From the IMG/VR virus record IMGVR_UViG_3300042261_000762, positions 1-64,000 of that record: 64,000 bases of DNA; one strand, given 5' to 3'. Position 1 is the stretch's first letter; each line of letters opens with the position of its first letter. The notes below the pieces were generated by a model, which saw nothing but the letters and a program-made list of their open reading frames with translations, did no database searches and was not told the origin of the DNA. Shown piece by piece: positions 1 through 64,000 of the stretch. The translations under genes and the position numbers were made by a program. The DNA comes from a virus.

Positions 1-273
1 TGATTTTGTATGTTCTTTATAAAAATCTCTAAGTTCTTCCGAAGAGAAGATGACATGATCTGATACTTTTATAGATGATATGTCATCTTCTCTAGATGAT
101 ACTCTTTTCAATTTAGGTAAATCTATATCTCTAATCTCTTCGAGAAATACATCATTTGTAAATAATATATCAGCTCTACTTTTTACAAATTTACAATCAA
201 ATTGTCTAGCGTATTCTTTAAGTCTTTCAATTATATCATCTTGTGTTGTGGAAATATCTAATATTCTAATCAT
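1..273 (-). CDS. Partial protein, possibly glycosyltransferase-like
   Basis: An open frame runs from an ATG at 273 leftward off the window with 91 codons and no stop, so the C-terminus is missing. The visible part begins MIRILDIST and contains a segment ADILFTND followed by SDHVIFSSEELRDFY. The strand-turn-helix rhythm and the 'in comes a host marker, then FSS EE' style recall the N-terminal half of GT-B glycosyltransferases, and a second glycosyltransferase lies at 38.5 kb. No catalytic residues are visible in this part, so the function is an inference only. Confidence 0.5.
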   Translation of the reverse strand, partial: MIRILDISTTQDDIIERLKEYARQFDCKFVKSRADILFTNDVFLEEIRDIDLPKLKRVSSREDDISSIKVSDHVIFSSEELRDFYKEHTKS

Positions 274-320
274 ATCCTTATTTGTTTTTCTAAATATAGA
301 AAAGAAAATGTAATAAGTTT

Positions 321-656
321 TTATATATTTTCATCTAGCATTCTGTCTATTAAACTTGTTCTTTTCCATCCAGTAAAGACATTTTCTGGTAGTTTCTTAT
401 CTTCAACATGATAACTTTTTGGTTTATTTTCGTAAATAGTTGAAGGACCATTTTCATTGTGTTTCATTCCATCTTTATAATAATCTATTTGTTCACCAGA
501 TACTTTAGAAACAACTTTTAGATATTGATAATCTGATGTGCATTTTATTATTTCATTTATCACATTTGTTTTAGGAACATAATTAAATAAATCATTTGCG
601 TCATATTCTAGAACATGATATTCTATACCAAAACAATTTTCTTTATATTGTTTCAT
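321..656 (-). CDS. HxxNGPS / R-LIDRML family protein
   Basis: A 111-residue soluble protein of unknown function. It contains one YYKDGMKHNENGPS unit, a variant of the YxxGxxHRxxGPA repeats found in many large-phage proteins, and ends with WKRTSLIDRMLDE. The same C-terminal signature (R-x-x-LID-x-ML-x-E) recurs in the next three genes, which indicates a locally duplicated family. It overlaps the upstream gene by four bases, so the set is probably one leftward operon. No enzymatic motif is visible. Confidence 0.75.
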   Translation of the reverse strand: MKQYKENCFGIEYHVLEYDANDLFNYVPKTNVINEIIKCTSDYQYLKVVSKVSGEQIDYYKDGMKHNENGPSTIYENKPKSYHVEDKKLPENVFTGWKRTSLIDRMLDENI

Positions 657-943
657 AACATTCTGTCTATTAATTTTATTCTAGTAATATTTTTAGTTTC
701 ACCTGGACTATAAAAATGATCCTCAAATTTTTCATGAGACACATTAAATCCACTCATTCCTTGATTTTTAGGAAAAAATATTCCTTTATATTGTTCATTA
801 GAATTTTTGAAGAATATGTAAATATACAAACTACCATTTAAGGAACTATCATAGTACTCCCCTTCTTCAAAGGAGTGGGAGTTTGAATATTTTTTACCTT
901 CCCATGTTTTTTTACATAATACTTTTTCTATCTTTTCCATATA
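653..943 (-). CDS. Small paralogous protein with C-terminal LIDRML motif
   Basis: About 96 residues. The chosen start (MEKIEKVLCKK) reduces overlap with the preceding gene; an in-frame ATG seven codons upstream is possible. The C-terminus ETKNITRIKLIDRML matches the family signature of its neighbours. It has no signal peptide, membrane segment or recognised domain. It is a member of the four-gene leftward family. Confidence 0.65.
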   Translation of the reverse strand, partial: YMEKIEKVLCKKTWEGKKYSNSHSFEEGEYYDSSLNGSLYIYIFFKNSNEQYKGIFFPKNQGMSGFNVSHEKFEDHFYSPGETKNITRIKLIDRML

Positions 944-1235
944 TAGTCCATTTAGCTTCTCCAAGCATTTTATTCATCAGTCTATTTCTTTTTATATTCT
1001 TAGTTTCTTCTGGAGTATAAAAATAATTATGAAAATCTTCTTCACCTATATAGAAATCTTTTCCTATTGTTAGAATTATAGGATTAACATATTTTAAGTC
1101 CAAACTAGCCAATATATTAGATAAGTCAGATACATAAGATATTTTATATTCTTTCCATTTTTGAAATCTATGTCTTTTCCTATTAATTCTTCTATCTAAT
1201 TTCTTTTTACAAATTATTATATCACCTACTTCCAT
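912..1235 (-). CDS. Small paralogous protein with C-terminal LMNKML motif
   Basis: A 107-residue protein beginning MEVGDIIICKKKL and containing YTPEETKNIKRNRLMNKMLGE near its end, the same signature as its neighbours. A 13-residue tail follows the signature and overlaps the next gene. The VGDII opening resembles the SH3/KOW-like modules seen elsewhere in this genome. Function unknown. Confidence 0.65.
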   Translation of the reverse strand: MEVGDIIICKKKLDRRINRKRHRFQKWKEYKISYVSDLSNILASLDLKYVNPIILTIGKDFYIGEEDFHNYFYTPEETKNIKRNRLMNKMLGEAKWTIYGKDRKSIM

Positions 1236-1683
1236 TTAACATTTTCTCCGCTGTTTCATCTAAAATTTTATCAACCAATGATGTTCTTTTATAATTTTTC
1301 CATTCATCCAATGTTAGTGTTACTTCCATATTAGTAAAATCCCACCTCTTTATATTCACTATCTCATCTTTATAATCGTGATTCTCTTCTGATAAGGGTT
1401 TTTCATTTCTTATTTCTAGAAATACTCTTAAATATGGATCTTTCTGTTTAACCGGTAGAGCTGTTATTGGAGAGAAAACACCATAATTTACATTATATCC
1501 ACCAATAATACTAAAATAAACATTCTCATTCTCCGTGAGAATATTTCTTTTTGTTAAATTTTCATTCACATTCTTAACATCATCTGAGCTTATTTTCTTT
1601 ATACATCCTATTATATCATTTATATTCACTACATCATCTATAGATTCGAATATTCTCCACCATTTTTCTTCTTTTACTTCCAT
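1222..1683 (-). CDS. Paralogous protein with C-terminal LVDKILDE motif
   Basis: A 153-residue soluble protein, the longest of the local family and the first of the leftward run. The C-terminus YKRTSLVDKILDE carries the shared signature. A possible phage-type promoter (TGACATTTTT followed by TTTATATATA) lies just upstream on this strand. Function unknown. Confidence 0.7.
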   Translation of the reverse strand: MEVKEEKWWRIFESIDDVVNINDIIGCIKKISSDDVKNVNENLTKRNILTENENVYFSIIGGYNVNYGVFSPITALPVKQKDPYLRVFLEIRNEKPLSEENHDYKDEIVNIKRWDFTNMEVTLTLDEWKNYKRTSLVDKILDETAEKMLNGSR

Positions 1684-1731
1684 AACATTCTTTTTATTCG
1701 TATATATAAAATGTTAAAAATGTCATTTTTA

Positions 1732-1996
1732 TCAAAAAAATTTAGTTATTGAATTATTTTCTTTTAACATTTGATCTATCCATGTAGTTCTCATGAAGTT
1801 TTTTCTTTCGCCTTCTTCAAGTCTTTGACCGAACTGGAAATAATCTTCTTCATAATGATCTTCAAATTCTCTAATTATAGCTGGGCCAAAGTCATTGTGT
1901 GCTTCACCGTATCTAAAATAATATGCTCAAGTATGGTTGACCATTTGAATTTAAAATATTTGTCAACGTCATAGCTAATTCTAACCTATTGTTCAT
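1732..1996 (-). pseudogene. Frameshifted HxxxGPA-repeat family member
   Basis: Translation from the ATG at 1996 reads MNNRLELAMTLTNILNSNGQ and stops after 27 codons. In the next frame it continues as YFRYGEAHNDFGPAI and ends MRTTWIDQMLKENN, the full family C-terminal signature. A single frameshift in the TATTATTTTAG run near 1918 explains the break. The start overlaps the end of the methylase gene (shared ATGAACAATAG), as in the intact translationally coupled genes nearby. It could also be programmed frameshifting or a sequencing indel. Confidence 0.6.
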
Positions 1997-2648
1997 TATA
2001 CCAAATAACTTCTTTTCTGTTATGTTTCTGTCCCTTCAAATCTACAAGTGGATCAAATGGCAACCAAGTGGATCCTTCGTTCTCACATACAATAGTTTGA
2101 CCATTTCTTTCTTTACACCACTTACCAAGAAATTCATAATCTATTTTATTGTTAACGTAATATTTTCCACCATTACCGGAATAAGGAGGATCTATAAACC
2201 AAGTTGCTTTTATATTGGGACAATTTTCATAACTTTCGTTTTTAATTTCCCAATGTCTAATTTTGTATAAATCTGATGCTAATAATTTCCTATGTTCTTC
2301 ATCCCAATCACAAAAATTTCCAGGCGATTTCTTAGGAACAGAAGATCCTGGATTTAAGTATAATCCTATGGTCCATTTTTCTGAATCACTTAAATTATTG
2401 AATTCATCATTATTAAGGCATTGTCCTTTTTTAAGAATTGGTAGAGATAAAATATCTTTTTCGGAAGCTTCTTGGAGATATTTCCAAACAGAGTATATTT
2501 TATTGTTGATTTCGTATAGAATTACTTTTTTTTCAAAATATTCCATAGCGTAAGCGGCTGAACCAGCAAATGGTTCTATTATTGTATCGTGTTTTGGCGA
2601 CGGGTAATATTTAACTATTCTTTTCTTTCTTCCATAGTAATAAAACAT
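1986..2648 (-). CDS. dam: Dam-like DNA adenine N6-methyltransferase
   Basis: A 220-residue protein that probably methylates adenine N6 in DNA. Motif I is EPFAGSAAYA (about residues 24-33; SAM binding), and the catalytic DPPYSGNGG (about residues 152-160) is the DPPY motif of class D12 (Dam-type) enzymes. It is shorter than E. coli Dam (278 aa), with a compact target-recognition region. Phages commonly use such enzymes to evade host restriction or to mark their own DNA. The target sequence cannot be read from the sequence. Confidence 0.9.
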   Translation of the reverse strand: MFYYYGRKKRIVKYYPSPKHDTIIEPFAGSAAYAMEYFEKKVILYEINNKIYSVWKYLQEASEKDILSLPILKKGQCLNNDEFNNLSDSEKWTIGLYLNPGSSVPKKSPGNFCDWDEEHRKLLASDLYKIRHWEIKNESYENCPNIKATWFIDPPYSGNGGKYYVNNKIDYEFLGKWCKERNGQTIVCENEGSTWLPFDPLVDLKGQKHNRKEVIWYNEQ

Positions 2649-2699
2649 AATTTGACTTTTATTTTTATATATGGAGTTTTTACTTTTTAGTTTTTGAAA

Positions 2700-2710
2700 T
2701 TAATATATAA
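2700..2710 (+). promoter_or_regulatory. Phage-type promoter core TAATATATAAG
   Basis: TTTTTGAAATTAATATATAAG lies about 25 bases upstream of the next gene. It matches the T-rich block plus TTAATATATAA consensus seen before many genes in this window and resembles the T4 late promoter TATAAATA. Confidence 0.55.
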
Positions 2711-2734
2711 GAAAAAGTAAAATCTGCCCCAAAT

Positions 2735-3511
2735 ATGGATGACTTAACAAAAGAAATTGCGAAATGGCTTATCCAAAGCTATCCTCTTCTACTTACTATC
2801 GTTGGATTTGTAATTATCTTTCTTTATATAATAAAAGAAGTGAAAATAATATTTTTCATGAAAGGAACTGAAGATGAAACTTTTGGTAAGAAAATATTAA
2901 AATTTCTAATGTTCTGGAGAAATTGGAAAAAAGGAAACACTACAGAACCAAAGAATGTTCATTACACAGACGAAGAAAGAGAAAGAGTCGTGAATAAACT
3001 TTTGATTCATAATTTGTTTATAGCAATAAATAATATGAAAACACAAATTCCATCTATGGAATTCGGTTATCAACGTAAAAGTGAAGTTTTAAGAAGTATA
3101 ATAAAAACTTACATAGAAACAATAGAAAAGTATGCTAATCACGTATTAAAAAGTAATAAATTAGACGAATTAACTACTAATCAACTGAACGAGTTGTTGA
3201 TTGGTGAAATAGATAGAGCTCACTACGAGATTTATAGTAAAATGAAAACAAATCTTGGTGATGCTTTATATCAAAAGATAATAGAGGATCCAGTAAAAGG
3301 ATTTAAGGTTAGAAATAATATATTTAGAGAAGTTTTCGTTAATGGAATACTTTTAATATCTTCACAGGCTATGTCAGTTTATAATTATGATAATTATGAA
3401 AGAGCATCTGAGATATTAACATCTATGTATATTTCTTTACAAGTAATAGTAAGAAATTTCGAAAAAGTGTTTAAGGATTATAACGGTGAATTAGATAAAT
3501 ATTTATTATAA
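2735..3511 (+). CDS. Membrane-anchored protein of unknown function
   Basis: A 258-residue protein with one strong N-terminal transmembrane helix (about residues 15-35, LLLTIVGFVIIFLYIIKEV) and a long, charged, mostly helical cytoplasmic part. There is no signal-peptidase site and no catalytic motif. It stands alone on the plus strand after a phage-type promoter. Confidence 0.75.
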   Translation: MDDLTKEIAKWLIQSYPLLLTIVGFVIIFLYIIKEVKIIFFMKGTEDETFGKKILKFLMFWRNWKKGNTTEPKNVHYTDEERERVVNKLLIHNLFIAINNMKTQIPSMEFGYQRKSEVLRSIIKTYIETIEKYANHVLKSNKLDELTTNQLNELLIGEIDRAHYEIYSKMKTNLGDALYQKIIEDPVKGFKVRNNIFREVFVNGILLISSQAMSVYNYDNYERASEILTSMYISLQVIVRNFEKVFKDYNGELDKYLL

Positions 3512-3563
3512 TAAATTTAAACTTTAAAAAAAACAATTCAAAATTATAAGTATAAATCAAATT

Positions 3564-3734
3564 ATGAAATTATACGATAAACTAAAAGAATGTGACGCGG
3601 TAGAAGATTACAAAGACTACGCCGAATTAATATGGATGAAAGCCATAAAAATTAATGGTGTACATGTTGATAATCCAAATCACGAAATCACAGAAAATGA
3701 TAAAGACATTACAGTAGGTATATTAAGCCTTTAA
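3564..3734 (+). CDS. Small acidic protein (56 aa)
   Basis: ATG to TAA frame encoding MKLYDKLKECDAVEDYKDYA at its start; very acidic and soluble. Codon use resembles the neighbours. The reading frame ends inside a long inverted repeat that probably terminates transcription. Unknown function. Confidence 0.55.
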   Translation: MKLYDKLKECDAVEDYKDYAELIWMKAIKINGVHVDNPNHEITENDKDITVGILSL

Positions 3735-3749
3735 ACGTAATGTCTTTAT
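3702..3749 (+). terminator. Long inverted repeat / terminator
   Basis: AAAGACATTAC and GTAATGTCTTT form an 11-bp perfect stem around a 24-base loop, followed by ATTATT. It separates converging genes and may stop both. Confidence 0.5.
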
Positions 3750-3781
3750 TATTGAACCTTACTTATATAAGTAGCGGTATA

Positions 3782-4093
3782 TTATCCTATTTCATCAGCT
3801 GGTTTTTGAACACCAGCATTTTTTTTGACCTCTGCCACAGCTCCCTCACCATTAGAATTACCATTATTAACAGTTCCATTAGTAGTTGTAGTTGGAAATT
3901 CTAATTTCTTCTTTTCTAAAGCAGCGGATTGCCATGTTTTTAATCCCAATAGACCGGCAGCAATAGAACTAGAAAATATAAATATATTTGGGTCATTGTT
4001 TAGAAAAGCAAAAAGAGCACCTGTCATAAATATAATATAACCTAATAATTTTGAAGCTGTAAAATACAAAGCGAATGATATATATGATTTCAT
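3782..4093 (-). CDS. Small two-helix membrane protein
   Basis: A 103-residue protein with two hydrophobic helices (about residues 9-28 and 33-50) and a low-complexity hydrophilic tail rich in Asn, Gly, Thr and Ala. Small size and two helices suit a holin-like or other phage membrane protein, but nothing proves this. Confidence 0.65.
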   Translation of the reverse strand: MKSYISFALYFTASKLLGYIIFMTGALFAFLNNDPNIFIFSSSIAAGLLGLKTWQSAALEKKKLEFPTTTTNGTVNNGNSNGEGAVAEVKKNAGVQKPADEIG

Positions 4094-4110
4094 AGTTGTG
4101 TTATTATTTT

Positions 4111-4980
4111 TTAGATTTTATCATAATTCGGATTGTCCGACTTGAAATCTCTTCCACTGGTGGAAAAGTCTTCAATTTCTTTCGTTGTTCTTGGATCTGA
4201 TTGTTGATATAACGGATCATTTATATTTTCTGTTTGGACTCTATCTCTCAACTTTTGCATATCGTGAATATAAGATTGCCAATAAACACGTTTAATATTT
4301 TCAAACTCTTCATTATAACATTCCACATTATCTGTATCTACAGTCCAAACCGGGAGATATCCTCTAACAGTTAAAGCAAATTTTATGAATTTATTTTTAT
4401 CACTTTGAAAATCTCCTTCTGTTGGAATTTCAATATTTTTATCATCTGGTAAAAGTAAAATTAAATCTATTTTTATACCAAAATAATCCATATTGAAGAA
4501 ATAATAATTAAAGAATAAATACATTATTTTTTCAGAACATAACCACACATCTCTTACATTATCTAAAAATATTTCAATATCAAAATTCATTTGCATAGGA
4601 ATAGCTTTAACTTTAGTTATAACTCTTTTCCATTCCTCTTTTATTCTACAATCTTTTGGTATATAAATATTAGGATTTGCAAATTCATCGCTCACAGAAT
4701 TAAAAGAAGTTAGTGTAATTATTCCTCTTGGTCTTATATCAGTATTTAGCTCTACTCTATTATCAACTATATCATCAAGATAAGAATCAAGTAAAAAACG
4801 TTCTTGTCCAAACATCCTATAAGAAAATGGAACAGTAATACATCTTTTCTCATCTTTGAAATAATTTATCCATCTAATTGATTTATTCAGTGTTCTACCT
4901 AAGGCTACTGTAACCATTCTAAAATAGACATTATCGTAGTTGAATTGTTCACCGATATTTCTAATTGTTTCACCAGGCAT
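4111..4980 (-). CDS. gp15-like tail sheath stabiliser/completion protein
   Basis: A 289-residue protein whose layout follows T4 gp15 (272 aa), which caps the contractile tail and joins it to the neck. Shared features include an early YFRMVTVALGR/ITVPFSYRMFGQERF region (T4: IRVPITYASKEHFM), a central PMQMNFDIEIFLDNVRDVW (T4: PIKMIYELSIFTRYEDDM) and a late FALTVRGYLPVW (T4: SLTFEVNGWMYPP). I compared from memory without an alignment. It implies a contractile-tailed virus. Confidence 0.65.
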   Translation of the reverse strand: MPGETIRNIGEQFNYDNVYFRMVTVALGRTLNKSIRWINYFKDEKRCITVPFSYRMFGQERFLLDSYLDDIVDNRVELNTDIRPRGIITLTSFNSVSDEFANPNIYIPKDCRIKEEWKRVITKVKAIPMQMNFDIEIFLDNVRDVWLCSEKIMYLFFNYYFFNMDYFGIKIDLILLLPDDKNIEIPTEGDFQSDKNKFIKFALTVRGYLPVWTVDTDNVECYNEEFENIKRVYWQSYIHDMQKLRDRVQTENINDPLYQQSDPRTTKEIEDFSTSGRDFKSDNPNYDKI

Positions 4981-5031
4981 GTGTTGTCTTTTTTATTTAT
5001 ATATTAATTTTGCTTTCATCAAAAAATAGCG

Positions 5032-5039
5032 TAATTTTG
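5032..5039 (+). promoter_or_regulatory. Host-type promoter core TAATTTTG
   Basis: TAnnTTTG is the Bacteroidota -7 element. It lies about 40 bases before the muramidase-like gene. Confidence 0.5.
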
Positions 5040-5077
5040 TATTTTAAACTTATAAGGTTAAATAAGATATATAAAAT

Positions 5078-5953
5078 ATGATGCGAAATTCAAGAATTTT
5101 ACATTATCTATTGAAAGATAAGAAAAACTACCATAGAGACAAAGAATTATCCCAACAGTGGGATGTGTATCTTTATCTATTACATCAAGTAAGACAGTTA
5201 AGTTGGCAACTCATTAGAAAAAAATTTATATACTTTATAAAATATAAAAAACTTTATCTAACAAGAGTTCTTTTGATTCTATCAATATTTTTTGGAAGTG
5301 CATATTTTTCAATAAAATGGTTAGTAGATCACAATCCATTTTTCGAAGTAAAAAGAATAGCGAAAATAGCAACAGTAGATACGCTATATTGTCCAGATAC
5401 AATTCCATTAAACACCTACATAATTAGAACCGCACATATTGCGGAAACAACTCCTGAAAAAATACAGAAGAAAGTATCCTTTATAGTGTTTTATACAGAA
5501 GATAGTACCAAAACAGTAAAGAAATTTCTTGAAAGATTAGGAGAAATAGAATCAAGAAATGATTATAAATCCAGAAGAGTTGGATCTCAATATCTTGGAA
5601 GATGGCAAATGGGAGATGCTGCGAGAAAAGTTGTGGGTTTTGGTAATATAAGTTACGATAAATTTTTAAATACACCCGAATTACAAGATGCTGCTGTTAT
5701 TCTTTTATTAAAGTATAACTATGCTTATATGAAACCATATTTGAATAGATATAATAATAGAATAATAAGAGGGTATCACTTAACTACAAGCGGTATGTTA
5801 GCGATGGCACATAATGTTGGTGCTGATGAAGTTATCAAATTTTTGAATAGTAATTGTTCTTATGTCCCAAGAGATGGAAATGGTCCAGCAGATAGGTTTT
5901 TAATTTTGGGTAATTATAATATGAAAAGTATAACAAATGAAGAAGAGAAATGA
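5078..5953 (+). CDS. Membrane-anchored muramidase / lytic transglycosylase-like protein
   Basis: A 291-residue protein. A basic N-terminal region (about 60 residues) is followed by one transmembrane helix (about residues 66-88, YLTRVLLILSIFFGSAYFSI) and a periplasmic or virion-internal domain. LGEIESRNDY followed by YLGRWQMG resembles the catalytic-Glu helix and glycine-rich segment of SLT/lysozyme-fold enzymes, with a late MLAMAHNVGADEV segment. It could open peptidoglycan during entry or lysis. The start ATGATG is the first in frame. Confidence 0.6.
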   Translation: MMRNSRILHYLLKDKKNYHRDKELSQQWDVYLYLLHQVRQLSWQLIRKKFIYFIKYKKLYLTRVLLILSIFFGSAYFSIKWLVDHNPFFEVKRIAKIATVDTLYCPDTIPLNTYIIRTAHIAETTPEKIQKKVSFIVFYTEDSTKTVKKFLERLGEIESRNDYKSRRVGSQYLGRWQMGDAARKVVGFGNISYDKFLNTPELQDAAVILLLKYNYAYMKPYLNRYNNRIIRGYHLTTSGMLAMAHNVGADEVIKFLNSNCSYVPRDGNGPADRFLILGNYNMKSITNEEEK

Positions 5954-6399
5954 AACTAGATAAATGGCACGTTAATGAAAGTAATTTTACACATGATTCT
6001 ATAATGGATAGATTCTATTTTCTTGATAATAGTATTCAAAAATATTTTGAAGATAATTCTGTGGAAAATTTACATAAAGTCAGAATATACCTTAGAAGAT
6101 TAAGATTTACTATGGAAGTTTTTAGTGTTTATTTTAAGGAAAACGAAAATTATAAAAACTTTTATAAAAAGGTCAGTAAACTGCAAGATACGACAGGAAA
6201 AGCAAGAGATTTAGATGTTATTCAAGAATATGCAGTACAAAAAGGAATTGATGATTCTATAGTTAAAGAAGATAAAGAAGTATTATACTCTGAAGTTAGG
6301 GGGAAAATTGAAAAGTTCTTTAATTCAAAATCTTACGAAAAATTTAAAAAGATTACTGATTATAAAGAATTTCAAATAGAAAAATTCTTAAATTACTAA
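5950..6399 (+). CDS. CHAD-domain protein
   Basis: A 149-residue helical protein overlapping the preceding stop by four bases (ATGA), so translationally coupled. ENLHKVRIYLRRLRFTMEVF (residues about 39-58), and then KARDLDVIQEY, match the CHAD domain: a His in the first helix, basic RxxLRRLR and the RDLDV signature. CHAD domains bind inorganic polyphosphate. A PPK2 polyphosphate kinase lies at the right edge of the window. The domain is shorter than most CHAD proteins (about 200-300 aa). Confidence 0.7.
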   Translation: MKLDKWHVNESNFTHDSIMDRFYFLDNSIQKYFEDNSVENLHKVRIYLRRLRFTMEVFSVYFKENENYKNFYKKVSKLQDTTGKARDLDVIQEYAVQKGIDDSIVKEDKEVLYSEVRGKIEKFFNSKSYEKFKKITDYKEFQIEKFLNY

Positions 6400-6400
6400 A

Positions 6401-6434
6401 AAAAAAAGAGAACTGAAAAGTCCTCTTTTTTTTT
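6401..6434 (+). terminator. Bidirectional intrinsic terminator
   Basis: A-rich tract, stem AGAG-ACT/AGTCCTCT with a GAAA loop, then a T run. It also suits the minus-strand tRNA-like genes that converge here. Confidence 0.75.
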
Positions 6435-6452
6435 GACCACTCATGCAATTGG

Positions 6453-6536
6453 TAGCGTGTATTGGATTCGAACCAATGTCCCTAACGGTTATTAGTGTCC
6501 TTACCCATTGCTGGATGTCCCCTAGACGAACACGCC
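6453..6536 (-). tRNA. tRNA-like gene, anticodon unresolved (short anticodon loop)
   Basis: Acceptor GGCGTGT/ACACGCT and a canonical T arm (ATTGG-TTCGAAT-CCAAT). The D loop is enlarged by an inserted hairpin (ATCC/GGGT). The anticodon arm CTAAT/GTTAG would leave a loop of only 4-6 bases with no U33, so no anticodon can be assigned. Confidence 0.6.
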
Positions 6537-6660
6537 GGCGAAGTTTCCCAAAGTTTTGGCTATCTATATCGCCACGTTTGGTATCCTTCGGATTCAATGA
6601 ATTTGATATTATATTTCTTCTAAATTTATATAACTATTTCTAAATAATTCATCAAATCAG

Positions 6661-6732
6661 TAGCCCAAAAAGGATTCGAACCTCTGTTACCGGAGAACCT
6701 CCAGTGTCCTTGTTCCGCTAGACGATTGGGCC
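6661..6732 (-). tRNA. tRNA-like gene resembling tRNA-Glu, shortened anticodon loop
   Basis: Acceptor GGCCCAA/TTGGGCT and T loop TTCGAAT. The body (TCGTCTAG, AAGGAC, GGTAACA) follows the tRNA-Glu pattern, but the anticodon stem CTGGA/TCCGG encloses only five bases (GGTTC). UUC-like anticodon reading is possible; not certain. Confidence 0.6.
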
Positions 6733-6789
6733 TTGTGTAATCTTTAATTCAATATATAAAAGAACTTTTCTTTATCGATTTTTGTGATA

Positions 6790-6797
6790 CAAAGATA
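6790..6797 (-). promoter_or_regulatory. Host-type promoter core TATCTTTG
   Basis: On the minus strand GGACGTATCTTTGTATC lies about 58 bases before the two minus-strand tRNA-like genes, with a T-rich run upstream at the -33 position. Confidence 0.6.
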
Positions 6798-6864
6798 CGT
6801 CCTTTCGTCGAAAGAAAAAAATTTCGACAAAATTTTTAATTCCTAATTAGTAAGGGAATTGAAA

Positions 6865-7200
6865 TTATTTTTCAACTATCCCGCCAAGGTATAAGTCGAA
6901 AGTGTTATCTGTGTAATAATTGAGTTCAAATTCACCATCATATAACTTGTTTATATTATATGATTCTATGTCTAACCCAGATACATCATTTATGAGAAGA
7001 GGAAATTTCTCATCTATTAAATTTTCTAATAATTCTAAATTCTTTTTAGATAAACTTCTTTTGTAGATTTTATGAATCTGCAATCTATAACCACTATTAT
7101 CAACGACTTTAAATTTACAAGAAAAATTGAATGTTATATCTACATCTAACTCTTTAGGTTCAAATTCAAAATCAAATTCATCTTCTATAAACCTTGTCAT
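6865..7200 (-). CDS. Hypothetical protein (111 aa)
   Basis: A soluble acidic protein beginning MTRFIEDEFDFEFEP. No recognised motif. First gene of a leftward pair, separated from the next upstream gene by about 60 bases of A/T-rich DNA. Confidence 0.65.
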   Translation of the reverse strand: MTRFIEDEFDFEFEPKELDVDITFNFSCKFKVVDNSGYRLQIHKIYKRSLSKKNLELLENLIDEKFPLLINDVSGLDIESYNINKLYDGEFELNYYTDNTFDLYLGGIVEK

Positions 7201-7259
7201 AACTATCTACAATCTTTAATTTTATTATTATATAATAAAAAAAGAAAGTTGTTTTAAAA

Positions 7260-7493
7260 TTATGACAATAACAAACCTGGGGATTGCCAACGTTTATCAG
7301 AAAAAATCTCCTTTAACTGTTCTTCAGATAAATTATTCGGATCCCAACCTTTAGATCTAGCATATTGAATCTTGAATTTTTCTCTCAAATCACTCATCTC
7401 ACTTTCACTAAGTGCTGAATCTTTTAACATTGGAGTACCAGGTGCTACAATTCTACCCATACCATTTTGATTTTGTGTTACAAAAGCTGTCAT
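7260..7493 (-). CDS. Hypothetical small protein (77 aa)
   Basis: Begins MTAFVTQNQNGMGRIVAPG and has a charged helical C-terminal half (ESEMSDLREKFKIQYARSKG). It is preceded by a near-consensus phage-type promoter (see next entry), which suggests strong expression, so a minor structural protein is plausible. No family recognised. Confidence 0.65.
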   Translation of the reverse strand: MTAFVTQNQNGMGRIVAPGTPMLKDSALSESEMSDLREKFKIQYARSKGWDPNNLSEEQLKEIFSDKRWQSPGLLLS

Positions 7494-7512
7494 AATAATT
7501 TTTTTCTTTTTG

Positions 7513-7542
7513 TTTATATATTAATATAAAAATGTCATTTTT
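7513..7542 (-). promoter_or_regulatory. Phage-type promoter (TGACATTTTT ... TTAATATATAAA)
   Basis: On the minus strand TGACATTTTT is followed by ATATTAATATATAAAC. This is the best consensus copy of the phage promoter class and matches those before the tRNA leader ORFs. Confidence 0.65.
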
Positions 7543-7543
7543 G

Positions 7544-8527
7544 TCAATTTTTAATTTCTTTTAATAATTTATCTTTATTTATAGGAACAACACCTACTTC
7601 CTCACAAACCATTCCCCCTGCCATATTAGATATTGTTGCTGTAGTGATTTTATCTACACCATTTATAGTTAATAATGTAGCTACTGATATAACAGTATCT
7701 CCTGCTCCTGACACGTCTGCTATATTTCTTTTATGCCCATGTATATGTTTATGAACGAAATAATCTTTTTCTCTATACGATAATAGAATTCCTCTATCTC
7801 CTAGTGTTGTATAGAAGGTATCTACATTTTGTTTTTTCATAAATTTATCTATGTGTGTTCTAACATCATAAAAATTATCTATTGGAATATCAATATTTAT
7901 GCCTTTCTTAAGTTCATTGAAATTTGGCTTAAATATTGATATGTTATTGTATGAGAAGAAGTTTTTTGTTTTTGGATCAACGAATATAGGGATATTTTTA
8001 CTTTTATTGAATTTATTAATATAATCAAGAATTTCTGGAGTTATAATTCCTTTATTATAATCTTGTATTATTATTCCATCTATATCAATTTCTTTTAAGG
8101 ATTTTGATATTAGATTTTTAAGACATTCTATTTCTTTGTCATTTGAATCTTCTTTGGTCTCTTTATCTATTCTAATGAGCTGAACATTGTTTCCAATGAC
8201 TCTTGTCTTATTAGTAGTTTTTCTAAATTCGGAAGGTGAAATATATTTAGTAGATATATTTTGATTTTCCATTAAATTATACAATATCATACCATCATCG
8301 TCTGAACCAATTAATGAGCAAATAATAGGTTCAGCTCCTAATTCTTTTATATTTAAGGCTACGTTAGTAGCGCCGCCTAATTTATTTATCTTTTCTTTTA
8401 TATCAACAACTGGAACTGGAGCCTCTGGCGATATACGATCAACGTTGCCAATTAGATAAGTGTCTAACATTATATCTCCTATTATTAATATCTTATTATT
8501 CTTGAAATTATCAAATATTTCTTTCAT
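7544..8527 (-). CDS. hldE: D-glycero-D-manno-heptose-7-phosphate kinase-like PfkB kinase
   Basis: A 327-residue PfkB-family sugar kinase matching the N-terminal kinase half of HldE/RfaE (first steps of ADP-heptose synthesis for LPS core). Diagnostic segments are GDIMLDTYLIGNVDRISPEAP near the N-terminus, KLGGATNVALNI, VDPKTKNF, FKPNFNELK, and the catalytic DVSGAGDTVIS (about residues 268-278). The adenylyltransferase half is absent, as in bacteria with split RfaE1. In a phage it may remodel surface glycans or feed a sugar-nucleotide pathway. Confidence 0.85.
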   Translation of the reverse strand: MKEIFDNFKNNKILIIGDIMLDTYLIGNVDRISPEAPVPVVDIKEKINKLGGATNVALNIKELGAEPIICSLIGSDDDGMILYNLMENQNISTKYISPSEFRKTTNKTRVIGNNVQLIRIDKETKEDSNDKEIECLKNLISKSLKEIDIDGIIIQDYNKGIITPEILDYINKFNKSKNIPIFVDPKTKNFFSYNNISIFKPNFNELKKGINIDIPIDNFYDVRTHIDKFMKKQNVDTFYTTLGDRGILLSYREKDYFVHKHIHGHKRNIADVSGAGDTVISVATLLTINGVDKITTATISNMAGGMVCEEVGVVPINKDKLLKEIKN

Positions 8528-8552
8528 ATTTTTTTAGAATATTTTTTCTTGT

Positions 8553-8560
8553 TATATTTG
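8553..8560 (+). promoter_or_regulatory. Host-type promoter core TATATTTG
   Basis: TATATTTGC with an upstream T-rich run; followed at 8596-8604 by the phage-type core TAATATATAA before the next gene. Dual promoters. Confidence 0.5.
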
Positions 8561-8621
8561 CAGATTGAATATTAGTTTTTGAATTTTAGATTTTAATATA
8601 TAATCTAAAAAATTATAATTC

Positions 8622-9620
8622 TTGAAAACTAGATCTGACATTGATCCTTATAACGAAGAAAAATGGGACGATAAAACTTTAGATGAAATACCATTATATC
8701 TTTCAGAGGATCAACCGAAAGTTTATGCTAATGGTTCTCCATTACAAAGACCTTGGACTGGAAAAAATCTAGTATTATTTAATAATAAAGATAAATATTA
8801 TGTTTTAGGAGAGATAAGATATACTCCTAGAGATTTTTTTATGTTTTATACTCATAGTGATAGTATAGAAAGAAAAAGACTTAATGAGTTTAGAGGCGAA
8901 ATTTTAAGAGAACTGAATAACAGAGAAAAAATACACGTTTTAGATATTTTATCAAAAGAAAGATTGTTTACTAGAAATCTTTTTGATAACGAAAATGGAA
9001 GAACTTACATTGATATAATAAATAATTTAATAAATGAAGACTTTCTAGTTAATATAGATGGAGCAAAACCAGTTCATAAAATCGCAAGATTTTCAGAATA
9101 TAGAAAAGGTTCATCTGAATACGGTCAACTTTTCCAGGATCTTATGATGATACTGAGAGCCAAGAAAGAAGAAGATAAAGGAAATGATGAAATAATTTTA
9201 AATAGGGAAGAATTCAAAGATTTCGATAAACTATTAAATTTAACTAATGACATCAAGAAAATGAGAAAATTAGGAATGACTTTCGACGTTGAAATACTGG
9301 ATAATGATAATATTAGATTCTCTAATTTAGGGAATAAACAATCCAGACCTTGGGAAAATTTAGATTCAGATCCATATGGAGAAGAAATATGGAACGAATT
9401 TGCTAATAAAAATGTTATTTATACTGGCAATAGATTCCCAGATAGACATAATCAACCTGTAGATGTAATAGAAGTAATTGAAGGAGAATATCCACAATTA
9501 TTCAATCATGTTAGAAATGAGTTAGTTACTGTAGGTCCAAAAGGGGAAGATATATATAGTATAAGATTCAAAGATGGCAAAGATCATAAATGCTTGAAGA
9601 AATTTCTAAAAATAATATAA
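8622..9620 (+). CDS. DPYGEE-motif protein (332 aa)
   Basis: Unknown protein with two copies of the recurring peptide: IDPYNEEKWDD at residues 7-17 and SDPYGEEIWNEF at about 249. It starts at TTG, because no ATG is in frame nearby and the phage promoter is only 20 bases away. Unlike most DPYGEE proteins it lacks the N-terminal F-x-x-F-x-x-E targeting-like sequence. The rest is charged and helical with no recognised fold. Confidence 0.75.
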   Translation: MKTRSDIDPYNEEKWDDKTLDEIPLYLSEDQPKVYANGSPLQRPWTGKNLVLFNNKDKYYVLGEIRYTPRDFFMFYTHSDSIERKRLNEFRGEILRELNNREKIHVLDILSKERLFTRNLFDNENGRTYIDIINNLINEDFLVNIDGAKPVHKIARFSEYRKGSSEYGQLFQDLMMILRAKKEEDKGNDEIILNREEFKDFDKLLNLTNDIKKMRKLGMTFDVEILDNDNIRFSNLGNKQSRPWENLDSDPYGEEIWNEFANKNVIYTGNRFPDRHNQPVDVIEVIEGEYPQLFNHVRNELVTVGPKGEDIYSIRFKDGKDHKCLKKFLKII

Positions 9621-9624
9621 AATA

Positions 9625-10035
9625 GTGAAAGACAATAATAACGTCATATTATTAAAGAAATTGATCAGTGATACTCAAAATAATACTATAGTTTGGGTAA
9701 AAGCTAATAAACCTGAAATTGGTTGGTATAGTTATCACGAAACATGGAAAGGGGATAAGAAAATAACTGATGATAAGAAACTATCATTTGTTTTGAATTT
9801 TTGTGTAAATGATTTAGCTTATGCTGAAGTTAGAGTATTTTTCATAAACGACCTAATAGAAACAAGAGAAAAAATAGCAGATGTAGAACCAAAGTTCTTT
9901 AGTTGGAAAACACAAAAATTTATAAAGATATTAATAGACGCTGTTAGACACCAAAAAGAATCAAGTGACGCTAATAGATTAAGACAAATAGTTGGTCCAA
10001 TGCCAAATAAAAATTTTGACGAAGTTGTTTACTAA
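9625..10035 (+). CDS. Hypothetical protein (136 aa)
   Basis: GTG start four bases after the previous stop. A soluble protein with a mixed alpha/beta core and a C-terminal RHQKESSDANRLRQIV segment. Its spacing and C-terminal RRQND-like pattern loosely recall the gene at 16536, so the two may be distant paralogues. Function unknown. Confidence 0.65.
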   Translation: MKDNNNVILLKKLISDTQNNTIVWVKANKPEIGWYSYHETWKGDKKITDDKKLSFVLNFCVNDLAYAEVRVFFINDLIETREKIADVEPKFFSWKTQKFIKILIDAVRHQKESSDANRLRQIVGPMPNKNFDEVVY

Positions 10036-10071
10036 AATTTTTTTATTCCAAAATAACATCGTATCTTTGTA

Positions 10072-10079
10072 TCATAAAT
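10072..10079 (+). promoter_or_regulatory. Host-type promoter core TATCTTTG
   Basis: Preceded by TTTTTTTATTCC about 25 bases upstream. It starts the tRNA cluster 1 leader region. Confidence 0.6.
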
Positions 10080-10085
10080 CAGGAA

Positions 10086-10157
10086 ATGATAAAAATATTA
10101 ATAATAGGATTTATAATTTATTTCTTATTCTTTAGAAATAAAAATGGAAAAAATTGA
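10086..10157 (+). CDS. Possible tiny hydrophobic peptide (23 aa)
   Basis: ATG frame MIKILIIGFIIYFLFF followed by a basic tail; one membrane helix. It lies between the host-type and phage-type promoters and may be only a transcribed spacer. Confidence 0.3.
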   Translation: MIKILIIGFIIYFLFFRNKNGKN

Positions 10158-10180
10158 CTTTTTTTATAAAATATATAAAC
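10153..10180 (+). promoter_or_regulatory. Phage-type promoter of leader 1
   Basis: TTGACTTTTTTTATAAAATA followed by TATAAAC. The same TTGAC(A/T), 14-base spacer and TATAA arrangement occurs before leaders 3 and 4. Confidence 0.6.
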
Positions 10181-10226
10181 AAGTAACAAAAATTAGAGTA
10201 TAAACAATTACAAAAAAATAGAAATC

Positions 10227-10322
10227 ATGACTTACACCAGTAAACATAGTAAACATTCATCCTTTAGCTCAAAGTGGTTTACCACATTCGGGGTTGAAAC
10301 GGAATTGCTATGTGTAAGCTGA
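10227..10322 (+). CDS. Leader peptide 1 (Ser/Lys/His/Phe/Trp attenuator)
   Basis: A 31-codon ORF. Residues 5-18 are SKHSKHSSFSSKWF: every residue is Ser, Lys, His, Phe or Trp, exactly the amino acids whose tRNAs and synthetases (TrpRS, HisRS) are encoded downstream. Codons used include AGT, AGC, TCA, TCC, AAA, AAG, CAT, TTT and TGG. Codons 21-23 (TTC GGG GTT) form RNA segment 1 of the attenuator. Stalling upstream would free segment 1. Confidence 0.8.
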   Translation: MTYTSKHSKHSSFSSKWFTTFGVETELLCVS

Positions 10323-10375
10323 TAATAACATAGTATAACGGAAAACCCCGAACTCAAAAAGTTTGGGGTTTTTTA
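10287..10375 (+). promoter_or_regulatory. Attenuator 1 (segments 1-2-3)
   Basis: Segment 1 TTCGGGGTT is fully complementary to segment 2 AACCCCGAA (9 bp, antiterminator). Segment 2 also pairs with segment 3 AGTTTGGGGTT to form the terminator. The two foldings exclude each other. Confidence 0.8.
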
Positions 10376-10377
10376 TT
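10344..10377 (+). terminator. Intrinsic terminator of attenuator 1
   Basis: Stem AACCCCGAACT/AGTTTGGGGTT with a T-rich tail, placed between the leader ORF and the first tRNA. Confidence 0.8.
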
Positions 10378-10381
10378 TTAT

Positions 10382-10398
10382 AGTTCTTTAATATATTC
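10382..10398 (+). promoter_or_regulatory. boxA-like motif
   Basis: AGTTCTTTAATATATTC directly after the attenuator terminator and before the first tRNA-like gene. Confidence 0.5.
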
Positions 10399-10400
10399 AT

Positions 10401-10482
10401 ACGGCAGCAGGCATTGGTGAGCCAAACAGTCTCCAAAACTGCGACCTGAAAGGGTCCTAAGCGTTCGATTCGTTTCTGCCGT
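10401..10482 (+). tRNA. tRNA-Trp(CCA)-like with long variable arm
   Basis: Acceptor ACGGCAG/CTGCCGT, anticodon loop CTCCAAA (CCA), T arm AAGCG-TTCGATT-CGTTT. A hairpin GACC/GGTC in the variable region gives a class II shape, unusual for tRNA-Trp. Confidence 0.65.
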
Positions 10483-10486
10483 GCTA

Positions 10487-10503
10487 AGTTCTTTGAAATA
10501 TTG
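10487..10503 (+). promoter_or_regulatory. boxA-like motif
   Basis: AGTTCTTTGAAATATTG, close to consensus, after the Trp-like tRNA. Confidence 0.55.
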
Positions 10504-10566
10504 TAGTGTTCAATTCTTCTAAAAATGATTCGAACAATTTAATATATAAATAAAAAAATATATTAT

Positions 10567-11115
10567 ATGAATCAAATTAAAGAAGATATTTTAAGATTGA
10601 GAAATGAAGGAAAATCTTATTCTGAAATCCAGAAAGATTTGAATTGTTCGAAAGGAACTATTTCTTACTATTGTGGCGAAGGTCAAAAAGAAAAGAATAG
10701 GGATAGAACAAGAAAATTGAGAGAAGAAAACATAATGATTAAAAAGATTGATAATTTCAAATCGTTGAGAAATTTTAAAAATATAAAAGAAAGTTTGAGA
10801 AAATTTCAAAAAAGAGATGGAAATGATTACAATAAGAATATAAAAGAAACTTTTAATTGGAGGGATGTTTTAGATAAATTTGGAGAAAATACTTTTTGTT
10901 ACTTATGTGGAGAAGAGGTTAACTTATTTGAAGATACTTATAGTTTCGATCACATAATACCTCAAAGTAGAGGAGGTGATAATAGTTTAGATAATTTGGG
11001 TATCACTATGAAGAAAATAAATGACATGAAAACTGATATGACTCCCGATGAACTAGTGGAAATGTGTATCAAAATCTTAAAATTTAACAATTACAGTGTA
11101 GAAAAACTATTATAG
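10567..11115 (+). CDS. HNH homing endonuclease
   Basis: A 182-residue free-standing HNH nuclease. N-terminal helix-turn-helix (EDILRLRNEG...CSKGTISYYC, residues 6-36) is shared with the HNH protein at 28889. The HNH core has a zinc-like CYLCGEE, then SFDHIIPQSRGGDNSLDNLG with the catalytic DHIIP and the final Asn. It is inserted between tRNA-like genes and preceded by a phage-type promoter core (TTTAATATATAAA). It probably spreads tRNA cluster DNA between phages. Confidence 0.9.
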   Translation: MNQIKEDILRLRNEGKSYSEIQKDLNCSKGTISYYCGEGQKEKNRDRTRKLREENIMIKKIDNFKSLRNFKNIKESLRKFQKRDGNDYNKNIKETFNWRDVLDKFGENTFCYLCGEEVNLFEDTYSFDHIIPQSRGGDNSLDNLGITMKKINDMKTDMTPDELVEMCIKILKFNNYSVEKLL

Positions 11116-11134
11116 TTCATTGACATATTGAAAA
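11114..11134 (+). promoter_or_regulatory. boxA-like motif
   Basis: AGTTCATTGACATATTGAAA follows the HNH stop codon, marking the resumption of the tRNA transcript. Confidence 0.5.
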
Positions 11135-11357
11135 CCATAAAAGATTAAAAGATTAGTTAAGTACCCTATCACATCCCCAATGCTGGGATCTTATAGGCGA
11201 AAATTCAGACTGTAAAGAAAGGCAGTTACTACTGGGCGGGACATAACTACCCGTTTGCGTTATAGTACAGCTAAGGCTATAATGAACTACTCTGCCATCT
11301 TCGGATGCAGGAGGAAGTCTATATTAAGTGTGTAATAACGAACACATCGGTATAGAG
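11135..11357 (+). ncRNA. Structured non-coding stretch
   Basis: About 220 bases with no ORF but locally paired segments, for example CTATA...GTGT/ACAC...TATAG near 11319-11355 and CCCAATGCTGGG at 11175. GC content is above that of neighbouring genes. It contains AGGAGGAAGTC but no convincing RNase P or tmRNA consensus. It may be processed leader RNA. Confidence 0.35.
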
Positions 11358-11448
11358 AGTCAAAGAAGTTAGTAATCTATGTTTAGATTGATAAATGCGT
11401 TCTATGGTAGATTAGAAGGGTTCGAATCCCTTACGGATTTATTTGACT
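11358..11448 (+). ncRNA. tRNA-like RNA with displaced T arm
   Basis: Closing helix AGTCAAA/TTTGACT and a perfect T arm AAGGG-TTCGAAT-CCCTT, but eleven bases separate the T arm from the closing helix, and no normal anticodon arm is visible. Confidence 0.45.
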
Positions 11449-11496
11449 ATACTTGGGACCTTGAAAAGAGGTAGACGTAGGCTAATCTTAATTTAT

Positions 11497-11574
11497 TGTG
11501 GATAAATAGAGCTCAGATCCGATACGCAACGGACACGCCTAGACCTCGGACAGGTTCCGACTCATTTATCCACA
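11497..11574 (+). ncRNA. tRNA-sized RNA closed by an 11-bp helix
   Basis: TGTGGATAAAT pairs perfectly with ATTTATCCACA around a 56-base structured interior. It resembles an extended acceptor stem without a readable anticodon. Confidence 0.45.
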
Positions 11575-11584
11575 TTTTATACAT

Positions 11585-11660
11585 GGTGTTCGTAGCTTAA
11601 TTGGCATAGAGCACGTCGTTGTGACCGACGCCGGTGAGGGTTCAAATCCCTTCGAACACA
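11585..11660 (+). tRNA. tRNA-His(GTG), first copy
   Basis: Acceptor GTGTTCG/CGAACAC with G at -1; anticodon stem CGTCG/CGACG, loop TTGTGAC (GTG); T arm AGGG-TTCAAAT-CCCT. Discriminator is A rather than the usual C of tRNA-His. Confidence 0.8.
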
Positions 11661-11665
11661 CATAT

Positions 11666-11753
11666 GGGAAAGACATCCCTTAGGATAGGGAGATAATCTG
11701 AAAGAGATTATAATCAGCAAAAAACCAATTTGGTTCGAATCCAATCTTTCCCG
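11666..11753 (+). tRNA. tRNA-like gene, anticodon unresolved (Phe or Ser candidate)
   Basis: Acceptor GGGAAAG/CTTTCCC, D arm CCC/GGG, T arm ATTGG-TTCGAAT-CCAAT and a long variable region. The anticodon stem ATAATCT/AGATTAT leaves only GAAAG, so GAA (Phe) or TGA (Ser) would sit in an abnormal loop. Confidence 0.55.
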
Positions 11754-11759
11754 CTACAT

Positions 11760-11833
11760 GGTGCTATTAGCTCAATCGGTAGAGCGCATGCCTGTGGAGC
11801 ATGAGGCAGTGGGATCGAAACCCACATAGCACC
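11760..11833 (+). tRNA. tRNA-His(GTG), second copy
   Basis: G at -1 opposite C73 (the canonical tRNA-His identity pair), acceptor GTGCTAT/ATAGCAC, anticodon loop CTGTGGA (GTG). A complete standard cloverleaf. Confidence 0.9.
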
Positions 11834-11846
11834 CAAAAACCGAATG

Positions 11847-11895
11847 GACTGTTATACTTTCATAGAGTCGGGTAATCAGATGATCGTAGAAAGTA
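11847..11895 (+). repeat. GACTGTT hairpin element, copy A
   Basis: GACTGTT, stem TACTTTC/GAAAGTA, conserved CATAG after the left arm and GTA before the right arm. It lies between tRNA-His and tRNA-Phe. Confidence 0.6.
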
Positions 11896-11899
11896 AAAT

Positions 11900-11972
11900 G
11901 GTGCGGTAGCTCAGTAGGTAGAGCAAAGGACTGAAAATCCTTGTGTCGGGGGTTCAATTCCCTCTCGCACCA
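11900..11972 (+). tRNA. tRNA-Phe(GAA)
   Basis: Anticodon stem AAGGA/TCCTT with loop CTGAAAA; acceptor GGTGCGG/TCGCACC; D arm GCTC/GAGC. Confidence 0.92.
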
Positions 11973-11978
11973 CAAAAT

Positions 11979-12051
11979 GACTTCGTAGCTCAGTTGGTAG
12001 AGCACCACACTTTTAATGTGGGAGTCCTGGGTTCGAGTCCCAGCGGGGTCA
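11979..12051 (+). tRNA. tRNA-Lys(TTT)
   Basis: Anticodon stem CCACA/TGTGG with loop CTTTTAA; acceptor GACTTCG/CGGGGTC with wobble pairs; T arm CTGGG-TTCGAGT-CCCAG. Confidence 0.92.
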
Positions 12052-12056
12052 CAAAA

Positions 12057-12129
12057 GGATTCTAAGCTAATCTGGTGAAAGCGTAAGTCTGAAGAACTTA
12101 AGAGATTGGTTCGAAACCAATAGAATCCA
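12057..12129 (+). tRNA. tRNA-Phe(GAA), second gene
   Basis: Acceptor GGATTCT/AGAATCC, anticodon stem TAAGT/ACTTA with loop CTGAAGA. It differs from the first Phe gene throughout, so it is not a recent duplicate. Confidence 0.85.
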
Positions 12130-12135
12130 CTAAAA

Positions 12136-12260
12136 CGGGAGACGGGGGTTCGATTCCCCCCAATCACATATACTCGACGCGTTCTATGGACAGAGTAATG
12201 AGAGTTCGATTCTCTCACGGGCTGAGGTTGATTGTGGCGTAATGGTAGCGTTCCCGCGTT
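12136..12260 (+). other. Fragmentary tRNA halves
   Basis: Two orphan T arms (GGGGG-TTCGATT-CCCCC followed by CAATCAC, and GAGAG-TTCGATT-CTCTC followed by ACGGGCT) and then a lone 5-prime half (TTGATTG, D arm GGCGTAATGGTAGC). No complete cloverleaf fits. They are probably remnants of deleted tRNAs; a permuted tRNA is considered in the findings. Confidence 0.5.
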
Positions 12261-12343
12261 GGAGACACCCAATGGGAGTGGTTAGGCGTCTCGAAAGCGT
12301 TGAAGTCTGAAAAGATGTGAAGGTTCGACTCCTTCTGTCTCCG
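12261..12343 (+). tRNA. tRNA-Ser(CGA)
   Basis: Acceptor GGAGACA/TGTCTCC with G73; anticodon loop CTCGAAA in a wobble-rich stem GGCGT/GCGTT; long variable arm; T arm GAAGG-TTCGACT-CCTTC. Confidence 0.85.
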
Positions 12344-12349
12344 CAAAAT

Positions 12350-12439
12350 GGAAGATAAACCGAACAGGTTAGTCGGCACCGCCTGGAAAGCGAGTGGCTC
12401 TGGGTCAACTGGGGTGAGTTTCGAATACTCTGTCTTCCG
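12350..12439 (+). tRNA. tRNA-Ser(GGA), copy 1
   Basis: Acceptor GGAAGAT/GTCTTCC, loop CTGGAAA in a stem with a bulged A, long variable arm. Its central part is identical to that of copy 2 at 13114. The 3-prime end is duplicated directly downstream at a nuclease gene. Confidence 0.85.
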
Positions 12440-12456
12440 CAATCTGTCTTCCGCAA
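12429..12456 (+). repeat. 14-bp tandem duplication of tRNA-Ser 3-prime end
   Basis: TCTGTCTTCCGCAA occurs twice in direct tandem, once as the end of the tRNA and once immediately before the endonuclease start codon. This is an insertion footprint. Confidence 0.8.
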
Positions 12457-13012
12457 GTGGAAAATAATCATATTTGTCCGAAGTGTGGATTTTATATTAA
12501 TAATAGCATTGACAAACATATAAACTATTGTAAAGGAAAAGGTCCTAGGAGAAGAATTAAGAGAAGAGAAGGAGGTCAAAAGTGGTTACTTGGAAAATCC
12601 TACGATGAATTATATGGAACTGAAAAGTCTAAAGAAATAAGAGAAAAAATATCCAATAATCTAATAGGTAAACCAACAGGAATATGTTCAACTGAAGAAA
12701 GAGAATTAGAAAGAAGAAAAAAAATTAGCGAGAAAATAATAGAAAGATATAAAAACGGTTGGGAAGTTAAATGTGGAAGATGTAAAAAAATAGATTATTA
12801 TAGTGATATAGCAGGAGATATAAAAGTAGATGGAAATTGGGAGTTGGAAGTAGCTAAGTTTTTATGTAGAAGATTGGAATAAATTTATTGAAGTAAAGGG
12901 TTACAAAACTAAATTAGATTATATAAAATGGGAACAATTTAAAGAGAATCTTGAAATATGGGATTCTAATAAATTGAGAGAGTTAGGAATAAAAGCAAAA
13001 TGGCTTAAATAA
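12457..13012 (+). pseudogene. Broken homing endonuclease (VSR/PD-(D/E)XK-like, with NUMOD-like region)
   Basis: The GTG frame encodes a zinc-like CPKCGFYI...HINYC knuckle, a KSYDELYGTEKSKEIREKIS segment typical of DNA-binding modules in homing nucleases, and CGRCKKID...DGNWELEVAKF. The frame then breaks at a T run near 12862, and the next frame continues EDWNKFIEVKGYKTKLDYIKW. The E-V-K-G-Y motif is the catalytic end of PD-(D/E)XK homing nucleases, but the central PDF strand is missing, so a deletion plus frameshift has inactivated it. Confidence 0.7.
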
Positions 13013-13014
13013 AT

Positions 13015-13103
13015 GGAGAGTAAACCTAAGCAGTTCTTAGGGCCTGTCTGCTAAACAGAGTGTTCGATTGATATCGAATGTGGGGCGGCACCACTGCTCT
13101 CCG
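13015..13103 (+). tRNA. tRNA-Ser(GCT) with unusual T arm
   Basis: Acceptor GGAGAGT/GCTCTCC, anticodon stem CTGT/ACAG with loop CTGCTAA. The 3-prime hairpin is GTGG-GGCGGCA-CCAC and lacks the TTCG T loop, while a TTCGATT lies in the variable region. Rearranged or atypical. Confidence 0.7.
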
Positions 13104-13113
13104 CAATAATAAT

Positions 13114-13202
13114 GGAAAGAAAACCGATCGGGGTGTCGGCACCGCCTGGAAAGCGAGTGGCTCTGGGTCAACTGGGGTGGGTTTCAATTACTCTTCTTTC
13201 CG
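13114..13202 (+). tRNA. tRNA-Ser(GGA), copy 2
   Basis: Acceptor GGAAAGA/TCTTTCC; the core from GTCGGCACCG through the variable arm equals copy 1, while the acceptor and D loop differ. Confidence 0.85.
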
Positions 13203-13210
13203 CCACCAAC

Positions 13211-13296
13211 GGTAGATGATCTGGAGCTGCCTCCAGCCCTGTCTTGAAAACAGTGGGTACGTGAAAGCGTATAGGGATCGACACCTTCTTCTACCG
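13211..13296 (+). tRNA. tRNA-Ser(TGA)
   Basis: Acceptor GGTAGAT/TTCTACC, anticodon stem CTGT/ACAG with loop CTTGAAA, long variable arm closed by TACG/CGTA, T loop ATCGACA. Confidence 0.85.
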
Positions 13297-13375
13297 CTCG
13301 TGTCGCAGATATCGACAGAAACCCCGAAAGGGTGACTAAAAATTCCTATCCGTGCAACTGGGAGGTTGCAAAAAA
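13297..13375 (+). ncRNA. Three-hairpin spacer RNA
   Basis: Successive hairpins TGTCG/CGACA, CCCC-GAAA-GGGT and GCAAC/GTTGC occupy the gap between two tRNAs. The CCTATCC...AACTGG pair of motifs also occurs in the RNAs at 27036 and 48036. Confidence 0.4.
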
Positions 13376-13452
13376 GCGTTCGTAGCTCAGTTGGTAGATT
13401 AAGCACCACTCTTTTAAAGTGGGGGTCGTCGGTTCGAGCCCGACCGGACGCA
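13376..13452 (+). tRNA. tRNA-Lys(TTT) with enlarged D loop
   Basis: Acceptor GCGTTCG/CGGACGC, loop CTTTTAA, T arm GTCGG-TTCGAGC-CCGAC. The D loop carries about four extra bases (GGTAGATTAAGC). Confidence 0.88.
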
Positions 13453-13457
13453 CAAAA

Positions 13458-13530
13458 GACCTCGTAGCTCAATTGGCAGAGCTCTTGTCTCTTAAACAAG
13501 AGGTTGTGGGTTCGATTCCCACCGGGGTCA
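13458..13530 (+). tRNA. tRNA-Lys(CTT)
   Basis: Acceptor GACCTCG/CGGGGTC, anticodon stem CTTGT/ACAAG with loop CTCTTAA. Confidence 0.92.
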
Positions 13531-13538
13531 CTCGAGGA

Positions 13539-13594
13539 GACTGTTTGTTATTTTCATAGGACCGCAGATAACACGGGAAGAGTAGAAAATTACA
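13539..13594 (+). repeat. GACTGTT hairpin element, copy B
   Basis: GACTGTT, stem GTTATTTTC/GAAAATTAC with one mismatch, the same CATAG and GTA flanks as copies A and C. Confidence 0.6.
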
Positions 13595-13599
13595 TTTAA

Positions 13600-13672
13600 G
13601 GGTTCATAGGTCAATTGGTTAAACTAGTAGACTCTTAATCTACGGCTCTGGGTTCGAATCCCAGTGAACCCA
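13600..13672 (+). tRNA. tRNA-Lys(CTT), second gene
   Basis: Acceptor GGGTTCA/TGAACCC, anticodon stem GTAGA/TCTAC with loop CTCTTAA. Confidence 0.92.
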
Positions 13673-13689
13673 CAAAAAATAATATAGAA

Positions 13690-14409
13690 ATGAAATATCT
13701 TATAGGCATACAACCAACAGGCAAACTCCATATAGGTAACTATCTTGGATGCTTAGCCAAGGGACTTAGACTTCAAAAATCTGGTCACGATGTTACTTTT
13801 TTAATAGCTAATTATCATTCAATGACTACAGGTTCATATACTGATATAACAGAAAAAGAATTAAAAAGATTAGGATGTAAAAATGTAAAACGCCAAACAC
13901 CAGAATATACTGAAAAGTTCTTTGAATTGTGTTGTAAAATGAATATAGGACAGCTTCTTAAAATGCCACAATATAAGGATAAAAAAGAAAAGGTTGAATA
14001 TGATTTAGGATTACTTTTATATCCAGTGCTTATGGCAGCAGATATTATAATAAATGATCCAGATGTTATTATAATAGGAGCAGATCAAGTTGCACACATT
14101 GAATTGACAAATGATATAGTAAAAAGAATAGGAATAGATAAACATTTTGAATATGAATATGGTGATGTAGACAAGATAATGTCTTTAATAGATCCAACCA
14201 TTAAAATGTCAAAATCATCTGGAGAAAAACACGTTCTTTATATATTCGATGAAGATTATGTAGCGAAACTTAAAAAAGCCAATTCCAACGAAGAAGGATT
14301 GAATAATCTAAGAAAAATCGGAGATTACTTCAATGTTGAAAGAAATGATAGTAATTTGAAATATAAATTGGATATAGCGAAAGTTTTAATTGATGAATTT
14401 AATCAATAG
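13690..14409 (+). CDS. trpS: Miniature tryptophanyl-tRNA synthetase
   Basis: A class I synthetase of 239 residues, against about 330 in bacteria. The N-terminus GIQPTGKLHIGNYLGCL holds the HIGH motif (HIGN), LLYPVLMAADII is a TrpRS signature, GADQVAHIEL follows, and KMSKSSG is the KMSKS loop. The C-terminal anticodon-binding helical part is strongly shortened. The stop TAG overlaps the first base of the next tRNA, and tRNA-Trp(CCA) lies 80 bases downstream. The cluster leader contains a Trp codon. Confidence 0.92.
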   Translation: MKYLIGIQPTGKLHIGNYLGCLAKGLRLQKSGHDVTFLIANYHSMTTGSYTDITEKELKRLGCKNVKRQTPEYTEKFFELCCKMNIGQLLKMPQYKDKKEKVEYDLGLLLYPVLMAADIIINDPDVIIIGADQVAHIELTNDIVKRIGIDKHFEYEYGDVDKIMSLIDPTIKMSKSSGEKHVLYIFDEDYVAKLKKANSNEEGLNNLRKIGDYFNVERNDSNLKYKLDIAKVLIDEFNQ

Positions 14410-14480
14410 GGATCATAGGTTAATTGGTAAACTAGTAGACTTTTAATCTACGGCTCCGGGTTCGACCCCCGGTGATCCCA
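14409..14480 (+). tRNA. tRNA-Lys(TTT)
   Basis: Acceptor GGGATCA/TGATCCC; loop CTTTTAA; the first base is the last base of the trpS stop codon. Confidence 0.92.
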
Positions 14481-14485
14481 CACAC

Positions 14486-14557
14486 ACGTCTATGGTATAA
14501 TGCGTAGCACAAATGCCTCCAAAACATTTAGTCAGGGTTCGAATCCTTGTAGGCGTA
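14486..14557 (+). tRNA. tRNA-Trp(CCA)
   Basis: Acceptor ACGTCTA/TAGGCGT; stem AAATG/CATTT around CCTCCAAAA, which reads CCA if the outer C and A are unpaired; T arm CAGGG-TTCGAAT-CCTTG. Confidence 0.85.
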
Positions 14558-14580
14558 CAAAATATAAAACAATATAAAAA

Positions 14581-15201
14581 ATGGACATAGATAAACAAGT
14601 TAGAGGAACTAGAATTATTCTGGAAGAAGCAAAGGAAAGAAGAATAATTCTTAATAAACTCATAGATATTGCAAATGATTATGGTTTTCAAGAAATCACT
14701 TTACCTAGTTTAGAATTATCTGAAATTTACGTAGATAAAGCGGGTGAAGAAATTCTAAATCAAATGTACACATTTAAAGACAAAGGAGATAGAAATCTAT
14801 GTCTTAGACCAGAAGGAACAGCAACAATTCAATTATTGGCTAATAAATATTGGAAAACGCAAAAAGATATTAAACTTTGGTATTTTGAAAAATGTTGGAG
14901 ATATGAAAGACCACAATCGGGAAGATATAGAGAGTTTTATCAATTTGGTGTTGAATGGTTAAATCCAAGAGAAGATGTAACTCCTACATTGATTGAAATG
15001 GCTAAAAAGATGATAGAAACTAAAACAAATGAATATACTATTTCTGAATCTGTTAAAAGAGGATTATCATATTACACAGGAGGAGTTGGTTTTGAAATTT
15101 CTGTAGATAAATTAGGTGCTCAAAAACAAGTTTGCGGAGGAGGATCATATAAAGAAGGAATAGGATTTGCTTTGGGGTTCGATAGATTAATGTTATGTTA
15201 A
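14581..15201 (+). CDS. hisS: Miniature histidyl-tRNA synthetase (catalytic core only)
   Basis: A class II synthetase of 206 residues, under half the usual length (about 420). Motif 2 appears as EKCWRYERPQSGRYREFYQF, the histidine-A motif as RGLSYYTGG, and motif 3 as GGGSYKEGIGFALGFDRL at the C-terminus. The anticodon-binding domain and the insertion domain are missing, so recognition must rely on the acceptor end (G-1:C73). Two tRNA-His genes and His codons in leader 1 are in the same cluster. Confidence 0.9.
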   Translation: MDIDKQVRGTRIILEEAKERRIILNKLIDIANDYGFQEITLPSLELSEIYVDKAGEEILNQMYTFKDKGDRNLCLRPEGTATIQLLANKYWKTQKDIKLWYFEKCWRYERPQSGRYREFYQFGVEWLNPREDVTPTLIEMAKKMIETKTNEYTISESVKRGLSYYTGGVGFEISVDKLGAQKQVCGGGSYKEGIGFALGFDRLMLC

Positions 15202-15206
15202 AGTGT

Positions 15207-15238
15207 AAAAATGCTAGATTATCATCTAGCATTTTTTT
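15207..15238 (+). terminator. Intrinsic terminator of tRNA cluster 1
   Basis: AAAATGCTAGAT/ATCTAGCATTTT stem with a TATC loop and T run, six bases after the hisS stop. Confidence 0.9.
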
Positions 15239-15306
15239 TATTTAGATTGAATGGTGTTTTTCTAAACAATTGAATATTTTATTCATATATCTAAAAAAAT
15301 GCACAA

Positions 15307-15768
15307 ATGGAACTTAAAGAAATAATTGAATTATCTAATAATTTAGCTACAGAAAAAGGGTTCTGGCAAGATTATGATAACCTTCTTAAGACTATGAAAG
15401 GTCTTCCAAAACATTTCAATCAAGAAAAAATTGATAGGATAAAATTAGCTTTTTATAATGAAAAAATATCTTTAGTATCTTCTGAACTAGGAGAAGCTAC
15501 AGAAGCCATGAGAACTAATAAATATTGCATATTAGATGATCAAGGCATACAAAACATGGTAGATTTGTTAAAGGAAGAAAAAGCTGAATTTAAGTATCAA
15601 GGAGCTTATATTACTCATATTAAAGATACTTTTCAAGATGAAATAGCAGATTCTTTTATAAGATTATGTGATCTATGTAGTAAAATGGACATAGATATTG
15701 AAAAGTTTATAATGTTAAAACTACAATATAATAAAAGTAGAGATTCCAAACATGGGAAACGCTTTTAA
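15307..15768 (+). CDS. MazG-like nucleotide pyrophosphohydrolase
   Basis: A 153-residue all-helical protein. SSELGEATEAMR (about residues 58-69) carries the E-x-x-E metal site, and DEIADSFIRLCDLC (about residues 117-130) the second E/D site; the tail YNKSRDSKHGKRF is typical of phage MazG-like proteins. These hydrolyse (d)NTPs and have been linked to ppGpp control and nucleotide pool cleaning. First gene of a new plus-strand run. Confidence 0.85.
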   Translation: MELKEIIELSNNLATEKGFWQDYDNLLKTMKGLPKHFNQEKIDRIKLAFYNEKISLVSSELGEATEAMRTNKYCILDDQGIQNMVDLLKEEKAEFKYQGAYITHIKDTFQDEIADSFIRLCDLCSKMDIDIEKFIMLKLQYNKSRDSKHGKRF

Positions 15769-15784
15769 AAAATAATAATTGAAT

Positions 15785-16495
15785 ATGAATTTAATAGATA
15801 AAAATTTATGGAATTATGAATTTCCCTGGGGCACTACTGGTTCTCCATTTTTCTGCAGTTCTCAAAAGGAACTTGTAACATGGGATAATAACGGCAGTGT
15901 TATTTTCAATGTAGGATACGATTCTACCAACCTTTATAAAGGTTGGTATAAAGACAATAATTGGAACACTGTGTATGCTTATACTCAATACGCTAATAGC
16001 TTGTGCATTACTAAAGATCAATATGGTTTTGGGACATATGAAATGGTTTGTAGATTGCCAAATTTCAGAGGATCTTGGCCTGCTTTTTGGTTTATAGATA
16101 TATTGGACTCTAAAACACAAGGCGGAATGGGAATTCCACCCGAAATAGATGTTTTCGAACATTTTAGAAAAGATAGTTGTTTAACTAGATTTCATGTTAC
16201 AACTACATATCACGGAGGACCAACTTATGAAGATGATTGGATGAAACAGAAAGCAAAATATAGTTTATGTCCTGTTGATAAAAATGATATGAAATTTAAG
16301 TTAATATGGAATGAAAATAGTTTTTCTGTTTATGTTAATGATAGAAAAACTTTACAAATTGACAAAGATAGTAGTGTTGGATTTCCTTATAAACCAATGA
16401 ACGTGATAATGAATTCTGGAATTGGTAATTGGGAACCGGATGTTAGTAAATTTTCTCCATTTGTAGTTAAATCATTAACTTATGATCCAGCTTAA
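15785..16495 (+). CDS. GH16 family glycoside hydrolase
   Basis: About 236 residues forming a laminarinase/beta-glucanase jelly roll. The catalytic E-x-D-x-x-E signature is visible as PPEIDVFEHF, preceded by LPNFRGSWPAFWF, a hallmark of GH16. No signal peptide, so it may be a virion enzyme that digests host capsular glucan or galactan. The ATG was preferred over an in-frame TTG two codons upstream. Confidence 0.9.
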   Translation: MNLIDKNLWNYEFPWGTTGSPFFCSSQKELVTWDNNGSVIFNVGYDSTNLYKGWYKDNNWNTVYAYTQYANSLCITKDQYGFGTYEMVCRLPNFRGSWPAFWFIDILDSKTQGGMGIPPEIDVFEHFRKDSCLTRFHVTTTYHGGPTYEDDWMKQKAKYSLCPVDKNDMKFKLIWNENSFSVYVNDRKTLQIDKDSSVGFPYKPMNVIMNSGIGNWEPDVSKFSPFVVKSLTYDPA

Positions 16496-16523
16496 AATAT
16501 TTTTTTATTAAATTAATATTTGT

Positions 16524-16531
16524 TAATTTTG
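16524..16531 (+). promoter_or_regulatory. Host-type promoter core TAATTTTG
   Basis: Preceded by TTTTTTTATTAAATT; five bases before the next start codon, so the transcript would be almost leaderless. Confidence 0.45.
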
Positions 16532-16535
16532 TATA

Positions 16536-16937
16536 ATGGCATTTAAAGTATCCATATTAGAAACTCCCGAATTGATGTTAGAATCTCTTATTGAGGATAC
16601 ATTCAATAATAAAGTAGAATGGATAACTGATAAGATGGATCATGGCAATAAAAGCACCGCTATAATCACAATATCAGGCACCATTAAATTCTTAAAATTT
16701 ACTTTTTATGAAATGGGTACTGCATCTTTTATAAAAACAGAATTTTATAAAGGACCAAATATAGATTCAGTTGAATTCGAATCTATTAATGCTCAAAAAG
16801 AAAGAGAAAGATTAGTACGATTAGCTAGTGCTATCAGGAGACAAAATGATATTAGAAGCAGTAGTGAAGATTATAAATTAATGAGAAGAAATAAAACTAT
16901 AGCCGAAATAAGGCGAAAATTATTAATAAAAAATTAA
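16536..16937 (+). CDS. Hypothetical protein (133 aa)
   Basis: Soluble alpha/beta protein beginning MAFKVSILETPELMLESL and ending in a basic helical tail (RRNKTIAEIRRKLLIKN). It may be distantly related to the gene at 9625. About 140 bases after it contain a short start-less frame (EEHSHKEYYENYEEKW) that could be a gene remnant. Confidence 0.65.
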   Translation: MAFKVSILETPELMLESLIEDTFNNKVEWITDKMDHGNKSTAIITISGTIKFLKFTFYEMGTASFIKTEFYKGPNIDSVEFESINAQKERERLVRLASAIRRQNDIRSSSEDYKLMRRNKTIAEIRRKLLIKN

Positions 16938-17078
16938 AATATATCATGATTTTGCATGATTTTAAATTATGAGTTGAGGAACATTCACATAAAGAATATT
17001 ATGAAAATTATGAAGAAAAATGGAGAAATTTAATAATATCAACATCTTGGGTTAAACCATATTTAGTAGAAAATAAAA

Positions 17079-17525
17079 ATGAATAAGATAAACATAAAAA
17101 ATAAGAAAGCATTTTTCAATTATGAAGTAATTGAAAAAGAAACAGCTGGTATAGTATTAGTAGGAACTGAAGTTAAATCTATAATATCAGGAAATATTAG
17201 TTTTACTGATGCTTATTGTGATTTTGTCAACGACGAATTGTGGTTGAAAAATTTTCATATAAGCGAGTATGATAAAGCTCTTGATAATCATGAAACTAAG
17301 AGAGATCGTAAACTTTTGTTAACCAAAAATCAATTGAATAAATTTAGAAAAAAATTCGAAGAAAAAGGGTTAACAATAGTACCTCTTGTTATATTTACTA
17401 ATCCTAAAGGACTTATCAAAATGGACATAGCTCTTGTTAGAGGGAAAAAGCAATATGATAAAAGAAATTCTATAAAGGAGAAGGATATTGATAGAGAAGT
17501 TAATATGAAAATTAAAAATTATTGA
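17079..17525 (+). CDS. smpB: SsrA-binding protein SmpB
   Basis: A 148-residue SmpB, close to the bacterial length. KKAFFNYEVIEKETAGIVLVGTEVKSI is the N-terminal OB-fold signature, LKNFHISEYDKA matches the HI-PY region, RKLLLTKNQL and EKGLTIVPLVIF follow, and the C-terminus ALVRGKKQYDKRNSIKEKD is the decoding-centre tail. It delivers tmRNA to stalled ribosomes. No tmRNA gene is recognisable here, so it may partner with host tmRNA or an unidentified phage RNA. Confidence 0.95.
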   Translation: MNKINIKNKKAFFNYEVIEKETAGIVLVGTEVKSIISGNISFTDAYCDFVNDELWLKNFHISEYDKALDNHETKRDRKLLLTKNQLNKFRKKFEEKGLTIVPLVIFTNPKGLIKMDIALVRGKKQYDKRNSIKEKDIDREVNMKIKNY

Positions 17526-17526
17526 T

Positions 17527-17754
17527 ATGAAAGGATTCGAATTTGAAAAACGCGATTGGGATAGTTTTCATGATATTATATTAGAGGCTACTTGGGAAAC
17601 TTCCAAATTAGATTTGAACGAAGATGAATTAAAAAAACTATTCGAAGAACTCCCAGAATATCTTAAAAAAGACGTATATCATTGGGGTATGAGTGACACA
17701 GTAGTTGGTGATAATATTTATGTTTGGTATAGAAAAGAAAAATTACAGAAATGA
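17527..17754 (+). CDS. Hypothetical acidic protein (75 aa)
   Basis: Starts one base after the smpB stop. A small acidic protein (GFEFEKRDWDSFHDIILEA) with no recognised motif; probably co-transcribed with smpB. Confidence 0.65.
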   Translation: MKGFEFEKRDWDSFHDIILEATWETSKLDLNEDELKKLFEELPEYLKKDVYHWGMSDTVVGDNIYVWYRKEKLQK

Positions 17755-17981
17755 TGGAATACTATTACCCAATTTTTAGTTTAATTTTTTTCTTTATTCT
17801 TTTTATAGCCTTGCTGTTATATCTTATAACAAGGGACAATAGAACATACAATCAAAGTTATAATCGTAATGTTTATAAACAAAAGAAACCAGTTAAAAAA
17901 TCCGTTGAAGTTCCTATAAAAGCTATAAGAGTTAAAAAGGAAGTAATCGAAATGGAAGAAGAAATAATCTTAAATAAATGA
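17751..17981 (+). CDS. Small single-pass membrane protein (76 aa)
   Basis: ATG overlaps the previous stop by four bases. One transmembrane helix (YPIFSLIFFFILFIALLLYL, residues about 6-25) followed by a basic then acidic tail. Unknown role. Confidence 0.7.
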   Translation: MMEYYYPIFSLIFFFILFIALLLYLITRDNRTYNQSYNRNVYKQKKPVKKSVEVPIKAIRVKKEVIEMEEEIILNK

Positions 17982-18901
17982 GCAGTAAAAAATATTTTAT
18001 AAAACTTATAGAGAAATCTGTAGAGATAGCAAAAACTTACGGATTTGAAATATCCATAGAAGAGGCATTAGAGAAATGGAGCGAACCTCATAGATATTGG
18101 CATGTTATAAACCATCTAATAGATATGATTGAAGGAATAGACGAACTATTCAAAGAAAATAAGATTTCCGAAAAAGAATATCATATTCTCATAATTGCTG
18201 CCATATTCCACGATATTGTATATGACCCAAAAAGAAATGACAACGAAGAAAAAAGTGTTGAATATATGTTATCAACATTTAAGGGAGACATGAACGGTGA
18301 CGTAGAAAAGATAATTGAAATCATACTTGATACAAAAACACATGATTCAAAAAATGGAATAACAAAGAAATTCAATAAATTAGACACATGTATTCTAGAC
18401 GCCCCTTTTATTGATATGTTAGATTGGGAAAACAAAATATACAACGAATACAAATGGGCTGGATGGAAACAATATAAAAAAGGAAGAATCAAGTTCTTAT
18501 TGTCTAGTATTCAATCACATCCTCATAACGTATTAAATATTAAAAATTTAATAGATTATGTAGAAAAAAAGGAGCCTAAAGTTGGTATTTGTTATTATGA
18601 AATAGATAAACTCCCACCTATTAATGAGTTCATTATAAATAACAATAGGATAAATAGTTTATTCGATATTATCACTGTTGTTATTGTTTATAATAAAGAC
18701 AACTATGATAAAAATAAGATAAAAGAATATGGAGTTTGTTCTGATTATGAATTTGTTGCTCTGAGTGAAGATTCTTTTATTGGGTTTTTCAATAAACAGA
18801 GTGGTAATGTTTTTGTTGTAAAAGATATGAAATTAGTTGGAGAATATAATAAAGATATAGATTCCCAGATAAAAGAAAAAAATAAATTTTTCTACGGATA
18901 A
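17978..18901 (+). CDS. HD-domain metal-dependent phosphohydrolase
   Basis: A 307-residue protein overlapping the previous gene by four bases. The N-terminal 200 residues match small HD hydrolases: SEPHRYWHVINHLIDMI provides the first His ligands, IAAIFHDIVYDPKRNDNEEKS the central HD and downstream acidic residues. The last 100 residues form a separate alpha/beta domain of unknown kind. The substrate, probably a nucleotide or other phosphate ester, cannot be told from sequence. Confidence 0.8.
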   Translation: MSSKKYFIKLIEKSVEIAKTYGFEISIEEALEKWSEPHRYWHVINHLIDMIEGIDELFKENKISEKEYHILIIAAIFHDIVYDPKRNDNEEKSVEYMLSTFKGDMNGDVEKIIEIILDTKTHDSKNGITKKFNKLDTCILDAPFIDMLDWENKIYNEYKWAGWKQYKKGRIKFLLSSIQSHPHNVLNIKNLIDYVEKKEPKVGICYYEIDKLPPINEFIINNNRINSLFDIITVVIVYNKDNYDKNKIKEYGVCSDYEFVALSEDSFIGFFNKQSGNVFVVKDMKLVGEYNKDIDSQIKEKNKFFYG

Positions 18902-18933
18902 AAAGTTTATTTTTTTATTTGAATAAATTATTT

Positions 18934-18941
18934 TATCTTTG
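18934..18941 (+). promoter_or_regulatory. Host-type promoter core TATCTTTG
   Basis: TTTTTTATTTG lies about 25 bases upstream. It lies just before the next start codon and argues for the ATG at 18954 over the upstream TTG. Confidence 0.6.
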
Positions 18942-18953
18942 TACTTGTATTCG

Positions 18954-19130
18954 ATGAAAATGTTAAATATTAAAAATCTCGAAAATAAAATAAAATTGTA
19001 TCTCATAAAACGCAAGTTGAAGAATGAGATGCGTAAGTTATATTTACACGCTAATTTTAAAGAATATTATACTGTAAAAGGACAGAAATTTATTTTAGAA
19101 GATCCATTTGGTGAAGAAAACTGGGATTAA
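18954..19130 (+). CDS. Small basic protein ending in DPFGEENWD
   Basis: A 58-residue, highly basic, helical protein (NLENKIKLYLIKRKLKNEM) that ends exactly with the DPYGEExW-type motif. The motif is therefore its C-terminus. Function unknown. Confidence 0.6.
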   Translation: MKMLNIKNLENKIKLYLIKRKLKNEMRKLYLHANFKEYYTVKGQKFILEDPFGEENWD

Positions 19131-19131
19131 A

Positions 19132-19218
19132 ATGCAATCGATTAGAAATATTTGGAATTCCATTAAAGAAAGAAAGAAGAAGTTAATACAACATAGTTTC
19201 ATCTATTGTTTATTATGA
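19132..19218 (+). CDS. Possible tiny basic peptide (28 aa)
   Basis: ATG frame MQSIRNIWNSIKERKKKLIQ overlapping nothing and following the previous stop by one base. It is short and without support beyond its position. Confidence 0.3.
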   Translation: MQSIRNIWNSIKERKKKLIQHSFIYCLL

Positions 19219-19279
19219 TAATAAAATTATTTTTATATTAAATTTTATATACATTTTTTCTAGTGTATTTTTAAGTACA

Positions 19280-19380
19280 ATGTTAATAAAAAAGGATTCT
19301 TTTTATATAACTTAAAAAAAATTAAAGGACAAATAATTTCACAAGTAGATCCTTACGGTGAAGAAAACTGGAATATTTAA
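19280..19380 (+). pseudogene. DPYGEE-tag gene fragment
   Basis: ATG frame MLIKKDSFYIT stops at a run of A. Beyond it the shifted frame reads IKGQIISQVDPYGEENWNI and then stops. It looks like a frameshifted small gene whose C-terminus carried the motif. Confidence 0.45.
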
Positions 19381-19399
19381 CAATTAAAATTTTATAGAT

Positions 19400-19942
19400 A
19401 TGGTATCAATGTTTATTCCTAACGAACTTGCTGTGAAAGAGTATGAAAAGGATACTCAAAGGCTTATTAACATTTTAAGGAATAGTGATAGTAAATTTAA
19501 GGATACTCCTGAAGACAAAATTCATTTTGCCTACAGTTTATCTTTTTTCAAAAACAAAGGGGAATACACTCCTGAGTATTATGAAAATCTTTATCAAATG
19601 AAATTTGATGAAAGATACGAAGAAGAAGTAAAGAAAGCCAGAGTTAGTCTGTCAATGACAGCTGGATATTTCTACATTTCAGATAGAGTTGATGGTGTTT
19701 CAGAGTCCGTGAAAAACGCTCTGAAAATGATTACTGCCCAGAAAATGATCAATGAGCAGGCGAGAATCACAGAAAAGACTGGTGAAGAAAACGAAGAAGT
19801 TTTGAAGTCTATTCCAATTCCAAAAGAAGAGCAGAAACCTATGACTTTACAGGAACAGCTTGAGAAAGCTATTCAGGAAGAGGATTATATGGAGGCGGCT
19901 AGAATTAGGGACGAAATGAAAAAGACACACGAAAACGCTTAA
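19400..19942 (+). CDS. Hypothetical protein with C-terminal UVR-like motif
   Basis: A 180-residue helical protein. The C-terminal LQEQLEKAIQEEDYMEAARI followed by RDEMKK matches the UVR motif of UvrB/UvrC and ClpC/McsA, which mediates protein-protein contacts. The upstream part has no recognised domain. Codon use is slightly less AT-biased than that of its neighbours. Confidence 0.7.
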   Translation: MVSMFIPNELAVKEYEKDTQRLINILRNSDSKFKDTPEDKIHFAYSLSFFKNKGEYTPEYYENLYQMKFDERYEEEVKKARVSLSMTAGYFYISDRVDGVSESVKNALKMITAQKMINEQARITEKTGEENEEVLKSIPIPKEEQKPMTLQEQLEKAIQEEDYMEAARIRDEMKKTHENA

Positions 19943-19946
19943 TCCA

Positions 19947-20186
19947 ATGATAAAGGACGATAAAGAATATATTTATTGGTTAAAGATATTAAGAAATAAT
20001 AAGATAAGCAAAGAAACTTGGTCTCAATTAAGTGAAGAAGAAGCTTCTACTTTCTTAAATAAAATCAGAGAATTAAGAGAATATTACTACGATAATAAAA
20101 GTAGATTCACCTTAGAAAAAAGATTGAAAAAATATAAACACCTATTATCAATAGATCCTTATGGTGAAGAAGATTGGGATAATTAA
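19947..20186 (+). CDS. Small protein ending in DPYGEEDWDN
   Basis: A 79-residue basic helical protein. The last ten residues are the recurring motif, as in the gene at 18954. Similar architecture (basic helices, then terminal motif) suggests the two share a role. Confidence 0.65.
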   Translation: MIKDDKEYIYWLKILRNNKISKETWSQLSEEEASTFLNKIRELREYYYDNKSRFTLEKRLKKYKHLLSIDPYGEEDWDN

Positions 20187-20198
20187 AAATATAAAGTT

Positions 20199-20630
20199 AT
20201 GAAAGTTGGAGATATAGTAAAACCCATTAGAAATACATGTAATCACGCCTATATTATTGGTAGAAAATATGAGATTACTGCTCAATATGTTAATGGTGGT
20301 GGTGGACCTATATACTGGTCTTTGAGAGATGTAGAAAATGGTACCGTTAACGGTACTTATATAGCAGAAGCAGATTTGGCTCTTTTCTCTCTCAATAGAA
20401 AAGAAATAGAGAATAAAATTAAAGAAATGGAAATAGAGATAGATAAAAATAAGAAAATGATTGAATATCTCGAAACCGAAAATAAAGATGAAGTTGATTC
20501 CAATGAGTTCTTCGCTTGGTACATAGTACGAATTATGGAATCTGAAGATCCTCGTAGAAAAGAAAGAGTATCAAAACTATTAAATTCTATCAGTAATAAT
20601 ATTAATTTTGATCAAATAATTTCAAGATAA
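20199..20630 (+). CDS. SH3/KOW-like protein, tandem copy 1
   Basis: A 143-residue protein starting MKVGDIVKPIRNTCNHAYII, a compact beta domain of the 'VGDIV' kind, followed by a coiled coil (about residues 68-95, KEIENKIKEMEIEIDKNKKM) and a helical tail. The next gene is a clear tandem duplicate. Confidence 0.75.
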   Translation: MKVGDIVKPIRNTCNHAYIIGRKYEITAQYVNGGGGPIYWSLRDVENGTVNGTYIAEADLALFSLNRKEIENKIKEMEIEIDKNKKMIEYLETENKDEVDSNEFFAWYIVRIMESEDPRRKERVSKLLNSISNNINFDQIISR

Positions 20631-20642
20631 AAAATTAAAACT

Positions 20643-21071
20643 ATGAAAATTGGAGATATTGTAAAACCAGTTGCTAATACTGTTGGACATAATTATATTA
20701 TAGGAAAAAAGTACGCGATAGCAAATCCATATAATAATGGAGGTGGAATAGCTTGTTGGTATCTTAGAGATCTGGAAACAGGAATTAACGGCACATCTTA
20801 TATTGCAGAAACTGATTTGGCGCTATTCTCTCTAAATAAGAAGGAATTAGATGATAGAATTAAAAAGATGGAATTCGAGATAGAAAGGGATAAGAAAATG
20901 ATGGAATATCTTGAATCAGAGAATAAGGATGAAGTTGATTCTACAGAATTCTTCGCTTGGTATATCGTTCAGATTATGGAATCTACTGATCCAAAAAAGA
21001 AAGAAAAAATTAGTAAACTTCTGAATTCGGTTAATAACAACGTTAATATTGATAATATTTTAACAAGATAA
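20643..21071 (+). CDS. SH3/KOW-like protein, tandem copy 2
   Basis: A 142-residue paralogue of the previous gene, alike over its whole length (MKIGDIVKPVANTVGHNYII; coiled coil; EFFAWYIVQIMESTDP). The pair has diverged moderately in DNA but conserves the beta domain and the EFFAWYIV helix, so both copies are probably functional. Confidence 0.75.
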   Translation: MKIGDIVKPVANTVGHNYIIGKKYAIANPYNNGGGIACWYLRDLETGINGTSYIAETDLALFSLNKKELDDRIKKMEFEIERDKKMMEYLESENKDEVDSTEFFAWYIVQIMESTDPKKKEKISKLLNSVNNNVNIDNILTR

Positions 21072-21075
21072 AAGA

Positions 21076-21801
21076 ATGAAATCATCTTTAATTTCCAAAG
21101 ACTTAAAAACTATTCTTGCTAACTTTGGCATCTTGACTATTATATCAGAAGATATGGATTATCTTGACGCCAAAGATGAATCTACTATCACTTACATGCC
21201 AATAGATAAAGTTAGTAGATCGTTAGAATCGGGGAAAGACCCGTGGACTGCTACTAGTAGAGTAGCTATGAAGGTTGGTAGATTTTTCAATAAAATTCTT
21301 TTCATTGAAGATTCTAAAATTGAAAACTTAGCCAATAGATTTAAGACTTTTTATAAAATATCGAAAGGTGATTTTAGTGAAATATTTACTATAGTTCACG
21401 GTGAAGATATTAGATTCTGGTACAACGTGGCTAATTATGTACCAGGTGGGGGTTCTTTGAACTCGTCTTGTATGAGGGGAGCAACAACTCAGTTAGATTT
21501 ATACGTGGAAAATCCTGATGTTGTTAAATTACTTATTATGACAGAAAATAACAAATTATCGGGTAGGGCTCTCATGTGGACAACAGATAGAGGAGTTTAT
21601 ATTGATCGCCCATATTGTAGATATGATACTGATCAGCATATGTATAAGAAATACGCAGAGCATTTTAAGTATCATAGTTTCTATACCAGAACTGGGGCAA
21701 TCCAGGCTAGGGCTAGGTTACGAAAAACGTATGATAGCGCGCATAAACCTTATCTGGATTCTATGCAACTTAATGGTAGAGACATTACAGTATTTTTATA
21801 A
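21076..21801 (+). CDS. Conserved large-phage protein of unknown function (241 aa)
   Basis: Contains GGGSLNSSCMRGATTQLDLYVENPD and KLSGRALMWTTDRGVYIDRPYCRYDTDQH, in segments I recognise from unannotated proteins of T4-like and jumbo phages (an 'SCMR ... GRAL ... DR-Y' signature). No function is known to me. It lies four bases after the tandem pair. Confidence 0.7.
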   Translation: MKSSLISKDLKTILANFGILTIISEDMDYLDAKDESTITYMPIDKVSRSLESGKDPWTATSRVAMKVGRFFNKILFIEDSKIENLANRFKTFYKISKGDFSEIFTIVHGEDIRFWYNVANYVPGGGSLNSSCMRGATTQLDLYVENPDVVKLLIMTENNKLSGRALMWTTDRGVYIDRPYCRYDTDQHMYKKYAEHFKYHSFYTRTGAIQARARLRKTYDSAHKPYLDSMQLNGRDITVFL

Positions 21802-21834
21802 AAATCCTTTTTAATTTTTAATATATAGTCGAGT

Positions 21835-22365
21835 ATGATTAAAAAGTACTCGACTTATATTTTCGAAGCTGTGAAAACACCAATAGAAGATAACGTATTA
21901 TTGAATTATAATCAATGGTATCAGGACAACTACGATGCGTTTAAGACTGATATTATTGATGAACTCAAAAATAAATTAGTCGGTAAGACTATTTATATTG
22001 ACGGTAAGTATCAAAAACCCTACAGGAATTATAGACCTGGAGAAAAAAGGGAAGAAGATCCTTTAGATATTGAGATTATTTATAAAGGTAAAAATGTCAA
22101 ACGTCTTTATAAAATTAAAGTCAAAGATGTACAATATGATGGTAGTCATACAAGAGAAGTACAGTGTGTTGAATTAATTGATGAAGATGGAAATAGATTT
22201 AAGTTAAAAAGAATAGTTACTAAAGAACAATATGATAGATTCGCTAAAAAAGCGGAGGGGGCATTAAAAGAAATCGAAGAAAAGAAAAGAAAGAAAGAAG
22301 AATTACGATTGAAACATGTGCATCACGATCCATATGGAGAAGAATTATGGGAGGATGATGATTGA
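21835..22365 (+). CDS. Targeting-sequence protein ending in DPYGEELW
   Basis: A 176-residue protein with the N-terminal MIKKYSTYIFEA sequence (F/Y spacing then x-E, like a T4 capsid-targeting sequence), a basic beta-rich middle, a coiled-coil tail and the C-terminal HDPYGEELWEDDD. A phage-type promoter core (TTAATATATAG) is 10 bases before the start, which fits late expression. It is probably a virion-internal protein. Confidence 0.75.
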   Translation: MIKKYSTYIFEAVKTPIEDNVLLNYNQWYQDNYDAFKTDIIDELKNKLVGKTIYIDGKYQKPYRNYRPGEKREEDPLDIEIIYKGKNVKRLYKIKVKDVQYDGSHTREVQCVELIDEDGNRFKLKRIVTKEQYDRFAKKAEGALKEIEEKKRKKEELRLKHVHHDPYGEELWEDDD

Positions 22366-22386
22366 TGGTAAAAATAAAGAAAATTA

Positions 22387-22737
22387 ATGATAACTGAATT
22401 TGAAAATTTTTTAAATGAGAAAGTTCTAATTCCGGATGAAACTCGTATTCTTAAAGAACTAGATGGTGCTAAATTCCTAAATGTAGAATATATCAATAAC
22501 GATGAAGGATGGGGAATTACTTATAGTAAAAATGGTAAAACTGGATCTATTGGTGGTTTTAATTTTAATGAAGATGTACACGAATTTTTAATTTCTCACA
22601 ATATAGATTATAGTGGAAGATCAGGATATGAGTATATGAGAAAACACAGAGCCGATCAAAAAAAGATACCATTTGATAGATACCAAAAAGATTTAATGCT
22701 GAATGGCATACCTGATGATATGCTAGAAGACTTCTAA
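22387..22737 (+). CDS. Targeting-sequence protein (116 aa)
   Basis: Begins MITEFENFLNEKV, a good F-x-x-F-x-x-E match. The rest is a small alpha/beta domain (GWGITYSKNGKTGSIGGFNF) with no recognised family. Likely packaged with the neighbours. Confidence 0.7.
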   Translation: MITEFENFLNEKVLIPDETRILKELDGAKFLNVEYINNDEGWGITYSKNGKTGSIGGFNFNEDVHEFLISHNIDYSGRSGYEYMRKHRADQKKIPFDRYQKDLMLNGIPDDMLEDF

Positions 22738-22754
22738 AAAAGAATAAAAATGAA

Positions 22755-23159
22755 ATGATTAAAAAATTATATGAATTTCGTCCAGCAGAGATAATGGAAC
22801 CAATTACTAAGAAAAAAAGAGTTCCTGAAGAAGATAGCGGTGATTATTTCTTAATTACATGGCACGAAGGTGGAGACGAAATACATTTTCTTATGATGGA
22901 TATGATTCATTATGAGACTGTTGATAAATCTATAAGTGAACTTCTAAGAAGAGATGACCCTAAAGTTAAAAAATGGTCGGAAATAATATCAGATAAACAA
23001 AATTTTGCAGAGAATTTTTTAAGATTTTGTTATAAAAGTCAAACTTACCCAAAAGGTAGAAATAAAGATTTTTGGTTACAATCATATTGTAGTGATAAAT
23101 GGATATATAATGACTATAATATAGAAAGAATAATTTATATTCCAGAATTTGGTCAATAA
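22755..23159 (+). CDS. Targeting-sequence-like protein (134 aa)
   Basis: Begins MIKKLYEFRPAEI, a weaker match to the targeting pattern. Contains WHEGGDEIHFLMMDMIHYET, and a Trp-rich C-terminal part. Unknown function. A host-type promoter follows its stop. Confidence 0.65.
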   Translation: MIKKLYEFRPAEIMEPITKKKRVPEEDSGDYFLITWHEGGDEIHFLMMDMIHYETVDKSISELLRRDDPKVKKWSEIISDKQNFAENFLRFCYKSQTYPKGRNKDFWLQSYCSDKWIYNDYNIERIIYIPEFGQ

Positions 23160-23184
23160 ATTTTTTTATTAACGGAAATATTAT

Positions 23185-23192
23185 TACTTTTG
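23185..23192 (+). promoter_or_regulatory. Host-type promoter core TACTTTTG
   Basis: Preceded by TTTTTTTATTAACG; drives the two structured RNAs that follow. Confidence 0.65.
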
Positions 23193-23209
23193 TATTAGAT
23201 AAATGAGTG

Positions 23210-23220
23210 AAGTTCTTTTA
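23210..23220 (+). promoter_or_regulatory. boxA-like motif
   Basis: AAGTTCTTTTA directly in front of the first closing helix. Confidence 0.45.
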
Positions 23221-23361
23221 AGATTTTATTGTCCTAGTGTAATAAGATACGATCCATTAAATTAGCACACCTTGAGCGGTTGATACCCTTAACGTTTGGA
23301 TATACAGGGCCAAACACTCGGTAGAGCGGTGGAGAATCGGGAGTCCGCAACAATAAAATCT
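23221..23361 (+). ncRNA. Structured RNA closed by a perfect 12-bp helix
   Basis: AGATTTTATTGT pairs perfectly with ACAATAAAATCT. The interior contains further pairings (for example GGATAT...; CGGTAGAGCGGTGGAG) and no ORF. It is transcribed from its own host-type promoter. Confidence 0.65.
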
Positions 23362-23368
23362 ATAATAT

Positions 23369-23537
23369 ATTATAAGACGTTCTTTGATAGAGATATGCAC
23401 GAAGTTGAGCCAGTCTAAGGTCTGGCGAGAAAACAAATATAAAAAGCGAAACGCGTGAGATTTGTTCACCAAAACCTAGTGTGTAATTAGTAAATCACAT
23501 GTATCAAAATCAAAGGAAATCTAGATCGTCTTATAAT
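23369..23537 (+). ncRNA. Structured RNA closed by a perfect 11-bp helix
   Basis: ATTATAAGACG pairs with CGTCTTATAAT. A boxA-like GTTCTTTGATA starts the interior, which also holds hairpins such as GCCAGTCTAAGGTCTGGC. No tRNA anticodon or ORF is visible. Confidence 0.65.
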
Positions 23538-23588
23538 TAAAAATTAAAAATAAAAAATAATATATAGTATAAAATACTATATAAATAT

Positions 23589-24059
23589 ATGAGCAAGTTA
23601 TTTAGATTTTCTAATTTTAAGGTTAACGAAAACGTTGATGGTTTATATCAGACTATAAAAGATATAATAGAACATTATCAACAGAAAATAGGAGCAAAAG
23701 ATTGGTTTGATTTTGCAGGTAAAGGAAAGTGGTACCATCATTTTAAGAATGATTTATGGTTAAACTTTATAGAAAATAAAGACGAAGCAGCCAAGAATAT
23801 AATAGATACAGCTAGAAGAGCAGGAATTGACATAGATAGTAGAGCAGAAAACCACGAAAGAGGAGAAGATTTAGTAATTCATCAAATAAAAGTATTGTTA
23901 TATAAAAATAGACAAAAAGATATAGATACAACAGTACAAGAAATAGTAAAATTATTAAACAACGATATAAAAGTACAGTGGAGAAGTTCAGCTTTTAATA
24001 CATATAGAAATCAAGAAATGGGCGAAGATAGAGATATAAACCTTGAAGACGCCTATTAA
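23589..24059 (+). CDS. Targeting-sequence-like protein (156 aa)
   Basis: Begins MSKLFRFSNFKVNENVDG (F-x-x-F-x-V-N-E). A charged helical body includes WYHHFKNDLWLNFIENKDEA. Unknown function. It precedes the Leu-tRNA leader, whose module starts two bases after its stop. Confidence 0.7.
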   Translation: MSKLFRFSNFKVNENVDGLYQTIKDIIEHYQQKIGAKDWFDFAGKGKWYHHFKNDLWLNFIENKDEAAKNIIDTARRAGIDIDSRAENHERGEDLVIHQIKVLLYKNRQKDIDTTVQEIVKLLNNDIKVQWRSSAFNTYRNQEMGEDRDINLEDAY

Positions 24060-24060
24060 A

Positions 24061-24098
24061 ATGGAAAAAATACAATATTTTTATAAAATATATAAACA
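24061..24098 (+). promoter_or_regulatory. Phage-type promoter of leader 2
   Basis: ATGGAAAAAATACAATATTT followed by TTATAAAATATATAAAC; aligned with the promoters of leaders 1, 3 and 4, but the TTGACA part has decayed to ATACAA. Confidence 0.5.
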
Positions 24099-24126
24099 AA
24101 ACAACAATTATACGATATATAAAATT

Positions 24127-24204
24127 ATGAATAACATTTTACATAACAACTTACTGAACCTATTACTCCTCTTGGGGATAATTGGATTGGGTGTGTTATG
24201 CTAA
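24127..24204 (+). CDS. Leader peptide 2 (leucine attenuator)
   Basis: A 25-codon ORF with ten Leu codons; residues 9-16 are LLNLLLLL. Codons TTA, CTG, CTA, CTC and TTG are all used, matching the Leu tRNAs GAG, TAG, CAA and TAA encoded downstream with LeuRS. GGA TTG GGT near its end is RNA segment 1. An in-frame ATG 22 codons upstream could extend it. It parallels the leucine operon leader of enterobacteria. Confidence 0.85.
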   Translation: MNNILHNNLLNLLLLLGIIGLGVLC

Positions 24205-24260
24205 ATGAAGAATTTATCGCAGTAAAGCACTAACCCAATCCTTAAAAGATTGGGTTTTTT
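24184..24260 (+). promoter_or_regulatory. Attenuator 2 (segments 1-2-3)
   Basis: Segment 1 GGATTGGGT is fully complementary to segment 2 ACCCAATCC; segment 2 also pairs with segment 3 GATTGGGTT. The structures are mutually exclusive. Confidence 0.85.
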
Positions 24261-24265
24261 GTTTT
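24232..24265 (+). terminator. Intrinsic terminator of attenuator 2
   Basis: AACCCAATC/GATTGGGTT stem followed by TTTTTGTTTTT. Confidence 0.85.
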
Positions 24266-24287
24266 TAACGATAAAGGAGAAAATGTT

Positions 24288-24542
24288 ATGAAAAGAGAAG
24301 AATTTATAAAATGGTTAGAAAATAGTACCGGTTTTACAAGAGAATATAACGATTGTGACGATACATATTGGGAAGAAGAAGTTGATTATGCTAATATGGT
24401 AAGAGATTATTTGGAAGTTGAAAACGATGATGTAGTATTAAGCTGGGAAGAATGGTATTGGGGTGGAATAAATTATAGAAAAGATAGATACGAATTTGAA
24501 GAGTTCATTGAAAGGTATAAAAATTATACATTGAAATTTTAA
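24288..24542 (+). CDS. Hypothetical acidic protein (84 aa)
   Basis: Good Shine-Dalgarno-like AAAGGAG eleven bases before the ATG. Acidic and aromatic (EEVDYANMVRDYLEVEN, SWEEWYWGG). It is the first gene behind the Leu attenuator, so it would share its control. Function unknown. Confidence 0.7.
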   Translation: MKREEFIKWLENSTGFTREYNDCDDTYWEEEVDYANMVRDYLEVENDDVVLSWEEWYWGGINYRKDRYEFEEFIERYKNYTLKF

Positions 24543-24678
24543 AGATTGCTTACAGCAAAATAAAATCGACCACCATTGGGTTGAGTAGTGTAAGTGGTTA
24601 ACACGCCAGGGAGTATCCAGAGAGAACGGGAAACCTGGAGAATGTTGGTTCGAGTCCAACCTTTATAAAAAGCAATCT
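24543..24678 (+). ncRNA. Large tRNA-like RNA closed by a 9-bp helix
   Basis: AGATTGCTT pairs with AAGCAATCT across 136 bases. Inside are a D-like arm (GTG...TTAACAC), a long arm CCAGG/CCTGG and a perfect T arm GTTGG-TTCGAGT-CCAAC, which is separated from the closing helix by nine bases. Contains the recurring TTACAGCAAAA motif. Confidence 0.5.
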
Positions 24679-24685
24679 GTTCAAT

Positions 24686-24769
24686 GCGGATATGGCGGAA
24701 TTGGTAGACGCGCCACTTTGAGGGGGTGGTGCCCGCAAGGGCGTAGGGGTTCGAGTCCCCTTATCCGCA
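24686..24769 (+). tRNA. tRNA-Leu(GAG)
   Basis: Acceptor GCGGATA/TATCCGC, anticodon loop TTGAGGG, standard long variable arm (GCCC-GCAA-GGGC). Confidence 0.9.
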
Positions 24770-24776
24770 CAAAAAA

Positions 24777-24850
24777 GGCTCCATAGGAGAATTGGTATAT
24801 CCACTTGACTTAGGATCAAGATTTTGTGGGTTCGAGTCCCACTGGGGCCA
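24777..24850 (+). tRNA. tRNA-Leu(TAG) with short variable loop
   Basis: Acceptor GGCTCCA/TGGGGCC, anticodon stem CTTGA/TCAAG with loop CTTAGGA. Only five variable bases, unlike normal class II tRNA-Leu. Confidence 0.88.
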
Positions 24851-24855
24851 CAAAC

Positions 24856-24929
24856 GCCGTTGTGATGGAACTGGCATACATATTGAGCTCAAACCTCAAG
24901 TTTTGTGGGTTCGAATCCCACCTTCGGTA
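24856..24929 (+). tRNA. tRNA-Leu(CAA) with short variable loop
   Basis: Anticodon stem TTGAG/CTCAA with loop CTCAAAC; acceptor GCCGTTG/CTTCGGT has two mismatches. Confidence 0.8.
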
Positions 24930-24934
24930 CAAAT

Positions 24935-25007
24935 GACTCTGTAGCCTAACTGGTAGTGGCGTCTGGCTTAAAACCAGAATATCTCGGTTCGATCCCGAGC
25001 AGGGTTA
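24935..25007 (+). tRNA. tRNA-Leu(TAA) with short variable loop
   Basis: Anticodon stem TCTGG/CCAGA with loop CTTAAAA; acceptor GACTCTG/CAGGGTT; variable region ATAT. Confidence 0.88.
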
Positions 25008-25013
25008 CTAAAT

Positions 25014-25087
25014 GGCTCTATGGCGTAATTGCGTAGTCGCGCAAGTCTTAGGAACTTGATGTCCCGGTTCGAGTCTGGGTAGGGCCA
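25014..25087 (+). tRNA. tRNA-Leu(TAG), second gene, short variable loop
   Basis: Acceptor GGCTCTA/TAGGGCC, anticodon stem CAAGT/ACTTG with loop CTTAGGA. Ends 11 bases before the LeuRS start codon. Confidence 0.88.
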
Positions 25088-25098
25088 CTAAAAAATAT

Positions 25099-26658
25099 AT
25101 GAAAATGAAAAAGTTTGTAGTTCCGATGTTTCCTTATCCCAGTGGTAATATTCATATGGGTCATATGAGAAATTACACTATATCTGATGCTATAGCTAGA
25201 TATTGGAGAAATAAAGGATATGAGGTTTGTCACCCTATAGGGTGGGATTCTTTTGGTATGCCAGCGGAAAACGCTGCAATTAAGAATAACATTCATCCAA
25301 AAGAATGGACAGACGCCAATATTAATAATATGAGAGATCAAATGAAGAGAATGAATATGTCATTTGATTGGGATAAAGAAGTCTCTACTTGTGAAATGGA
25401 TTATTGGAAATGGGAACAGAAATTTTTCATAGATGCGTGGGAAAAGGGATTTATAGAGAAGAAAATTGGTATAGTAAATTGGGATCCAGTTGATAAAACT
25501 GTAATGGCTTCCAATCAAGTTATTGACGGAAAAGGTTGGAGATCTGGAGCTAAGATTGAGAAAAAAGAAATGGTTCAATATTATTTCAAAACGACTATGT
25601 TTGCTGATGAAATGTATGAATCAATAAAAGATATTGAAAAAGATTGGCCTGAAATTATCACTAAACAACAGAAACAATTTATTAAGAACGGTATAAGAGA
25701 AGGCGATGAAGTTAGACCTTTTACAGATTGGTGTATTTCACGTCAGAGATATTGGGGAACTCCTATCCCTATGATAAATTGTCATGTTTGCGGAACAATT
25801 CCAAATAAAGATATTCCTGTAGTTCCTCCTTATGACGTTAAATTTGATGGACATGGAAATCCAATGGATAACCATCCAACATGGAAACATATTAAGTGCC
25901 ATAAATGTGGTGGTGATGCTGAGAAAGAGACTGACACAATGGACACTTTTGTTCAGTCAAGTTGGTATTTTATAAGATACATTTCTGAATTTAACGGGGA
26001 TAAATTCAATTGGGAAGAAATAAAAAGATGGTTCCCAATAGACTATTATATTGGTGGAGCTGAACATTCTACTGGGCATATGATATATGCTAGGTTTTTC
26101 TGGAGAATATTTAAGAAGATGGGTTATATTCCTGAAGAAGTTTCAATTGAACCTTTTGGTAAGGTTATAACACAAGGTATGGTAAAGAAGGATGGTAAGA
26201 AGATGTCTAAAAATTTTGGTAATGGTGTGTCGCCTGATGAAATGGTAGATAAATATGGATCTGATGTTGTGAGAATGTATATAATGTTTGCTGGTCCTCC
26301 AGAGCAAGATTTTGAGTGGATAGATGATAACATATCAGGATGTAGTAGATTTATAAAGAAATTTAGACATGGGTTTGAAAGAACAAAAGATATGGTATAT
26401 GTAGAAAATAAAAAGAATGAAGATTGGGCTAGAAATAGAATTGATATTATTCGTAAAAGAACAAATGAAGTTTATGAAAAAAATTACAAATTCAATACTA
26501 TAGTATCTACAGCAATGGAAACTTTTAATGCCATATCTAAAACAACAGATATAAATATATGGAAAGAAGGGTATGAAGTCATAATGAATGCTATTAGTCC
26601 TATATCTCCTGATGTTTGTAGAGAAATAAGAGACGAATTCCAAAATGGAAATAATTGA
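25099..26658 (+). CDS. leuS: Miniature leucyl-tRNA synthetase lacking the editing domain
   Basis: A class I synthetase of 519 residues, against about 860 in bacteria. HIGH motif: SGNIHMGHMRNYTISD; zinc knuckle CHVCGTIPN...CHKCGGD; KKMSKNFGNGVSPDEMV is the KMSKS loop. Between WPEIITKQQKQFI and DWCISRQRYWGTPIP the ~190-residue CP1 editing domain is replaced by a linker of about 15 residues. The C-terminal domain that touches the tRNA elbow is also absent. It directly follows Leu tRNAs that mostly lack the long variable arm. Confidence 0.95.
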   Translation: MKMKKFVVPMFPYPSGNIHMGHMRNYTISDAIARYWRNKGYEVCHPIGWDSFGMPAENAAIKNNIHPKEWTDANINNMRDQMKRMNMSFDWDKEVSTCEMDYWKWEQKFFIDAWEKGFIEKKIGIVNWDPVDKTVMASNQVIDGKGWRSGAKIEKKEMVQYYFKTTMFADEMYESIKDIEKDWPEIITKQQKQFIKNGIREGDEVRPFTDWCISRQRYWGTPIPMINCHVCGTIPNKDIPVVPPYDVKFDGHGNPMDNHPTWKHIKCHKCGGDAEKETDTMDTFVQSSWYFIRYISEFNGDKFNWEEIKRWFPIDYYIGGAEHSTGHMIYARFFWRIFKKMGYIPEEVSIEPFGKVITQGMVKKDGKKMSKNFGNGVSPDEMVDKYGSDVVRMYIMFAGPPEQDFEWIDDNISGCSRFIKKFRHGFERTKDMVYVENKKNEDWARNRIDIIRKRTNEVYEKNYKFNTIVSTAMETFNAISKTTDINIWKEGYEVIMNAISPISPDVCREIRDEFQNGNN

Positions 26659-26675
26659 AACTTTTTCTTTGATAT

Positions 26676-26690
26676 ATAATATACGAAACT
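26676..26690 (+). promoter_or_regulatory. Phage-type promoter core GATATATAATATA
   Basis: CTTTTTCTTTGATATATAAT about 45 bases before the cold-shock gene; within the phage promoter class. Confidence 0.45.
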
Positions 26691-26733
26691 ATGGAGTAAA
26701 ATCCATAAAAATAAAAATAATAGATTAAAGATT

Positions 26734-26922
26734 ATGAATGGAAAAGTAAAATTTTATGATGAAAAAAAGGGATTTGGGTTCATTTTAGAGAATGAAACCG
26801 GCAAAGAATATTTTGCCCACGCAACCGGTTTAATCGACAAGATTACAAAAGATGATGATGTCGAATTTGAGATAATTCAGGGGAAAAAGGGGATGAATGC
26901 TATAGACGTTAAACTAATATAA
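26734..26922 (+). CDS. Cold-shock (CspA-like) RNA-binding protein
   Basis: A 62-residue CSD. The RNP1-like motif reads KKGFGFIL and RNP2-like EYFAHATG, on the five-stranded OB fold that begins MNGKVKFYDE. It probably acts as an RNA chaperone for the many structured transcripts here. It is monocistronic, with its own promoter and terminator. Confidence 0.93.
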   Translation: MNGKVKFYDEKKGFGFILENETGKEYFAHATGLIDKITKDDDVEFEIIQGKKGMNAIDVKLI

Positions 26923-26942
26923 ATCCAGTGAAAAAAAATCCT

Positions 26943-26978
26943 AAAACCCCGACAAAAATCGGGGTTTTGTTTTTTTAA
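26943..26978 (+). terminator. Intrinsic terminator
   Basis: AAAACCCCGA/TCGGGGTTTT with an A-rich loop and T-rich tail after the cold-shock gene. Confidence 0.9.
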
Positions 26979-26993
26979 TTCGAATATTAGTCG

Positions 26994-27001
26994 TATATTT
27001 G
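26994..27001 (+). promoter_or_regulatory. Host-type promoter core TATATTTG
   Basis: TTTTTTTAATTCGAATATTAG upstream, nearly the same as the promoter at 47671; both are followed by a boxA-like motif and tRNAs. Confidence 0.7.
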
Positions 27002-27012
27002 TATAGTTAAAA

Positions 27013-27026
27013 AGTTCATTGAAAAA
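27013..27026 (+). promoter_or_regulatory. boxA-like motif
   Basis: AGTTCATTGAAAAA about 12 bases after the promoter core. Confidence 0.5.
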
Positions 27027-27035
27027 AAGGATCCA

Positions 27036-27164
27036 ATCCTTGATCGAAGGTCAGCACCGATGGACGCTCCTATCCAGAGCAGCGGTAAGCAGGACTGACA
27101 TGTAGATATAGTGACGTGAGGGCGAAAGAACCCGACTATTCCAACTGGAAAATTGGACAAGGAT
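27036..27164 (+). ncRNA. Structured RNA upstream of tRNA-Leu(TAA)
   Basis: Closing helix ATCCTTG/CAAGGAT with inner pairs GTCAG...CTGAC and GGGC-GAAAGAA-CCCG. Shares CCTATCC and AACTGGAA with the RNA at 48036. No ORF. Confidence 0.45.
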
Positions 27165-27170
27165 ATATAT

Positions 27171-27254
27171 GCCGAGGTGGCGGAACTGGTAGACGCGACG
27201 GACTTAAAATCCGTTGACCGTAAGGTCGTAGGGGTTCGATTCCCCTCCCCGGTA
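27171..27254 (+). tRNA. tRNA-Leu(TAA) with standard long variable arm
   Basis: Anticodon stem ACGGA/TCCGT, loop CTTAAAA, variable arm GACC-GTAA-GGTC, T arm AGGGG-TTCGATT-CCCCT. Confidence 0.92.
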
Positions 27255-27260
27255 CAAGTT

Positions 27261-27278
27261 AGTTCTTTATTTTATTGA
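27261..27278 (+). promoter_or_regulatory. boxA-like motif
   Basis: AGTTCTTTATTTTATTGA after tRNA-Leu(TAA). Confidence 0.45.
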
Positions 27279-27383
27279 TTGTTTTATTCGTGTAGGTCGG
27301 ACTGGACTAGGAGTCGCTACCATAGGTCCACATTGGACATTAGAGAGCCAATGTTATGTCTAAAAACCTAACATGATAAAACT

Positions 27384-27671
27384 ATGAGCAAGAAAGCTAA
27401 ACTTAAGAACAGGGAAAAACGTTTACAGGAAAAACGTTCTCGTAAAGCCGCCAATAAAGCAAGATATGCTGAATTGAGAAGGCTGGGAATCAATAGTAAA
27501 TCTAAAAGATTCCAGAAAAAGAAGAGATCAGTTATTTTAGGGGATCACCCTTTTGGTAACTGTGGAAATATTGGATGTAAAAAGTGTTTTCCTGACCTTT
27601 ATCAAATAGGAGTTGAATATAAGGTGAAAATAAAACAAGTTATATCTCCCATCAAACGATGGGAGATATAA
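27384..27671 (+). CDS. Very basic protein with C-x-x-C zinc-knuckle-like motif (95 aa)
   Basis: The N-terminal half is Lys/Arg-rich and helical (KAKLKNREKRLQEKRSRKAA), and the middle carries HPFGNCGNIGCKKCFP, a likely zinc knuckle. Charge and size suit an RNA- or ribosome-binding protein. The untranslated region contains ACCATAGGTC, which also precedes the bL12 gene. I do not recognise a family. Confidence 0.75.
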   Translation: MSKKAKLKNREKRLQEKRSRKAANKARYAELRRLGINSKSKRFQKKKRSVILGDHPFGNCGNIGCKKCFPDLYQIGVEYKVKIKQVISPIKRWEI

Positions 27672-27680
27672 TTTTCAAAA
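27640..27680 (+). terminator. Long perfect hairpin at gene end
   Basis: TTATATCTCCCATC/GATGGGAGATATAA, a 14-bp perfect stem overlapping the last codons and stop of the basic-protein gene, with a short T run. Confidence 0.75.
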
Positions 27681-27718
27681 AAAGTTTGAAATAATTTTTT
27701 TAATAAGCAAACTTTTAG

Positions 27719-27726
27719 TAATTTTG
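27719..27726 (+). promoter_or_regulatory. Host-type promoter core TAATTTTG
   Basis: Embedded in AAGCAAACTTTTAGTAATTTTG; almost identical to the promoter at 45591. It is the first of two promoters for leader 3. Confidence 0.7.
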
Positions 27727-27766
27727 TCGTATAAATAATGAGAGTAAAATCTCAAAATGGAAAAAA

Positions 27767-27792
27767 TTGACATTTTTGATTAAATATATAAG
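27767..27792 (+). promoter_or_regulatory. Phage-type promoter of leader 3
   Basis: TTGACA, a 14-base spacer and TATAAG, in a block shared with leaders 1 and 4. Confidence 0.65.
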
Positions 27793-27803
27793 GAAGTAAG
27801 AAT

Positions 27804-27872
27804 ATGAAAAACATGGTTTATAATATTAATGATTGTATTTATAATGATAAGCGTAAAATGCTGATTGGATGA
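27804..27872 (+). CDS. Leader peptide 3 (Asn/Tyr/Ile/Asp/Cys attenuator)
   Basis: A 22-codon ORF whose residues 6-16 are YNINDCIYNDK. These are exactly the amino acids of downstream tRNA cluster 3: Tyr(GTA), Asn(GTT), Ile(GAT), Asp(GTC), Cys(GCA) and Lys. The last codons CTG ATT GGA plus stop form RNA segment 1 of the attenuator. The start is the first ATG after the phage-type promoter. Confidence 0.8.
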   Translation: MKNMVYNINDCIYNDKRKMLIG

Positions 27873-27918
27873 ACTATGTTTGAAGAAGACACGTAACCCC
27901 AATCAGAAAAGATTGGGG
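27861..27918 (+). promoter_or_regulatory. Attenuator 3 (segments 1-2-3)
   Basis: Segment 1 CTGATTGG pairs with segment 2 CCAATCAG (8 bp); segment 2 (CCCCAATC) alternatively pairs with segment 3 GATTGGGG. Confidence 0.8.
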
Positions 27919-27931
27919 TTTTTTGTTTTAA
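27897..27931 (+). terminator. Intrinsic terminator of attenuator 3
   Basis: CCCCAATC/GATTGGGG stem, loop AGAAAA, then TTTTTTGTTTT. Confidence 0.85.
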
Positions 27932-27934
27932 TAA

Positions 27935-27953
27935 AGTTCTTTGAATTACTGAA
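27935..27953 (+). promoter_or_regulatory. boxA-like motif
   Basis: AGTTCTTTGAATTACTGAA just beyond the attenuator terminator. Confidence 0.55.
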
Positions 27954-28093
27954 ATATTAATAAAGTTGGGTTACGAAATGTCGAAAGATAGTAGTTATTA
28001 AATTAACCGTAATTAGTGGTTCCGATGTAATGACGGAGGAAACGACAGCCACCATAGGTCTGCGCCACCCAGCAAAAATAAATGAAATTAAAA
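27954..28093 (+). promoter_or_regulatory. Untranslated leader of the bL12 gene
   Basis: Structured GC-richer stretch with ACCATAGGTC, a 10-base motif also found at about 27332 upstream of the basic protein gene. It might be an autoregulatory site; no ORF is evident. Confidence 0.3.
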
Positions 28094-28462
28094 ATGGAAA
28101 ATATAAAAGATTTCGCCGAAAAATTAGCAAATCTTACCGTATTAGAATGTTATCAATTGGCGAAGATAATGAAGGAACAATATGGTATAGAACCACAAAC
28201 AAAAGTTCTGGGAGTAAATATTTCTCCTGTTCCTATAAAGGTTGAAAAAACAAATTTTGATGTGATATTAAAATCTGTTGGAACAAGTAATAAATTAACA
28301 CTTGTTAAAACTTTGAAAGAAATGATGGGAAATAGTTTAATGGAAGCAAAAACATTAGTTGATAACGCTCCAAGCAAACTTAAGGAAAATGTGGGTAAAG
28401 AAGAAGCAACCGCACTTGAAGCTTCTCTAAAAGAAATAGGTGCAGAAATAGAAGTTCTTTGA
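28094..28462 (+). CDS. rplL: Ribosomal protein bL12 (L7/L12)
   Basis: A 122-residue full-length L7/L12 stalk protein. The N-terminal dimerisation part reads MENIKDFAEKLANLTVLECY, then a hinge, and the C-terminal factor-binding domain shows EKTNFDVILKSVG, LVKTLKEMMGNSLMEAKTLV and GAEIEVL. The stalk recruits EF-G and EF-Tu; the phage also encodes EF-G. The start was chosen by the usual bL12 N-terminus; an ATG four codons upstream is possible. It sits inside tRNA operon 3. Confidence 0.95.
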   Translation: MENIKDFAEKLANLTVLECYQLAKIMKEQYGIEPQTKVLGVNISPVPIKVEKTNFDVILKSVGTSNKLTLVKTLKEMMGNSLMEAKTLVDNAPSKLKENVGKEEATALEASLKEIGAEIEVL

Positions 28463-28512
28463 TAGAATGTAAATATTAACAATAAAAGCCACCTTATGGA
28501 GAGGTGGCAAAC

Positions 28513-28587
28513 GGGTGTGTAGCTCAGTTGGTTTAGAGCATCTGTCTGATACACAGAAGGTCGAAGATTCGAGTTCTTCCATACCCA
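28513..28587 (+). tRNA. tRNA-Ile(GAT), copy 1
   Basis: Acceptor GGGTGTG/CATACCC, anticodon stem TCTGT/ACAGA with loop CTGATAC. Identical over 75 bases to copy 2 at 29449. Confidence 0.92.
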
Positions 28588-28592
28588 CTGCA

Positions 28593-28638
28593 GACTGTTA
28601 AAATTTCATAGGCAGCAAATGGAGCGTAGAAATTTACA
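28593..28638 (+). repeat. GACTGTT hairpin element, copy C
   Basis: GACTGTT, stem AAATTTC/GAAATTT, conserved CATAG and GTA flanks. Located between tRNA-Ile and tRNA-Tyr. Confidence 0.6.
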
Positions 28639-28641
28639 AAT

Positions 28642-28708
28642 GCCGACGAGCGGGGACAAGCCAGGTCTGTAAAACCTTTGCTAGGGGGTTCGATACCCTC
28701 CGGCGGCA
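28642..28708 (+). tRNA. tRNA-Tyr(GTA), compact
   Basis: A 67-base tRNA: acceptor GCCGACG/CGGCGGC with one mismatch, anticodon stem AGGT/ACCT with loop CTGTAAA, and no long variable arm, unlike bacterial tRNA-Tyr. Confidence 0.85.
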
Positions 28709-28718
28709 CAAAAAAAGA

Positions 28719-28740
28719 AGTTCTTTAAAATATTGAAAAA
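28719..28740 (+). promoter_or_regulatory. boxA-like motif
   Basis: AGTTCTTTAAAATATTGAAA before tRNA-Cys. Confidence 0.55.
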
Positions 28741-28741
28741 T

Positions 28742-28814
28742 GGTAGTGTGTCCGAGTGGCTTTAGGTATTTGTCTGCAAAACAAACTACGGGGGTTCGAA
28801 TCCCTCCACTACCT
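28742..28814 (+). tRNA. tRNA-Cys(GCA)
   Basis: Acceptor GGTAGTG/CACTACC, anticodon stem TTTGT/ACAAA with loop CTGCAAA. Confidence 0.92.
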
Positions 28815-28820
28815 CAAAAA

Positions 28821-28838
28821 TGTTCTTTGAAATCGTGA
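28821..28838 (+). promoter_or_regulatory. boxA-like motif
   Basis: TGTTCTTTGAAATCGTGA after tRNA-Cys. Confidence 0.5.
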
Positions 28839-28888
28839 TTTTTTGACTATAAAACTTTTATATATATAATAAAAAAATATAAAATATT

Positions 28889-29458
28889 ATGGTTAAATAT
28901 AAAGATGATATATTAAGATTGCGTGAAAGTGGTCTTTCTTATAATGAAATATCTAAAGAAATAGGATGTTCAAAAGCTTTAATATCGTATCATTGTAAAA
29001 GATATTCTCTCAGTGATATAGGTTTAAGTAATACTAATATAAATGAAAAAGAAAATGAAATAAAAGAGTATTATAAAGATCATTCCAAAAAAGAAACAGC
29101 AGATTTTTTCAAAATATCTGAATCTTCAGTTATTAGGTACTCTGATAAAAAAAGAATAATATTGGATGATAATGAAAGAAAAAAAAGAAATTACATTAGA
29201 GTTTCTAACTTTAGGCAAAGATTAAAAGAAAGAGCAATAGAATATAAAGGCGGAAAATGTGAAATATGTGGATATGATAAATGTAAAAGATCATTAGATT
29301 TTCACCATAGAGATCCAAATGAAAAAGATTTTGGGATAGGGCATTCTAAAGTTCTTAATTGGGATAAAATCAAAAAAGAATTAGATAAATGCGATCTTGT
29401 ATGTAGAAATTGTCACGGTGAAATTCACGATGAATGGGATAAAAATAGGGGTGTGTAG
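28889..29458 (+). CDS. HNH homing endonuclease inserted at tRNA-Ile
   Basis: A 189-residue protein: two N-terminal helix-turn-helix segments (DDILRLRESG...CSKALISYHC and HSKKETADFFKISESSVIRY), then an HNH core with CEICGYDKC, SLDFHHRDP and CDLVCRNCHGEIH. It has its own phage-type promoter (TTTATATATATAA). Its last codons and stop lie inside the second of two identical tRNA-Ile genes, so the enzyme reconstitutes its insertion site. Confidence 0.93.
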   Translation: MVKYKDDILRLRESGLSYNEISKEIGCSKALISYHCKRYSLSDIGLSNTNINEKENEIKEYYKDHSKKETADFFKISESSVIRYSDKKRIILDDNERKKRNYIRVSNFRQRLKERAIEYKGGKCEICGYDKCKRSLDFHHRDPNEKDFGIGHSKVLNWDKIKKELDKCDLVCRNCHGEIHDEWDKNRGV

Positions 29459-29523
29459 CTCAGTTGGTTTAGAGCATCTGTCTGATACACAGAAGGTCGA
29501 AGATTCGAGTTCTTCCATACCCA
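29449..29523 (+). tRNA. tRNA-Ile(GAT), copy 2
   Basis: Identical to copy 1 at 28513. The first ten bases double as the end of the HNH gene (GGG GTG TGT AG). Confidence 0.92.
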
Positions 29524-29529
29524 CAATAA

Positions 29530-29545
29530 AGTTCTTAAAAATAGT
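29530..29545 (+). promoter_or_regulatory. boxA-like motif
   Basis: AGTTCTTAAAAATAGT before tRNA-Asp; a weaker match. Confidence 0.4.
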
Positions 29546-29555
29546 TTGACATAAT

Positions 29556-29632
29556 GGACTCAGGGTCTGCTTGGCGTGGACGTCTCCCTGTCACGGAGTA
29601 CAATCAGGAGGGTTCGATTCCCTTTGGGTCCG
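29556..29632 (+). tRNA. tRNA-Asp(GTC)
   Basis: Acceptor GGACTCA/TGGGTCC, anticodon stem CTCC/GGAG with loop CTGTCAC, T arm GAGGG-TTCGATT-CCCTT. Confidence 0.9.
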
Positions 29633-29638
29633 CAAAAT

Positions 29639-29712
29639 GTCTCAGTAGCTACAATGGTTAGAGCGTCTGCCTGTTAAGCAGAGGGTTATAGGTTCGAATC
29701 CTATCTGGGGCG
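29639..29712 (+). tRNA. tRNA-Asn(GTT)
   Basis: Acceptor GTCTCAG/CTGGGGC, anticodon stem TCTGC/GCAGA with loop CTGTTAA. Confidence 0.92.
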
Positions 29713-29721
29713 CATAAATAT

Positions 29722-29742
29722 TGTTCTTTGAAAGTTTGAAAA
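29722..29742 (+). promoter_or_regulatory. boxA-like motif
   Basis: TGTTCTTTGAAAGTTTGAAA immediately before the large structured RNA. Confidence 0.55.
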
Positions 29743-29744
29743 AT

Positions 29745-30660
29745 ATTGACTTTGTTTGGGAAGTTTCTCACCTTCGGGTGGGTAAAGAATAATACATCGC
29801 AAGGTGTAAAAGAGAGGGATGGTCACATACCTCTACCACAATCCTTCGGGAAAGTGGCTCAACCAAACAAGCATCGTCCTACCGTAGCCAACTACGGTCT
29901 TCGATCACCAGTCGGAGATAGGATGTAAGAACGGAACTGGTCCTTTGGAAAGGATAAGTGAGGTAAGCCCCCAGCCGCAAGGTTGGGTAAGGAGCCTCAC
30001 TAATTAGGGAGTGACGCCCCGCCGCCAGTTGGTCAACCGTTCGTTGTCGGAAGGGATAAGGTGTAGTTAATCTGTTCGAGCATACCAACGCAAGGGCTAA
30101 TTAACAGTTCAATAGGTGAAAGGTTTTGAAACTGTAAAAGGGGAATGAACCTGGAGTCTAGAAGAATCGCACAGTAAGGCTAGTAACCTGAAACGTATGT
30201 GTGTGTAGTGCATTTTGTACCTCAAAAGGGTATAGACCACATGAGTGGGCACCACGCGGTGACAAACAGCAAATTTGCTCAGCTGGTAGAGCAATTCTCT
30301 CTTAAAGAATAGGTCGTTGGTTCAAATCCAACATTTGTTTAAAGGAAAGTCCCACTCAACGGTAAGCTGAAAGACGTTTAATTCTTGGCACCGCAAGGTG
30401 AACCAAGAACTCGGAAGGTCCCAAGCTGGAAGAGTTTAGTTGAAAGATGCACCTAATGGTTTAGCGACCATGAACTGCTCGCAAGGCAGGGGGTAATCAG
30501 ATAGCTGAATAGGTTTATCGGTAAAAGTTGAGCCACCAACTCAAAAAGGGCAACGTTGTCGGTAAACAGTCTTGGTGACTGTGGACAAGTTGAGAACCTC
30601 AGAATGGGAATTTTGAGGATAATGCAACAAAGGTATCGACGTCAAGGATGTAGTCTCAGT
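29745..30660 (+). ncRNA. Large ornate RNA (GOLLD/ROOL-type candidate) with embedded tRNA
   Basis: About 900 bases without an ORF, rich in stable hairpins: CACC-TTCG-GGTG, ATCC-TTCG-GGAA, CCAGCC-GCAA-GGTTGG, CACC-GCAA-GGTG, GTGAGG/CCTCAC, GTTAAT/ATTAAC and a domain-closing TTGTTTGG/CCAAACAA. Giant phage RNAs of the GOLLD and ROOL classes have this size, lie among phage tRNAs, and GOLLD examples can contain a tRNA. A tRNA-Lys sits in the middle here. I cannot test the class consensus without a covariance search. Confidence 0.65.
30268..30340 (+). tRNA. tRNA-Lys(CTT) embedded in the large RNA
   Basis: Complete cloverleaf: acceptor AGCAAAT/ATTTGTT, anticodon stem ATTCT/AGAAT with loop CTCTTAA, T arm GTTGG-TTCAAAT-CCAAC. 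Confidence 0.92.
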
Positions 30661-30671
30661 CCTTTATATAT

Positions 30672-30745
30672 GGCTCCTTAGCTCAGTTGGTTAGAGCATC
30701 TGACTGTTAATCAGAGGGTCCCAGGTTCGAGCCCTGGAGGAGCCG
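30672..30745 (+). tRNA. tRNA-Asn(GTT), second gene
   Basis: Acceptor GGCTCCT/AGGAGCC, anticodon stem TCTGA/TCAGA with loop CTGTTAA; starts about ten bases after the large RNA. Confidence 0.93.
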
Positions 30746-30785
30746 CCAAACTTAAAAAATGAAAGGAATGACATAAAATCAATTT

Positions 30786-30860
30786 GGATAATGGAAACCC
30801 AGCCTGTCTCACTAGCAAGGAAATGAAAGTCCGAATCTTTCTCCGCCAGACTCAAGGAAT
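30786..30860 (+). other. Degenerate tRNA-like fragment
   Basis: A T-arm-like GAAAG-TCCGAAT-CTTTC is followed by TCCGCCA, but no matching acceptor or readable anticodon exists upstream. To about 30975 the sequence is AT-rich spacer with TTACAGCAAATTAAAA, a motif also found at about 24549 and 45991. Confidence 0.35.
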
Positions 30861-30975
30861 GGTGTGTGGGTAAAAGCCAAATGATTGTCAAAAGAGTGTA
30901 ACGAATAAAGAAATAAAGAATACTTACAGCAAATTAAAAAACGTGAACTGTAAATTCAACAAAAAGAAAGTATTC

Positions 30976-30994
30976 TGTTCTTTGAATTATTGAA
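30976..30994 (+). promoter_or_regulatory. boxA-like motif
   Basis: TGTTCTTTGAATTATTGAA. Confidence 0.55.
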
Positions 30995-31067
30995 GTGAAT
31001 TGAAAAGATGTTACCAACCAACGCCCTCACAGGTGAAACTACAGTGTACAATCGCGATTCACTAAAT

Positions 31068-31153
31068 GGAGATACGATCCGTATGGGAAACGGAGTGGGC
31101 CGTGTGAGGTTCATCAAATCAATGTTAGTATGGTTCAAATCCTACTATCTCCA
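31068..31153 (+). tRNA. tRNA-like gene, anticodon unresolved
   Basis: Acceptor GGAGATA/TATCTCC and T arm TATGG-TTCAAAT-CCTAC are good and the D arm TCCG/CGGA is present. The putative anticodon stem GGGCC/GGTTC encloses only GTGTGA, followed by a long variable region. No confident decoding. Confidence 0.6.
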
Positions 31154-31158
31154 CAAAA

Positions 31159-31238
31159 GGGAGTATTGCATAGTGGCAATTGCTGGGGACTGTAAATCCC
31201 TTCCTTCGGGTTCGGTGGTTCGAGTCCATCTACTCCCA
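31159..31238 (+). tRNA. tRNA-Tyr(GTA), class II
   Basis: Acceptor GGGAGTA/TACTCCC, anticodon stem GGGGA/TCCCT with loop CTGTAAA, variable arm with a CTTCGG core, as in standard bacterial tRNA-Tyr. Confidence 0.92.
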
Positions 31239-31246
31239 CAAAAAAT

Positions 31247-31320
31247 GGTCTGGTCGTTCAGCTGGTTAGGATGCCGCCCTGTCACGGCGGAGGTCGCGGG
31301 TTCGAGTCCCGTCCAGACCG
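31247..31320 (+). tRNA. tRNA-Asp(GTC), second gene
   Basis: Acceptor GGTCTGG/CCAGACC, anticodon stem CCGCC/GGCGG with loop CTGTCAC. Confidence 0.94.
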
Positions 31321-31322
31321 CA

Positions 31323-31440
31323 AATAGTGTCTCCAACACATTCACGTAAACTATCGGTTGTGTGGGCGAAAAATACCGAACACTATTAATCTTATGTCAA
31401 AAGCATAAGTCACATTGTAATAAACGCGAATAAAATCAAT
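31323..31440 (+). ncRNA. Structured spacer RNA
   Basis: AATAGTGT/ACACTATT closes a 65-base unit, followed by hairpins CTTATG/CATAAG and CACATTG/CAATGTG. Confidence 0.45.
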
Positions 31441-31445
31441 GTGTT

Positions 31446-31518
31446 GGTGCTGAAGTACAATTGGACGTGCACCGCCAGAACGGGGCGGGGGCTGTAGGTT
31501 CGAATCCTGCCAGTGCCA
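31446..31518 (+). tRNA. tRNA-like gene, anticodon unresolved
   Basis: Acceptor GGTGCTG/CAGTGCC and T arm GTAGG-TTCGAAT-CCTGC are good. The anticodon arm CCGCC/GGCGG has the 7-base loop AGAACGG, which lacks U33. Confidence 0.6.
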
Positions 31519-31541
31519 CTAAAAATGAAATAAAAACAATG

Positions 31542-31670
31542 AAAGGAATAGTATCATGATGATCTACAACTACAACATAATATCCGCACGGGATGCAATA
31601 TATCTATTCCTTTTATAAAGGAAAGCATAATTATAGGTATAGACGATCCCACAAAGATCGTCTTTTTTTT
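31542..31670 (+). promoter_or_regulatory. Leader-like switch at the end of cluster 3
   Basis: AAAGGAATAG can pair with CTATTCCTTT (10 bp); part of the latter can instead pair with AAAGGAA downstream. A short ORF lies between the first two segments and an intrinsic terminator follows. It may gate read-through into the EF-G region. Confidence 0.45.
31556..31618 (+). CDS. Possible fifth leader peptide (20 aa)
   Basis: MMIYNYNIISARDAIYLFLL: codons 3-9 are Ile, Tyr, Asn, Tyr, Asn, Ile, Ile, cognate to the tRNAs of the cluster it follows. No Shine-Dalgarno sequence or separate promoter is evident. Confidence 0.4.
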   Translation: MMIYNYNIISARDAIYLFLL

Positions 31671-31671
31671 A
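31641..31671 (+). terminator. Intrinsic terminator after tRNA cluster 3
   Basis: AGACGATC/GATCGTCT stem with an eight-base T run. Confidence 0.88.
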
Positions 31672-31690
31672 TAAAAAAAAATATCAAGAT

Positions 31691-31888
31691 ATGGATAGAT
31701 GGAAATTAGAAAAAAGAATAGAGAAAATAATTGATAGTAACTGCAAAGAAATCCCGTGGGAAGGTGACGAAGTAGATAAAACTCAATTAAAATACGATTT
31801 ATTAAATTTAATCGATGAGATTCAAACCGATAAATTAAAAGAAGGAATAATTGAATTGATGAGAAATCGAAATGAAAATGAAGATTGA
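31691..31888 (+). CDS. Small acidic helical protein, paralogue 1
   Basis: A 65-residue protein beginning MDRWKLEKRIEKIIDSNC and sharing the pattern W-x-x-E-x-R-I-E-x-I-I-x-x-N-C with the gene at 32071. Unknown function; the pair flanks a small third gene. Confidence 0.65.
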   Translation: MDRWKLEKRIEKIIDSNCKEIPWEGDEVDKTQLKYDLLNLIDEIQTDKLKEGIIELMRNRNENED

Positions 31889-31891
31889 ACA

Positions 31892-32089
31892 ATGGAACTA
31901 ACATTAAAAACGAGATTTGGAACTTTAACTGGGATTTTCGAACAAGAAATAAATGGAAATTATTCTTCTTGGTTTAAAGAGAAACCATATATAGTTGCTC
32001 AAGGTAAGAATATAAACGAAGCAATAGATAATTTATATGAAGCTATTGATGTTTTTAAAGAAATTTACATATGGAAAAATGGAAAATAG
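31892..32089 (+). CDS. Small HicB-like protein (65 aa)
   Basis: Contains a compact strand-strand-helix pattern ending KPYIVAQGKNINEAIDNLYEAI, which resembles the HicB/partial RNase H fold ('A-x-G-x-T-x-x-E-A-x-x-N'). No HicA partner is adjacent, so a toxin-antitoxin role is not supported. Confidence 0.55.
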   Translation: MELTLKTRFGTLTGIFEQEINGNYSSWFKEKPYIVAQGKNINEAIDNLYEAIDVFKEIYIWKNGK

Positions 32090-32319
32090 AAAATAGAATC
32101 GAAGATATAATTGAAAATAATTGTATAGAACACAGATGGGAAGGAACTGAAGTTTACAAACAAAATATTAAAGACGAAGTTATGTCATTAATAGATGAAG
32201 TCAAAAGGGAATTACTTAAAGATTTTGTTTTCGATCAATTTTTCTTCGGTGGTGATACAGATAGTTTCGTACAAAAATTTATTGATAAAAATGAAAAAGG
32301 AAGTAAGGAAAATATTTAA
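32071..32319 (+). CDS. Small acidic helical protein, paralogue 2
   Basis: An 82-residue paralogue of the gene at 31691 (MEKWKIENRIEDIIENNCIE) with a longer C-terminus. Overlaps the previous gene by 19 bases and the following HNH gene by 29. Confidence 0.6.
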   Translation: MEKWKIENRIEDIIENNCIEHRWEGTEVYKQNIKDEVMSLIDEVKRELLKDFVFDQFFFGGDTDSFVQKFIDKNEKGSKENI

Positions 32320-32584
32320 GGAAGAAGTTTTCAAAAGAGACGGATATAAATGTGTCTTTTGTGATAAAGAATCAGTAGACGCTCACCACATAACAGACAG
32401 GCACGAAATGCCGAACGGTGGATATGTAAAAGAGAATGGAATTTCTCTTTGCGGCGATCATCACAGGATTGCAGAAAAATATCACGAATCTTGCGGAAAA
32501 ACTTATATAGAAGGTTTTCATCCTGATCAATTATATAGAAAAATAGGCAGTTCAAAAGAAATAGCAAAACAAAAAAGTATATAA
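32291..32584 (+). CDS. Small HNH nuclease
   Basis: About 97 residues. CVFCDKESVDAHHITDRHEM supplies the first Cys pair and catalytic His, and GISLCGDHHRIAEKYHESCG the remaining ligands. The later ATG was chosen because residues before it read through the preceding gene in another frame. It lacks the HTH seen in the tRNA-associated HNH enzymes. Confidence 0.8.
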   Translation: MKKEVRKIFKEEVFKRDGYKCVFCDKESVDAHHITDRHEMPNGGYVKENGISLCGDHHRIAEKYHESCGKTYIEGFHPDQLYRKIGSSKEIAKQKSI

Positions 32585-32586
32585 AA

Positions 32587-32739
32587 ATGAAAGAAAAAAG
32601 TATATTGGAGCCCATATACATAAAAGCGATAGAAGAGTACTATGAACAAGGAGTATCTCTTGCTGGGATAACATCCCTCCTGTATTACAAAGGAGTTACA
32701 GGAATTCAGTATATGGAGCTTCGAAAAAATTGTGTTTAA
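32587..32739 (+). CDS. Hypothetical small protein (50 aa)
   Basis: ATG frame beginning MKEKSILEPIYIKAIEEYYE, two bases after the HNH stop. Reads as a helix-turn-helix-like fragment (QGVSLAGITSLLYYKGV). Weakly supported. Confidence 0.45.
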   Translation: MKEKSILEPIYIKAIEEYYEQGVSLAGITSLLYYKGVTGIQYMELRKNCV

Positions 32740-32792
32740 AGAAATTCAAAGAATAGAATCAAGAAAATCTAAAAGTAAAAAGGAGACATAAA

Positions 32793-33245
32793 ATGAACGA
32801 ATTTAATACAGTAGCATTAGCCTACACAAACGAAAATGGTGAAGTTGTCGCTTGGTCAGCAGACACTTTCGGATCACCGAGAAATTATCCGAAGACATAT
32901 CAAGATTCTGAACAAGTTAGAGATATGCTTTCAAAAAAGTTATCAGATAGAGAAGAATTTGCAAACGGCGCCATTAATGTGGTATCTAAGGCTAATTCTG
33001 GAGCAGGAGCATTAATGGGAGCATCTTTAAGATCAGATAAGAACAAGTTTGCAGAACTTGGTGTTACTGGTTGGGCTTTGGCAGAACTTGAATTACATAC
33101 AGATTACAAGAGAGATCTTGATCTTCCGAAGTGGAGTCAAGTTGTCGAATGTGTTGACAATAAAAAATATAAATTAGTAAACAATTCATGCACATGTGAT
33201 ACTATGTGGGAAAGGCGAAATTCCAATAGTAACCAATTTGTGTGA
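32793..33245 (+). CDS. Hypothetical protein (150 aa)
   Basis: Preceded by AAAGGAGACATAAA, one of the best ribosome-binding sites in the window. A soluble alpha/beta protein with a glycine/alanine segment (SKANSGAGALMGASL) and a terminal CTCDTMWERR. It lies directly before EF-G. Unknown function. Confidence 0.75.
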   Translation: MNEFNTVALAYTNENGEVVAWSADTFGSPRNYPKTYQDSEQVRDMLSKKLSDREEFANGAINVVSKANSGAGALMGASLRSDKNKFAELGVTGWALAELELHTDYKRDLDLPKWSQVVECVDNKKYKLVNNSCTCDTMWERRNSNSNQFV

Positions 33246-33272
33246 TTATTGTAAGAAAAGAATATAAACAAA

Positions 33273-35300
33273 ATGAATATAAAAAACAGAAATATAGGAA
33301 TAGTCGCTCATATAGATGCAGGTAAAACTACACTAACTGAGAGAATATTATATTATACTGGTCAAAATCATAAAATGGGCGAGGTACATGATGGTAATAC
33401 TGTCACTGATTTCCTTCCACAGGAACAAGAACGAGGTATTACTATCATGGCTGCTGCCGTTACTACATATTGGAATGACCATAAAATTAATATAATAGAT
33501 ACTCCAGGACACATAGATTTTACTGGCGAAGTAGAACGTTCCCTTAGAGTGTTAGATGGCGCTGTTGTTGTATTCTGTGGAGTTGGTGGTGTGCAACCAC
33601 AATCAGAAACAGTTTGGCGTCAAGCTAATAGATACAAGGTGCCGAGAATAGCGTTTGTTAATAAGATGGATAGAACTGGTGCTGATTTTTTCAATGTAGT
33701 GAATCAAATAGAAAATAGACTCAAATCAAAACCTGTTATAATTCAATTACCCGTTGGTAGTGAAGATAACTTTAAGGGTATTATTGATTTAGTAAATATG
33801 AAATACATTACTTGGAAATCAGAAACTTTAGGTGAGGAATATGAAATTTCCGAAATACCACAAGAATATCTAGATAAAGCTATTTATTATAATGAACAAA
33901 TACTAGAATCTATTTGTGAGCATAACGATGATTTTATGCACAAATACTTAGAATCAGTAGAATTAATAACAAAAGAAGAAATATTAAAAAATCTTAGAGA
34001 TTTAACAATAAATTTTAAGATAGTTCCAGTGTTGTGTGGAACAGCTAAGAAAAATAAAGGAGTACAAACTCTCCTTGATGCTATTGTAGATCTTTTGCCT
34101 TCTCCTAAAGATAGGAATTATATCAAAGCTAAAAAAGAAGGAGAAGATATAGAATTAAGAACAGAAGACGATGAGGTTTTATCTGCTATTGTTTTTAAGA
34201 TAATGACAGATAAAAATGCAGGCAAATTATCTATGATAAGATTATATTCTGGAACACTTAAAGCCGGACAAACAATTTACAATGCTAGAACAGGAAAAGC
34301 CGAAAGAGTATCTAGAATATTTACAATTCAAGCTAATAAAAAGACTGATGTTAAATCAGTTGACGCCGGTGATATTTGTGCAATAGTTGGAGTTAAAGAT
34401 ATATGGACTGGCGATACTTTATGTGAAGATAAGAAAACATTCGAATTAGAAAACATAACTAACGCCAAACCAGTTATATCCATAACTGTTGAGCCTTTGA
34501 CAAATAAAGATACAGATAAATTAAGTTTTGCTTTACAGAAACTATCAGAAGAAGATCCTACTTTCTCAATAAAAGTTGATGAAAATGGACAAACTGTAAT
34601 AAGTGGAATGGGCGAACTTTATCTTGATGTTATATTGAGCAGAATGATAACCGAATTTGGAGTTGAATGTAATACAGGACAACCAAAAGTTTCATATAGA
34701 GAGAATATAACAAAACCAGTTACTCACAGAGAAAGATTATCAAGACAAACAGGCGGTAAAGGTATGTTTGCCGAGATTGAGTATAAAATAGAACCTGTTT
34801 CAGATGAAACAAAAGGATTATCTTTCGAATGGGCAGTTAAAGGCGGCAATGTTCCAAGAGAATATATGTCAACCATAGAAAAATCTTTCAAAGATTGTAT
34901 GGTTAGTGGACCATTAGCTGGTAATGAAATAGAAAGTTTAAAAGTTACTATACTCGATGGAATGACGCACCCTGTAGATTCTAGTCCTTTGGCATTTGAG
35001 ACTTGTGTGAAAATATCATTTCCAAAAGCATACATGAAAGGTGAACCTACTTTATTTGAACCTATAATGGATGAAGAAGTATCAACTCCCGAGGAATATT
35101 TGAGTGATATAATAGGAGAAATGAATAGACGTAGATCACAAGTGATGTCTATAAACACTTTACCAGATTCTACAATATTACTTAGAGCCAAATCGCCATT
35201 GTCTGAAAAATTTGGATTTATAACTACACTTAGAACTTTATCTCAAGGTAGGGCGTCTAATAATTTAACATTTTCACATTATGAAAGGGTAGAAATATGA
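33273..35300 (+). CDS. fusA: Translation elongation factor G
   Basis: A 675-residue EF-G, slightly shorter than the bacterial protein (about 700). G1 [10 protein letters not shown], switch [13 protein letters not shown]3 [13 protein letters not shown]4 NKMDR; domains II-V follow, including [20 protein letters not shown] and a terminal [15 protein letters not shown]. It drives translocation and could work with phage bL12. The RNA ligase gene overlaps its stop by four bases. Confidence 0.97.
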
Positions 35301-35944
35301 AAGAATATCCTCATATAGAATATGGTTATGGAATATATGGCGAAAACGTTTATGCTTTCGATAAACTTGACGGTAGTAATATTCGTGTAGAATGGGATAG
35401 AAAGGCAGCAAAGAAAAGCGATTATACTGGAGGGTTTAATAAATTTGGAACAAGAACTCAAATTATAAGCAAAGAAGATCAAAACTTTGGAGATTCTGTA
35501 GATTTATTTCTTAATAAATATTGCGAGCCTTTGAACAAAATATTCAAGGATGAAAAATATTTTAGAAATATAGATAAGATAACTTTATTCGCAGAATATT
35601 ATGGTCCAAATTCTTTTGCTGGAAGACACGAACCTGATGATGTGAAAGATGTTGTCTTATTTGATGTTTGTCCTTATAAGAAAGGATTTGTTATACCAAA
35701 ATTATTCGTAGAATATTTCGGACATTTACATATTCCTGATGTAATATATATTGGCAATTATAACAAAGAACTAATTCATAATATAAGAAGAGACAATGAT
35801 CTCAAAGAAGGTGTGGTATGTAAAGGTGTAAGAAAAACAAAGGGGAATGACATAGTTTGGATGACCAAGATTAAGACAAACGCTTGGATGGATAGACTAA
35901 AAAATAAATATGGAGAGGAAGCTCTAAAAGAGGAAATGAAATGA
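35297..35944 (+). CDS. RNA ligase (Rnl2-like nucleotidyltransferase)
   Basis: A 215-residue ligase. Motif I is [13 protein letters not shown] with the adenylated Lys; motif [11 protein letters not shown]; motif [10 protein letters not shown]; motif [11 protein letters not shown]. The order matches T4 Rnl2 and related phage ligases that reseal nicked RNA, often broken tRNA anticodon loops. The C-terminal accessory domain is short. Operon with EF-G (4-base overlap). Confidence 0.88.
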
Positions 35945-36132
35945 ACAATATAAAAGTTTATATAGATAAAGACGACGATATTGGTGAAATAGTTCATATT
36001 CATAATGTTATAGATAACACATATTTATCTTATCTTAAAAATAATAGAAGGATAACGGTAGAATGTAAAAGTAGAGAAGAGGCATGTAAGGAAATTAAAA
36101 GAATAATGATTAGATTAAGAGAAGTAGATTAA
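35941..36132 (+). CDS. Hypothetical protein (63 aa)
   Basis: Overlaps the ligase stop by four bases. Small alpha/beta protein ([20 protein letters not shown]). Unknown function. Confidence 0.65.
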   Translation: MNNIKVYIDKDDDIGEIVHIHNVIDNTYLSYLKNNRRITVECKSREEACKEIKRIMIRLREVD

Positions 36133-36156
36133 TTTTTTTTATAAATTAATATTTCT

Positions 36157-36164
36157 TATATTTG
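36157..36164 (+). promoter_or_regulatory. Host-type promoter core TATATTTG
   Basis: TTTTTTTTATAAATTAAT lies upstream; serves the structured RNA that follows. Confidence 0.65.
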
Positions 36165-36169
36165 TATTA

Positions 36170-36453
36170 AGTAATCGTCCGATCTTACGCTGGTGAGATT
36201 CAAATAATCATTAGAGGAAGTTCGCGACTGTACCGCTTAAAGTTGGAGACCTAAACAGTCGTTTGCACAACTGAGACAGCAAGCCAAACAGACCGAGGCG
36301 GTGAGCGGGCCTAAAGGTCGGGTTGGTGCGCCCTCGATATATGGAGAGGGAGGTTTTTCAAAACCTAGATAAATGTAAGATTAGAAACAGGATCGCGGCT
36401 ATGAGATGATTACAAAAGCGCAGGAAAAAAGAGGGATAGTCTCCCTCTTTTTT
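36170..36453 (+). ncRNA. Independent structured RNA with own promoter and terminator
   Basis: About 280 bases without an ORF between two coding regions. TCTTAC/GTAAGA and other pairs (ACTGTACCGC...; CCTCGATATATGGAGAGG; GGTTTTTCAAAACC) indicate a folded RNA. GC content is far above that of the flanks. It carries a host-type promoter and ends in a perfect intrinsic terminator, so it is a free-standing ncRNA gene. Class unknown. Confidence 0.65.
36425..36453 (+). terminator. Intrinsic terminator of the 36 kb RNA
   Basis: AAAAAAGAGGGA/TCTCCCTCTTTTTT with a TAG loop. Confidence 0.9.
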
Positions 36454-36479
36454 CATTTTAAATATTAATATATAGGTTT

Positions 36480-37820
36480 ATGGTAATAAATTTCAAGAAT
36501 TATATATTTGAATCTGTCAATAAACCTAACGCTAGAATTGTAATGTCTTTCAAATGCAACAGAAAATGTAGAGGGTGTTGCAATCAAATAGCTGAATTTG
36601 ATCATATATTGGCTAAAATTGAAGAAATAAAAGATTACGAAAAAGTATTCATTACTGGTGGTGAGCCAATGTTATATCCAGATAGATTAATGGAAGTGAT
36701 TAATATTTTGAGAAATAATGGAAATAAGAAAATTTATTTATATACTGCTTGGCCTTATCCAAAAAAGAAATTTTTAGAAATATTAAAACATCTTGACGGT
36801 GTAAATCTTACATTACACGCAGCTTTAGATAGAATGTTGTTCTATGATAATGGATACGATAAGATGAAATTTCCAGGAAAAAGAATGGTTTTGAAAGTCT
36901 TTGGAGTTAAACATTTAAATATTGAAGGAGACTGGGATGCCAAGACAGCCAAATGGTTAAAGGATTGCCCAATGCCGCCAAGAGAAGATCTCTATGTTTT
37001 GACTGAAAATTGTAATAATAATTTATTAGAGAAAGTGGCAGAATCTCCAATAGTCGATATAAATAAGTATAATACCTCATTAAGTAAAACTATAGATGAA
37101 AAGTTATTTTTTTTAGATAAAATAAATACAGATTTAATTGTAGATTTTGGATGTGCCGATGGTAAAATATTACAAGCTATAAGACAAAGAAAACCAAAAA
37201 TTTCTTTAATAGGTTATGACGTGTCTGATGATATGTTAAATATAGCCAAAACGACATTACCTGGTGCAAACTTCACTAATGATTGGATAAGTGTGAGATC
37301 TGCGGCTTATAATCACGATAATCCTACCTTGTTATTATCAAGTGTTATACATGAAGTATATTCTTATTCTGATTCTAAAGAAGTTAAAAAATTCTGGGAG
37401 GAAAAAGTTTTTGGTGGCATGTTTAAGTATATTGTTATTAGAGATATGATACCATCAGTTGAATTACAAAGACAAGATTTTCTAAACTTCAGAGAAGATG
37501 CTAAAAAAATAAATAAAAGAGCTAATAAAAAATATTTAAATTCCTTTGAAAATGTTTGGGGTCTGATAGATAATGATTATAGAACGTTATTACAATGGCT
37601 ATTAAAGTATAGATATACTGATAATTGGGAGAGAGAACTTAAAGAAAATTATCTACCATTAACTCTAGAAACTCTCTATAAGAAAATCCCTTCCAATTAT
37701 AGAATATTGTTTAAAGATAATTATATTTTTGAACCCCTTCAAAAGCATGTAATGAATGATTTTGGTATAAAATTAAATCATACCACTCATACAAAAATGA
37801 TTATAGAAAGAGTTAGATAA
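36480..37820 (+). CDS. Radical-SAM / methyltransferase fusion with targeting sequence
   Basis: A 446-residue fusion. Residues 1-14 (MVINFKNYIFESVN) fit the capsid-targeting-like pattern. Residues 18-180 form a radical-SAM domain with the cluster motif SFKCNRKCRGCCNQ (CxxxCxxC) and FITGGEPMLYP. From about residue 215 a class I methyltransferase has DLIVDFGCADGKIL and SLIGYDVSDDML. The phage core TTAATATATAG lies directly upstream. The substrate is unknown; tRNA or protein modification is possible. Confidence 0.85.
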   Translation: MVINFKNYIFESVNKPNARIVMSFKCNRKCRGCCNQIAEFDHILAKIEEIKDYEKVFITGGEPMLYPDRLMEVINILRNNGNKKIYLYTAWPYPKKKFLEILKHLDGVNLTLHAALDRMLFYDNGYDKMKFPGKRMVLKVFGVKHLNIEGDWDAKTAKWLKDCPMPPREDLYVLTENCNNNLLEKVAESPIVDINKYNTSLSKTIDEKLFFLDKINTDLIVDFGCADGKILQAIRQRKPKISLIGYDVSDDMLNIAKTTLPGANFTNDWISVRSAAYNHDNPTLLLSSVIHEVYSYSDSKEVKKFWEEKVFGGMFKYIVIRDMIPSVELQRQDFLNFREDAKKINKRANKKYLNSFENVWGLIDNDYRTLLQWLLKYRYTDNWERELKENYLPLTLETLYKKIPSNYRILFKDNYIFEPLQKHVMNDFGIKLNHTTHTKMIIERVR

Positions 37821-38334
37821 AACTCTTTATACATTCATATATACTCATTCTAACAGGAGCCCTATTATTTCCACCAAAATAAGGATAACCTTTTTTCTGA
37901 ATCTTGTGATCCTTTGTGTTATTTTTCATTTCTATTGTAGAATCACCAACTGATATAATATATTTATTATCTTGTATAACTATTTTTGCGTCATAAGTTA
38001 TATCAGTATTCACATTACAAATGTATTGACTTATATGTGGATCATTTCTTGTCCCATCATATACATAACCATATACTTTTATGTTATTTTGAGTTTTAAA
38101 ATCTGGGACCCAAGCCAATCTAACACTATTTTTATGTATAGCAAAAACCCCAAAAGATATACCACATAATTTATTTAAGTCATAATCATCGCTATTTCTA
38201 GGTGAATCCCACCAACATTCAGGTGAAAATTTAAATTTAATATTAAATTCTGTCTTATTGTAGAACCACCCGAAAAGTCTTTCTATCAAGAAAAAAGCAT
38301 AATGCCAACCTCTTAAAATTGTATATTTTTTCAT
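37813..38334 (-). CDS. Probable ConA-like beta-sandwich (lectin/glycan-binding) protein
   Basis: A 173-residue minus-strand protein overlapping the end of the fusion gene. The C-terminal YPYFGGNNRAPVRMSIYE and the alternating strands (AKIVIQDNKYIISVGDSTIEM) match concanavalin A-like carbohydrate-binding proteins. The first 20 residues are mildly hydrophobic. A glycan-binding role fits the GH16 enzyme elsewhere in the window; inferred. Confidence 0.55.
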   Translation of the reverse strand: MKKYTILRGWHYAFFLIERLFGWFYNKTEFNIKFKFSPECWWDSPRNSDDYDLNKLCGISFGVFAIHKNSVRLAWVPDFKTQNNIKVYGYVYDGTRNDPHISQYICNVNTDITYDAKIVIQDNKYIISVGDSTIEMKNNTKDHKIQKKGYPYFGGNNRAPVRMSIYECIKSFI

Positions 38335-38535
38335 AACTTTTTTTATTTTATATATTAAATATTTTTTTCAACAACTTTCGTAATATATTGATGATCAAAT
38401 ATGTTTTTTTGTAAAAGGAAAAACTATGTCCTTTTTTCGTTATATATAATGACAGAATCATAATTTTAGATTTTGTTTATCTATGTAGCAGAATCGGTAA
38501 ATTTAAAAAAAAAACTTTATTAGGGGAGGTAAAAA

Positions 38536-39558
38536 ATGAGAGTGCTTTTTGTCTTGAAAGACAGATTTTACAACAAAACACATTCAAAGTCTTACGGTCT
38601 AATAAATTCATCAAAACAAGTAGCAGATTATTTGGAGACTATTGGATATACTTGTAAAGTTGTCCAGGTCATTGATGCGAATTATATAGATAGAGAGATA
38701 TTTGAGTTCAGACCAGATATAGTTATTATAGAAGCTTTATGGGTATCTGGAGCAAAAATGAAAGAGCTTATAGAAATAAAAAGGTATAAACATATTAAAT
38801 GGATAGTTAGAATTCATAGTAATATCGGATTTTTGAGTGCAGAAACATTAGCCTTAAAATATGTTAATGATTATATTGAACTTCAAAAAGAGAATTTATT
38901 TGTGTCTTGTAATAATCTAGAATTTAATAATAATTTATCTAAAGCAATGAATTATGAATTTGTATATCTACCAAATATTATTGATATTCATTTTCATGAA
39001 CCAGATAAGGAATATACAAATTATATTGATATAGGATGTTTTGGTTCTTTAAGAATTCTTAAAAATCAATGTTATCAAGCTATGTGTGCTATGGAGGCTG
39101 CAGATAGAATGAGAAAAAGACTTAGGTTTCATGTTACTGTAGATGTTGATATAGATCAAAAGAGTGTAGTAAATCCAGTGCTTAAGAATCTAGAAGAATT
39201 ATTTAAGAATAGTCAACACGAATTAGTTAAACACATGTGGTTAGAACAAGCAGAATTTCATCATCTCATTAAAGAAATGCATTTAGGATTACAAGATTCT
39301 TACACAGAAAGTTTTAATATAGTAACTTCAGATTTTGTCAATGAGGGTGTTCCAATAATAGTAAGTCCTTCTATAACATGGATGCCTTGGTTTTTTAAGA
39401 CATCTACTGTACATTTTCATAGAACAGTAAGAAAAATTATTTGGGTATATAGATTGAGAAAAAGTAGAATATTAAGATGGTGGAGTAGAAGAAATCTTTT
39501 AGCATATAACGGTTCCGCTAAAATGAAATGGAGATTTTTCTTACATAAATTCGATTAA
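38536..39558 (+). CDS. GT-B glycosyltransferase
   Basis: A 340-residue glycosyltransferase with a strong Shine-Dalgarno sequence (AGGGGAGGT). N-terminal Rossmann half MRVLFVLKDRFYNK, then FRPDIVIIEALWVSG, KWIVRIHS and the middle LPNIIDIHFHEPD; the C-terminal donor half has IGCFGSLRILKNQ, LGLQDSYTESFNIVTSDFV and GVPIIVSPSI, the GT4-type E-x7-E region. It probably glycosylates phage DNA, virion proteins or surface glycans. Monocistronic with a terminator. Confidence 0.82.
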   Translation: MRVLFVLKDRFYNKTHSKSYGLINSSKQVADYLETIGYTCKVVQVIDANYIDREIFEFRPDIVIIEALWVSGAKMKELIEIKRYKHIKWIVRIHSNIGFLSAETLALKYVNDYIELQKENLFVSCNNLEFNNNLSKAMNYEFVYLPNIIDIHFHEPDKEYTNYIDIGCFGSLRILKNQCYQAMCAMEAADRMRKRLRFHVTVDVDIDQKSVVNPVLKNLEELFKNSQHELVKHMWLEQAEFHHLIKEMHLGLQDSYTESFNIVTSDFVNEGVPIIVSPSITWMPWFFKTSTVHFHRTVRKIIWVYRLRKSRILRWWSRRNLLAYNGSAKMKWRFFLHKFD

Positions 39559-39562
39559 ATAA

Positions 39563-39592
39563 AAAAATCCCACAAAAATGTGGGATTTTTAT
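39563..39592 (+). terminator. Intrinsic terminator
   Basis: AAAATCCCAC/GTGGGATTTT with an AAAAAT loop and T run after the glycosyltransferase. Confidence 0.9.
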
Positions 39593-39623
39593 TTTATATA
39601 TACAAAAAAATAACCATTCATCC

Positions 39624-39710
39624 ATGAATAATGTTCTAAAATTTAGTGACTATATAAAAGAGAACGCCGATAGGGCAAGAGATAAAGGAACGGACTCAAG
39701 ATTCTGGTAA
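39624..39710 (+). CDS. Short targeting-sequence peptide (28 aa)
   Basis: MNNVLKFSDYIKENADRARD opens the frame and eight residues follow. F-x-x-Y-I-x-E matches the capsid-targeting pattern, but hardly anything follows. It could be a degenerate gene or an internal peptide released by protease. Confidence 0.5.
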   Translation: MNNVLKFSDYIKENADRARDKGTDSRFW

Positions 39711-39761
39711 AAAATGGGGAAAAAATATTAATATATAAAAGAAAAAATAATACTAAAGAAT

Positions 39762-40235
39762 ATGGGAAAATTAGAAAATTTGTTAGGTTTCGATGATTTT
39801 GAAAAAAGTTGGAAACCAAGAGAGCAAAAGTCCACCAAAAGAACAGATGTTGGTTTAGATATATTAAACGAAAACTTATATATGAAAGTTATGGATCAAG
39901 ATGCTGCTGGATGGAAGGAGAATGTTACTAAGTTCATTCAAAGCATAATGAAAGCCGTAAACGAAAATCAGATTAAGGATATTAAGGTAACTGATTCAAC
40001 TGCTTCTTTTACAATTCGTGGACGTAAACATAGAATAAACAAGGACGCTGGTTCTATTACTCTATGGAGAATGAAAGCTACTGCTTTTAGACCAACCTAT
40101 CACGATGAAGCTGGTCGTCTAAAACATGAGAAGAAACGTAAGAAAACACGTGAAGAGATTGAAGTAACAATTCCTATCAACAAAAATGAAGGAACTGCTA
40201 TTTATAATGCTCTTAAAGAAAGAGCTGAGGATTAA
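39762..40235 (+). CDS. Hypothetical basic protein (157 aa)
   Basis: Begins MGKLENLLGFDDFEKSWKPR, a loose version of the targeting pattern, and becomes strongly basic (RLKHEKKRKKTREEIEV). Behind a phage-type core (TTAATATATAAAAG). Codon use is a little less AT-rich than nearby genes, which suits high expression of a DNA-binding virion protein. Confidence 0.7.
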   Translation: MGKLENLLGFDDFEKSWKPREQKSTKRTDVGLDILNENLYMKVMDQDAAGWKENVTKFIQSIMKAVNENQIKDIKVTDSTASFTIRGRKHRINKDAGSITLWRMKATAFRPTYHDEAGRLKHEKKRKKTREEIEVTIPINKNEGTAIYNALKERAED

Positions 40236-40282
40236 TATCATTAATGGTGGTGTCCCTCTAATGCGTCCCTTTCTTATTATTA

Positions 40283-40313
40283 CCGAACTACGTTAATAGT
40301 TCGGTTTTTTTTT
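40283..40313 (+). terminator. Intrinsic terminator
   Basis: CCGAACT/AGTTCGG with loop ACGTTAAT and a ten-base T run. Confidence 0.9.
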
Positions 40314-40345
40314 AAACTTACCTTTCATTAATTTGTATATAATAC

Positions 40346-40546
40346 ATGATAGATATAATTGAAAAAGAACAAACAACAATCAATCAATTTGGATGCGAAA
40401 TCAGTATTGATTGTAAATACGTTTCATCTGTGGAAGATGAAAGACGTAATAGAATAGCATATGTCTATGAAATAGATAAAAAGACTCTATATGTCTTGAA
40501 TAAGAATTTCAAAACTCTAAAAATAGAATACGTCCCGAATGAGTAA
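40346..40546 (+). CDS. Hypothetical protein (66 aa)
   Basis: Small beta-rich protein (IDIIEKEQTTINQFGCEISI). Overlaps the VWA gene by eight bases and probably belongs to that operon. Confidence 0.65.
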   Translation: MIDIIEKEQTTINQFGCEISIDCKYVSSVEDERRNRIAYVYEIDKKTLYVLNKNFKTLKIEYVPNE

Positions 40547-41894
40547 TAATCATCCAAAAATAACTAATTCTATTGATGTGATGATTTCTGATGCCATGCT
40601 TGGTCTTCAGTATTATGGCGAATTTTGCCAGTATATAAATTTTAAAAATTATCACGCTATTGGAACTTGTGGAGTTAGAGTAGATTTAGCTGGTATGCGT
40701 TATTTCTATAACGAAGAATTTGTTGATGAAATGACACAAGGAGAAATGAATTTCATCATGTTACATGAAGTTCTTCACCTTTTATGGGATCATCAAGCAA
40801 GAACAAGAAGATGTGGTTATGATCATGAGCTTAGCAATATAGTTCAAGATATGATTATCAATGATGTTATTAAAACTGATATTATTGATAAGATGGAGTA
40901 TAGTAATAAAATAAATAAAAGAAATTGTCATTTTGCTGATATTCCAAGAAAAGAAGTAATGGTAAAACATGCCGATGGTAGTAAGACCGTTGGTAGAGAA
41001 GTTTGGGTTTTAGAAAAACCAGCAGAATATAAAGGGAAATTGTCATACGAAGAAATGTATGAATGGATATACGGCGAGAAACAAAAATATGATGAATGGA
41101 AAGATCATTGTGAGTGCGATAAAAGCTTGCCATGTAAATGTAATAGAAAAGACGGCGGAACAAAAGAAGGCAATCAGAAATGTAAATGTCAAGAATGTCC
41201 TGTAAGTAATTATTTGCGTGGCATTTTTGAGAAAATGGATATGGGTTTATTAGAATGGTTAGATAAACATTTACCTAGTGATATTCCAGAAGATTATAGA
41301 AAAAGCATAATAGAGAATGTAAAAAATAATCTTAGAGCAAGAGGATTAGAATCTGCTGATATTCTTGCAACTTTAGATAAGATAACAAAATCTAAAAAAG
41401 ATTATATTAAAAATATAAAAATAGGTATAAATGAACTTTTTGGGAATTATAAAAATAAATCAATAACTAAAAGAAATAGAAGATCTATAGAAGGAGTAAA
41501 AGGTAAAAGAAAAGAATCTTACGCTCTTAATGTTCTGCTGGATGTTTCTGGAAGTATGGAAGGATATTTTGAAAAAGCGTTATCTTATATTTTTCAAAAT
41601 GGTATAAAAATAAATCTTATACAATGTGATACTGTGGTAAAAGATTACATGGTTATAAAAGATAAAGCCCATTTTAGAAAAATAAAAATAAATGGATTGG
41701 GCGGGACAATTCTTCAACCAGGTATAGATTTCATATCATCAAACAAAGATTTGAGCGATTTGAATACTTTAATATTAACAGATGGAATGACTGATGAACT
41801 TGATGTAACAAAACTCAAAAAGACTATGATTATAAGTCATAATCAGAAATGTAAAGTAATAGGCGAGGCAAGACAAATTGTAATAAAAGAATGA
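40539..41894 (+). CDS. VWA-domain protein with metallopeptidase-like N-terminus
   Basis: A 451-residue protein. The N-terminal part has MLHEVLHLLWDH (HExxH), a putative zinc site, then a Cys-rich insert (CECDKSLPCKCNRK, KCKCQECP). The C-terminal third is a VWA domain: VLLDVSGSMEG is a perfect MIDAS D-x-S-x-S, followed by LGGTILQPG and ILTDGMTDE. This domain order is known from bacterial DUF2201/VWA proteins partnered with MoxR ATPases, and such an ATPase is encoded 700 bases downstream. Confidence 0.88.
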   Translation: MSNNHPKITNSIDVMISDAMLGLQYYGEFCQYINFKNYHAIGTCGVRVDLAGMRYFYNEEFVDEMTQGEMNFIMLHEVLHLLWDHQARTRRCGYDHELSNIVQDMIINDVIKTDIIDKMEYSNKINKRNCHFADIPRKEVMVKHADGSKTVGREVWVLEKPAEYKGKLSYEEMYEWIYGEKQKYDEWKDHCECDKSLPCKCNRKDGGTKEGNQKCKCQECPVSNYLRGIFEKMDMGLLEWLDKHLPSDIPEDYRKSIIENVKNNLRARGLESADILATLDKITKSKKDYIKNIKIGINELFGNYKNKSITKRNRRSIEGVKGKRKESYALNVLLDVSGSMEGYFEKALSYIFQNGIKINLIQCDTVVKDYMVIKDKAHFRKIKINGLGGTILQPGIDFISSNKDLSDLNTLILTDGMTDELDVTKLKKTMIISHNQKCKVIGEARQIVIKE

Positions 41895-42334
41895 ATTGGA
41901 CTTATAAGGAAATAAATTATTTTGATTTTTTGTTGGAATTTCCAGAAGTAGTAGATACTTTTTATTTACCAGCTGGTATAGATCCTTTATTCTACATAGA
42001 ATATGTAAAAGAAATTCATAAAACTAATCCAACTAAAAAACCTTTGATAATATTAGATAATGTGAAGTTATCAGAAGTTGTACATAGATGCATTAAAACA
42101 AATGAAGAAAAATTCGATATATTTAGAGGATATTTAAGTGTAAAAGTGAACAATGATGAAATTTTTCATGTAAAACCAACAAAAAATCTTTTAAGTTACG
42201 AAAGAAATAATTTGAAAGAATTAGAAGGAGAATTTACTATAATATCATCATTTCCACCGGGTTATTATAATTTTGATGAAGTGGAAATGAAAAACTTAAA
42301 AAGAGACCTTTTAATAGGTAAAATGTTTAGATGA
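41891..42334 (+). CDS. Hypothetical protein (147 aa)
   Basis: Four-base overlap with the VWA gene. The C-terminus MKNLKRDLLIGKMFR is a variant of the LIDxML signature of the small family at the left end of the window. Unknown function. Confidence 0.65.
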   Translation: MNWTYKEINYFDFLLEFPEVVDTFYLPAGIDPLFYIEYVKEIHKTNPTKKPLIILDNVKLSEVVHRCIKTNEEKFDIFRGYLSVKVNNDEIFHVKPTKNLLSYERNNLKELEGEFTIISSFPPGYYNFDEVEMKNLKRDLLIGKMFR

Positions 42335-42588
42335 AAACAATTAATATAAATGGTGACATATTTCATTTACAAAATGACGAACTTCATAGAGAAGATGGTC
42401 CAGCTATAGAATTTGCTAGTGGTATTCAATGGTGGATGCAAAGAGGTAAATTACATAGAGAGAATGGACCTGCGATAGTCGATAAAAGAGAATTTATTGA
42501 ATATTGGCTAAATGGAGAATCAGCCACAGAAGAAGAAATAATCAACATTAAAAGAAATAAATGGATAGATAAAAGTTATGAAAATTGA
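42331..42588 (+). CDS. HREDGPA-repeat protein (85 aa)
   Basis: Two clear repeat units, LHREDGPAIEFASGIQWWMQ and LHRENGPAIVDKREF, followed by YWLNGES and the family C-terminus IKRNKWIDK. It overlaps neighbours by four and eleven bases. The repeat is widespread in large phages; its role is unknown. Confidence 0.8.
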   Translation: MKTININGDIFHLQNDELHREDGPAIEFASGIQWWMQRGKLHRENGPAIVDKREFIEYWLNGESATEEEIINIKRNKWIDKSYEN

Positions 42589-43807
42589 CGAGAAAAGATA
42601 CACTCTATTATCAGATAGAGAAAGATTTTATTTTGATGTATTAGCATCAGGAAATTCCCTCTATTTAAGAGGAAGACCAGGAACAGCAAAATCTGCAATT
42701 GGACTATCAATGTCCAGAAAACTCAAGATCAGATATGTGGATAGAAGATTGAGTCAGATCGATGAGACAGATATTGGATTATACCCAGTATTAGATGATG
42801 GATTTAAGAATTTAGAAAAACTTGGAAAATTAATGGAATTTGGTTATCTAACAAATGAAGAGTTTAATGAAATGAAAAAACCAATCCTCGATAACATCAT
42901 CAACGGGCAAGTTGATATTCTTCATTTTGCTGTTCCAGATTGGGCATTTTCAGCCAACGTTGAACCAACTATCGTTCATTTGGAAGAATTGAATAGGGCT
43001 AATCTTCATGTAAGAAACGCTGCTCTTCAATTATTAAATGAAAGACAAATAGGCGATTTGAAACTAAATGATAATGTATATATCATGTCTTCTGGAAATC
43101 TTGGTGAAGAAGATGGCACTGAAGTTGATGAAATGGATTTGGCTTTAAGTAATCGTTTAGTCATAGTAGATCATGATTTGCCTTATGAAGAATGGATTAA
43201 TGAATTTGCTCAATATCATGTGTGGCAAATAATTATAGATTATATAAGAGCAAATCCCGGTGAATACTATAAATTACCAAATGAAAAAGAATTAAGATAT
43301 GCCACACCTAGAAGTTGGACAAATTTATCAAAATTCATAACCCATAAATGGGGAAGAGAACCAGACTTAAAGGAAAATGTTATTCCTTTCTTATTACATA
43401 GCGGGAAATGTTTTCTGGGGTCGAGTATAACAAATTTCACAAGATATTGTCAAGATATTTCTAATATTAATATCAATGATATTTTAATACGTTGGGAAGA
43501 AGTTAGAGCTGAAGTGGCTGGATTTAATAGATCAAGAATGTCGGAATTAATATCTAATTTGAGATACATGGATCTTAGGACACTAGACGAACTTCAATTT
43601 AGAAATTTATTAAATTTCCTATCCTCATTAAAAGACGATGATGAATTGACAAGTTACATAATTCATATACTTGACAGCACAAACGAATCCAATTATGATG
43701 TGAATAGTAGAATCATAAAACATTTTGATAAGAAAGTAAGAGAGTTAAGAAGTTATACAAGTCAAAATTTAAAGAAAGCTGAAACGACTGCTACTCCTCA
43801 GGTATAA
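42578..43807 (+). CDS. MoxR-type AAA+ ATPase
   Basis: A 409-residue ATPase. Walker A GRPGTAKSA (about residue 36), Walker B-like TIVHLEELNRA, sensor 1 region IMSSGNLGEEDGTEVDEMDL, arginine-finger region LALSNRLVIVDHDL. MoxR ATPases work with VWA proteins (for example RavA-ViaA, MoxR-CoxE) to remodel or load metal into target proteins. The VWA gene lies in the same operon. Confidence 0.88.
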   Translation: MKIDEKRYTLLSDRERFYFDVLASGNSLYLRGRPGTAKSAIGLSMSRKLKIRYVDRRLSQIDETDIGLYPVLDDGFKNLEKLGKLMEFGYLTNEEFNEMKKPILDNIINGQVDILHFAVPDWAFSANVEPTIVHLEELNRANLHVRNAALQLLNERQIGDLKLNDNVYIMSSGNLGEEDGTEVDEMDLALSNRLVIVDHDLPYEEWINEFAQYHVWQIIIDYIRANPGEYYKLPNEKELRYATPRSWTNLSKFITHKWGREPDLKENVIPFLLHSGKCFLGSSITNFTRYCQDISNININDILIRWEEVRAEVAGFNRSRMSELISNLRYMDLRTLDELQFRNLLNFLSSLKDDDELTSYIIHILDSTNESNYDVNSRIIKHFDKKVRELRSYTSQNLKKAETTATPQV

Positions 43808-43823
43808 AAAATAATTATTATAT

Positions 43824-44036
43824 ATGACAGTAAACTATGAAGATAATATATTATATGTTGATTATGTTAATATGAAACACAGAATGATTCTCTATAACAA
43901 TAGATCTAAAAGAATAAGATTGATCTTAGGACAAATTATAGATGAACAAAATTTTGATATAACTGTAGATACTATAAAACATTTACCGGAAGATATTAAC
44001 CTTAAAGTTAAAGAATATATCAGAACTATATTTTAA
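43824..44036 (+). CDS. Hypothetical protein (70 aa)
   Basis: Small alpha/beta protein, MTVNYEDNILYVDYVNMKHR; no recognised motif. Ends inside the AT-rich TTTTAATATATAG core that precedes the next gene. Confidence 0.6.
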   Translation: MTVNYEDNILYVDYVNMKHRMILYNNRSKRIRLILGQIIDEQNFDITVDTIKHLPEDINLKVKEYIRTIF

Positions 44037-44047
44037 TATATAGATTC

Positions 44048-45082
44048 ATGATTAAATTATTTGATAATTTCATTAATGAACAATACGAATTAGATCCTTA
44101 CGGTGAAGAAAATTTGGATGATAATGTTAAAGTTAGAATTGCCAAATGTAAAAAAGATTTCAAAATAGGGCGTGATAAGGTAGTGCTGTTTCATAAAGGG
44201 GATGAATATGAAATAGTAGATGATCACGATTGGGACGGATTTATGATTCTCAAAACTCAAATACATGGAACTCCACATAATCACGCAATACCATTAAATA
44301 ACATGTATAAAGATTCTTTTTGGAAACATTTTATTATTAAAGAAAATATTAAATCTGATGTAGATCCTTATGGTGAAGAAAATTGGAATGATTTGGAGCC
44401 AGTTGATGATGTAGTTCTAAGATTTCGAAATTATTATAAATGTGTTGAATGTGGCAATGAATGGGAAGATGAATGGGATTCTACTTGCGATGATGAATGT
44501 CCAAATTGTGGCACTATAATGACGCCATATGAAAGCGAAGATATAAATGAATCTTTTACAGAGGATGATCCTTATGGTGAAGAAATATGGAATGACATTA
44601 AACCGGATCCAATAAATAGAGATACTGAAATAGAAATTGGTGATAAGATATATTATCATTACGATAGAAATAATATCGAACCAGCATTCATGGGTGAAGT
44701 TGAAAGAATAATTAATCACCCTAAGTTTGGATTTGTTGATTATTTAATATCTGGAAAATATTCTCGAGAAATCAGTAAAATGAATTTGATTGGATGTGGG
44801 GCTAGAATAATAAAAAGGACAAATGAGACAATAAATATTGATCCTTATAATGAAGAAAATTGGAAAGATGAAGAGGAATTTAATATTGGTGATGAATTAA
44901 TTTGTAAAGAAGATATAATGACATCTACTGGCAAATATTGGCTGTTTCATCAAGGAAAAACGTATAGTATAATTAGAGTTACACATGATTGGATATTCGT
45001 TCTCACGAAATCTTTAGGACACGAAGTTAATATTCCTTTCACAAGAAAGGGCATTTGGAAAAGTTTCGATAAAAAAAATTAA
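44048..45082 (+). CDS. Modular targeting-sequence protein with four DPYGEE motifs
   Basis: A 344-residue protein starting MIKLFDNFINEQYELDPYGE, so the targeting pattern leads straight into the first motif. Further motifs lie near residues 105 (VDPYGEENWND), 175 (DDPYGEEIWND) and 262 (IDPYNEENWKD), dividing the chain into SH3/KOW-like modules (GDEYEIVDDHDWDGF; IGDKIYYHYDR; IGDELICKEDI) and a zinc-ribbon module (CVECGNEWEDEWDSTCDDEC). Promoter core TTAATATATAG just upstream. Confidence 0.8.
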   Translation: MIKLFDNFINEQYELDPYGEENLDDNVKVRIAKCKKDFKIGRDKVVLFHKGDEYEIVDDHDWDGFMILKTQIHGTPHNHAIPLNNMYKDSFWKHFIIKENIKSDVDPYGEENWNDLEPVDDVVLRFRNYYKCVECGNEWEDEWDSTCDDECPNCGTIMTPYESEDINESFTEDDPYGEEIWNDIKPDPINRDTEIEIGDKIYYHYDRNNIEPAFMGEVERIINHPKFGFVDYLISGKYSREISKMNLIGCGARIIKRTNETINIDPYNEENWKDEEEFNIGDELICKEDIMTSTGKYWLFHQGKTYSIIRVTHDWIFVLTKSLGHEVNIPFTRKGIWKSFDKKN

Positions 45083-45109
45083 AAAGTTTTTTATTTCACA
45101 GATATTTCA

Positions 45110-45117
45110 TATCTTTG
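45110..45117 (+). promoter_or_regulatory. Host-type promoter core TATCTTTG
   Basis: Preceded by TTTTTTATTTCAC; five bases before the next ATG. Confidence 0.55.
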
Positions 45118-45121
45118 TAGT

Positions 45122-45355
45122 ATGAAAATTAAGTACTACGGATACGATTGTATTTTTCTTCCAACTGGACATATAGGGAAGATTATGAATGAATTGGATT
45201 CATTCAAATCTTTATGCTGGGACCCGAATAAGAAAGAATCTTATTACAAAGAATATCCTCCTCAATGGGGTATTTATTGGTATGGTGGAGATCAAATACG
45301 ACAAAAAGGAATGCCAAATTATTGGCAAGATAAAGATTTAATTCAGATATTATGA
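45122..45355 (+). CDS. Hypothetical aromatic-rich protein (77 aa)
   Basis: Rich in Tyr and Trp (PPQWGIYWYGGDQIRQKG). Unknown. Followed with a four-base overlap by a membrane peptide gene. Confidence 0.6.
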   Translation: MKIKYYGYDCIFLPTGHIGKIMNELDSFKSLCWDPNKKESYYKEYPPQWGIYWYGGDQIRQKGMPNYWQDKDLIQIL

Positions 45356-45573
45356 AATCAAATGCTCAGAGATTAGGTGTGTTTTTATCAATTTTAACAA
45401 TAATTGTATGTGGAATTATTGGTGGAATGTTATGGTGCAAGATTTTTAGATTTTTGTAAAGGACACCCATATTGGATTTCTTCATGGATTTTGATTCTTC
45501 TTATTTTTGTAAATCCAGAAACATCTTATGATTTTTATAAAAAAATCAGTTATTTTTTTAGAATAATTTTTTA
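45352..45573 (+). pseudogene. Two-helix membrane protein with apparent frameshift
   Basis: The ATG frame encodes MKSNAQRLGVFLSILTIIVC then GIIGGMLWCKIFRFL and stops (35 aa). The adjacent frame continues CKGHPYWISSWILILLIFVN to 45573, adding a second helix. A single indel near 45430 would join them. The first 35 codons may instead be a complete short membrane peptide. Confidence 0.4.
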
Positions 45574-45590
45574 ATTAAGCAAACTTTTTG

Positions 45591-45598
45591 TAATTTTG
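45591..45598 (+). promoter_or_regulatory. Host-type promoter core TAATTTTG
   Basis: AAGCAAACTTTTTGTAATTTTG, nearly identical to the promoter before leader 3. Confidence 0.7.
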
Positions 45599-45624
45599 TA
45601 GTACAAATTAAGAAATGGAAAAAA

Positions 45625-45650
45625 TTGACATTTTTTGGTTAATATATAAC
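45625..45650 (+). promoter_or_regulatory. Phage-type promoter of leader 4
   Basis: TTGACA, 14-base spacer, TATAAC; same block as leaders 1 and 3. Confidence 0.65.
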
Positions 45651-45671
45651 AAAGTATAAAAATTAAATATT

Positions 45672-45752
45672 ATGAACTTTCGAATAGAGAATATGATACA
45701 AGAACAGATGCAACAGATGGATAATCTGATTGGATGGACTATATCGTATTGA
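45672..45752 (+). CDS. Leader peptide 4 (Glu/Met/Gln/Ile-AUA attenuator)
   Basis: A 26-codon ORF; residues 5-16 are IENMIQEQMQQM. Codons ATA, GAG, ATG, CAA, GAA and CAG match the downstream tRNAs Ile(TAT), Glu(CTC/TTC), Met(CAT) and Gln(TTG/CTG). The Ile codons here are all ATA before the pairing segment, whereas leader 3 uses ATT and precedes Ile(GAT). CTG ATT GG in codons 19-21 is RNA segment 1. Confidence 0.8.
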   Translation: MNFRIENMIQEQMQQMDNLIGWTISY

Positions 45753-45800
45753 CAAAGTTCTAGATGATATAAACAAAACCCAATCAGAAAACTGATTGGG
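45726..45800 (+). promoter_or_regulatory. Attenuator 4 (segments 1-2-3)
   Basis: Segment 1 CTGATTGG pairs with segment 2 CCAATCAG; segment 2 also pairs with segment 3 CTGATTGGG to make the terminator. Confidence 0.85.
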
Positions 45801-45812
45801 TTTTTTGTTTTT
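45779..45812 (+). terminator. Intrinsic terminator of attenuator 4
   Basis: CCCAATCAG/CTGATTGGG stem, loop AAAA, then TTTTTTGTTTTTT, eight bases before tRNA-Glu. Confidence 0.88.
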
Positions 45813-45820
45813 TGACATAT

Positions 45821-45891
45821 GCTCCTATCGTCTAAAGGAAGGATTCGACTTTTTCACAGTCGGGATGCGGTCTCGGGATCCGCTGGGAGTA
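45821..45891 (+). tRNA. tRNA-Glu(TTC) with atypical T loop
   Basis: Acceptor GCTCCTA/TGGGAGT, anticodon stem CGACT/AGTCG with loop TTTTCAC. The T arm GCGG/CCGC has a 9-base loop TCTCGGGAT. Confidence 0.8.
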
Positions 45892-45901
45892 CAAAAGATT
45901 A

Positions 45902-45920
45902 AGTTCTTTGACATATTGGG
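45902..45920 (+). promoter_or_regulatory. boxA-like motif
   Basis: AGTTCTTTGACATATTGGG, the copy closest to the pattern of rRNA-leader boxA. Confidence 0.6.
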
Positions 45921-45931
45921 AATAAATTATA

Positions 45932-46054
45932 GGGAGGTAGTGTAATGGCTAGCACGACGTAATTCAACAAAAGTATTTTGACAAAAATATTTACAGCAAA
46001 TCAAAAGAAGAGGCATCATAAGCCGTATGTGGATGTTCGAATCATCCCCTCCCA
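45932..46054 (+). tRNA. Interrupted tRNA-Met(CAT)-like gene
   Basis: 5-prime half GGGAGGT with D arm GTG/CAC; about 50 bases of AT-rich insert containing TTACAGCAAATCAAAA; then GGC-ATCATAA-GCC (CAT) and T arm GGATG-TTCGAAT-CATCC ending CCTCCC. The acceptor ends pair (GGGAGG/CCTCCC), so the gene is interrupted between D and anticodon arms. Confidence 0.5.
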
Positions 46055-46136
46055 ACAAATTGAGAAATGGACTCATCATTCCGAATTTAAACGGTCACAA
46101 AAAATTCCATTGACAGTCTGGAAAGACAGACGACAT

Positions 46137-46218
46137 AGCAACGTGCCGGAGTGGTCTATCGGGGATGTCTCATAAGCATCTGGCTTTGCCTTCGTGGGTT
46201 CAAACCCCACCGTTGCTA
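46137..46218 (+). tRNA. tRNA with CAT anticodon and long variable arm
   Basis: Acceptor AGCAACG/CGTTGCT, anticodon loop CTCATAA, variable arm of about 13 bases, T arm GTGGG-TTCAAAC-CCCAC. Could be elongator Met or Ile2 (lysidine). The 80 bases before it hold hairpins AATGGA/TCCATT and GTCTG/CAGAC. Confidence 0.8.
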
Positions 46219-46223
46219 CACAT

Positions 46224-46306
46224 CGCGGGGTCGAGTAGATGGCCCAGCTATCTGGTCTCCAGGTCTCCCCAAAAGGGAGTCGTAGGTTCGAATCCTACCC
46301 CCGCTA
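46224..46306 (+). tRNA. tRNA-like gene, anticodon unresolved (tight anticodon hairpin)
   Basis: Acceptor GCGGGG/CCCCGC with a 1:72 mismatch, T arm GTAGG-TTCGAAT-CCTAC and variable hairpin CTCCC/GGGAG. The anticodon arm CTGG-TCT-CCAG can close to a three-base loop; a 7-base loop GGTCTCC would lack U33. Confidence 0.6.
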
Positions 46307-46320
46307 CTAAAAACAAACAT

Positions 46321-46393
46321 GGCCTCCTAGTGTAATGGTTGAGCATTTCTCCCTTTGAAGGAGCGGGTATTGGTTCGAATCCAGTGGGGGCTG
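46321..46393 (+). tRNA. tRNA-Gln(TTG)
   Basis: Acceptor GGCCTCC/GGGGGCT (wobble), anticodon stem CTCC/GGAG with loop CTTTGAA. Confidence 0.88.
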
Positions 46394-46399
46394 CCAAAT

Positions 46400-46470
46400 T
46401 GTTCTTTGGTGTAACGGGAGCATAAGTGACTCTGAATCACTCAGTCCTGGTTCGAATCCAGGAAGAACAA
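46400..46470 (+). tRNA. tRNA-Gln(CTG)
   Basis: Acceptor TGTTCTT/AAGAACA, anticodon stem AGTGA/TCACT with loop CTCTGAA. Confidence 0.9.
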
Positions 46471-46493
46471 CAACAAAAATAGGAGATAAAAAT

Positions 46494-46751
46494 ATGAAAG
46501 GTATTACATTTAAAATCAACGGAGAACTTTCAGAAGAAGGTAAAAAGAAACTTCTGAAACACATTGAGGAAGGTAGAAAAAAAATGGAAGCCAGAATTGA
46601 AAAGTATAGAAAATACTTCGATCTTTTAGAAAAAATGAATAAAGATAATAGACACGAAGACTTCATTTATTTAGAGAATGGTAAACATTATATAGTATCT
46701 TGGGACAGTGGGAAATGGTCAGATCCGAGAGAAATTACATTTTTGGAATAA
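46494..46751 (+). CDS. Hypothetical coiled-coil protein (85 aa)
   Basis: Preceded by TAGGAGATAAA. A charged helical protein (EEGKKKLLKHIEEGRKKMEA) with a short C-terminal YIVSWDSGKW. Unknown; lies inside tRNA cluster 4. Confidence 0.65.
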   Translation: MKGITFKINGELSEEGKKKLLKHIEEGRKKMEARIEKYRKYFDLLEKMNKDNRHEDFIYLENGKHYIVSWDSGKWSDPREITFLE

Positions 46752-47020
46752 ACTTAAAAAACGAACCTCGAACTTTTTATACATTAGAAACACATTGTAG
46801 AGGAAATCTAATAATTGAAAGAATAGAAGAAAAAATAAAACAAAAACAAAAGAACTTCATACATGGTTTTATGTTAAGAAGGAAAGTAGAGAGACCAACT
46901 TATGAAAAACTAATTGACGAGATAGAAAATCTTGGACTAGAGGGAGTTGGTAGAAAATATGGAGTAACTGGTAAAGCGATTAAAAAATGGGTTATTACAT
47001 ATCAAAAATATAATATATAA
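46752..47020 (+). pseudogene. 3-prime remnant of an HNH-type homing endonuclease
   Basis: No start codon of its own. The frame reads NLKNEPRTFYTLETHCRGN and ends RPTYEKLIDEIENLGLEGVG, RKYGVTGKAIKKWVITY. The last helix-turn-helix is the standard tail of many HNH homing nucleases; the nuclease core is gone. It abuts tRNA-Gln(TTG). Confidence 0.6.
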
Positions 47021-47034
47021 TGTATTGATCATTA

Positions 47035-47099
47035 GCGCAATTGGTAGAGCGTTGGGTTTTGGTCCCAAAGGTTGGAGGTTCGAACCCTCCATGATCAAC
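47035..47099 (+). tRNA. tRNA-Gln(TTG), second gene
   Basis: Acceptor TTGATCA/TGATCAA, anticodon stem TTGGG/CCCAA with loop TTTTGGT, T arm GGAGG-TTCGAAC-CCTCC; followed by CCA, possibly encoded 3-prime end. Confidence 0.87.
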
Positions 47100-47113
47100 C
47101 AAAGTTTTTTATT

Positions 47114-47635
47114 ATGAAGAAATTATTTACTATATTATTCATTATTATATCATTCTGTCTAAACGCCCAAACAAAGGGAACTTTCACAGATAATCGTGAC
47201 AATAAAACCTACAGATGGATAAAAATAGGCGAACAAGTTTGGATGAGGGATAATCTAAAATATAAAGATACAATATTTTATGATTATAAATCTGAAAAAA
47301 AGAATGATACATTAAAACTAGTTGCTTCTTGTCCAGATGGATGGCATCTACCAACACTAATAGAATGGAATCAATTGTTTACTACTCTTGGAAGAGTAAA
47401 TGCTGCTAATAGATTGCAAGAAGAAAATAGTTTTGATTGTTTATTGAATGGTAGATATAATGCTGATATAAAATCAGTTGAAAATAGAGGAACACATGCA
47501 TATTACTGGACTTCGACTGTTAGAGATGAAAATACAATGTGGACAATATTTATATTTTATGGTTCTGGAATGACAAGTAAAATAGATGGTGATAAGAGAT
47601 ATGGTTATTCTATAAGATGTATAAAAGATAAATAA
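47114..47635 (+). CDS. Secreted FISUMP-domain protein
   Basis: About 173 residues. A clear signal peptide (MKKLFTILFIIISFCLNAQT) is followed by TFTDNRDNKTYRWIKIGEQVWMRDNL, CPDGWHLPTLIEWNQL and YYWTST, the hallmarks of the Fibrobacter succinogenes major paralogous (FISUMP) domain common in surface proteins of Bacteroidota and Fibrobacterota. The start at the signal peptide is preferred to an in-frame ATG inside the tRNA. It implies export by a host of this phylum. Confidence 0.88.
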   Translation: MKKLFTILFIIISFCLNAQTKGTFTDNRDNKTYRWIKIGEQVWMRDNLKYKDTIFYDYKSEKKNDTLKLVASCPDGWHLPTLIEWNQLFTTLGRVNAANRLQEENSFDCLLNGRYNADIKSVENRGTHAYYWTSTVRDENTMWTIFIFYGSGMTSKIDGDKRYGYSIRCIKDK

Positions 47636-47670
47636 TTTTCCTGAAATTTTTTTAATTCGTAAATAAGTCG

Positions 47671-47678
47671 TATTTTTG
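47671..47678 (+). promoter_or_regulatory. Host-type promoter core TATTTTTG
   Basis: TTTTTTTAATTCGTAAATAAG upstream; twin of the promoter at 26994, again with a boxA-like motif and tRNAs downstream. Confidence 0.7.
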
Positions 47679-47690
47679 TATTGTTAAATC

Positions 47691-47710
47691 AGTTCATTGA
47701 ATTATTGAAA
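47691..47710 (+). promoter_or_regulatory. boxA-like motif
   Basis: AGTTCATTGAATTATTGAAA between the promoter and first Met tRNA. Confidence 0.55.
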
Positions 47711-47717
47711 AATATAT

Positions 47718-47791
47718 GGCGGGGTAGAGCAGAAGAAGCTCGTCGGGCTCATAATCCGAAGGTCGTGGTTGAGCATTTCCCACCCCCGCAA
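47718..47791 (+). tRNA. tRNA-Met(CAT), initiator-like, atypical T arm
   Basis: Anticodon stem CGGG/TCCG with loop CTCATAA and an fMet-like body. Acceptor GCGGGG/CCCCGC with a 1:72 mismatch. The T region GTGG-TTGAGCATTTC-CCAC departs from the TTCNANN loop. Confidence 0.7.
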
Positions 47792-47796
47792 CACAT

Positions 47797-47871
47797 CGCG
47801 GGATGGAGCAGAGGTAGCTCGCAAGGCTCATAACCTTGAGGCCGAGGGTTCGATCCCCTCTCCCGCAACCA
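47797..47871 (+). tRNA. Initiator tRNA-fMet(CAT) with encoded CCA
   Basis: Acceptor CGCGGGA/TCCCGCA with the C1:A72 mismatch of bacterial initiators, anticodon stem CAAGG/CCTTG with loop CTCATAA, 3-prime ACCA encoded. Confidence 0.9.
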
Positions 47872-47874
47872 AAT

Positions 47875-47947
47875 GGTCTCGTAGCTCAGGGGTGAGAGCA
47901 GGAAGCTTATACCTTCAAGGTCGGTGGTTCAATTCCATCCGGGACTA
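47875..47947 (+). tRNA. tRNA-Ile(TAT)
   Basis: Acceptor GGTCTCG/CGGGACT, anticodon stem GAAG/CTTC with loop CTTATAC. A TAT anticodon reads AUA directly, without lysidine. Confidence 0.88.
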
Positions 47948-47957
47948 CAAATAAAAC

Positions 47958-48031
47958 TGGAGTGTAACTCAGTTGGTTAGAGTTCGAAGCTTATACCTTC
48001 GCGGTCGGGGGTTCAAGTCCCTCCACTCCAA
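47958..48031 (+). tRNA. tRNA-Ile(TAT), second gene
   Basis: Acceptor TGGAGTG/CACTCCA, anticodon stem CGAAG/CTTCG with loop CTTATAC. Confidence 0.9.
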
Positions 48032-48035
48032 CAAT

Positions 48036-48155
48036 AGATAGTAAACCAGCTTCCCTATTCGCGACGGTGCCTATCCTACAAGGCCGGAACCATTAGCACC
48101 CGAGGGAACAATTAAGGTGGGAAGGGCGAGTCTCCCAATCTAACTGGAACTATCT
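48036..48155 (+). ncRNA. Structured RNA after tRNA-Ile
   Basis: Closing helix AGATAGT/ACTATCT; inner GGTGCC...GGAACC-like arm and GGGA...TCCC pairs; shares CCTATCC and AACTGGAA with the RNA at 27036. Confidence 0.45.
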
Positions 48156-48191
48156 TAAATTTTAATAAATAAATCAAAAAAACAACTAAAT

Positions 48192-48416
48192 ATGAAGATT
48201 CTCAGAAAAGGTGACGATTTCGTCAAAATGAATGACGCTACTGTTCAGGACATTGCGAAAATTGAAGATAAGATTAAAGATGGTTGGAAGTATTCTCCAA
48301 AGAAAGATTACAAGGATTTTTATAAAGCCGAAAAGACAGCGACAGAAGTAAAGACCGAAGAGAAGAAAGAGAAGAAGGCAAAGGAAAAGAAAGAAAAAAA
48401 TAAGAATAAAAAATAA
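48192..48416 (+). CDS. Lys/Glu-rich small protein (74 aa)
   Basis: Folded-looking N-terminus (MKILRKGDDFVKMNDATVQD) and a C-terminal K/E run. Resembles phage-conserved small proteins with a 'W-x-Y-x-x-K' end (GWKYSPKKDYKDF). Unknown function. Confidence 0.65.
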   Translation: MKILRKGDDFVKMNDATVQDIAKIEDKIKDGWKYSPKKDYKDFYKAEKTATEVKTEEKKEKKAKEKKEKNKNKK

Positions 48417-48437
48417 TATATATCCATAAAAATTATT

Positions 48438-48983
48438 ATGTATAAGATAATTGTAAAAGGACCAGCTGGCGAATCAAATGTTTCTGATAGAAAAAAATTA
48501 GACGGCATTGATTGTCAGGACGAATTCTCTGAATATTTTCATGAAGCTTGGAATATAGGGGGAAAAGAAGATAGAAATCAGCAGAATTTGATTGATAAAG
48601 GAGTATCCGGTGGTTATATGAGGTTCGAATATGAACACAATAAACTATACGTAATAGTTGAGTATAATTCCGATGAAAAATTAAACGATGATGAAATCGA
48701 AGAGTTGAAAGACTACACCCAAGGTCAACTTTCCGACGGTATTGGTGAGGGATTTGAACAACAACCAGTCATGTATGAGAACGATAAAGAAATTTTTATA
48801 TCTCCCTGGTTTAGAGGACAAAAACTAAAAGTTGAACAAATTGAAGATGATACAATTGAACCAAAAAAGAAAGTCGCTGAAGATGATAATACATATTGGG
48901 AAGACCAATGTAAAAAAGATATAGAAAAAATGAACGCTTTAATGGACGAATTAAAAAAACTCCTCGATAAAGATAAAAAATAA
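48438..48983 (+). CDS. Acidic protein (181 aa)
   Basis: Starts MYKIIVKGPAGESNVSDRKK; acidic and mixed alpha/beta with a terminal coiled coil (KDIEKMNALMDELKKLLDK). No recognised family. Ends seven bases before tRNA-Glu. Confidence 0.7.
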   Translation: MYKIIVKGPAGESNVSDRKKLDGIDCQDEFSEYFHEAWNIGGKEDRNQQNLIDKGVSGGYMRFEYEHNKLYVIVEYNSDEKLNDDEIEELKDYTQGQLSDGIGEGFEQQPVMYENDKEIFISPWFRGQKLKVEQIEDDTIEPKKKVAEDDNTYWEDQCKKDIEKMNALMDELKKLLDKDKK

Positions 48984-48989
48984 CTAAAC

Positions 48990-49064
48990 GCTCCTGTCGT
49001 CTAATCGGTTAGGACATCGCCCTTTCACGGCGAAGATTTGCGGGTTCGAGTCCCGTCGGGAGTA
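48990..49064 (+). tRNA. tRNA-Glu(TTC)
   Basis: Acceptor GCTCCTG/CGGGAGT, anticodon stem CGCC/GGCG with loop CTTTCAC, T arm GCGGG-TTCGAGT-CCCGT. Confidence 0.94.
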
Positions 49065-49077
49065 CAAAAAATTTACC

Positions 49078-49148
49078 GCCCTATCGACTAACAGGCTAGG
49101 TCACCGCTCTCTCACAGCGGAAATTCGGAATCGTACTCCGATAGGGTG
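49078..49148 (+). tRNA. tRNA-Glu(CTC)
   Basis: Acceptor GCCCTAT/ATAGGGT, anticodon stem CCGCT/AGCGG with loop CTCTCAC. T arm TCGGA/TCCGA with loop ATCGTAC. Confidence 0.87.
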
Positions 49149-49149
49149 A

Positions 49150-49262
49150 CTCCTTTCAATATTAAAGATATAGTAGATTTTGCACATTTAAGTTTTCTTG
49201 CAATATCTATTTTTTTAGACCCATCTTTGTATCTATTTTATCCCACACTTTTTTATCCATAG
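49150..49262 (-). pseudogene. HNH-endonuclease HTH remnant
   Basis: On the minus strand MDKKVWDKIDTKMGLKK stops at an A run; the shifted frame gives RYKDGSKKIDIARKLKCAKS then TISLILKG, the C-terminal helix-turn-helix of HNH homing enzymes. The nuclease core is absent. It lies directly after tRNA-Glu(CTC). Between here and the next gene is AT-rich spacer. Confidence 0.5.
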
Positions 49263-49362
49263 TTCGTTTTCTTTTGAGTAGATAAAAAAATTGAACTATT
49301 TCTATTTTATAAACAAGTACAATAATGTATAATATATACTATGTAAAAAGAATCAAGTTTTT

Positions 49363-49605
49363 ATGAGAATAATAGCACAATCTTTACTGTTTATACTCAA
49401 CAAGTGGAATTTATCAATGGATGAATTCAATCCTATTGGTAAATTTTTATGGTATATACCAAATTTTCTAAATAACGTTTTAACACAGATTTTTTATTTC
49501 TGTTTATTCCCGTTTGTCTGTTTGTATTTTTATCTACACGAGAAGTCACAACTATACATTTTAATGTATAAGTTATTTTTAATACTTTTGAAAATTAATC
49601 AATAA
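49363..49605 (+). CDS. Small membrane protein (80 aa)
   Basis: One long hydrophobic helix (FYFCLFPFVCLYFYL) in the second half; amphipathic N-terminus. Overlaps the 3-prime end of a minus-strand gene by 11 bases. Weakly supported. Confidence 0.5.
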   Translation: MRIIAQSLLFILNKWNLSMDEFNPIGKFLWYIPNFLNNVLTQIFYFCLFPFVCLYFYLHEKSQLYILMYKLFLILLKINQ

Positions 49606-50428
49606 CTCTAATTGGAGCCTGTTTAATGTGGTCTAATTCTGAGAACGGTGGTTTATAAACATGCCATCTTCCTTTTGGATCTAGTAATACTATTTCCTTC
49701 TTACGATCTCCTGGTTCTTTCATTATAACATCAGATACAAGGAATCTATCCTTGAATTTATATCCTCTTCTCATTTCATTTCCAATCCCTTCAGGAGTCA
49801 TTATTATAGTTTTATTTAGAAGTTGATCTTTTACTAATTTTATTATTTGATTATCAGTCATTCTTCCGAAATCCTGTAGAGAAAACGAAACAGTATTATC
49901 TTCTCCTTGTTCTTCCCATTCTTCTTCACCATACGGATCTTCTTCATCGTGATTAGCTTCTTCTTTGCCATCCTCATTTTCTAAGACTCTTAAAAATCTT
50001 CTACATCTAGCCAATCCCTCTTGTTTTTTATGATTTCTAGCTAATTTATCTGGGTTCCTCATTATATTCTCTATAACTACTTTAATATCTTCCGCTAAAT
50101 CCGCGTAGTTATTTTCGGCATACTCTTGAGCCATGTGATCAACTAGGGTTTTAAGATCTTCGTCAGACATTTTATCCATAGCTTTGTTTGTCAAATCATG
50201 CATATTATAAAGAAGACCTAATTTTTTGGATCTTGCTATAAATATATCTAATTCTCTAAAGACTCCTCTCATCGGTTTCGACCAGAAAAATAATGCTTTT
50301 AATACTCCTAATAAAGCATGTGCTTTAGCAAAACTATATTCGAGTTTGACTCTTCTACCAAATCTTTTAACATCTTTCCAATTTAATTCTTCATTTACAA
50401 ACTCATCGTATCCTTTAATATTGTTCAT
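49595..50428 (-). CDS. Targeting-sequence protein with DPYGEEEW motif (277 aa)
   Basis: Begins MNNIKGYDEFVNEELNWKDV, a clear F-V-N-E targeting pattern, then a helical body. EEDPYGEEEWEEQGED lies at about residue 170, followed by a C-terminal beta-rich module ending KDRFLVSDVIMKEPGDRK, WHVYKPPF. Probably a virion-internal protein. First of a leftward block of similar genes. Confidence 0.75.
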   Translation of the reverse strand: MNNIKGYDEFVNEELNWKDVKRFGRRVKLEYSFAKAHALLGVLKALFFWSKPMRGVFRELDIFIARSKKLGLLYNMHDLTNKAMDKMSDEDLKTLVDHMAQEYAENNYADLAEDIKVVIENIMRNPDKLARNHKKQEGLARCRRFLRVLENEDGKEEANHDEEDPYGEEEWEEQGEDNTVSFSLQDFGRMTDNQIIKLVKDQLLNKTIIMTPEGIGNEMRRGYKFKDRFLVSDVIMKEPGDRKKEIVLLDPKGRWHVYKPPFSELDHIKQAPIRVID

Positions 50429-50438
50429 GTTCTCTTAA

Positions 50439-50729
50439 TTATTTATATGTTGGAAGATTTTCCCAATATTTTTTTTGGAATATACTTAAAGGTTTTTCTT
50501 TCTTCAAAACATTTCCAAAATTAATAGGTTTTACTTTATTTCCATATTTGGCTAGAACTCTCCACTTATAAGGTTTCTTACCTATATATCTTTTTGGAAC
50601 ATTAAATCCTGGGAAGTCCTCACCGTTGTATCGTACGAAATTTGGAAAAATTTGAACATTTTCAAGTTTTCCTTCGTTTATGTTATTATAAGTATTAAAA
50701 TTTTGTACTCCCATATTTTTATATTTCAT
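50439..50729 (-). CDS. Targeting-sequence-like protein (96 aa)
   Basis: MKYKNMGVQNFNTYNNINEG contains F-x-x-Y-x-x-I-N-E with an extended N-terminus. A small basic beta domain follows (FVRYNGEDFPGFNVPKRYIG). Unknown function; packaged protein candidate. Confidence 0.65.
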   Translation of the reverse strand: MKYKNMGVQNFNTYNNINEGKLENVQIFPNFVRYNGEDFPGFNVPKRYIGKKPYKWRVLAKYGNKVKPINFGNVLKKEKPLSIFQKKYWENLPTYK

Positions 50730-50735
50730 TTTATA

Positions 50736-51404
50736 TCAATCCATTGGAATAGATCCTAATGGATCCATTAAAAAATATCCATCATTCCAGTTTTTAGTAA
50801 AATCGTTCCATTCCTTGTTAGGATCATTTACACGATGACGATATGATCTGACATGATGCATCTTATTTTTAGATAAACCTGTTCCTTTACAAAATCTACA
50901 TTTTCCTTTTCCTTCTGGATCTCTTCCAGTCCCATCGCAATATTCACACACTCCATTTAAGCTACCCTGTACTCTCTTTTTACCTTCACTTGTCATAACA
51001 GAATCTTGTTCTACATTATTTACATTATCTTTAGTTCCAAAATTAATTTTAACATATTTATAATATTTATTAACAATATCCTGAGCTGTTCTTTTAGAAT
51101 CTTTAGAATTATCTACCATTCTCTTAACTTCTGAAGCTTTCTCTGCTCCTAAATTAAAGAAAGAATTACAAACCTTATCTATATCTTGATCATTGGCATT
51201 AGGATTCTTTTTCAAAAGCATAGGTTTAAGAATAATTTTCATATGTTCTTGTATTTGTTGAAACTTATTTTCACTTCTTATATAGTCTGGATTATTAGAC
51301 ATATCATCTGATGTTACGCCCACTTCTTGTCTATTCATGGGCCATTCATTAGAATATGTTTGTTCTAGAACAAATTTGTCGAATTTTTTTATAAGTTGGC
51401 TCAT
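50736..51404 (-). CDS. Targeting-sequence protein with DnaJ-type zinc centre (222 aa)
   Basis: Begins MSQLIKKFDKFVLEQTYSNE (F-x-x-F-V-x-E). The C-terminal third holds CEYCDGTGRDPEGKGKCRFC followed by KGTG, two CxxCxGxG units as in the DnaJ zinc centre, without a J domain. A DnaJ is encoded 5 kb away. It may bind unfolded or nucleic acid substrates in the virion. Confidence 0.75.
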   Translation of the reverse strand: MSQLIKKFDKFVLEQTYSNEWPMNRQEVGVTSDDMSNNPDYIRSENKFQQIQEHMKIILKPMLLKKNPNANDQDIDKVCNSFFNLGAEKASEVKRMVDNSKDSKRTAQDIVNKYYKYVKINFGTKDNVNNVEQDSVMTSEGKKRVQGSLNGVCEYCDGTGRDPEGKGKCRFCKGTGLSKNKMHHVRSYRHRVNDPNKEWNDFTKNWNDGYFLMDPLGSIPMD

Positions 51405-51447
51405 TTAATTGTTCATATTTTATGATATATATAAAAAACTGAAAATC

Positions 51448-51460
51448 GTTTTTTAATATA
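51448..51460 (+). promoter_or_regulatory. Phage-type promoter core TTTTTTAATATATA
   Basis: CGTTTTTTAATATATATG just before the next start codon; divergent from the minus-strand gene. Confidence 0.5.
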
Positions 51461-51467
51461 TATGTGC

Positions 51468-52478
51468 ATGATAAGAAAATTTGAGTTATTCGAGTCCAAA
51501 GAACCATTTAATCCAAATATACATGAAGGAGATAGAATAATAATAACCAATGGAAAACATAAAAATCAAACTGGAGTGGTAATATTTGTGGAATCTCCAG
51601 AAGATTGTGGATTTATCGTAAACGATGTTGAAGTTAGAATGGATTATACTGAAAAGGAAATAGGGTTTAAATTTTCAGATATCGAAAAATTAGATCCAAT
51701 CGTTAATGTTACATCGGAAGACCCATACGGTGAAGAAGATTATAGAAACGATCCATGGGAAACATTTAGATATATAGAATACATAAGAGAAAACGAACTT
51801 AGGCTTGATGGTAAGCATGGATTCTTTATGTTCTTAAAACTCATAGACGATATGAAGATGCATTTTATTAAGACAAATCATTTTCTTAACGTTGGTAAAT
51901 ATCAATATTTCTTTACAACAGAAGCAATAAGAAGAAAAGATGAATTTATGGCATATTTCAAAGATTCTTTGTCTCTTAAAGTTACTTGTAGTACTGCTTT
52001 AAGAATAAAAGATGAAAGATTATCTTTTTATTTCGGTGTTAAAGGAAATAAATTGGAATATGGATTCCACGACGACATGAAAAGAGATATTTATAAGACT
52101 GGAATATTTGATATAAATACAAGATATTTAAGAAGTTTAAAATCTTATAAATGTTTAGTTCTTATCGAGAATATATTAAAATATTCTAACATATCTAATT
52201 TGAATCTTCTACAAGAAATTAAATCGCATTTTAAAGGGTGGTATGAAGGAAAAGGTAATGTATTAATATTGAATGAAAACATGATTAGAAAAACTCTTAA
52301 AAGAGAAGATATACATGATGATGCTAAAGAATCTGTAGCTTTATTACAAAAGTATGAAAAATGGTGTGAGAAATTTAAGTGGTGTAATAAAGTATATTAT
52401 TATATAGATAATGAGGAAGAGAATGAAGTAGATTTTTATATTAAAATAAAACCTAAAAAGAATGTTGAAGAAGTTTGA
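51468..52478 (+). CDS. Targeting-sequence protein with SH3/KOW-like module and DPYGEEDY motif
   Basis: About 336 residues; MIRKFELFESKE (F-x-x-F-x-S) was chosen over an ATG two codons upstream because it fits the family. HEGDRIIITNGKHKNQTGVV is a KOW-like turn binding motif; the linker EDPYGEEDYRND follows at about 87. A C-terminal domain of about 230 residues (RSLKSYKCLVLIENILKY) is unrecognised. Overlaps the next gene by 17 bases. Confidence 0.75.
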   Translation: MIRKFELFESKEPFNPNIHEGDRIIITNGKHKNQTGVVIFVESPEDCGFIVNDVEVRMDYTEKEIGFKFSDIEKLDPIVNVTSEDPYGEEDYRNDPWETFRYIEYIRENELRLDGKHGFFMFLKLIDDMKMHFIKTNHFLNVGKYQYFFTTEAIRRKDEFMAYFKDSLSLKVTCSTALRIKDERLSFYFGVKGNKLEYGFHDDMKRDIYKTGIFDINTRYLRSLKSYKCLVLIENILKYSNISNLNLLQEIKSHFKGWYEGKGNVLILNENMIRKTLKREDIHDDAKESVALLQKYEKWCEKFKWCNKVYYYIDNEEENEVDFYIKIKPKKNVEEV

Positions 52479-52797
52479 ACAGTTTAATGATCCTTATGGT
52501 GAAGAAAACGATGATGTAATGTTAGAGCCACCTGAAGATTATTCTGGAGAAAATAGAAATCTGGAAGAAATTCTATCTGTTCTTGATAAAAAAGGATTTA
52601 TAGAGGGCGATGATTTATTCGATGAAGAGTATGATATTATTGATAATAATTTAGTTGATATAATATATAGAGGAGTAAATTTATCAGATAATTGTAATCT
52701 TTTTCAACTCGGAGAACTTATTGTTAGTCTTGATAAAGGAGATGAATATGGCCAAGGTTATTATCTGGCCAAAATAGATAGAATGGAAGAAGAATGA
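52462..52797 (+). CDS. Targeting-sequence protein with N-terminal DPYGEE (111 aa)
   Basis: MLKKFEQFNDPYGEENDDVM: the targeting pattern runs directly into the motif, so residues 1-8 would be the targeting part. Very acidic. Overlaps the next gene by four bases. Confidence 0.75.
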   Translation: MLKKFEQFNDPYGEENDDVMLEPPEDYSGENRNLEEILSVLDKKGFIEGDDLFDEEYDIIDNNLVDIIYRGVNLSDNCNLFQLGELIVSLDKGDEYGQGYYLAKIDRMEEE

Positions 52798-53114
52798 TAA
52801 AAAGATATAAAATATTTGAACAAATTGACGATCCTTATGGTGAAGAAGTTGATGAATTCACAGACGGAAAAGACGAATTTGATGTAGAAGATCTTGAATT
52901 TTTAAATGGAAACGCTGAAACAAAATTCACATTAAATTATAAATTGTTTAATGATTGCATTACGTTTGAAGTATTTTACGATGATATGGGATATAATTAT
53001 TATGAAATATATAATAAAAATGAACTCCCTGAGAATATAATAAATTTATTAGAAGAATACAATGATGAAATTAGAATAAAATTACAAGAAGATATAAGAA
53101 ATGGGAGATTTTAA
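52794..53114 (+). CDS. Targeting-sequence protein with N-terminal DPYGEE (106 aa)
   Basis: MIKRYKIFEQIDDPYGEEVD: same arrangement as the previous gene. Acidic small alpha/beta domain after the motif. Overlaps the next gene by 14 bases. Confidence 0.75.
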   Translation: MIKRYKIFEQIDDPYGEEVDEFTDGKDEFDVEDLEFLNGNAETKFTLNYKLFNDCITFEVFYDDMGYNYYEIYNKNELPENIINLLEEYNDEIRIKLQEDIRNGRF

Positions 53115-53445
53115 GAAATATAACGAATTTTTATTAACTGAAAGAAAAAAGGATCTTTTTAGTATGGTTCTCAACGATATTAATATAAACGTTGATGAAG
53201 TAGTAAAATTGTTATCAGAAAAATATAATTTTGGATGTTGGTTCTTATACAATAATGAAAACAATATAGCAATTGGATATTATCAAACATCAGACGATAG
53301 TAAAGAAAACGTAAATAAAATAAAAGAATTTTTATTTGAAAATCTTCCATACGTACAAAAAGTCGATGTTTATCCCGATGATAATAGAATGATGCTAAGA
53401 TTTATAGAAATTGGTGATCCTGTGAAGTTTAAATTTTATTTTTGA
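53101..53445 (+). CDS. Targeting-sequence protein (114 aa)
   Basis: MGDFKKYNEFLLTERKKDLF fits the F-x-x-Y-x-x-F-L-x-x-E pattern. A ferredoxin-like alpha/beta core (VDKVVKLL..., WFLYNNENNIAIGYY) without recognised motif and no DPYGEE. Confidence 0.7.
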   Translation: MGDFKKYNEFLLTERKKDLFSMVLNDININVDEVVKLLSEKYNFGCWFLYNNENNIAIGYYQTSDDSKENVNKIKEFLFENLPYVQKVDVYPDDNRMMLRFIEIGDPVKFKFYF

Positions 53446-53479
53446 TATTATTTTAATTTTTTTTAATAAAAAAAATTAT

Positions 53480-53487
53480 TAAATTTG
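53480..53487 (+). promoter_or_regulatory. Host-type promoter core TAAATTTG
   Basis: TTTTTTTAATAAAAAAAATTAT upstream. It covers an in-frame TTG, so the next gene must start downstream at the ATG. Confidence 0.5.
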
Positions 53488-53514
53488 TTGAATGAAGAGT
53501 TAAAAATAGAAAAA

Positions 53515-53793
53515 ATGAAAGTCTTATCAGAGAAAGAATTTGGGGTCATCTTTCACAAAAAGGAATCTTTGAAATTTAACAATCTGTATCTTACTTTTAA
53601 GTATCTTTGTATATGGTCGCCTTTTCTAGCGTTTATATGGTATATTGTGCCAAATCTTTGGTTATTTCCAACAATACTTCTTATTACAGTAGCTTCTTGG
53701 TTGTGTAGTGTTAAAATGAAATCTTTGAGAGATATAAATTACTTGGCAAGTAAATTCTTAAAAAATGAATATTTAGAAGAATACTTTAGATAA
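53515..53793 (+). CDS. Small membrane protein (92 aa)
   Basis: Two transmembrane segments (TFKYLCIWSPFLAFIWYIV and LWLFPTILLITVASWL) with short charged ends. Start fixed by the promoter position. Unknown function. Confidence 0.65.
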   Translation: MKVLSEKEFGVIFHKKESLKFNNLYLTFKYLCIWSPFLAFIWYIVPNLWLFPTILLITVASWLCSVKMKSLRDINYLASKFLKNEYLEEYFR

Positions 53794-53872
53794 AACAAAA
53801 AAAACCTTGCCCGGGCACCAATGCAGGAGACCAGGACTTAAAGTCGGTTTTTCTATTTAATATCGAAAGATA

Positions 53873-54214
53873 TTAAGATCTCACTCTTCTAGAACCTTCT
53901 CCCCAGTTTCTAATACCTGTTTCCGACCATTTTCCTCCTTCATAATTAAAATACATAGCATCAGGATGCTCGGCTATGAATGTTATAAACTTCTGAGCGG
54001 CTTCTGAATCTTTTTGTAACCATTTATCATATACCACTTTATATTTAGGATTTCTGGCTATCATTTGTTTACCTTTTTGTACTAATTCTTCGGGTGTCAA
54101 GAATCCAGCTCCTTTTCTGACAGCATTACCAACACCTTTCCAGTCTTCTCCTTTAAATGGATTGAATTCTTCGTTTGTATATGTTTCAAATGTTTTTAAA
54201 TGATTAAGTTTCAT
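53873..54214 (-). CDS. Targeting-sequence protein (113 aa)
   Basis: MKLNHLKTFETYTNEEFNPF: F-x-x-Y-x-N-E, followed by FKGEDWKG, possibly a diverged form of the GEExW motif. Short helical domain (KGKQMIARNPKYKVVYDKWL). Probably virion-internal. Confidence 0.68.
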   Translation of the reverse strand: MKLNHLKTFETYTNEEFNPFKGEDWKGVGNAVRKGAGFLTPEELVQKGKQMIARNPKYKVVYDKWLQKDSEAAQKFITFIAEHPDAMYFNYEGGKWSETGIRNWGEGSRRVRS

Positions 54215-54231
54215 ATCTAGTTTTTTATTTT

Positions 54232-54867
54232 TTATTCATCGTCATCAAAATCGAAGTCTATATCTTCTATTTCAGATTTATTCTCGTCCCATTCGTCATC
54301 TTCACCGTAGACTTCTTGTTTGGCTTGATTCAATAATCTTTTTCTCGTGCCTTCACCAGGGTCGAGATTTCCTTTTTTCTTGGATTGATTTCTTCTCCAT
54401 TCTTTTAATAGTCTTTGATAAACTGCGTCTACTTCACTATCACCAATTTCGTCTTCTATTAAATCATCATCGTCTTCATCTAAATCATCTTCGTCATCAT
54501 ATGGACCATCTACAACCATATCGAAGTTTACTATGTATTTGACTTCATAAGTTTCAGATGCTCTTTCAAGATAATCTAGTGTTACTTCATACATTCTTTT
54601 CTTTTTTGCTCCTTCGGTAACTTCTAAAGTTAATTGTTCGTTAGGATCGATATATTGGAAATCTTGTTCAGTAACGTAAAATGACATAACAAGTCCTTCA
54701 TCAGGAACAAATTCAAATTTAGGTTTTTTAACTCTATCAAATATATCTCCAGCTATTTTCTTAGCTGTTTCTATGACTTCATTTGGAACATCATCCAACG
54801 ATCTAGCTTCCTTATCAGAATCAACGGCCTCATTAACAAAGTGTCTATATTTTCTGAGTATGTCCAT
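54232..54867 (-). CDS. Targeting-sequence acidic protein (211 aa)
   Basis: MDILRKYRHFVNEAVDSDKE gives F-V-N-E. A beta domain (FVPDEGLVMSFYVTEQDFQ) is followed by a very acidic stretch (residues about 125-150) and ends with EVYGEDDEWDEN, a diverged DPYGEExW. Upstream TTAATATATAA core on this strand. Confidence 0.72.
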   Translation of the reverse strand: MDILRKYRHFVNEAVDSDKEARSLDDVPNEVIETAKKIAGDIFDRVKKPKFEFVPDEGLVMSFYVTEQDFQYIDPNEQLTLEVTEGAKKKRMYEVTLDYLERASETYEVKYIVNFDMVVDGPYDDEDDLDEDDDDLIEDEIGDSEVDAVYQRLLKEWRRNQSKKKGNLDPGEGTRKRLLNQAKQEVYGEDDEWDENKSEIEDIDFDFDDDE

Positions 54868-54947
54868 CTTTAATAATTCTTTTGTTTTGCTTTATATATT
54901 AATATAAAAAATTCATTTTTTTATTTTCTTGATAATTTTCTTTTTCT

Positions 54948-56006
54948 TTACTTAAGAAAGTCTGGATCCTTATTTTCGAAATAATCATATAGTAATGTAT
55001 AGATTTTATCTAATTTCCTATCCATTTTTTTACCAACTTTATTGAAATATCTTGTATATCTATCCAATGTGGCGTCTAATTCAACCTCTGTTATTTTTTT
55101 ATCTATGTCTATTTTGATTGGAATGTTTTTGAAAAAATCTTCTACACTATCAAATTCAGATATTCTTTTACCTAATTGTTTCATTACAGTAAAGAAAATT
55201 AATTTCTGGTCTGTTGTTGTTACGGGCGTTGTTTTGCCATCCTTTGTTCTGGCTTTTACATTAAACATTTTCTTCACATCAACATTTGATAAATCTCTAG
55301 CTAATCTAAATTCATAATTTTTTCTTTTAGTGAAATAATCTCTTAATTCTTGAACGTTCTTAATTTTTCTATATTTTAATTTGCCGTATAATTCTGCCAC
55401 AAAAGATCCTTGTTCTATATTTATCGATAGATAAACAAGACTAAGAAAATCTCTATATGGGAAAACATCAAAACTCTCTTTCAAAATATTATTTCTTAAA
55501 TATTTTGGATTGAATTTCATTTTAGTCTTACCCATTTTAACAAATTGTATAGCGTGATTTACTTCGTGATAAATATAATGTTTCCATATTTTATCTCTAA
55601 GTTTTCTATGAGTAAATGAAAAATGGAAAATATATCCGTCTTTTGTTAATTTGGAATGTAGCGGATCAAAAGAACCTTCAGATTTAGGATCAAATTTTTC
55701 TGTTTTACCACTGGAGTTTATTACATTTACAGAACTCCTATAATTTATTATTATTTTATATAAATTAATATCCAATTCGGGAAGTTCATCTATATTTATT
55801 ACATCTCTTTGTCTATGTCTCCCCAAGAGTCTTTGTAATAAAGGTAAATTTTTCTTATTTTCTTTATTTTCCTTTTGAAAAACGTAAGTCTTGTCCGGTT
55901 CAGCCTTGTTTAATTTATTAATAATAAAGTCAGATAAAACTTCAACATCTTTATTAACTCCAAGCCTTTCATTCACGAAACTATAATATTTATGAATAGA
56001 CATCAT
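54948..56006 (-). CDS. Targeting-sequence protein with HExxH metallopeptidase motif (352 aa)
   Basis: MMSIHKYYSFVNERLGVNKD (F-V-N-E) starts the protein. At about residue 150, KHYIYHEVNHAIQFVKMGKT contains H-E-V-N-H, a zinc-metallopeptidase signature; a third ligand is not obvious. The surrounding region is basic and helical. It could be a packaged protease injected with the DNA, or an inactive relative. Confidence 0.68.
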   Translation of the reverse strand: MMSIHKYYSFVNERLGVNKDVEVLSDFIINKLNKAEPDKTYVFQKENKENKKNLPLLQRLLGRHRQRDVINIDELPELDINLYKIIINYRSSVNVINSSGKTEKFDPKSEGSFDPLHSKLTKDGYIFHFSFTHRKLRDKIWKHYIYHEVNHAIQFVKMGKTKMKFNPKYLRNNILKESFDVFPYRDFLSLVYLSINIEQGSFVAELYGKLKYRKIKNVQELRDYFTKRKNYEFRLARDLSNVDVKKMFNVKARTKDGKTTPVTTTDQKLIFFTVMKQLGKRISEFDSVEDFFKNIPIKIDIDKKITEVELDATLDRYTRYFNKVGKKMDRKLDKIYTLLYDYFENKDPDFLK

Positions 56007-56025
56007 ATGTCTATATATAAAAATA

Positions 56026-57036
56026 TTATTTTAGAAAATCGTAATCTATAATGATATTAATTTTTATTAGAAGATCGCCTCTCTGATGGGGATTCATCAA
56101 TAACCCTTTTCCAGCTATACGTAAAAGTTCCCCGTCTTTTGTTTTTGGTGGAATTTTCAGAGCATATTTTTTACCATCGAGATGCTCATATTCAAAATCA
56201 TATCCATCAACTGCATATTGATAATGTAAATCTAAATGATAAATAAGAGTAGCTCCTTCTCTCGTGTAATGTGGATCATGATTATATTCCGCGTCAATAA
56301 TTAAAGTGCCAACTTTATTGGCATAATGTTTCGATTGATGTCCCATTCCTTTAATATATTTGACAAAACTTTTATCTACTGTAAAAACATTACCAAAAGC
56401 AAATTCCTCTTCTTTTGGAATTACTTTACTGCCATTACATTTTGTACAAGTTCCCGTATGAATTTTTCCAGTTCCATTACAATATTTACATTTGGTGAAT
56501 CCGTCGCCGCCCTTACCATCACAAGCATCGCATTCAAACTCATCTCCTTTTGGATCAAACCCCGTGAAATTGCAGTTATTACATTTTACATTGTGTGTAA
56601 ATTTAACTGGTATATTGCTATTATTATAAACATCTTTTAGTGTAACTTTAGTTGGAAAATGAATATCTAAATCTTCTGGAAATTCTTCTTTTCTATTAAA
56701 AATATCTCTAAAGAAAGGATCATTAAATGGACTTCCAAAATTACCAAAAGCTTCAAAAGGATTAAATCCACCACTACCACCAAATGTGAATCTAAATCCA
56801 CCAAAATTATTCGGGTTGTAATTTTTCCCATGCGGACTTTGAATATCATATCTACTACGCATTCCTTCGTCGCCTAACGTTTCATAAGCTTCTGAAAGAT
56901 CTTTAAATTTATTTTCATCACCTCCTTTATCTGGATGATGTTCTTTTGCTAATTTTCTATAAGATGAAATAATTTCCTTACTAGTTGCATCTTTATTTAA
57001 TCCTAATATTGAGTAATAATTTTTTTCACAATTCAT
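56026..57036 (-). CDS. dnaJ: DnaJ (Hsp40) co-chaperone
   Basis: A 336-residue type I DnaJ. J domain YYSILGLNKDATSKEIISSY...HHPDKGGDENKF with HPD; Gly/Phe-rich linker (FGGFRFTFGGSGGFNPFEAF); zinc centre CNNCNFTGFDPKG, CDACDGKG, CKYCNGTGK, CTKCNGSK; C-terminal substrate domains. It would stimulate host DnaK, possibly for virion assembly. Its start overlaps a LAGLIDADG gene by 11 bases. Confidence 0.95.
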   Translation of the reverse strand: MNCEKNYYSILGLNKDATSKEIISSYRKLAKEHHPDKGGDENKFKDLSEAYETLGDEGMRSRYDIQSPHGKNYNPNNFGGFRFTFGGSGGFNPFEAFGNFGSPFNDPFFRDIFNRKEEFPEDLDIHFPTKVTLKDVYNNSNIPVKFTHNVKCNNCNFTGFDPKGDEFECDACDGKGGDGFTKCKYCNGTGKIHTGTCTKCNGSKVIPKEEEFAFGNVFTVDKSFVKYIKGMGHQSKHYANKVGTLIIDAEYNHDPHYTREGATLIYHLDLHYQYAVDGYDFEYEHLDGKKYALKIPPKTKDGELLRIAGKGLLMNPHQRGDLLIKINIIIDYDFLK

Positions 57037-57943
57037 ATTTATACCATTTTCTTTTTAATATAGGAATATCTATATTTCTGATAATAGAAATCAATTTGTC
57101 AGCTTTACTACCGGTTATTTGTATAATAAAGGAATTGTGGGTTGGATATATCTTATTTTTTTTTATTTCTATAATTTCCCCTAAAGTTTCTTTTACCCAT
57201 TTTATAATATGGAAGCTACCTATTAATTGAATTCTCATATTGTTTTTATTTTTGTATATGCAACCATCACCGTCTATTAGACCAGCCATATAAGATAATT
57301 TATTTTCAAAATTATCTATATTTGGCGGTTTTAATGTCAAAGATTTTGCTGGGGTTATTTGAAAATTATTAAATAGATCGTTGATAATATCTCTAGAGTA
57401 CAATTCTATTATGGAATATTCTAAAATATTACCAGTAGCAGTCTTGTTAGTTTTATTTCTAATAGGGGCATCAGTCATTAAAGTTTTTTTAAAGAGTTCT
57501 AGATGATCTACATCTTTTTTTGATAATTTTATTCCTACCCCGTATGTTCCCTTTCTGATATATCCATCGGCGGCAATAAACCCAGCCCAATATGAGTTTA
57601 AATTGTTAATGTTATTAAAGAAATCATGAAGAACTCTATATTTATAATTTATATAGATCCTATTACTTTTTAATTTTAATAATGTTGCTCTGTTTAATAT
57701 AGAACTATAAGTTCTATTTCTTAATAAACTTTTATAATCTTCAAATGGCATTTTCCCATATTTATCAGATAAAATCTCATCTTCATCTTTACTCCATGTT
57801 TTTTTAAGATTTAAGGAATTCATTTTTGAACTAATTGATATTTCAGATCTGCCAAGTTCCACAGATAAATTCTTTATAGTTTTATAAATATAATTTTCTT
57901 TTAAAAATATTTCTTCGTCTAATGTCCATTTTCTTTTGTTCAT
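57026..57943 (-). CDS. LAGLIDADG homing endonuclease
   Basis: A 305-residue free-standing two-motif LAGLIDADG enzyme: YWAGFIAADGYIRKGTYGVG (about residue 118) and LSYMAGLIDGDGCIYKNKNN (about 212). Two Myb/SANT-like segments precede them (KWTLDEEIFLKENYIY, KTWSKDEDEILSDKYG). Placed immediately upstream of dnaJ with overlap, so both may be expressed together. Confidence 0.92.
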   Translation of the reverse strand: MNKRKWTLDEEIFLKENYIYKTIKNLSVELGRSEISISSKMNSLNLKKTWSKDEDEILSDKYGKMPFEDYKSLLRNRTYSSILNRATLLKLKSNRIYINYKYRVLHDFFNNINNLNSYWAGFIAADGYIRKGTYGVGIKLSKKDVDHLELFKKTLMTDAPIRNKTNKTATGNILEYSIIELYSRDIINDLFNNFQITPAKSLTLKPPNIDNFENKLSYMAGLIDGDGCIYKNKNNMRIQLIGSFHIIKWVKETLGEIIEIKKNKIYPTHNSFIIQITGSKADKLISIIRNIDIPILKRKWYKYEL

Positions 57944-58007
57944 GCCTCATTAAATTCTTTAAAAGTATATATTATTTTTATAAAATGGTTTTTTATATAT
58001 AGAATGC

Positions 58008-59009
58008 GTGATAACTAAGTTTAAATTATTTGAAGCCAATAAGTACACAGACTATGATCCTGATGGTAACTTTAACGTCGGTGATAGAGTCATTGTTAAT
58101 GGTCATTATGTTAATATAACTTTCAAGGGGGAATCAGGAACAATAATTAATTTTTATGAAGCCGGAGATAATAGTAAAAAAAGGGAGATTTTAATTAGAT
58201 TTGACAGTAGATTTAATACAGATTTAATGTCGGGTGATAACAATGAAGATCCAAGTGGGACTTCATATTATGTCACTAGTGATTTGGTAGAATTGGAAGA
58301 TAAAACTCCTGGGAAAATTAAATGGTATAGTAAGGGTCTTTGGGAGAAATATAATGAAATAGATCCATATAATGAAGAAGACTGGGATGACAAGAATCAA
58401 ATATTTGTAATGTATAAAGGTTTTATGGCGGGCGAAGGACAAAGCTATCATTTACATGTAGTTGTTAATAAACATTATGGTGGAAACACAAACGGTCAAT
58501 ATCTTTGGGATGTAGATAAAAGAGGAATGCCTGATGTTGTTAAATGCGTTTCAGTATATGATCCACGTAGACATAAATTTGCTAGTAGTGAAGAAATAGA
58601 GAAATATTTAGATTTAGAAAAATTAGAGTCGGTATTTAATTATAGAAATGGTGAAGTTAGAGAAAGTGTTAAATGGTATAAAAATGGAAATTTTGAAAAT
58701 GAGCCAGAATGTAAACATGGTAAACATGAATATGTATTAACTCAGAAAGCAACATTTGATAAAAACACATTAAAACCATATTATAAAAATGAAATAAAAT
58801 GTAAAAGATGTGGTAGTGTTAAAAAATATTGTAAGCACGCTTGGTCATATTATGATCTAGTTACACAAGATAGGAATGGAAATAATAAAGTAAAACATTT
58901 GTTAAGATGTACCAAATGTGGAGAGTATGAAACAGATTTATCAAAAATGCCAAAAGAAAAGGGTGATAGTTTTTCGACAAAAATTAAAAAAATAATCAAA
59001 AAGAAATAA
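58008..59009 (+). CDS. Targeting-sequence protein with KOW-like, DPYNEE and zinc modules (333 aa)
   Basis: GTG start giving MITKFKLFEANKYTDY (F-x-x-F-E). FNVGDRVIVNGHYV begins a KOW-like module; IDPYNEEDWDDKNQ is at about 120; C-terminal zinc ribbons CKHGKHEYVLT...CKRCGSVKKYCKH and CTKCGEYE. A phage-type core TTTTATATATAG lies about ten bases upstream. First of a four-gene chain. Confidence 0.8.
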   Translation: MITKFKLFEANKYTDYDPDGNFNVGDRVIVNGHYVNITFKGESGTIINFYEAGDNSKKREILIRFDSRFNTDLMSGDNNEDPSGTSYYVTSDLVELEDKTPGKIKWYSKGLWEKYNEIDPYNEEDWDDKNQIFVMYKGFMAGEGQSYHLHVVVNKHYGGNTNGQYLWDVDKRGMPDVVKCVSVYDPRRHKFASSEEIEKYLDLEKLESVFNYRNGEVRESVKWYKNGNFENEPECKHGKHEYVLTQKATFDKNTLKPYYKNEIKCKRCGSVKKYCKHAWSYYDLVTQDRNGNNKVKHLLRCTKCGEYETDLSKMPKEKGDSFSTKIKKIIKKK

Positions 59010-59426
59010 TTGATAACGAAATTCAAAATATTTGAAAATAACACATTTAGTTTTAAGTTGGATGATATTCTATCACGAAATAGAATGCAAACAAATAGTG
59101 AAGCTGATCCTTACGGTGAAGAAGATTGGAATAATATTAATGAGGATTCTATAAAAAAAGAATTGATGGGAATAGTTTTAAATAGACACGTCGAGTTTAG
59201 AACTTTATCATCAGAAGGACCTTTATATAATAAAAAAGTTATCAAGGGTGTTGTTAAAGATGTTATTGTCAAATGGATACCCCATCATCTTGAATATTGG
59301 ATACTTTTTTTAATTAATGGTAAAAATCATTATGTTTATCCTAATTTAGATATAAAAGTTAAAGAAAATTTAATGGAACACATAGATATAGATCCTTATG
59401 GAGAAGAAAAATGGGATGAAGAATGA
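59010..59426 (+). CDS. Targeting-sequence protein with two DPYGEE motifs (138 aa)
   Basis: TTG start directly after the previous stop: MITKFKIFENNTFSFKL. Motifs ADPYGEEDWNN (about residue 32) and the C-terminal IDPYGEEKWDEE bracket one beta-rich module. Its stop overlaps the next start by four bases. Confidence 0.8.
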   Translation: MITKFKIFENNTFSFKLDDILSRNRMQTNSEADPYGEEDWNNINEDSIKKELMGIVLNRHVEFRTLSSEGPLYNKKVIKGVVKDVIVKWIPHHLEYWILFLINGKNHYVYPNLDIKVKENLMEHIDIDPYGEEKWDEE

Positions 59427-62400
59427 TAAAGAAATTTAAAATATTTAAGATAAATGAAGGAATGTCATTAAATGACATAATATCCAAAGCTGAGAACAAA
59501 GGATACGGTGGAGATATTAGATATATCAAAAAAGATCTAGAGAATAATTTTCTTAATAAAAGAGTCAGAATATATAAAAAAGGCAAACCTTATGTAGAAA
59601 TAGATGTGGGAGCAATAGTTCGCGAAGGATTCACTTTTTATTTTGAGGCGTTGGAAGTTTTAGATATGGGAAATCGCGGCATGTATTGGAATTCTTATTC
59701 AGAAGCTGAGAAAAATACAATGATTGGTTTAGTAAAAGGACAAGATACTATTTTTATAAGAATAGACAGCGACGATGATATAGATATTATTGGTGAAGCG
59801 GATATTAAAAAGATAACAAGAAAGAAAGAACAGAGAAAATTAAGAGAATTAAAAAAAGACGTAGATCCTTATGGTGAAGAAGATTGGGGAGAAGACACTA
59901 ATAAAGTAATATCTAAATATGATATAAATAGCCCAGATGGACAAGAAAATTTATACAAAAAAGGCGAGGAATATGAAATCGAAACAAACGCAATACACGG
60001 TGATCTTATTGGAGTAAAAACAGAATTGTCATTTGGACAAAAATATGTTCATTATTTTAGAAGAGAAGACTTCAATGATTATTTTGATAGAATAACAGAA
60101 TCAATTGAAAATTTAGATCCTTATGGCGAAGAAAATTGGAATGATGATGAATCTCAGCTTTTTTTGGATTCAATTACTCGATACTTAGATATAAATGCAA
60201 AAATACATAATATTAAAGATAAATGGTATATTTATTTTGAAAAAGATGATGAATTTTATAAAATATGCAACAATGACGCTGGAAAAATACTTTTATATAA
60301 TCGCACAAATCATCATTCAATTGAATTAGTTGATAATGATATAGGTACAAAATTCGATTGGCTAAATATTAGATTAGCTATGCAAAAATTAGAACATAAA
60401 AAATCCTATGCAAAATTTCAAAATGAAAAAAGAGATTATAAAGACGTTGATCCTTATGGTGAAGAAATTTGGGCTGAAGAAGATGAATATAATTGGATTT
60501 ATATTAATGATCCATATGCTGAAGATGCTAATCCAACATTGAATTTATTAGAGCAACAAATAGGTAAATTTATTGTATTTAAGATTGATTGGACAAATGA
60601 ATATAAAGAAGGAGTTTTACAATCTGTTATGATTAATGTGCTTGGAGAAATAGAATTGGAGGTTGATAATCATTTTTATCTATTAGACGAAAGAGAAAGA
60701 ATAGGAGTAGCAAAGGAAAATATAATAACGGAACAGTATGATGAACAAGATCCATATGGTGAGGAAATTTGGAATGAAGATCCAAAATTTCAAATAGGAG
60801 ATAGAGTAGAATTTGCAAAAGATCCACCCAATAGATCATATTATTATCTGATTGAAGAATTTTTCCCGGATGATCGATCGTATAGATTGAGCATACACGA
60901 TAAAAATACCAATGAAAGATTTCCTGGTCATGTTTTGATAGATGAATTTAATTTAAAATTAGAAAATATAAAGGAAGAATTCAAGTGGAGAAATAAAAAC
61001 TATATTTATTATACTCAAACATTTATGGATAATAATAAAGTCAATAGAATAATGGAAAAAATTAGTCCTGAATGGATTACTAATAATCCTGTGGCTTTTG
61101 AAACATACAATAATAAATTATACTTAACTGAGGGACATCATAGATTTGAGGCTTGTTTAAGAAAGAATGATAAAAATTTATTAGAAACTTTATTTAAAAC
61201 TGCTTTATATTATCCAGTGAAAAGAGAACCTAGAAAATTTAAGAAAAAATATATTCCTGAAGATATTAAAATGATAAAAGAAAATAAAGAAATAACAGAC
61301 GAAAAGATAAAAGCAACCATTGATTTTATTTCTAAAACAATAAAAGGCACTGAATGGGAAGGTAAAGTTTATATGGCTGGCGGCGGCGTTAGAGACGAAC
61401 TCATGGGCAGAACTTCAAAAGATATAGATTTACTTATTAATGTACCAGACGGCGGAATAAACTTTGCTATATGGTTTACAAAGAAATTGAAAATATACAG
61501 AGAAGATAAAAATCCTGTTATCTATCCAAGATTTGGAACCGCTAAATTTACTCTAAGAAAACAAAAACATAACGGATTAGATTTATCAGGAATTGATATT
61601 GAATGTGTTATGCCAAGAAAAGAAACTTATACTGAAGGAAGTAGAGATCCAGAGGTAAGTCAAGGCACACTTAAAGATGATGTCGATAGGAGAGATTTTA
61701 CAGTTAATAGTTTGTTGAAAGATTTATCTACTGGGGAAATTCTAGACTTAACAGGAATGGGTAAAGAAGATATTAAAAGGGGAATAGTGAGAACTTCACT
61801 TAATCCTGATGTTATTTTTACTGAAGATCCTTTAAGAATGTTAAGAGCTATAAGATTCACAGTTAAATGTGATTGGGATTTACCTTTATTTATGATTAGA
61901 GCCTTAAAGAAGAACGCAAAACAACTTCAAATAATATCTTCAGAGAGAGTTCAAGATGAATTGAACAAAATGTTATTAACAGGTCATCCTGATAAGGCTA
62001 TAAGATTACTTCAGATAACGGGGTTGAGTAAATATATTTTCCCTGAACTTGATAAACTTATAAAAATGAAACAAAACAAGCATCATAAATATGATGCTAT
62101 GCGTCATTCTTTAGAAGTATTAAAGAATACTCCTCCAGATCTTGTAACAAGATTGTCTGCTTTATTACACGATATAGGTAAAAGTAAAACAAGAGAAATA
62201 ATTGATAATGAAGTTCATTTTTATGAGCATGAAAGGATTGGCGCATTTATGGTAAGGGATATATTAAAAAGGTTGAGATATCCAAAAGAAATAATAAATG
62301 CTGTTGTTATTGCAGTTGAAAATCACATGAAAACAAAACAGTCTGGAGATAAGGGAGATTTAAGTGATAGATCTTTAAGAAAATTGAAACAAGATTTGGG

Positions 62401-62737
62401 TCCACATCTTCAACAAACATTAGATTTAATTCACGCTGATAATATATCACATTCAGAAGAATCTAACATGCCAAATCAAGTAACTAATATCTTAAAAAGA
62501 TTTGCTGATTTGGAAGAAAGAGATAAACAAAAACAAAAACCAAATCCTTTAACTGGCAGCGAAGTAATGAAAATACTTGATATTAAAGAAGGACCAAAGG
62601 GTCCAGAAGATTCTAAAATGCGTCCTATTGTAGGAAAAATATTAAGATTATTGGGCGATATGTATTTAGATGACCCACATATGAGTAAAGAAGAATTAAC
62701 TGAAATAGTCAAAAAATCATACGAAGAATATAAATGA
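59423..62737 (+). CDS. cca: Giant modular protein: targeting sequence, DPYGEE modules, ParB-like segment and CCA-adding enzyme
   Basis: An 1104-residue fusion. MIKKFKIFKINEG is targeting-like. Modules separated by VDPYGEEDW (~148), LDPYGEENW (~232), VDPYGEEIW (~346), NDPYAED (~370) and QDPYGEEIW (~444) fill the first half. LTEGHHRFEACLRK (~575) resembles a ParB-type motif. From ~650, YMAGGGVRDELMGRTSKDID plus DFTVNSLL and EDPLRMLRAIRF are class II tRNA nucleotidyltransferase motifs, then an HD domain (LSALLHDIGKSK). It probably adds or repairs tRNA 3-prime CCA. Confidence 0.88.
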   Translation: MIKKFKIFKINEGMSLNDIISKAENKGYGGDIRYIKKDLENNFLNKRVRIYKKGKPYVEIDVGAIVREGFTFYFEALEVLDMGNRGMYWNSYSEAEKNTMIGLVKGQDTIFIRIDSDDDIDIIGEADIKKITRKKEQRKLRELKKDVDPYGEEDWGEDTNKVISKYDINSPDGQENLYKKGEEYEIETNAIHGDLIGVKTELSFGQKYVHYFRREDFNDYFDRITESIENLDPYGEENWNDDESQLFLDSITRYLDINAKIHNIKDKWYIYFEKDDEFYKICNNDAGKILLYNRTNHHSIELVDNDIGTKFDWLNIRLAMQKLEHKKSYAKFQNEKRDYKDVDPYGEEIWAEEDEYNWIYINDPYAEDANPTLNLLEQQIGKFIVFKIDWTNEYKEGVLQSVMINVLGEIELEVDNHFYLLDERERIGVAKENIITEQYDEQDPYGEEIWNEDPKFQIGDRVEFAKDPPNRSYYYLIEEFFPDDRSYRLSIHDKNTNERFPGHVLIDEFNLKLENIKEEFKWRNKNYIYYTQTFMDNNKVNRIMEKISPEWITNNPVAFETYNNKLYLTEGHHRFEACLRKNDKNLLETLFKTALYYPVKREPRKFKKKYIPEDIKMIKENKEITDEKIKATIDFISKTIKGTEWEGKVYMAGGGVRDELMGRTSKDIDLLINVPDGGINFAIWFTKKLKIYREDKNPVIYPRFGTAKFTLRKQKHNGLDLSGIDIECVMPRKETYTEGSRDPEVSQGTLKDDVDRRDFTVNSLLKDLSTGEILDLTGMGKEDIKRGIVRTSLNPDVIFTEDPLRMLRAIRFTVKCDWDLPLFMIRALKKNAKQLQIISSERVQDELNKMLLTGHPDKAIRLLQITGLSKYIFPELDKLIKMKQNKHHKYDAMRHSLEVLKNTPPDLVTRLSALLHDIGKSKTREIIDNEVHFYEHERIGAFMVRDILKRLRYPKEIINAVVIAVENHMKTKQSGDKGDLSDRSLRKLKQDLGPHLQQTLDLIHADNISHSEESNMPNQVTNILKRFADLEERDKQKQKPNPLTGSEVMKILDIKEGPKGPEDSKMRPIVGKILRLLGDMYLDDPHMSKEELTEIVKKSYEEYK

Positions 62738-63636
62738 AAGAATCTCTAATTACATATAAAGATTATAAAAGAAAAAGAAATTTCGCTATATGTGTTCATG
62801 ATGTGGTCGAATACGATTATTTAATGGATTTTTTAGAAGACAATAATTTTATATGGGGTGGATCAAGAACTCCCGTTAGGGATTTAAATCTCGCTAGATA
62901 TATTGGAGTTGAAGGAATATATATTTATATATCTTCATATAAAACTATTTCTTGGTCTGGATCATATCCCAAATCTGAAAAAGTTGTACAATTTAATGAT
63001 TTTTTTGTTAGAAGCAATATGAAAAAAATAGAAAGACCTGATCAAGATCCTTATAATGAAGAAGATTGGGGATATGAAACAAATGAACAATCTGACGCGG
63101 AACAATATGCAAAATTTCAAGATTATTATGGTAGATTAAAGGCTAAAAAAGAAGATGACGATTTATTTCCAATATTTAAAGTTGGAGATGAAGTAACTCC
63201 TGAAGATCCATATGGTGAAGAAGATTGGTCTGATAATTTTTATGAAAAAATGACAATTAAATTTTCAAGATTTTCTAAAATACAAGAAAATTCAAAGGAT
63301 GAAGAAATAATTTATATGAAAAATTTGTATGAAGAATATGATTATGTGTCTGATATTATAGAATATCTTAAACCGAAAATAATTGGTCATGAAATTAAAA
63401 TTCAAAAAAGAGATGAGAAAGGAGGGTGGAAAGATTTTATATTTGGATTAAATATTAATTATTATATTGAAAATATTTCAGGACATTATAATGATGATTT
63501 GAAAATAACATTATTAGTTAAACCAAAAGAAATTGGATGGGTTATGATTGATGAAAATTGTATATTAATAATAAAACCAATAGTTCGGGTTTTTTCTAAA
63601 AGCGATCCTTATGGTGAAGAAGTTTGGGAAATGTAA
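62734..63636 (+). CDS. DPYGEE-motif protein (300 aa)
   Basis: Four-base overlap with the CCA fusion. Three motifs: QDPYNEEDWGY (~107), EDPYGEEDWSD (~158) and the C-terminal SDPYGEEVWEM. The N-terminus MKESLITYKDYKRKRNF fits the targeting pattern poorly. The middle restarts with MTIKFSRFSKIQENSKDE, itself targeting-like, suggesting fusion of two ancestral genes. Confidence 0.78.
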   Translation: MKESLITYKDYKRKRNFAICVHDVVEYDYLMDFLEDNNFIWGGSRTPVRDLNLARYIGVEGIYIYISSYKTISWSGSYPKSEKVVQFNDFFVRSNMKKIERPDQDPYNEEDWGYETNEQSDAEQYAKFQDYYGRLKAKKEDDDLFPIFKVGDEVTPEDPYGEEDWSDNFYEKMTIKFSRFSKIQENSKDEEIIYMKNLYEEYDYVSDIIEYLKPKIIGHEIKIQKRDEKGGWKDFIFGLNINYYIENISGHYNDDLKITLLVKPKEIGWVMIDENCILIIKPIVRVFSKSDPYGEEVWEM

Positions 63637-63651
63637 AAAAGAATAGAAATA

Positions 63652-63777
63652 ATGAGAGATTGGTTTTTTCTTTTATATTTTGGAATAATAGGATTTATAG
63701 CAATAATATTCATGTTCCTATCTTATATGGGAATTTTATTATATTATCCAATATATTTATTAATAAAAAAATTATAA
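63652..63777 (+). CDS. Small membrane peptide (41 aa)
   Basis: Almost wholly hydrophobic: WFFLLYFGIIGFIAIIFMFL then SYMGILLYYPIYLLI and a KK tail. One or two membrane helices; unknown role. Overlaps the end of the minus-strand kinase gene by six bases. Confidence 0.5.
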   Translation: MRDWFFLLYFGIIGFIAIIFMFLSYMGILLYYPIYLLIKKL

Positions 63778-64000
63778 TATAGGATATACTATTTCTGGAA
63801 ATACTTGAAGTATTTCTTCCTTCTTGTTTTCATAAGGAATCTGATTTAGTATATATCTCATAGCATTCAATTTAGCAAACCTCTTATCGTTGGAATCTAC
63901 AATAATCCAAGGCGATTTCTCTGTCGAAGTCTTTCTAAACATTTCTTCTTTATAAGCAGAGAAAGCATCCCATTTTTCCATAGCCTTAGCATCATTTGGA
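63772..64000 (-). CDS. ppk2: PPK2-family polyphosphate kinase (C-terminal part; cut by the right edge)
   Basis: The frame enters from beyond 64000 and ends at 63772. Visible residues NDAKAMEKWDAFSAYKEEMF, STEKSPWIIVDSNDKRFAKL and NAMRYILNQI match the last third of PPK2 (bacterial: W-D-x-Y-S...MF...T-x-x-x-P-W-x-x-V-x-S-x-D-K-x-x-A-R-L-N). PPK2 moves phosphate between polyphosphate and nucleotides. A CHAD (polyphosphate-binding) gene is at 5950. Confidence 0.88.
   Translation of the reverse strand, partial: PNDAKAMEKWDAFSAYKEEMFRKTSTEKSPWIIVDSNDKRFAKLNAMRYILNQIPYENKKEEILQVFPEIVYPIL

Follow-up and report, generated by a model that had tools for sequence, protein, structure and literature searches.

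Codon-matched leader reading frames and predicted attenuators ahead of the tRNA operons of huge phages

The tRNA gene clusters of a group of huge phages are preceded by a short open reading frame (ORF), spelled in codons that the cluster's own tRNAs read, and by a terminator. The leader from which this analysis started, leader 4, lies in a window of 64 kb out of a 104-kb IMG/VR virus record, and its codon match is part of this larger pattern. On the sequence comparisons given below, leader 4 is very probably a ribosome-mediated transcription attenuator of a phage tRNA operon, with the supply of the operon's own tRNAs as its signal, and the phage would probably make a tRNA set only when ribosomes lack exactly those tRNAs. 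If true, the reach of leader-peptide attenuation would extend to viruses, with tRNA genes among its targets, and would include natural attenuators with isoacceptor-level codon choice.

Leaders and their match to the downstream tRNAs

The 40 tRNA genes that ARAGORN called in the window form four main groups, each of which is headed by a short ORF and, after it, a strong intrinsic terminator (Table 1). The putative promoter-like element that the four leaders have in common occurs in its strict form only at positions 10147, 27760 and 45618 of the window, with a variant at 24065; similar elements are found ahead of leaders in the window's closest known relative, the 735-kb uncultured phage LR756501.

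Table 1. Coordinates of leaders, regulatory elements and tRNA genes (window positions unless a locus is named)
Feature	Location	Strand	Remarks
Promoter-like element GAAAAAATTGACATTTTTTGGTTAATATATA	45618..45648	+	Putative, from sequence; common to the window's four leaders
Leader 4 ORF MNFRIENMIQEQMQQMDNLIGWTISY	45672..45752	+	26 codons and TGA (45750-45752)
Regulatory core IENMIQEQMQQM	45684..45719	+	Codons cognate to the downstream tRNAs
Antiterminator arm TCTGATTGG	45725..45733	+	Within the ORF; can pair with the terminator 5' arm
Stem of start region with stop region, around the core	45667..45770	+	MFE/centroid fold; predicted default, anti-antiterminator-like
Intrinsic terminator	45779..45812	+	Hairpin at 45779-45800, then T tract: CCCAATCAG-AAAA-CTGATTGGG-TTTTTTG
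tRNA-Glu(TTC)	45821..45892	+	ARAGORN
Candidate tRNA (CAT) with insert	45934..46054	+	Read from sequence; no ARAGORN or Rfam call
tRNA (CAT), long variable region	46137..46219	+	ARAGORN call Met(CAT)
tRNA-Gln(TTG) and tRNA-Gln(CTG)	46321..46471	+	ARAGORN
tRNA-Gln(TTG)	47026..47101	+	ARAGORN
tRNA-like gene and tRNA-Met(CAT)	47718..47871	+	47718-47791 (Rfam) and 47797-47871
Two tRNA-Ile(TAT)	47875-47948, 47958-48032	+	ARAGORN
tRNA-Glu(TTC) and tRNA-Glu(CTC)	48990..49150	+	ARAGORN
Leader 1 MTYTSKHSKHSSFSSKWFTT... and terminator	10227..10368	+	Before Trp/His/Phe/Lys/Ser tRNAs; terminator 10346
Leader 2 MNNILHNNLLNLLLLLGIIG... and terminator	24127..24254	+	Before Leu tRNAs; terminator 24234
Leader 3 MKNMVYNINDCIYNDKRKMLIG and terminator	27804..27918	+	ORF 27804-27872; before Ile(GAT)/Cys/Asp/Asn/Lys/Tyr/Val tRNAs; terminator 27897
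Tandem-pair examples	L023 1959-3045; L021 1949-2787; L031(-) 3395-5983
Further long-variable-region tRNAs	L009 29856-29946; L020 2662-2748; L021 2162-2247; L023 3132-3216
CTA-anticodon tRNA loci	L018 2586-2739 (LR756501 690585-690737); L115; L119

Leader 4 reads ATG AAC TTT CGA ATA GAG AAT ATG ATA CAA GAA CAG ATG and continues CAA CAG ATG GAT AAT CTG ATT GGA TGG ACT ATA TCG TAT TGA; its start and reading frame are kept in LR756501 (L009:27295). The core consists of ATA GAG AAT ATG ATA CAA GAA CAG ATG CAA CAG ATG, and tRNAs of the leader's own cluster decode 11 of 16 core codons, against an average of 8% for the other clusters of the genome. Isoleucine is encoded by ATA at codons 5 and 9 of the core, by ATT at codon 20 within the antiterminator arm and by ATA at codon 24 beyond it. 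Since the arm TCTGATTGG repeats the terminator 3' arm, it is able to pair with the 5' arm CCAATCAGA instead, in a predicted 9-bp helix of -14.1 kcal/mol that none of 200 shuffles matched.

A sequence-only reading of the window had described leader 4 as the attenuator leader of a tRNA operon whose tRNAs it matches. It had noted ATA as the core isoleucine codon ahead of two Ile(TAT) tRNAs, ATT alone in leader 3 ahead of Ile(GAT) tRNAs, and Gln CAA/CAG, Glu GAA/GAG and Met ATG codons that match Gln, Glu and CAT tRNAs. The ARAGORN calls bear out each of these pairings, with two Ile(GAT) tRNAs after leader 3 and none in the leader-4 cluster, and the proposal of an attenuator is strongly supported by the permutation, coverage, folding and spacing results described below. 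The candidate CAT tRNA of the leader-4 cluster, the halves of which are split by an insert of tens of bases, has a similarly split counterpart in LR756501 (L009 ~27551-27643), and these genes are possibly intron-bearing or permuted tRNAs.

All four leaders have counterparts in LR756501 (MLQTSKHSKHFSSSSKWFTTFG, MNNILHINLLNSLCLLGIKLIG, MKNMVRKYNDYCINDKLKMLIG and MNFRIINMIQEQMQQIQNLIGGTISY for leaders 1 to 4, respectively), and that phage carries a fifth leader, rich in P/A/V/R/G/T, ahead of an Arg/Thr/Val/Ala/Gly/Pro cluster. The same leader design, with other tRNA groupings, recurs in distant huge phages of 642, 634 and 636 kb (MoxR ATPase ~42% identical), where MTTSFQQQQQQQINRTD lies ahead of four Gln tRNAs, MKTKKQQYKQYQPQYK ahead of Tyr/Gln/Lys tRNAs, MKAMILSLCLSLSLSLQK ahead of Leu/Ser/Cys tRNAs and MKTIAMIIRMRIIRPKMLG ahead of Arg(tct)/Ile(gat)/Met tRNAs. 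The leader peptides are wholly different between clusters, and their composition tracks the tRNAs. In Al-Shayeb et al. 2020, genomes above 634 kb belong to the Mahaphage clade, with predicted Bacteroidetes hosts; that study, which covers the same 634, 636, 642 and 735 kb genomes, reports up to 67 tRNAs per genome (PMC7162821).

In order to quantify the match, 28 leaders of 16-42 codons were curated by eye from five huge-phage genomes (the window and the 735, 642, 634 and 636 kb genomes), with start and frame kept between sister phages; the w and s leaders form homologous sets, as do the b and c leaders, and the leaders are therefore not all independent. Their own clusters read 263 of 530 core codons. 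Reassigning the clusters at random to the leaders within each genome gave a mean of 85.9 (sd 20.0), and the observed value was never reached in 200,000 permutations. The true assignment was the unique best permutation in each genome (1/24, 1/120, 1/5040, 1/5040 and 1/120). Likewise, 95 of 96 cluster amino acids were found in the core of their own leader (permuted mean 45.5, sd 6.4).

Because these leaders were curated by eye, an ORF picker that scored antiterminator pairing only, and was blind to codon match, served as the control for selection bias. Among 42 further IMG/VR loci obtained with a five-sequence MoxR ATPase profile, the picker recovered 24 leaders, which include repeats from copies of a single phage, and one more was spotted by eye; several tRNA clusters on these contigs yielded no leader. 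Unlike the profile, a single-protein MoxR ATPase query of IMG/VR returned no relatives, and neither did scanning that database for the terminator/arm pair or the shared upstream motif as patterns.

Seven tandem pairs of attenuators were found in LR756502, LR745206 and LR756504. The upstream leaders contain 24 codons specific to the next operon; the downstream leaders contain six specific to the previous operon, five of which are AAA in two Arg/Ser leaders. A TATATA element is missing from the second leaders of the Gln pairs. These features would fit an arrangement in which the first attenuator must be passed in order to reach the second.

Arm geometry, RNA folding and proposed mechanism

In every curated leader the arm is complementary to the 5' arm of its own terminator, with predicted pairing energies of -10 to -26 kcal/mol, and the arm sequences vary between operons and phages (GATTGG, TTCGGGG, GCTTGGG, GGGTGTATA). 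In most leaders, 0 to 22 of 200 shuffles equalled the pairing of the leader's own arm. The median was -14.7 kcal/mol where a tRNA follows within 450 nt and -6.9 kcal/mol for terminators elsewhere in the loci, to which arms of this kind do not belong.

The match between codon and cluster depends on distance from the arm. It was 79-82% at four to six codons upstream of the antiterminator helix and 54% at three, then fell to 32% at two codons, 11% at one and 19% within or after the helix. A ribosome with its A site no more than ~12 nt from the arm would cover the arm, and folding of the RNA ahead of the ribosome gave an antiterminator probability of ~1 for stalls in the core and 0 at the stop codon. 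The peak followed by a collapse near the arm fits ribosome-mediated transcription attenuation and, as evidence that does not depend on the permutation test, suggests that the sensor is a stalling ribosome. Chance ORFs were rejected as an explanation on the permutation match, the amino-acid coverage and the position relative to the arm.

From these features we infer how the system would operate, from promoter use and leader translation through stalling and antitermination to the physiological signal. Transcription would begin upstream, and a ribosome would translate the leader ORF behind the polymerase. With ample charged tRNAs for AUA, GAR, CAR and AUG, the ribosome would cross the arm to the stop codon and cover it, the terminator would form and the tRNA genes would be left untranscribed. 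If any of those tRNAs is scarce, the ribosome would stall in the core before its leading edge reaches the arm, TCTGATTGG would pair with CCAATCAGA, no terminator would form and the operon would be transcribed. With a separate leader for each operon, spelled in the codons of its own tRNAs and, for Ile and Arg, at the isoacceptor level, the outcome would be separate negative-feedback loops, one per tRNA set. In leaders w1, s1, c5 and d1 the stop codon lies 23-25 nt beyond the arm, too far for a ribosome halted there to cover the arm directly.

The RNA from 45655 to 45812 is predicted to fold at -41.6 kcal/mol (z = -6.4 relative to dinucleotide shuffles) into the terminator and a stem that joins the start and stop regions of the ORF. 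The start:stop pairing of leader 4 is better than that of swapped and shuffled sequences (z -2.8), which is not so for all leaders: the stem is good in w3, w4, s4, c1 and d5 and missing in others. A universal start:stop stem was accordingly rejected, and the stem is not counted as a defining part of the design.

When truncated RNAs were folded without a ribosome, the antiterminator formed in most leaders (mean 0.81), so that the off state would need translation, unlike in trp; a start:stop stem convincing enough to prevent this is present in some leaders only. The same prediction is compatible with a sensor that answers mainly a global translation block or an early destruction of host tRNAs, with all leaders switched on together and codon specificity secondary. 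Such a sensor would suit the known tRNA-cleaving host defences: phage tRNAs are argued to counter defences that deplete or cleave tRNAs (PMC10264068) and to evade retrons (PMC11555353). We nevertheless think a mainly global response unlikely, as it would require neither tRNAs sorted by amino acid nor a separate leader for each operon, and the untranslated state is predicted to be off in leaders b1, b3, c1 and d5.

Under feedback control of each operon by its own tRNAs, the replacement of tRNAs lost to host defences would be one attractive use of the operon; simple homeostasis would work too. For decades it has been debated whether phage tRNA genes compensate for codon usage or replace tRNAs that the host has destroyed. 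If the operons are feedback-controlled per tRNA group, the phage itself declares which shortages are expected, and the leaders would be ready-made sensors of tRNA supply during infection. We lean towards a broader picture for this subgroup of Bacteroidetes-infecting huge phages, in which operons sorted by amino acid and isoacceptor are each induced by the loss of exactly their tRNAs, attenuators are nested such that the codons of every operon further downstream appear in an upstream leader, and the whole forms a network that replenishes tRNAs with codon resolution and could respond when host tRNAs are depleted during infection.

Codon choice at the isoacceptor level

The sequence-only reading had placed the matching at the level of codon and anticodon. 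The window alone offers two ATA against two ATT codons, which is weak evidence, and relatives were therefore needed. Core AUA accounts for 13/17 Ile codons ahead of Ile(TAT)-only clusters in the curated set and 15/20 with the new relatives, against 1/9 and 1/12 ahead of Ile(GAT)-only clusters (one-sided Fisher P = 0.002 and 0.0003; since the w/s and b/c leaders are homologous, independent cases are fewer than codon counts and the P values in this section should be read accordingly). Genome-wide, AUA makes up 40-55% of Ile codons. Own clusters decode 21/26 Ile codons, where 12.8 are expected (P = 0.0009). For Arg, leaders of CGN-only clusters contain 8 CGN and 2 AGR codons and those of AGR-only clusters 0 and 13 (P = 0.00009), with CGN at 8-19% of Arg codons genome-wide. 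Both exceptions are AGA codons of leader d1, and the operon that follows d1 in tandem encodes Arg(tct).

Ser codons were not separated by anticodon (6/26 decoded, 5.8 expected), and no codon-level separation was found for Leu, Val, Gly, Pro or Lys, mostly with few informative codons; for Ala it was marginal (P = 0.02). Among orthologous leaders, the LR756501 sister of leader 4 keeps both ATA codons and adds ATT to the core (ATA ATT .. ATA .. ATT, with ATT at codons 6 and 16); the ATT at codon 16 sits 9 nt from the arm, too close for a stall there to be expected to expose the arm. To this extent ATA and ATT are interchanged between orthologues, which counts in part against the codon-level claim. 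The Ile separation is thus a strong tendency and not a law. The comparison across leaders supports a match to anticodon class for Ile and Arg as a strong bias, which upholds the codon-level claim statistically for these two amino acids but neither as a strict rule nor for Ser.

Classic attenuators sense amino acids, and the leaders might instead respond to general amino-acid starvation, with the Ile and Arg codon choice incidental or tuned for sensitivity; in theory, selective charging makes some synonymous codons more sensitive than others (PMC1183508). The behavior of Ser and the mixture of ATT and ATA in the sister of leader 4 are in keeping with such an account. We regard it as distinctly unlikely, because the AUA and CGN:AGR splits follow the downstream anticodon and not one common rule, both depart from genome usage, and the genes regulated are tRNA genes. 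That the terminators, which are also present elsewhere in these genomes, are ordinary insulators or upstream 3' ends and the short ORFs chance or small functional peptides is very improbable, since this leaves unexplained the codon matching, the arm complementarity, the position relative to the arm and peptides that differ completely between clusters while tracking the tRNAs.

Relation to known systems and other features of the tRNA regions

The leaders resemble the trp, his, thr, leu and ilv attenuators of E. coli in having a short ORF rich in codons for what the operon supplies and a predicted antiterminator that excludes an intrinsic terminator; the proposed logic of stalling or run-through is that of the trp/his type (PMC1183508). 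A short ORF, cognate codons, a terminator before the first gene and a mutually exclusive predicted antiterminator are all found. In contrast to the trp/his type, the leaders precede tRNA genes and not genes for biosynthesis, transport or aminoacyl-tRNA synthetases, and we therefore class them as a variant and not as plain members. Further differences are that the phage leaders are phage-encoded, can cover as many as six or seven amino acids at once, follow the isoacceptor in their codons, have the arm mostly within the ORF and can be stacked, with an upstream leader also listing the codons of the downstream operon.

T-box riboswitches bind uncharged tRNA directly, without translation. They are similar to the leaders in sensing tRNA charging and controlling transcription termination; no T-box (RF00230) match was found in the window at the Rfam gathering threshold. 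The arrays of T4, T5, mycobacteriophages, Lak and other huge phages likewise comprise large tRNA sets, some of which are linked to tRNA-targeting defences (PMC10264068, PMC11555353). Lak-A1 and LR756508 were considered as possible members and rejected: their tRNAs (33 and 28, respectively, by Rfam) lie dispersed, without grouping by amino acid, and the blind search gave no leaders.

The open literature yielded no earlier case of leader-peptide attenuation that acts on tRNA genes or occurs in phages, a statement that is provisional since subscription journals were not covered. The main text of Al-Shayeb et al. 2020 (PMC7162821) does not contain attenuat-, leader or terminator, and that of Naville and Gautheret 2010 (PMC2965389) contains neither 'tRNA gene' nor 'phage'. 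The 'attenuator' of E. coli glyVXY (PMC10950094) was rejected as a precedent, as it is a 3' terminator.

Several other features of the tRNA regions were observed. A GOLLD RNA lies within tRNA cluster 3 of the window (30199-30662), with a tRNA-Lys(CTT) called inside it, and GOLLD is also present near tRNAs in LR756502 and LR745206. A long variable region is normally confined to Leu, Ser and Tyr tRNAs; here it occurs in several Met/CAT, Lys, Glu and Gln tRNAs (82-91 nt genes). CTA-anticodon tRNAs, of the amber suppressor type, were found in LR756501, Lak-A1 and LR756508. Two GC-richer, structured-looking stretches between tRNA genes of the window (27035-27170 and 48036-48160) have no Rfam match and are candidate noncoding RNAs. 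Lastly, an elongation factor G-like protein and a tRNA nucleotidyltransferase domain are encoded at 33273-35300 and 59423-62737 of the window, so the phage has translation parts besides tRNAs.
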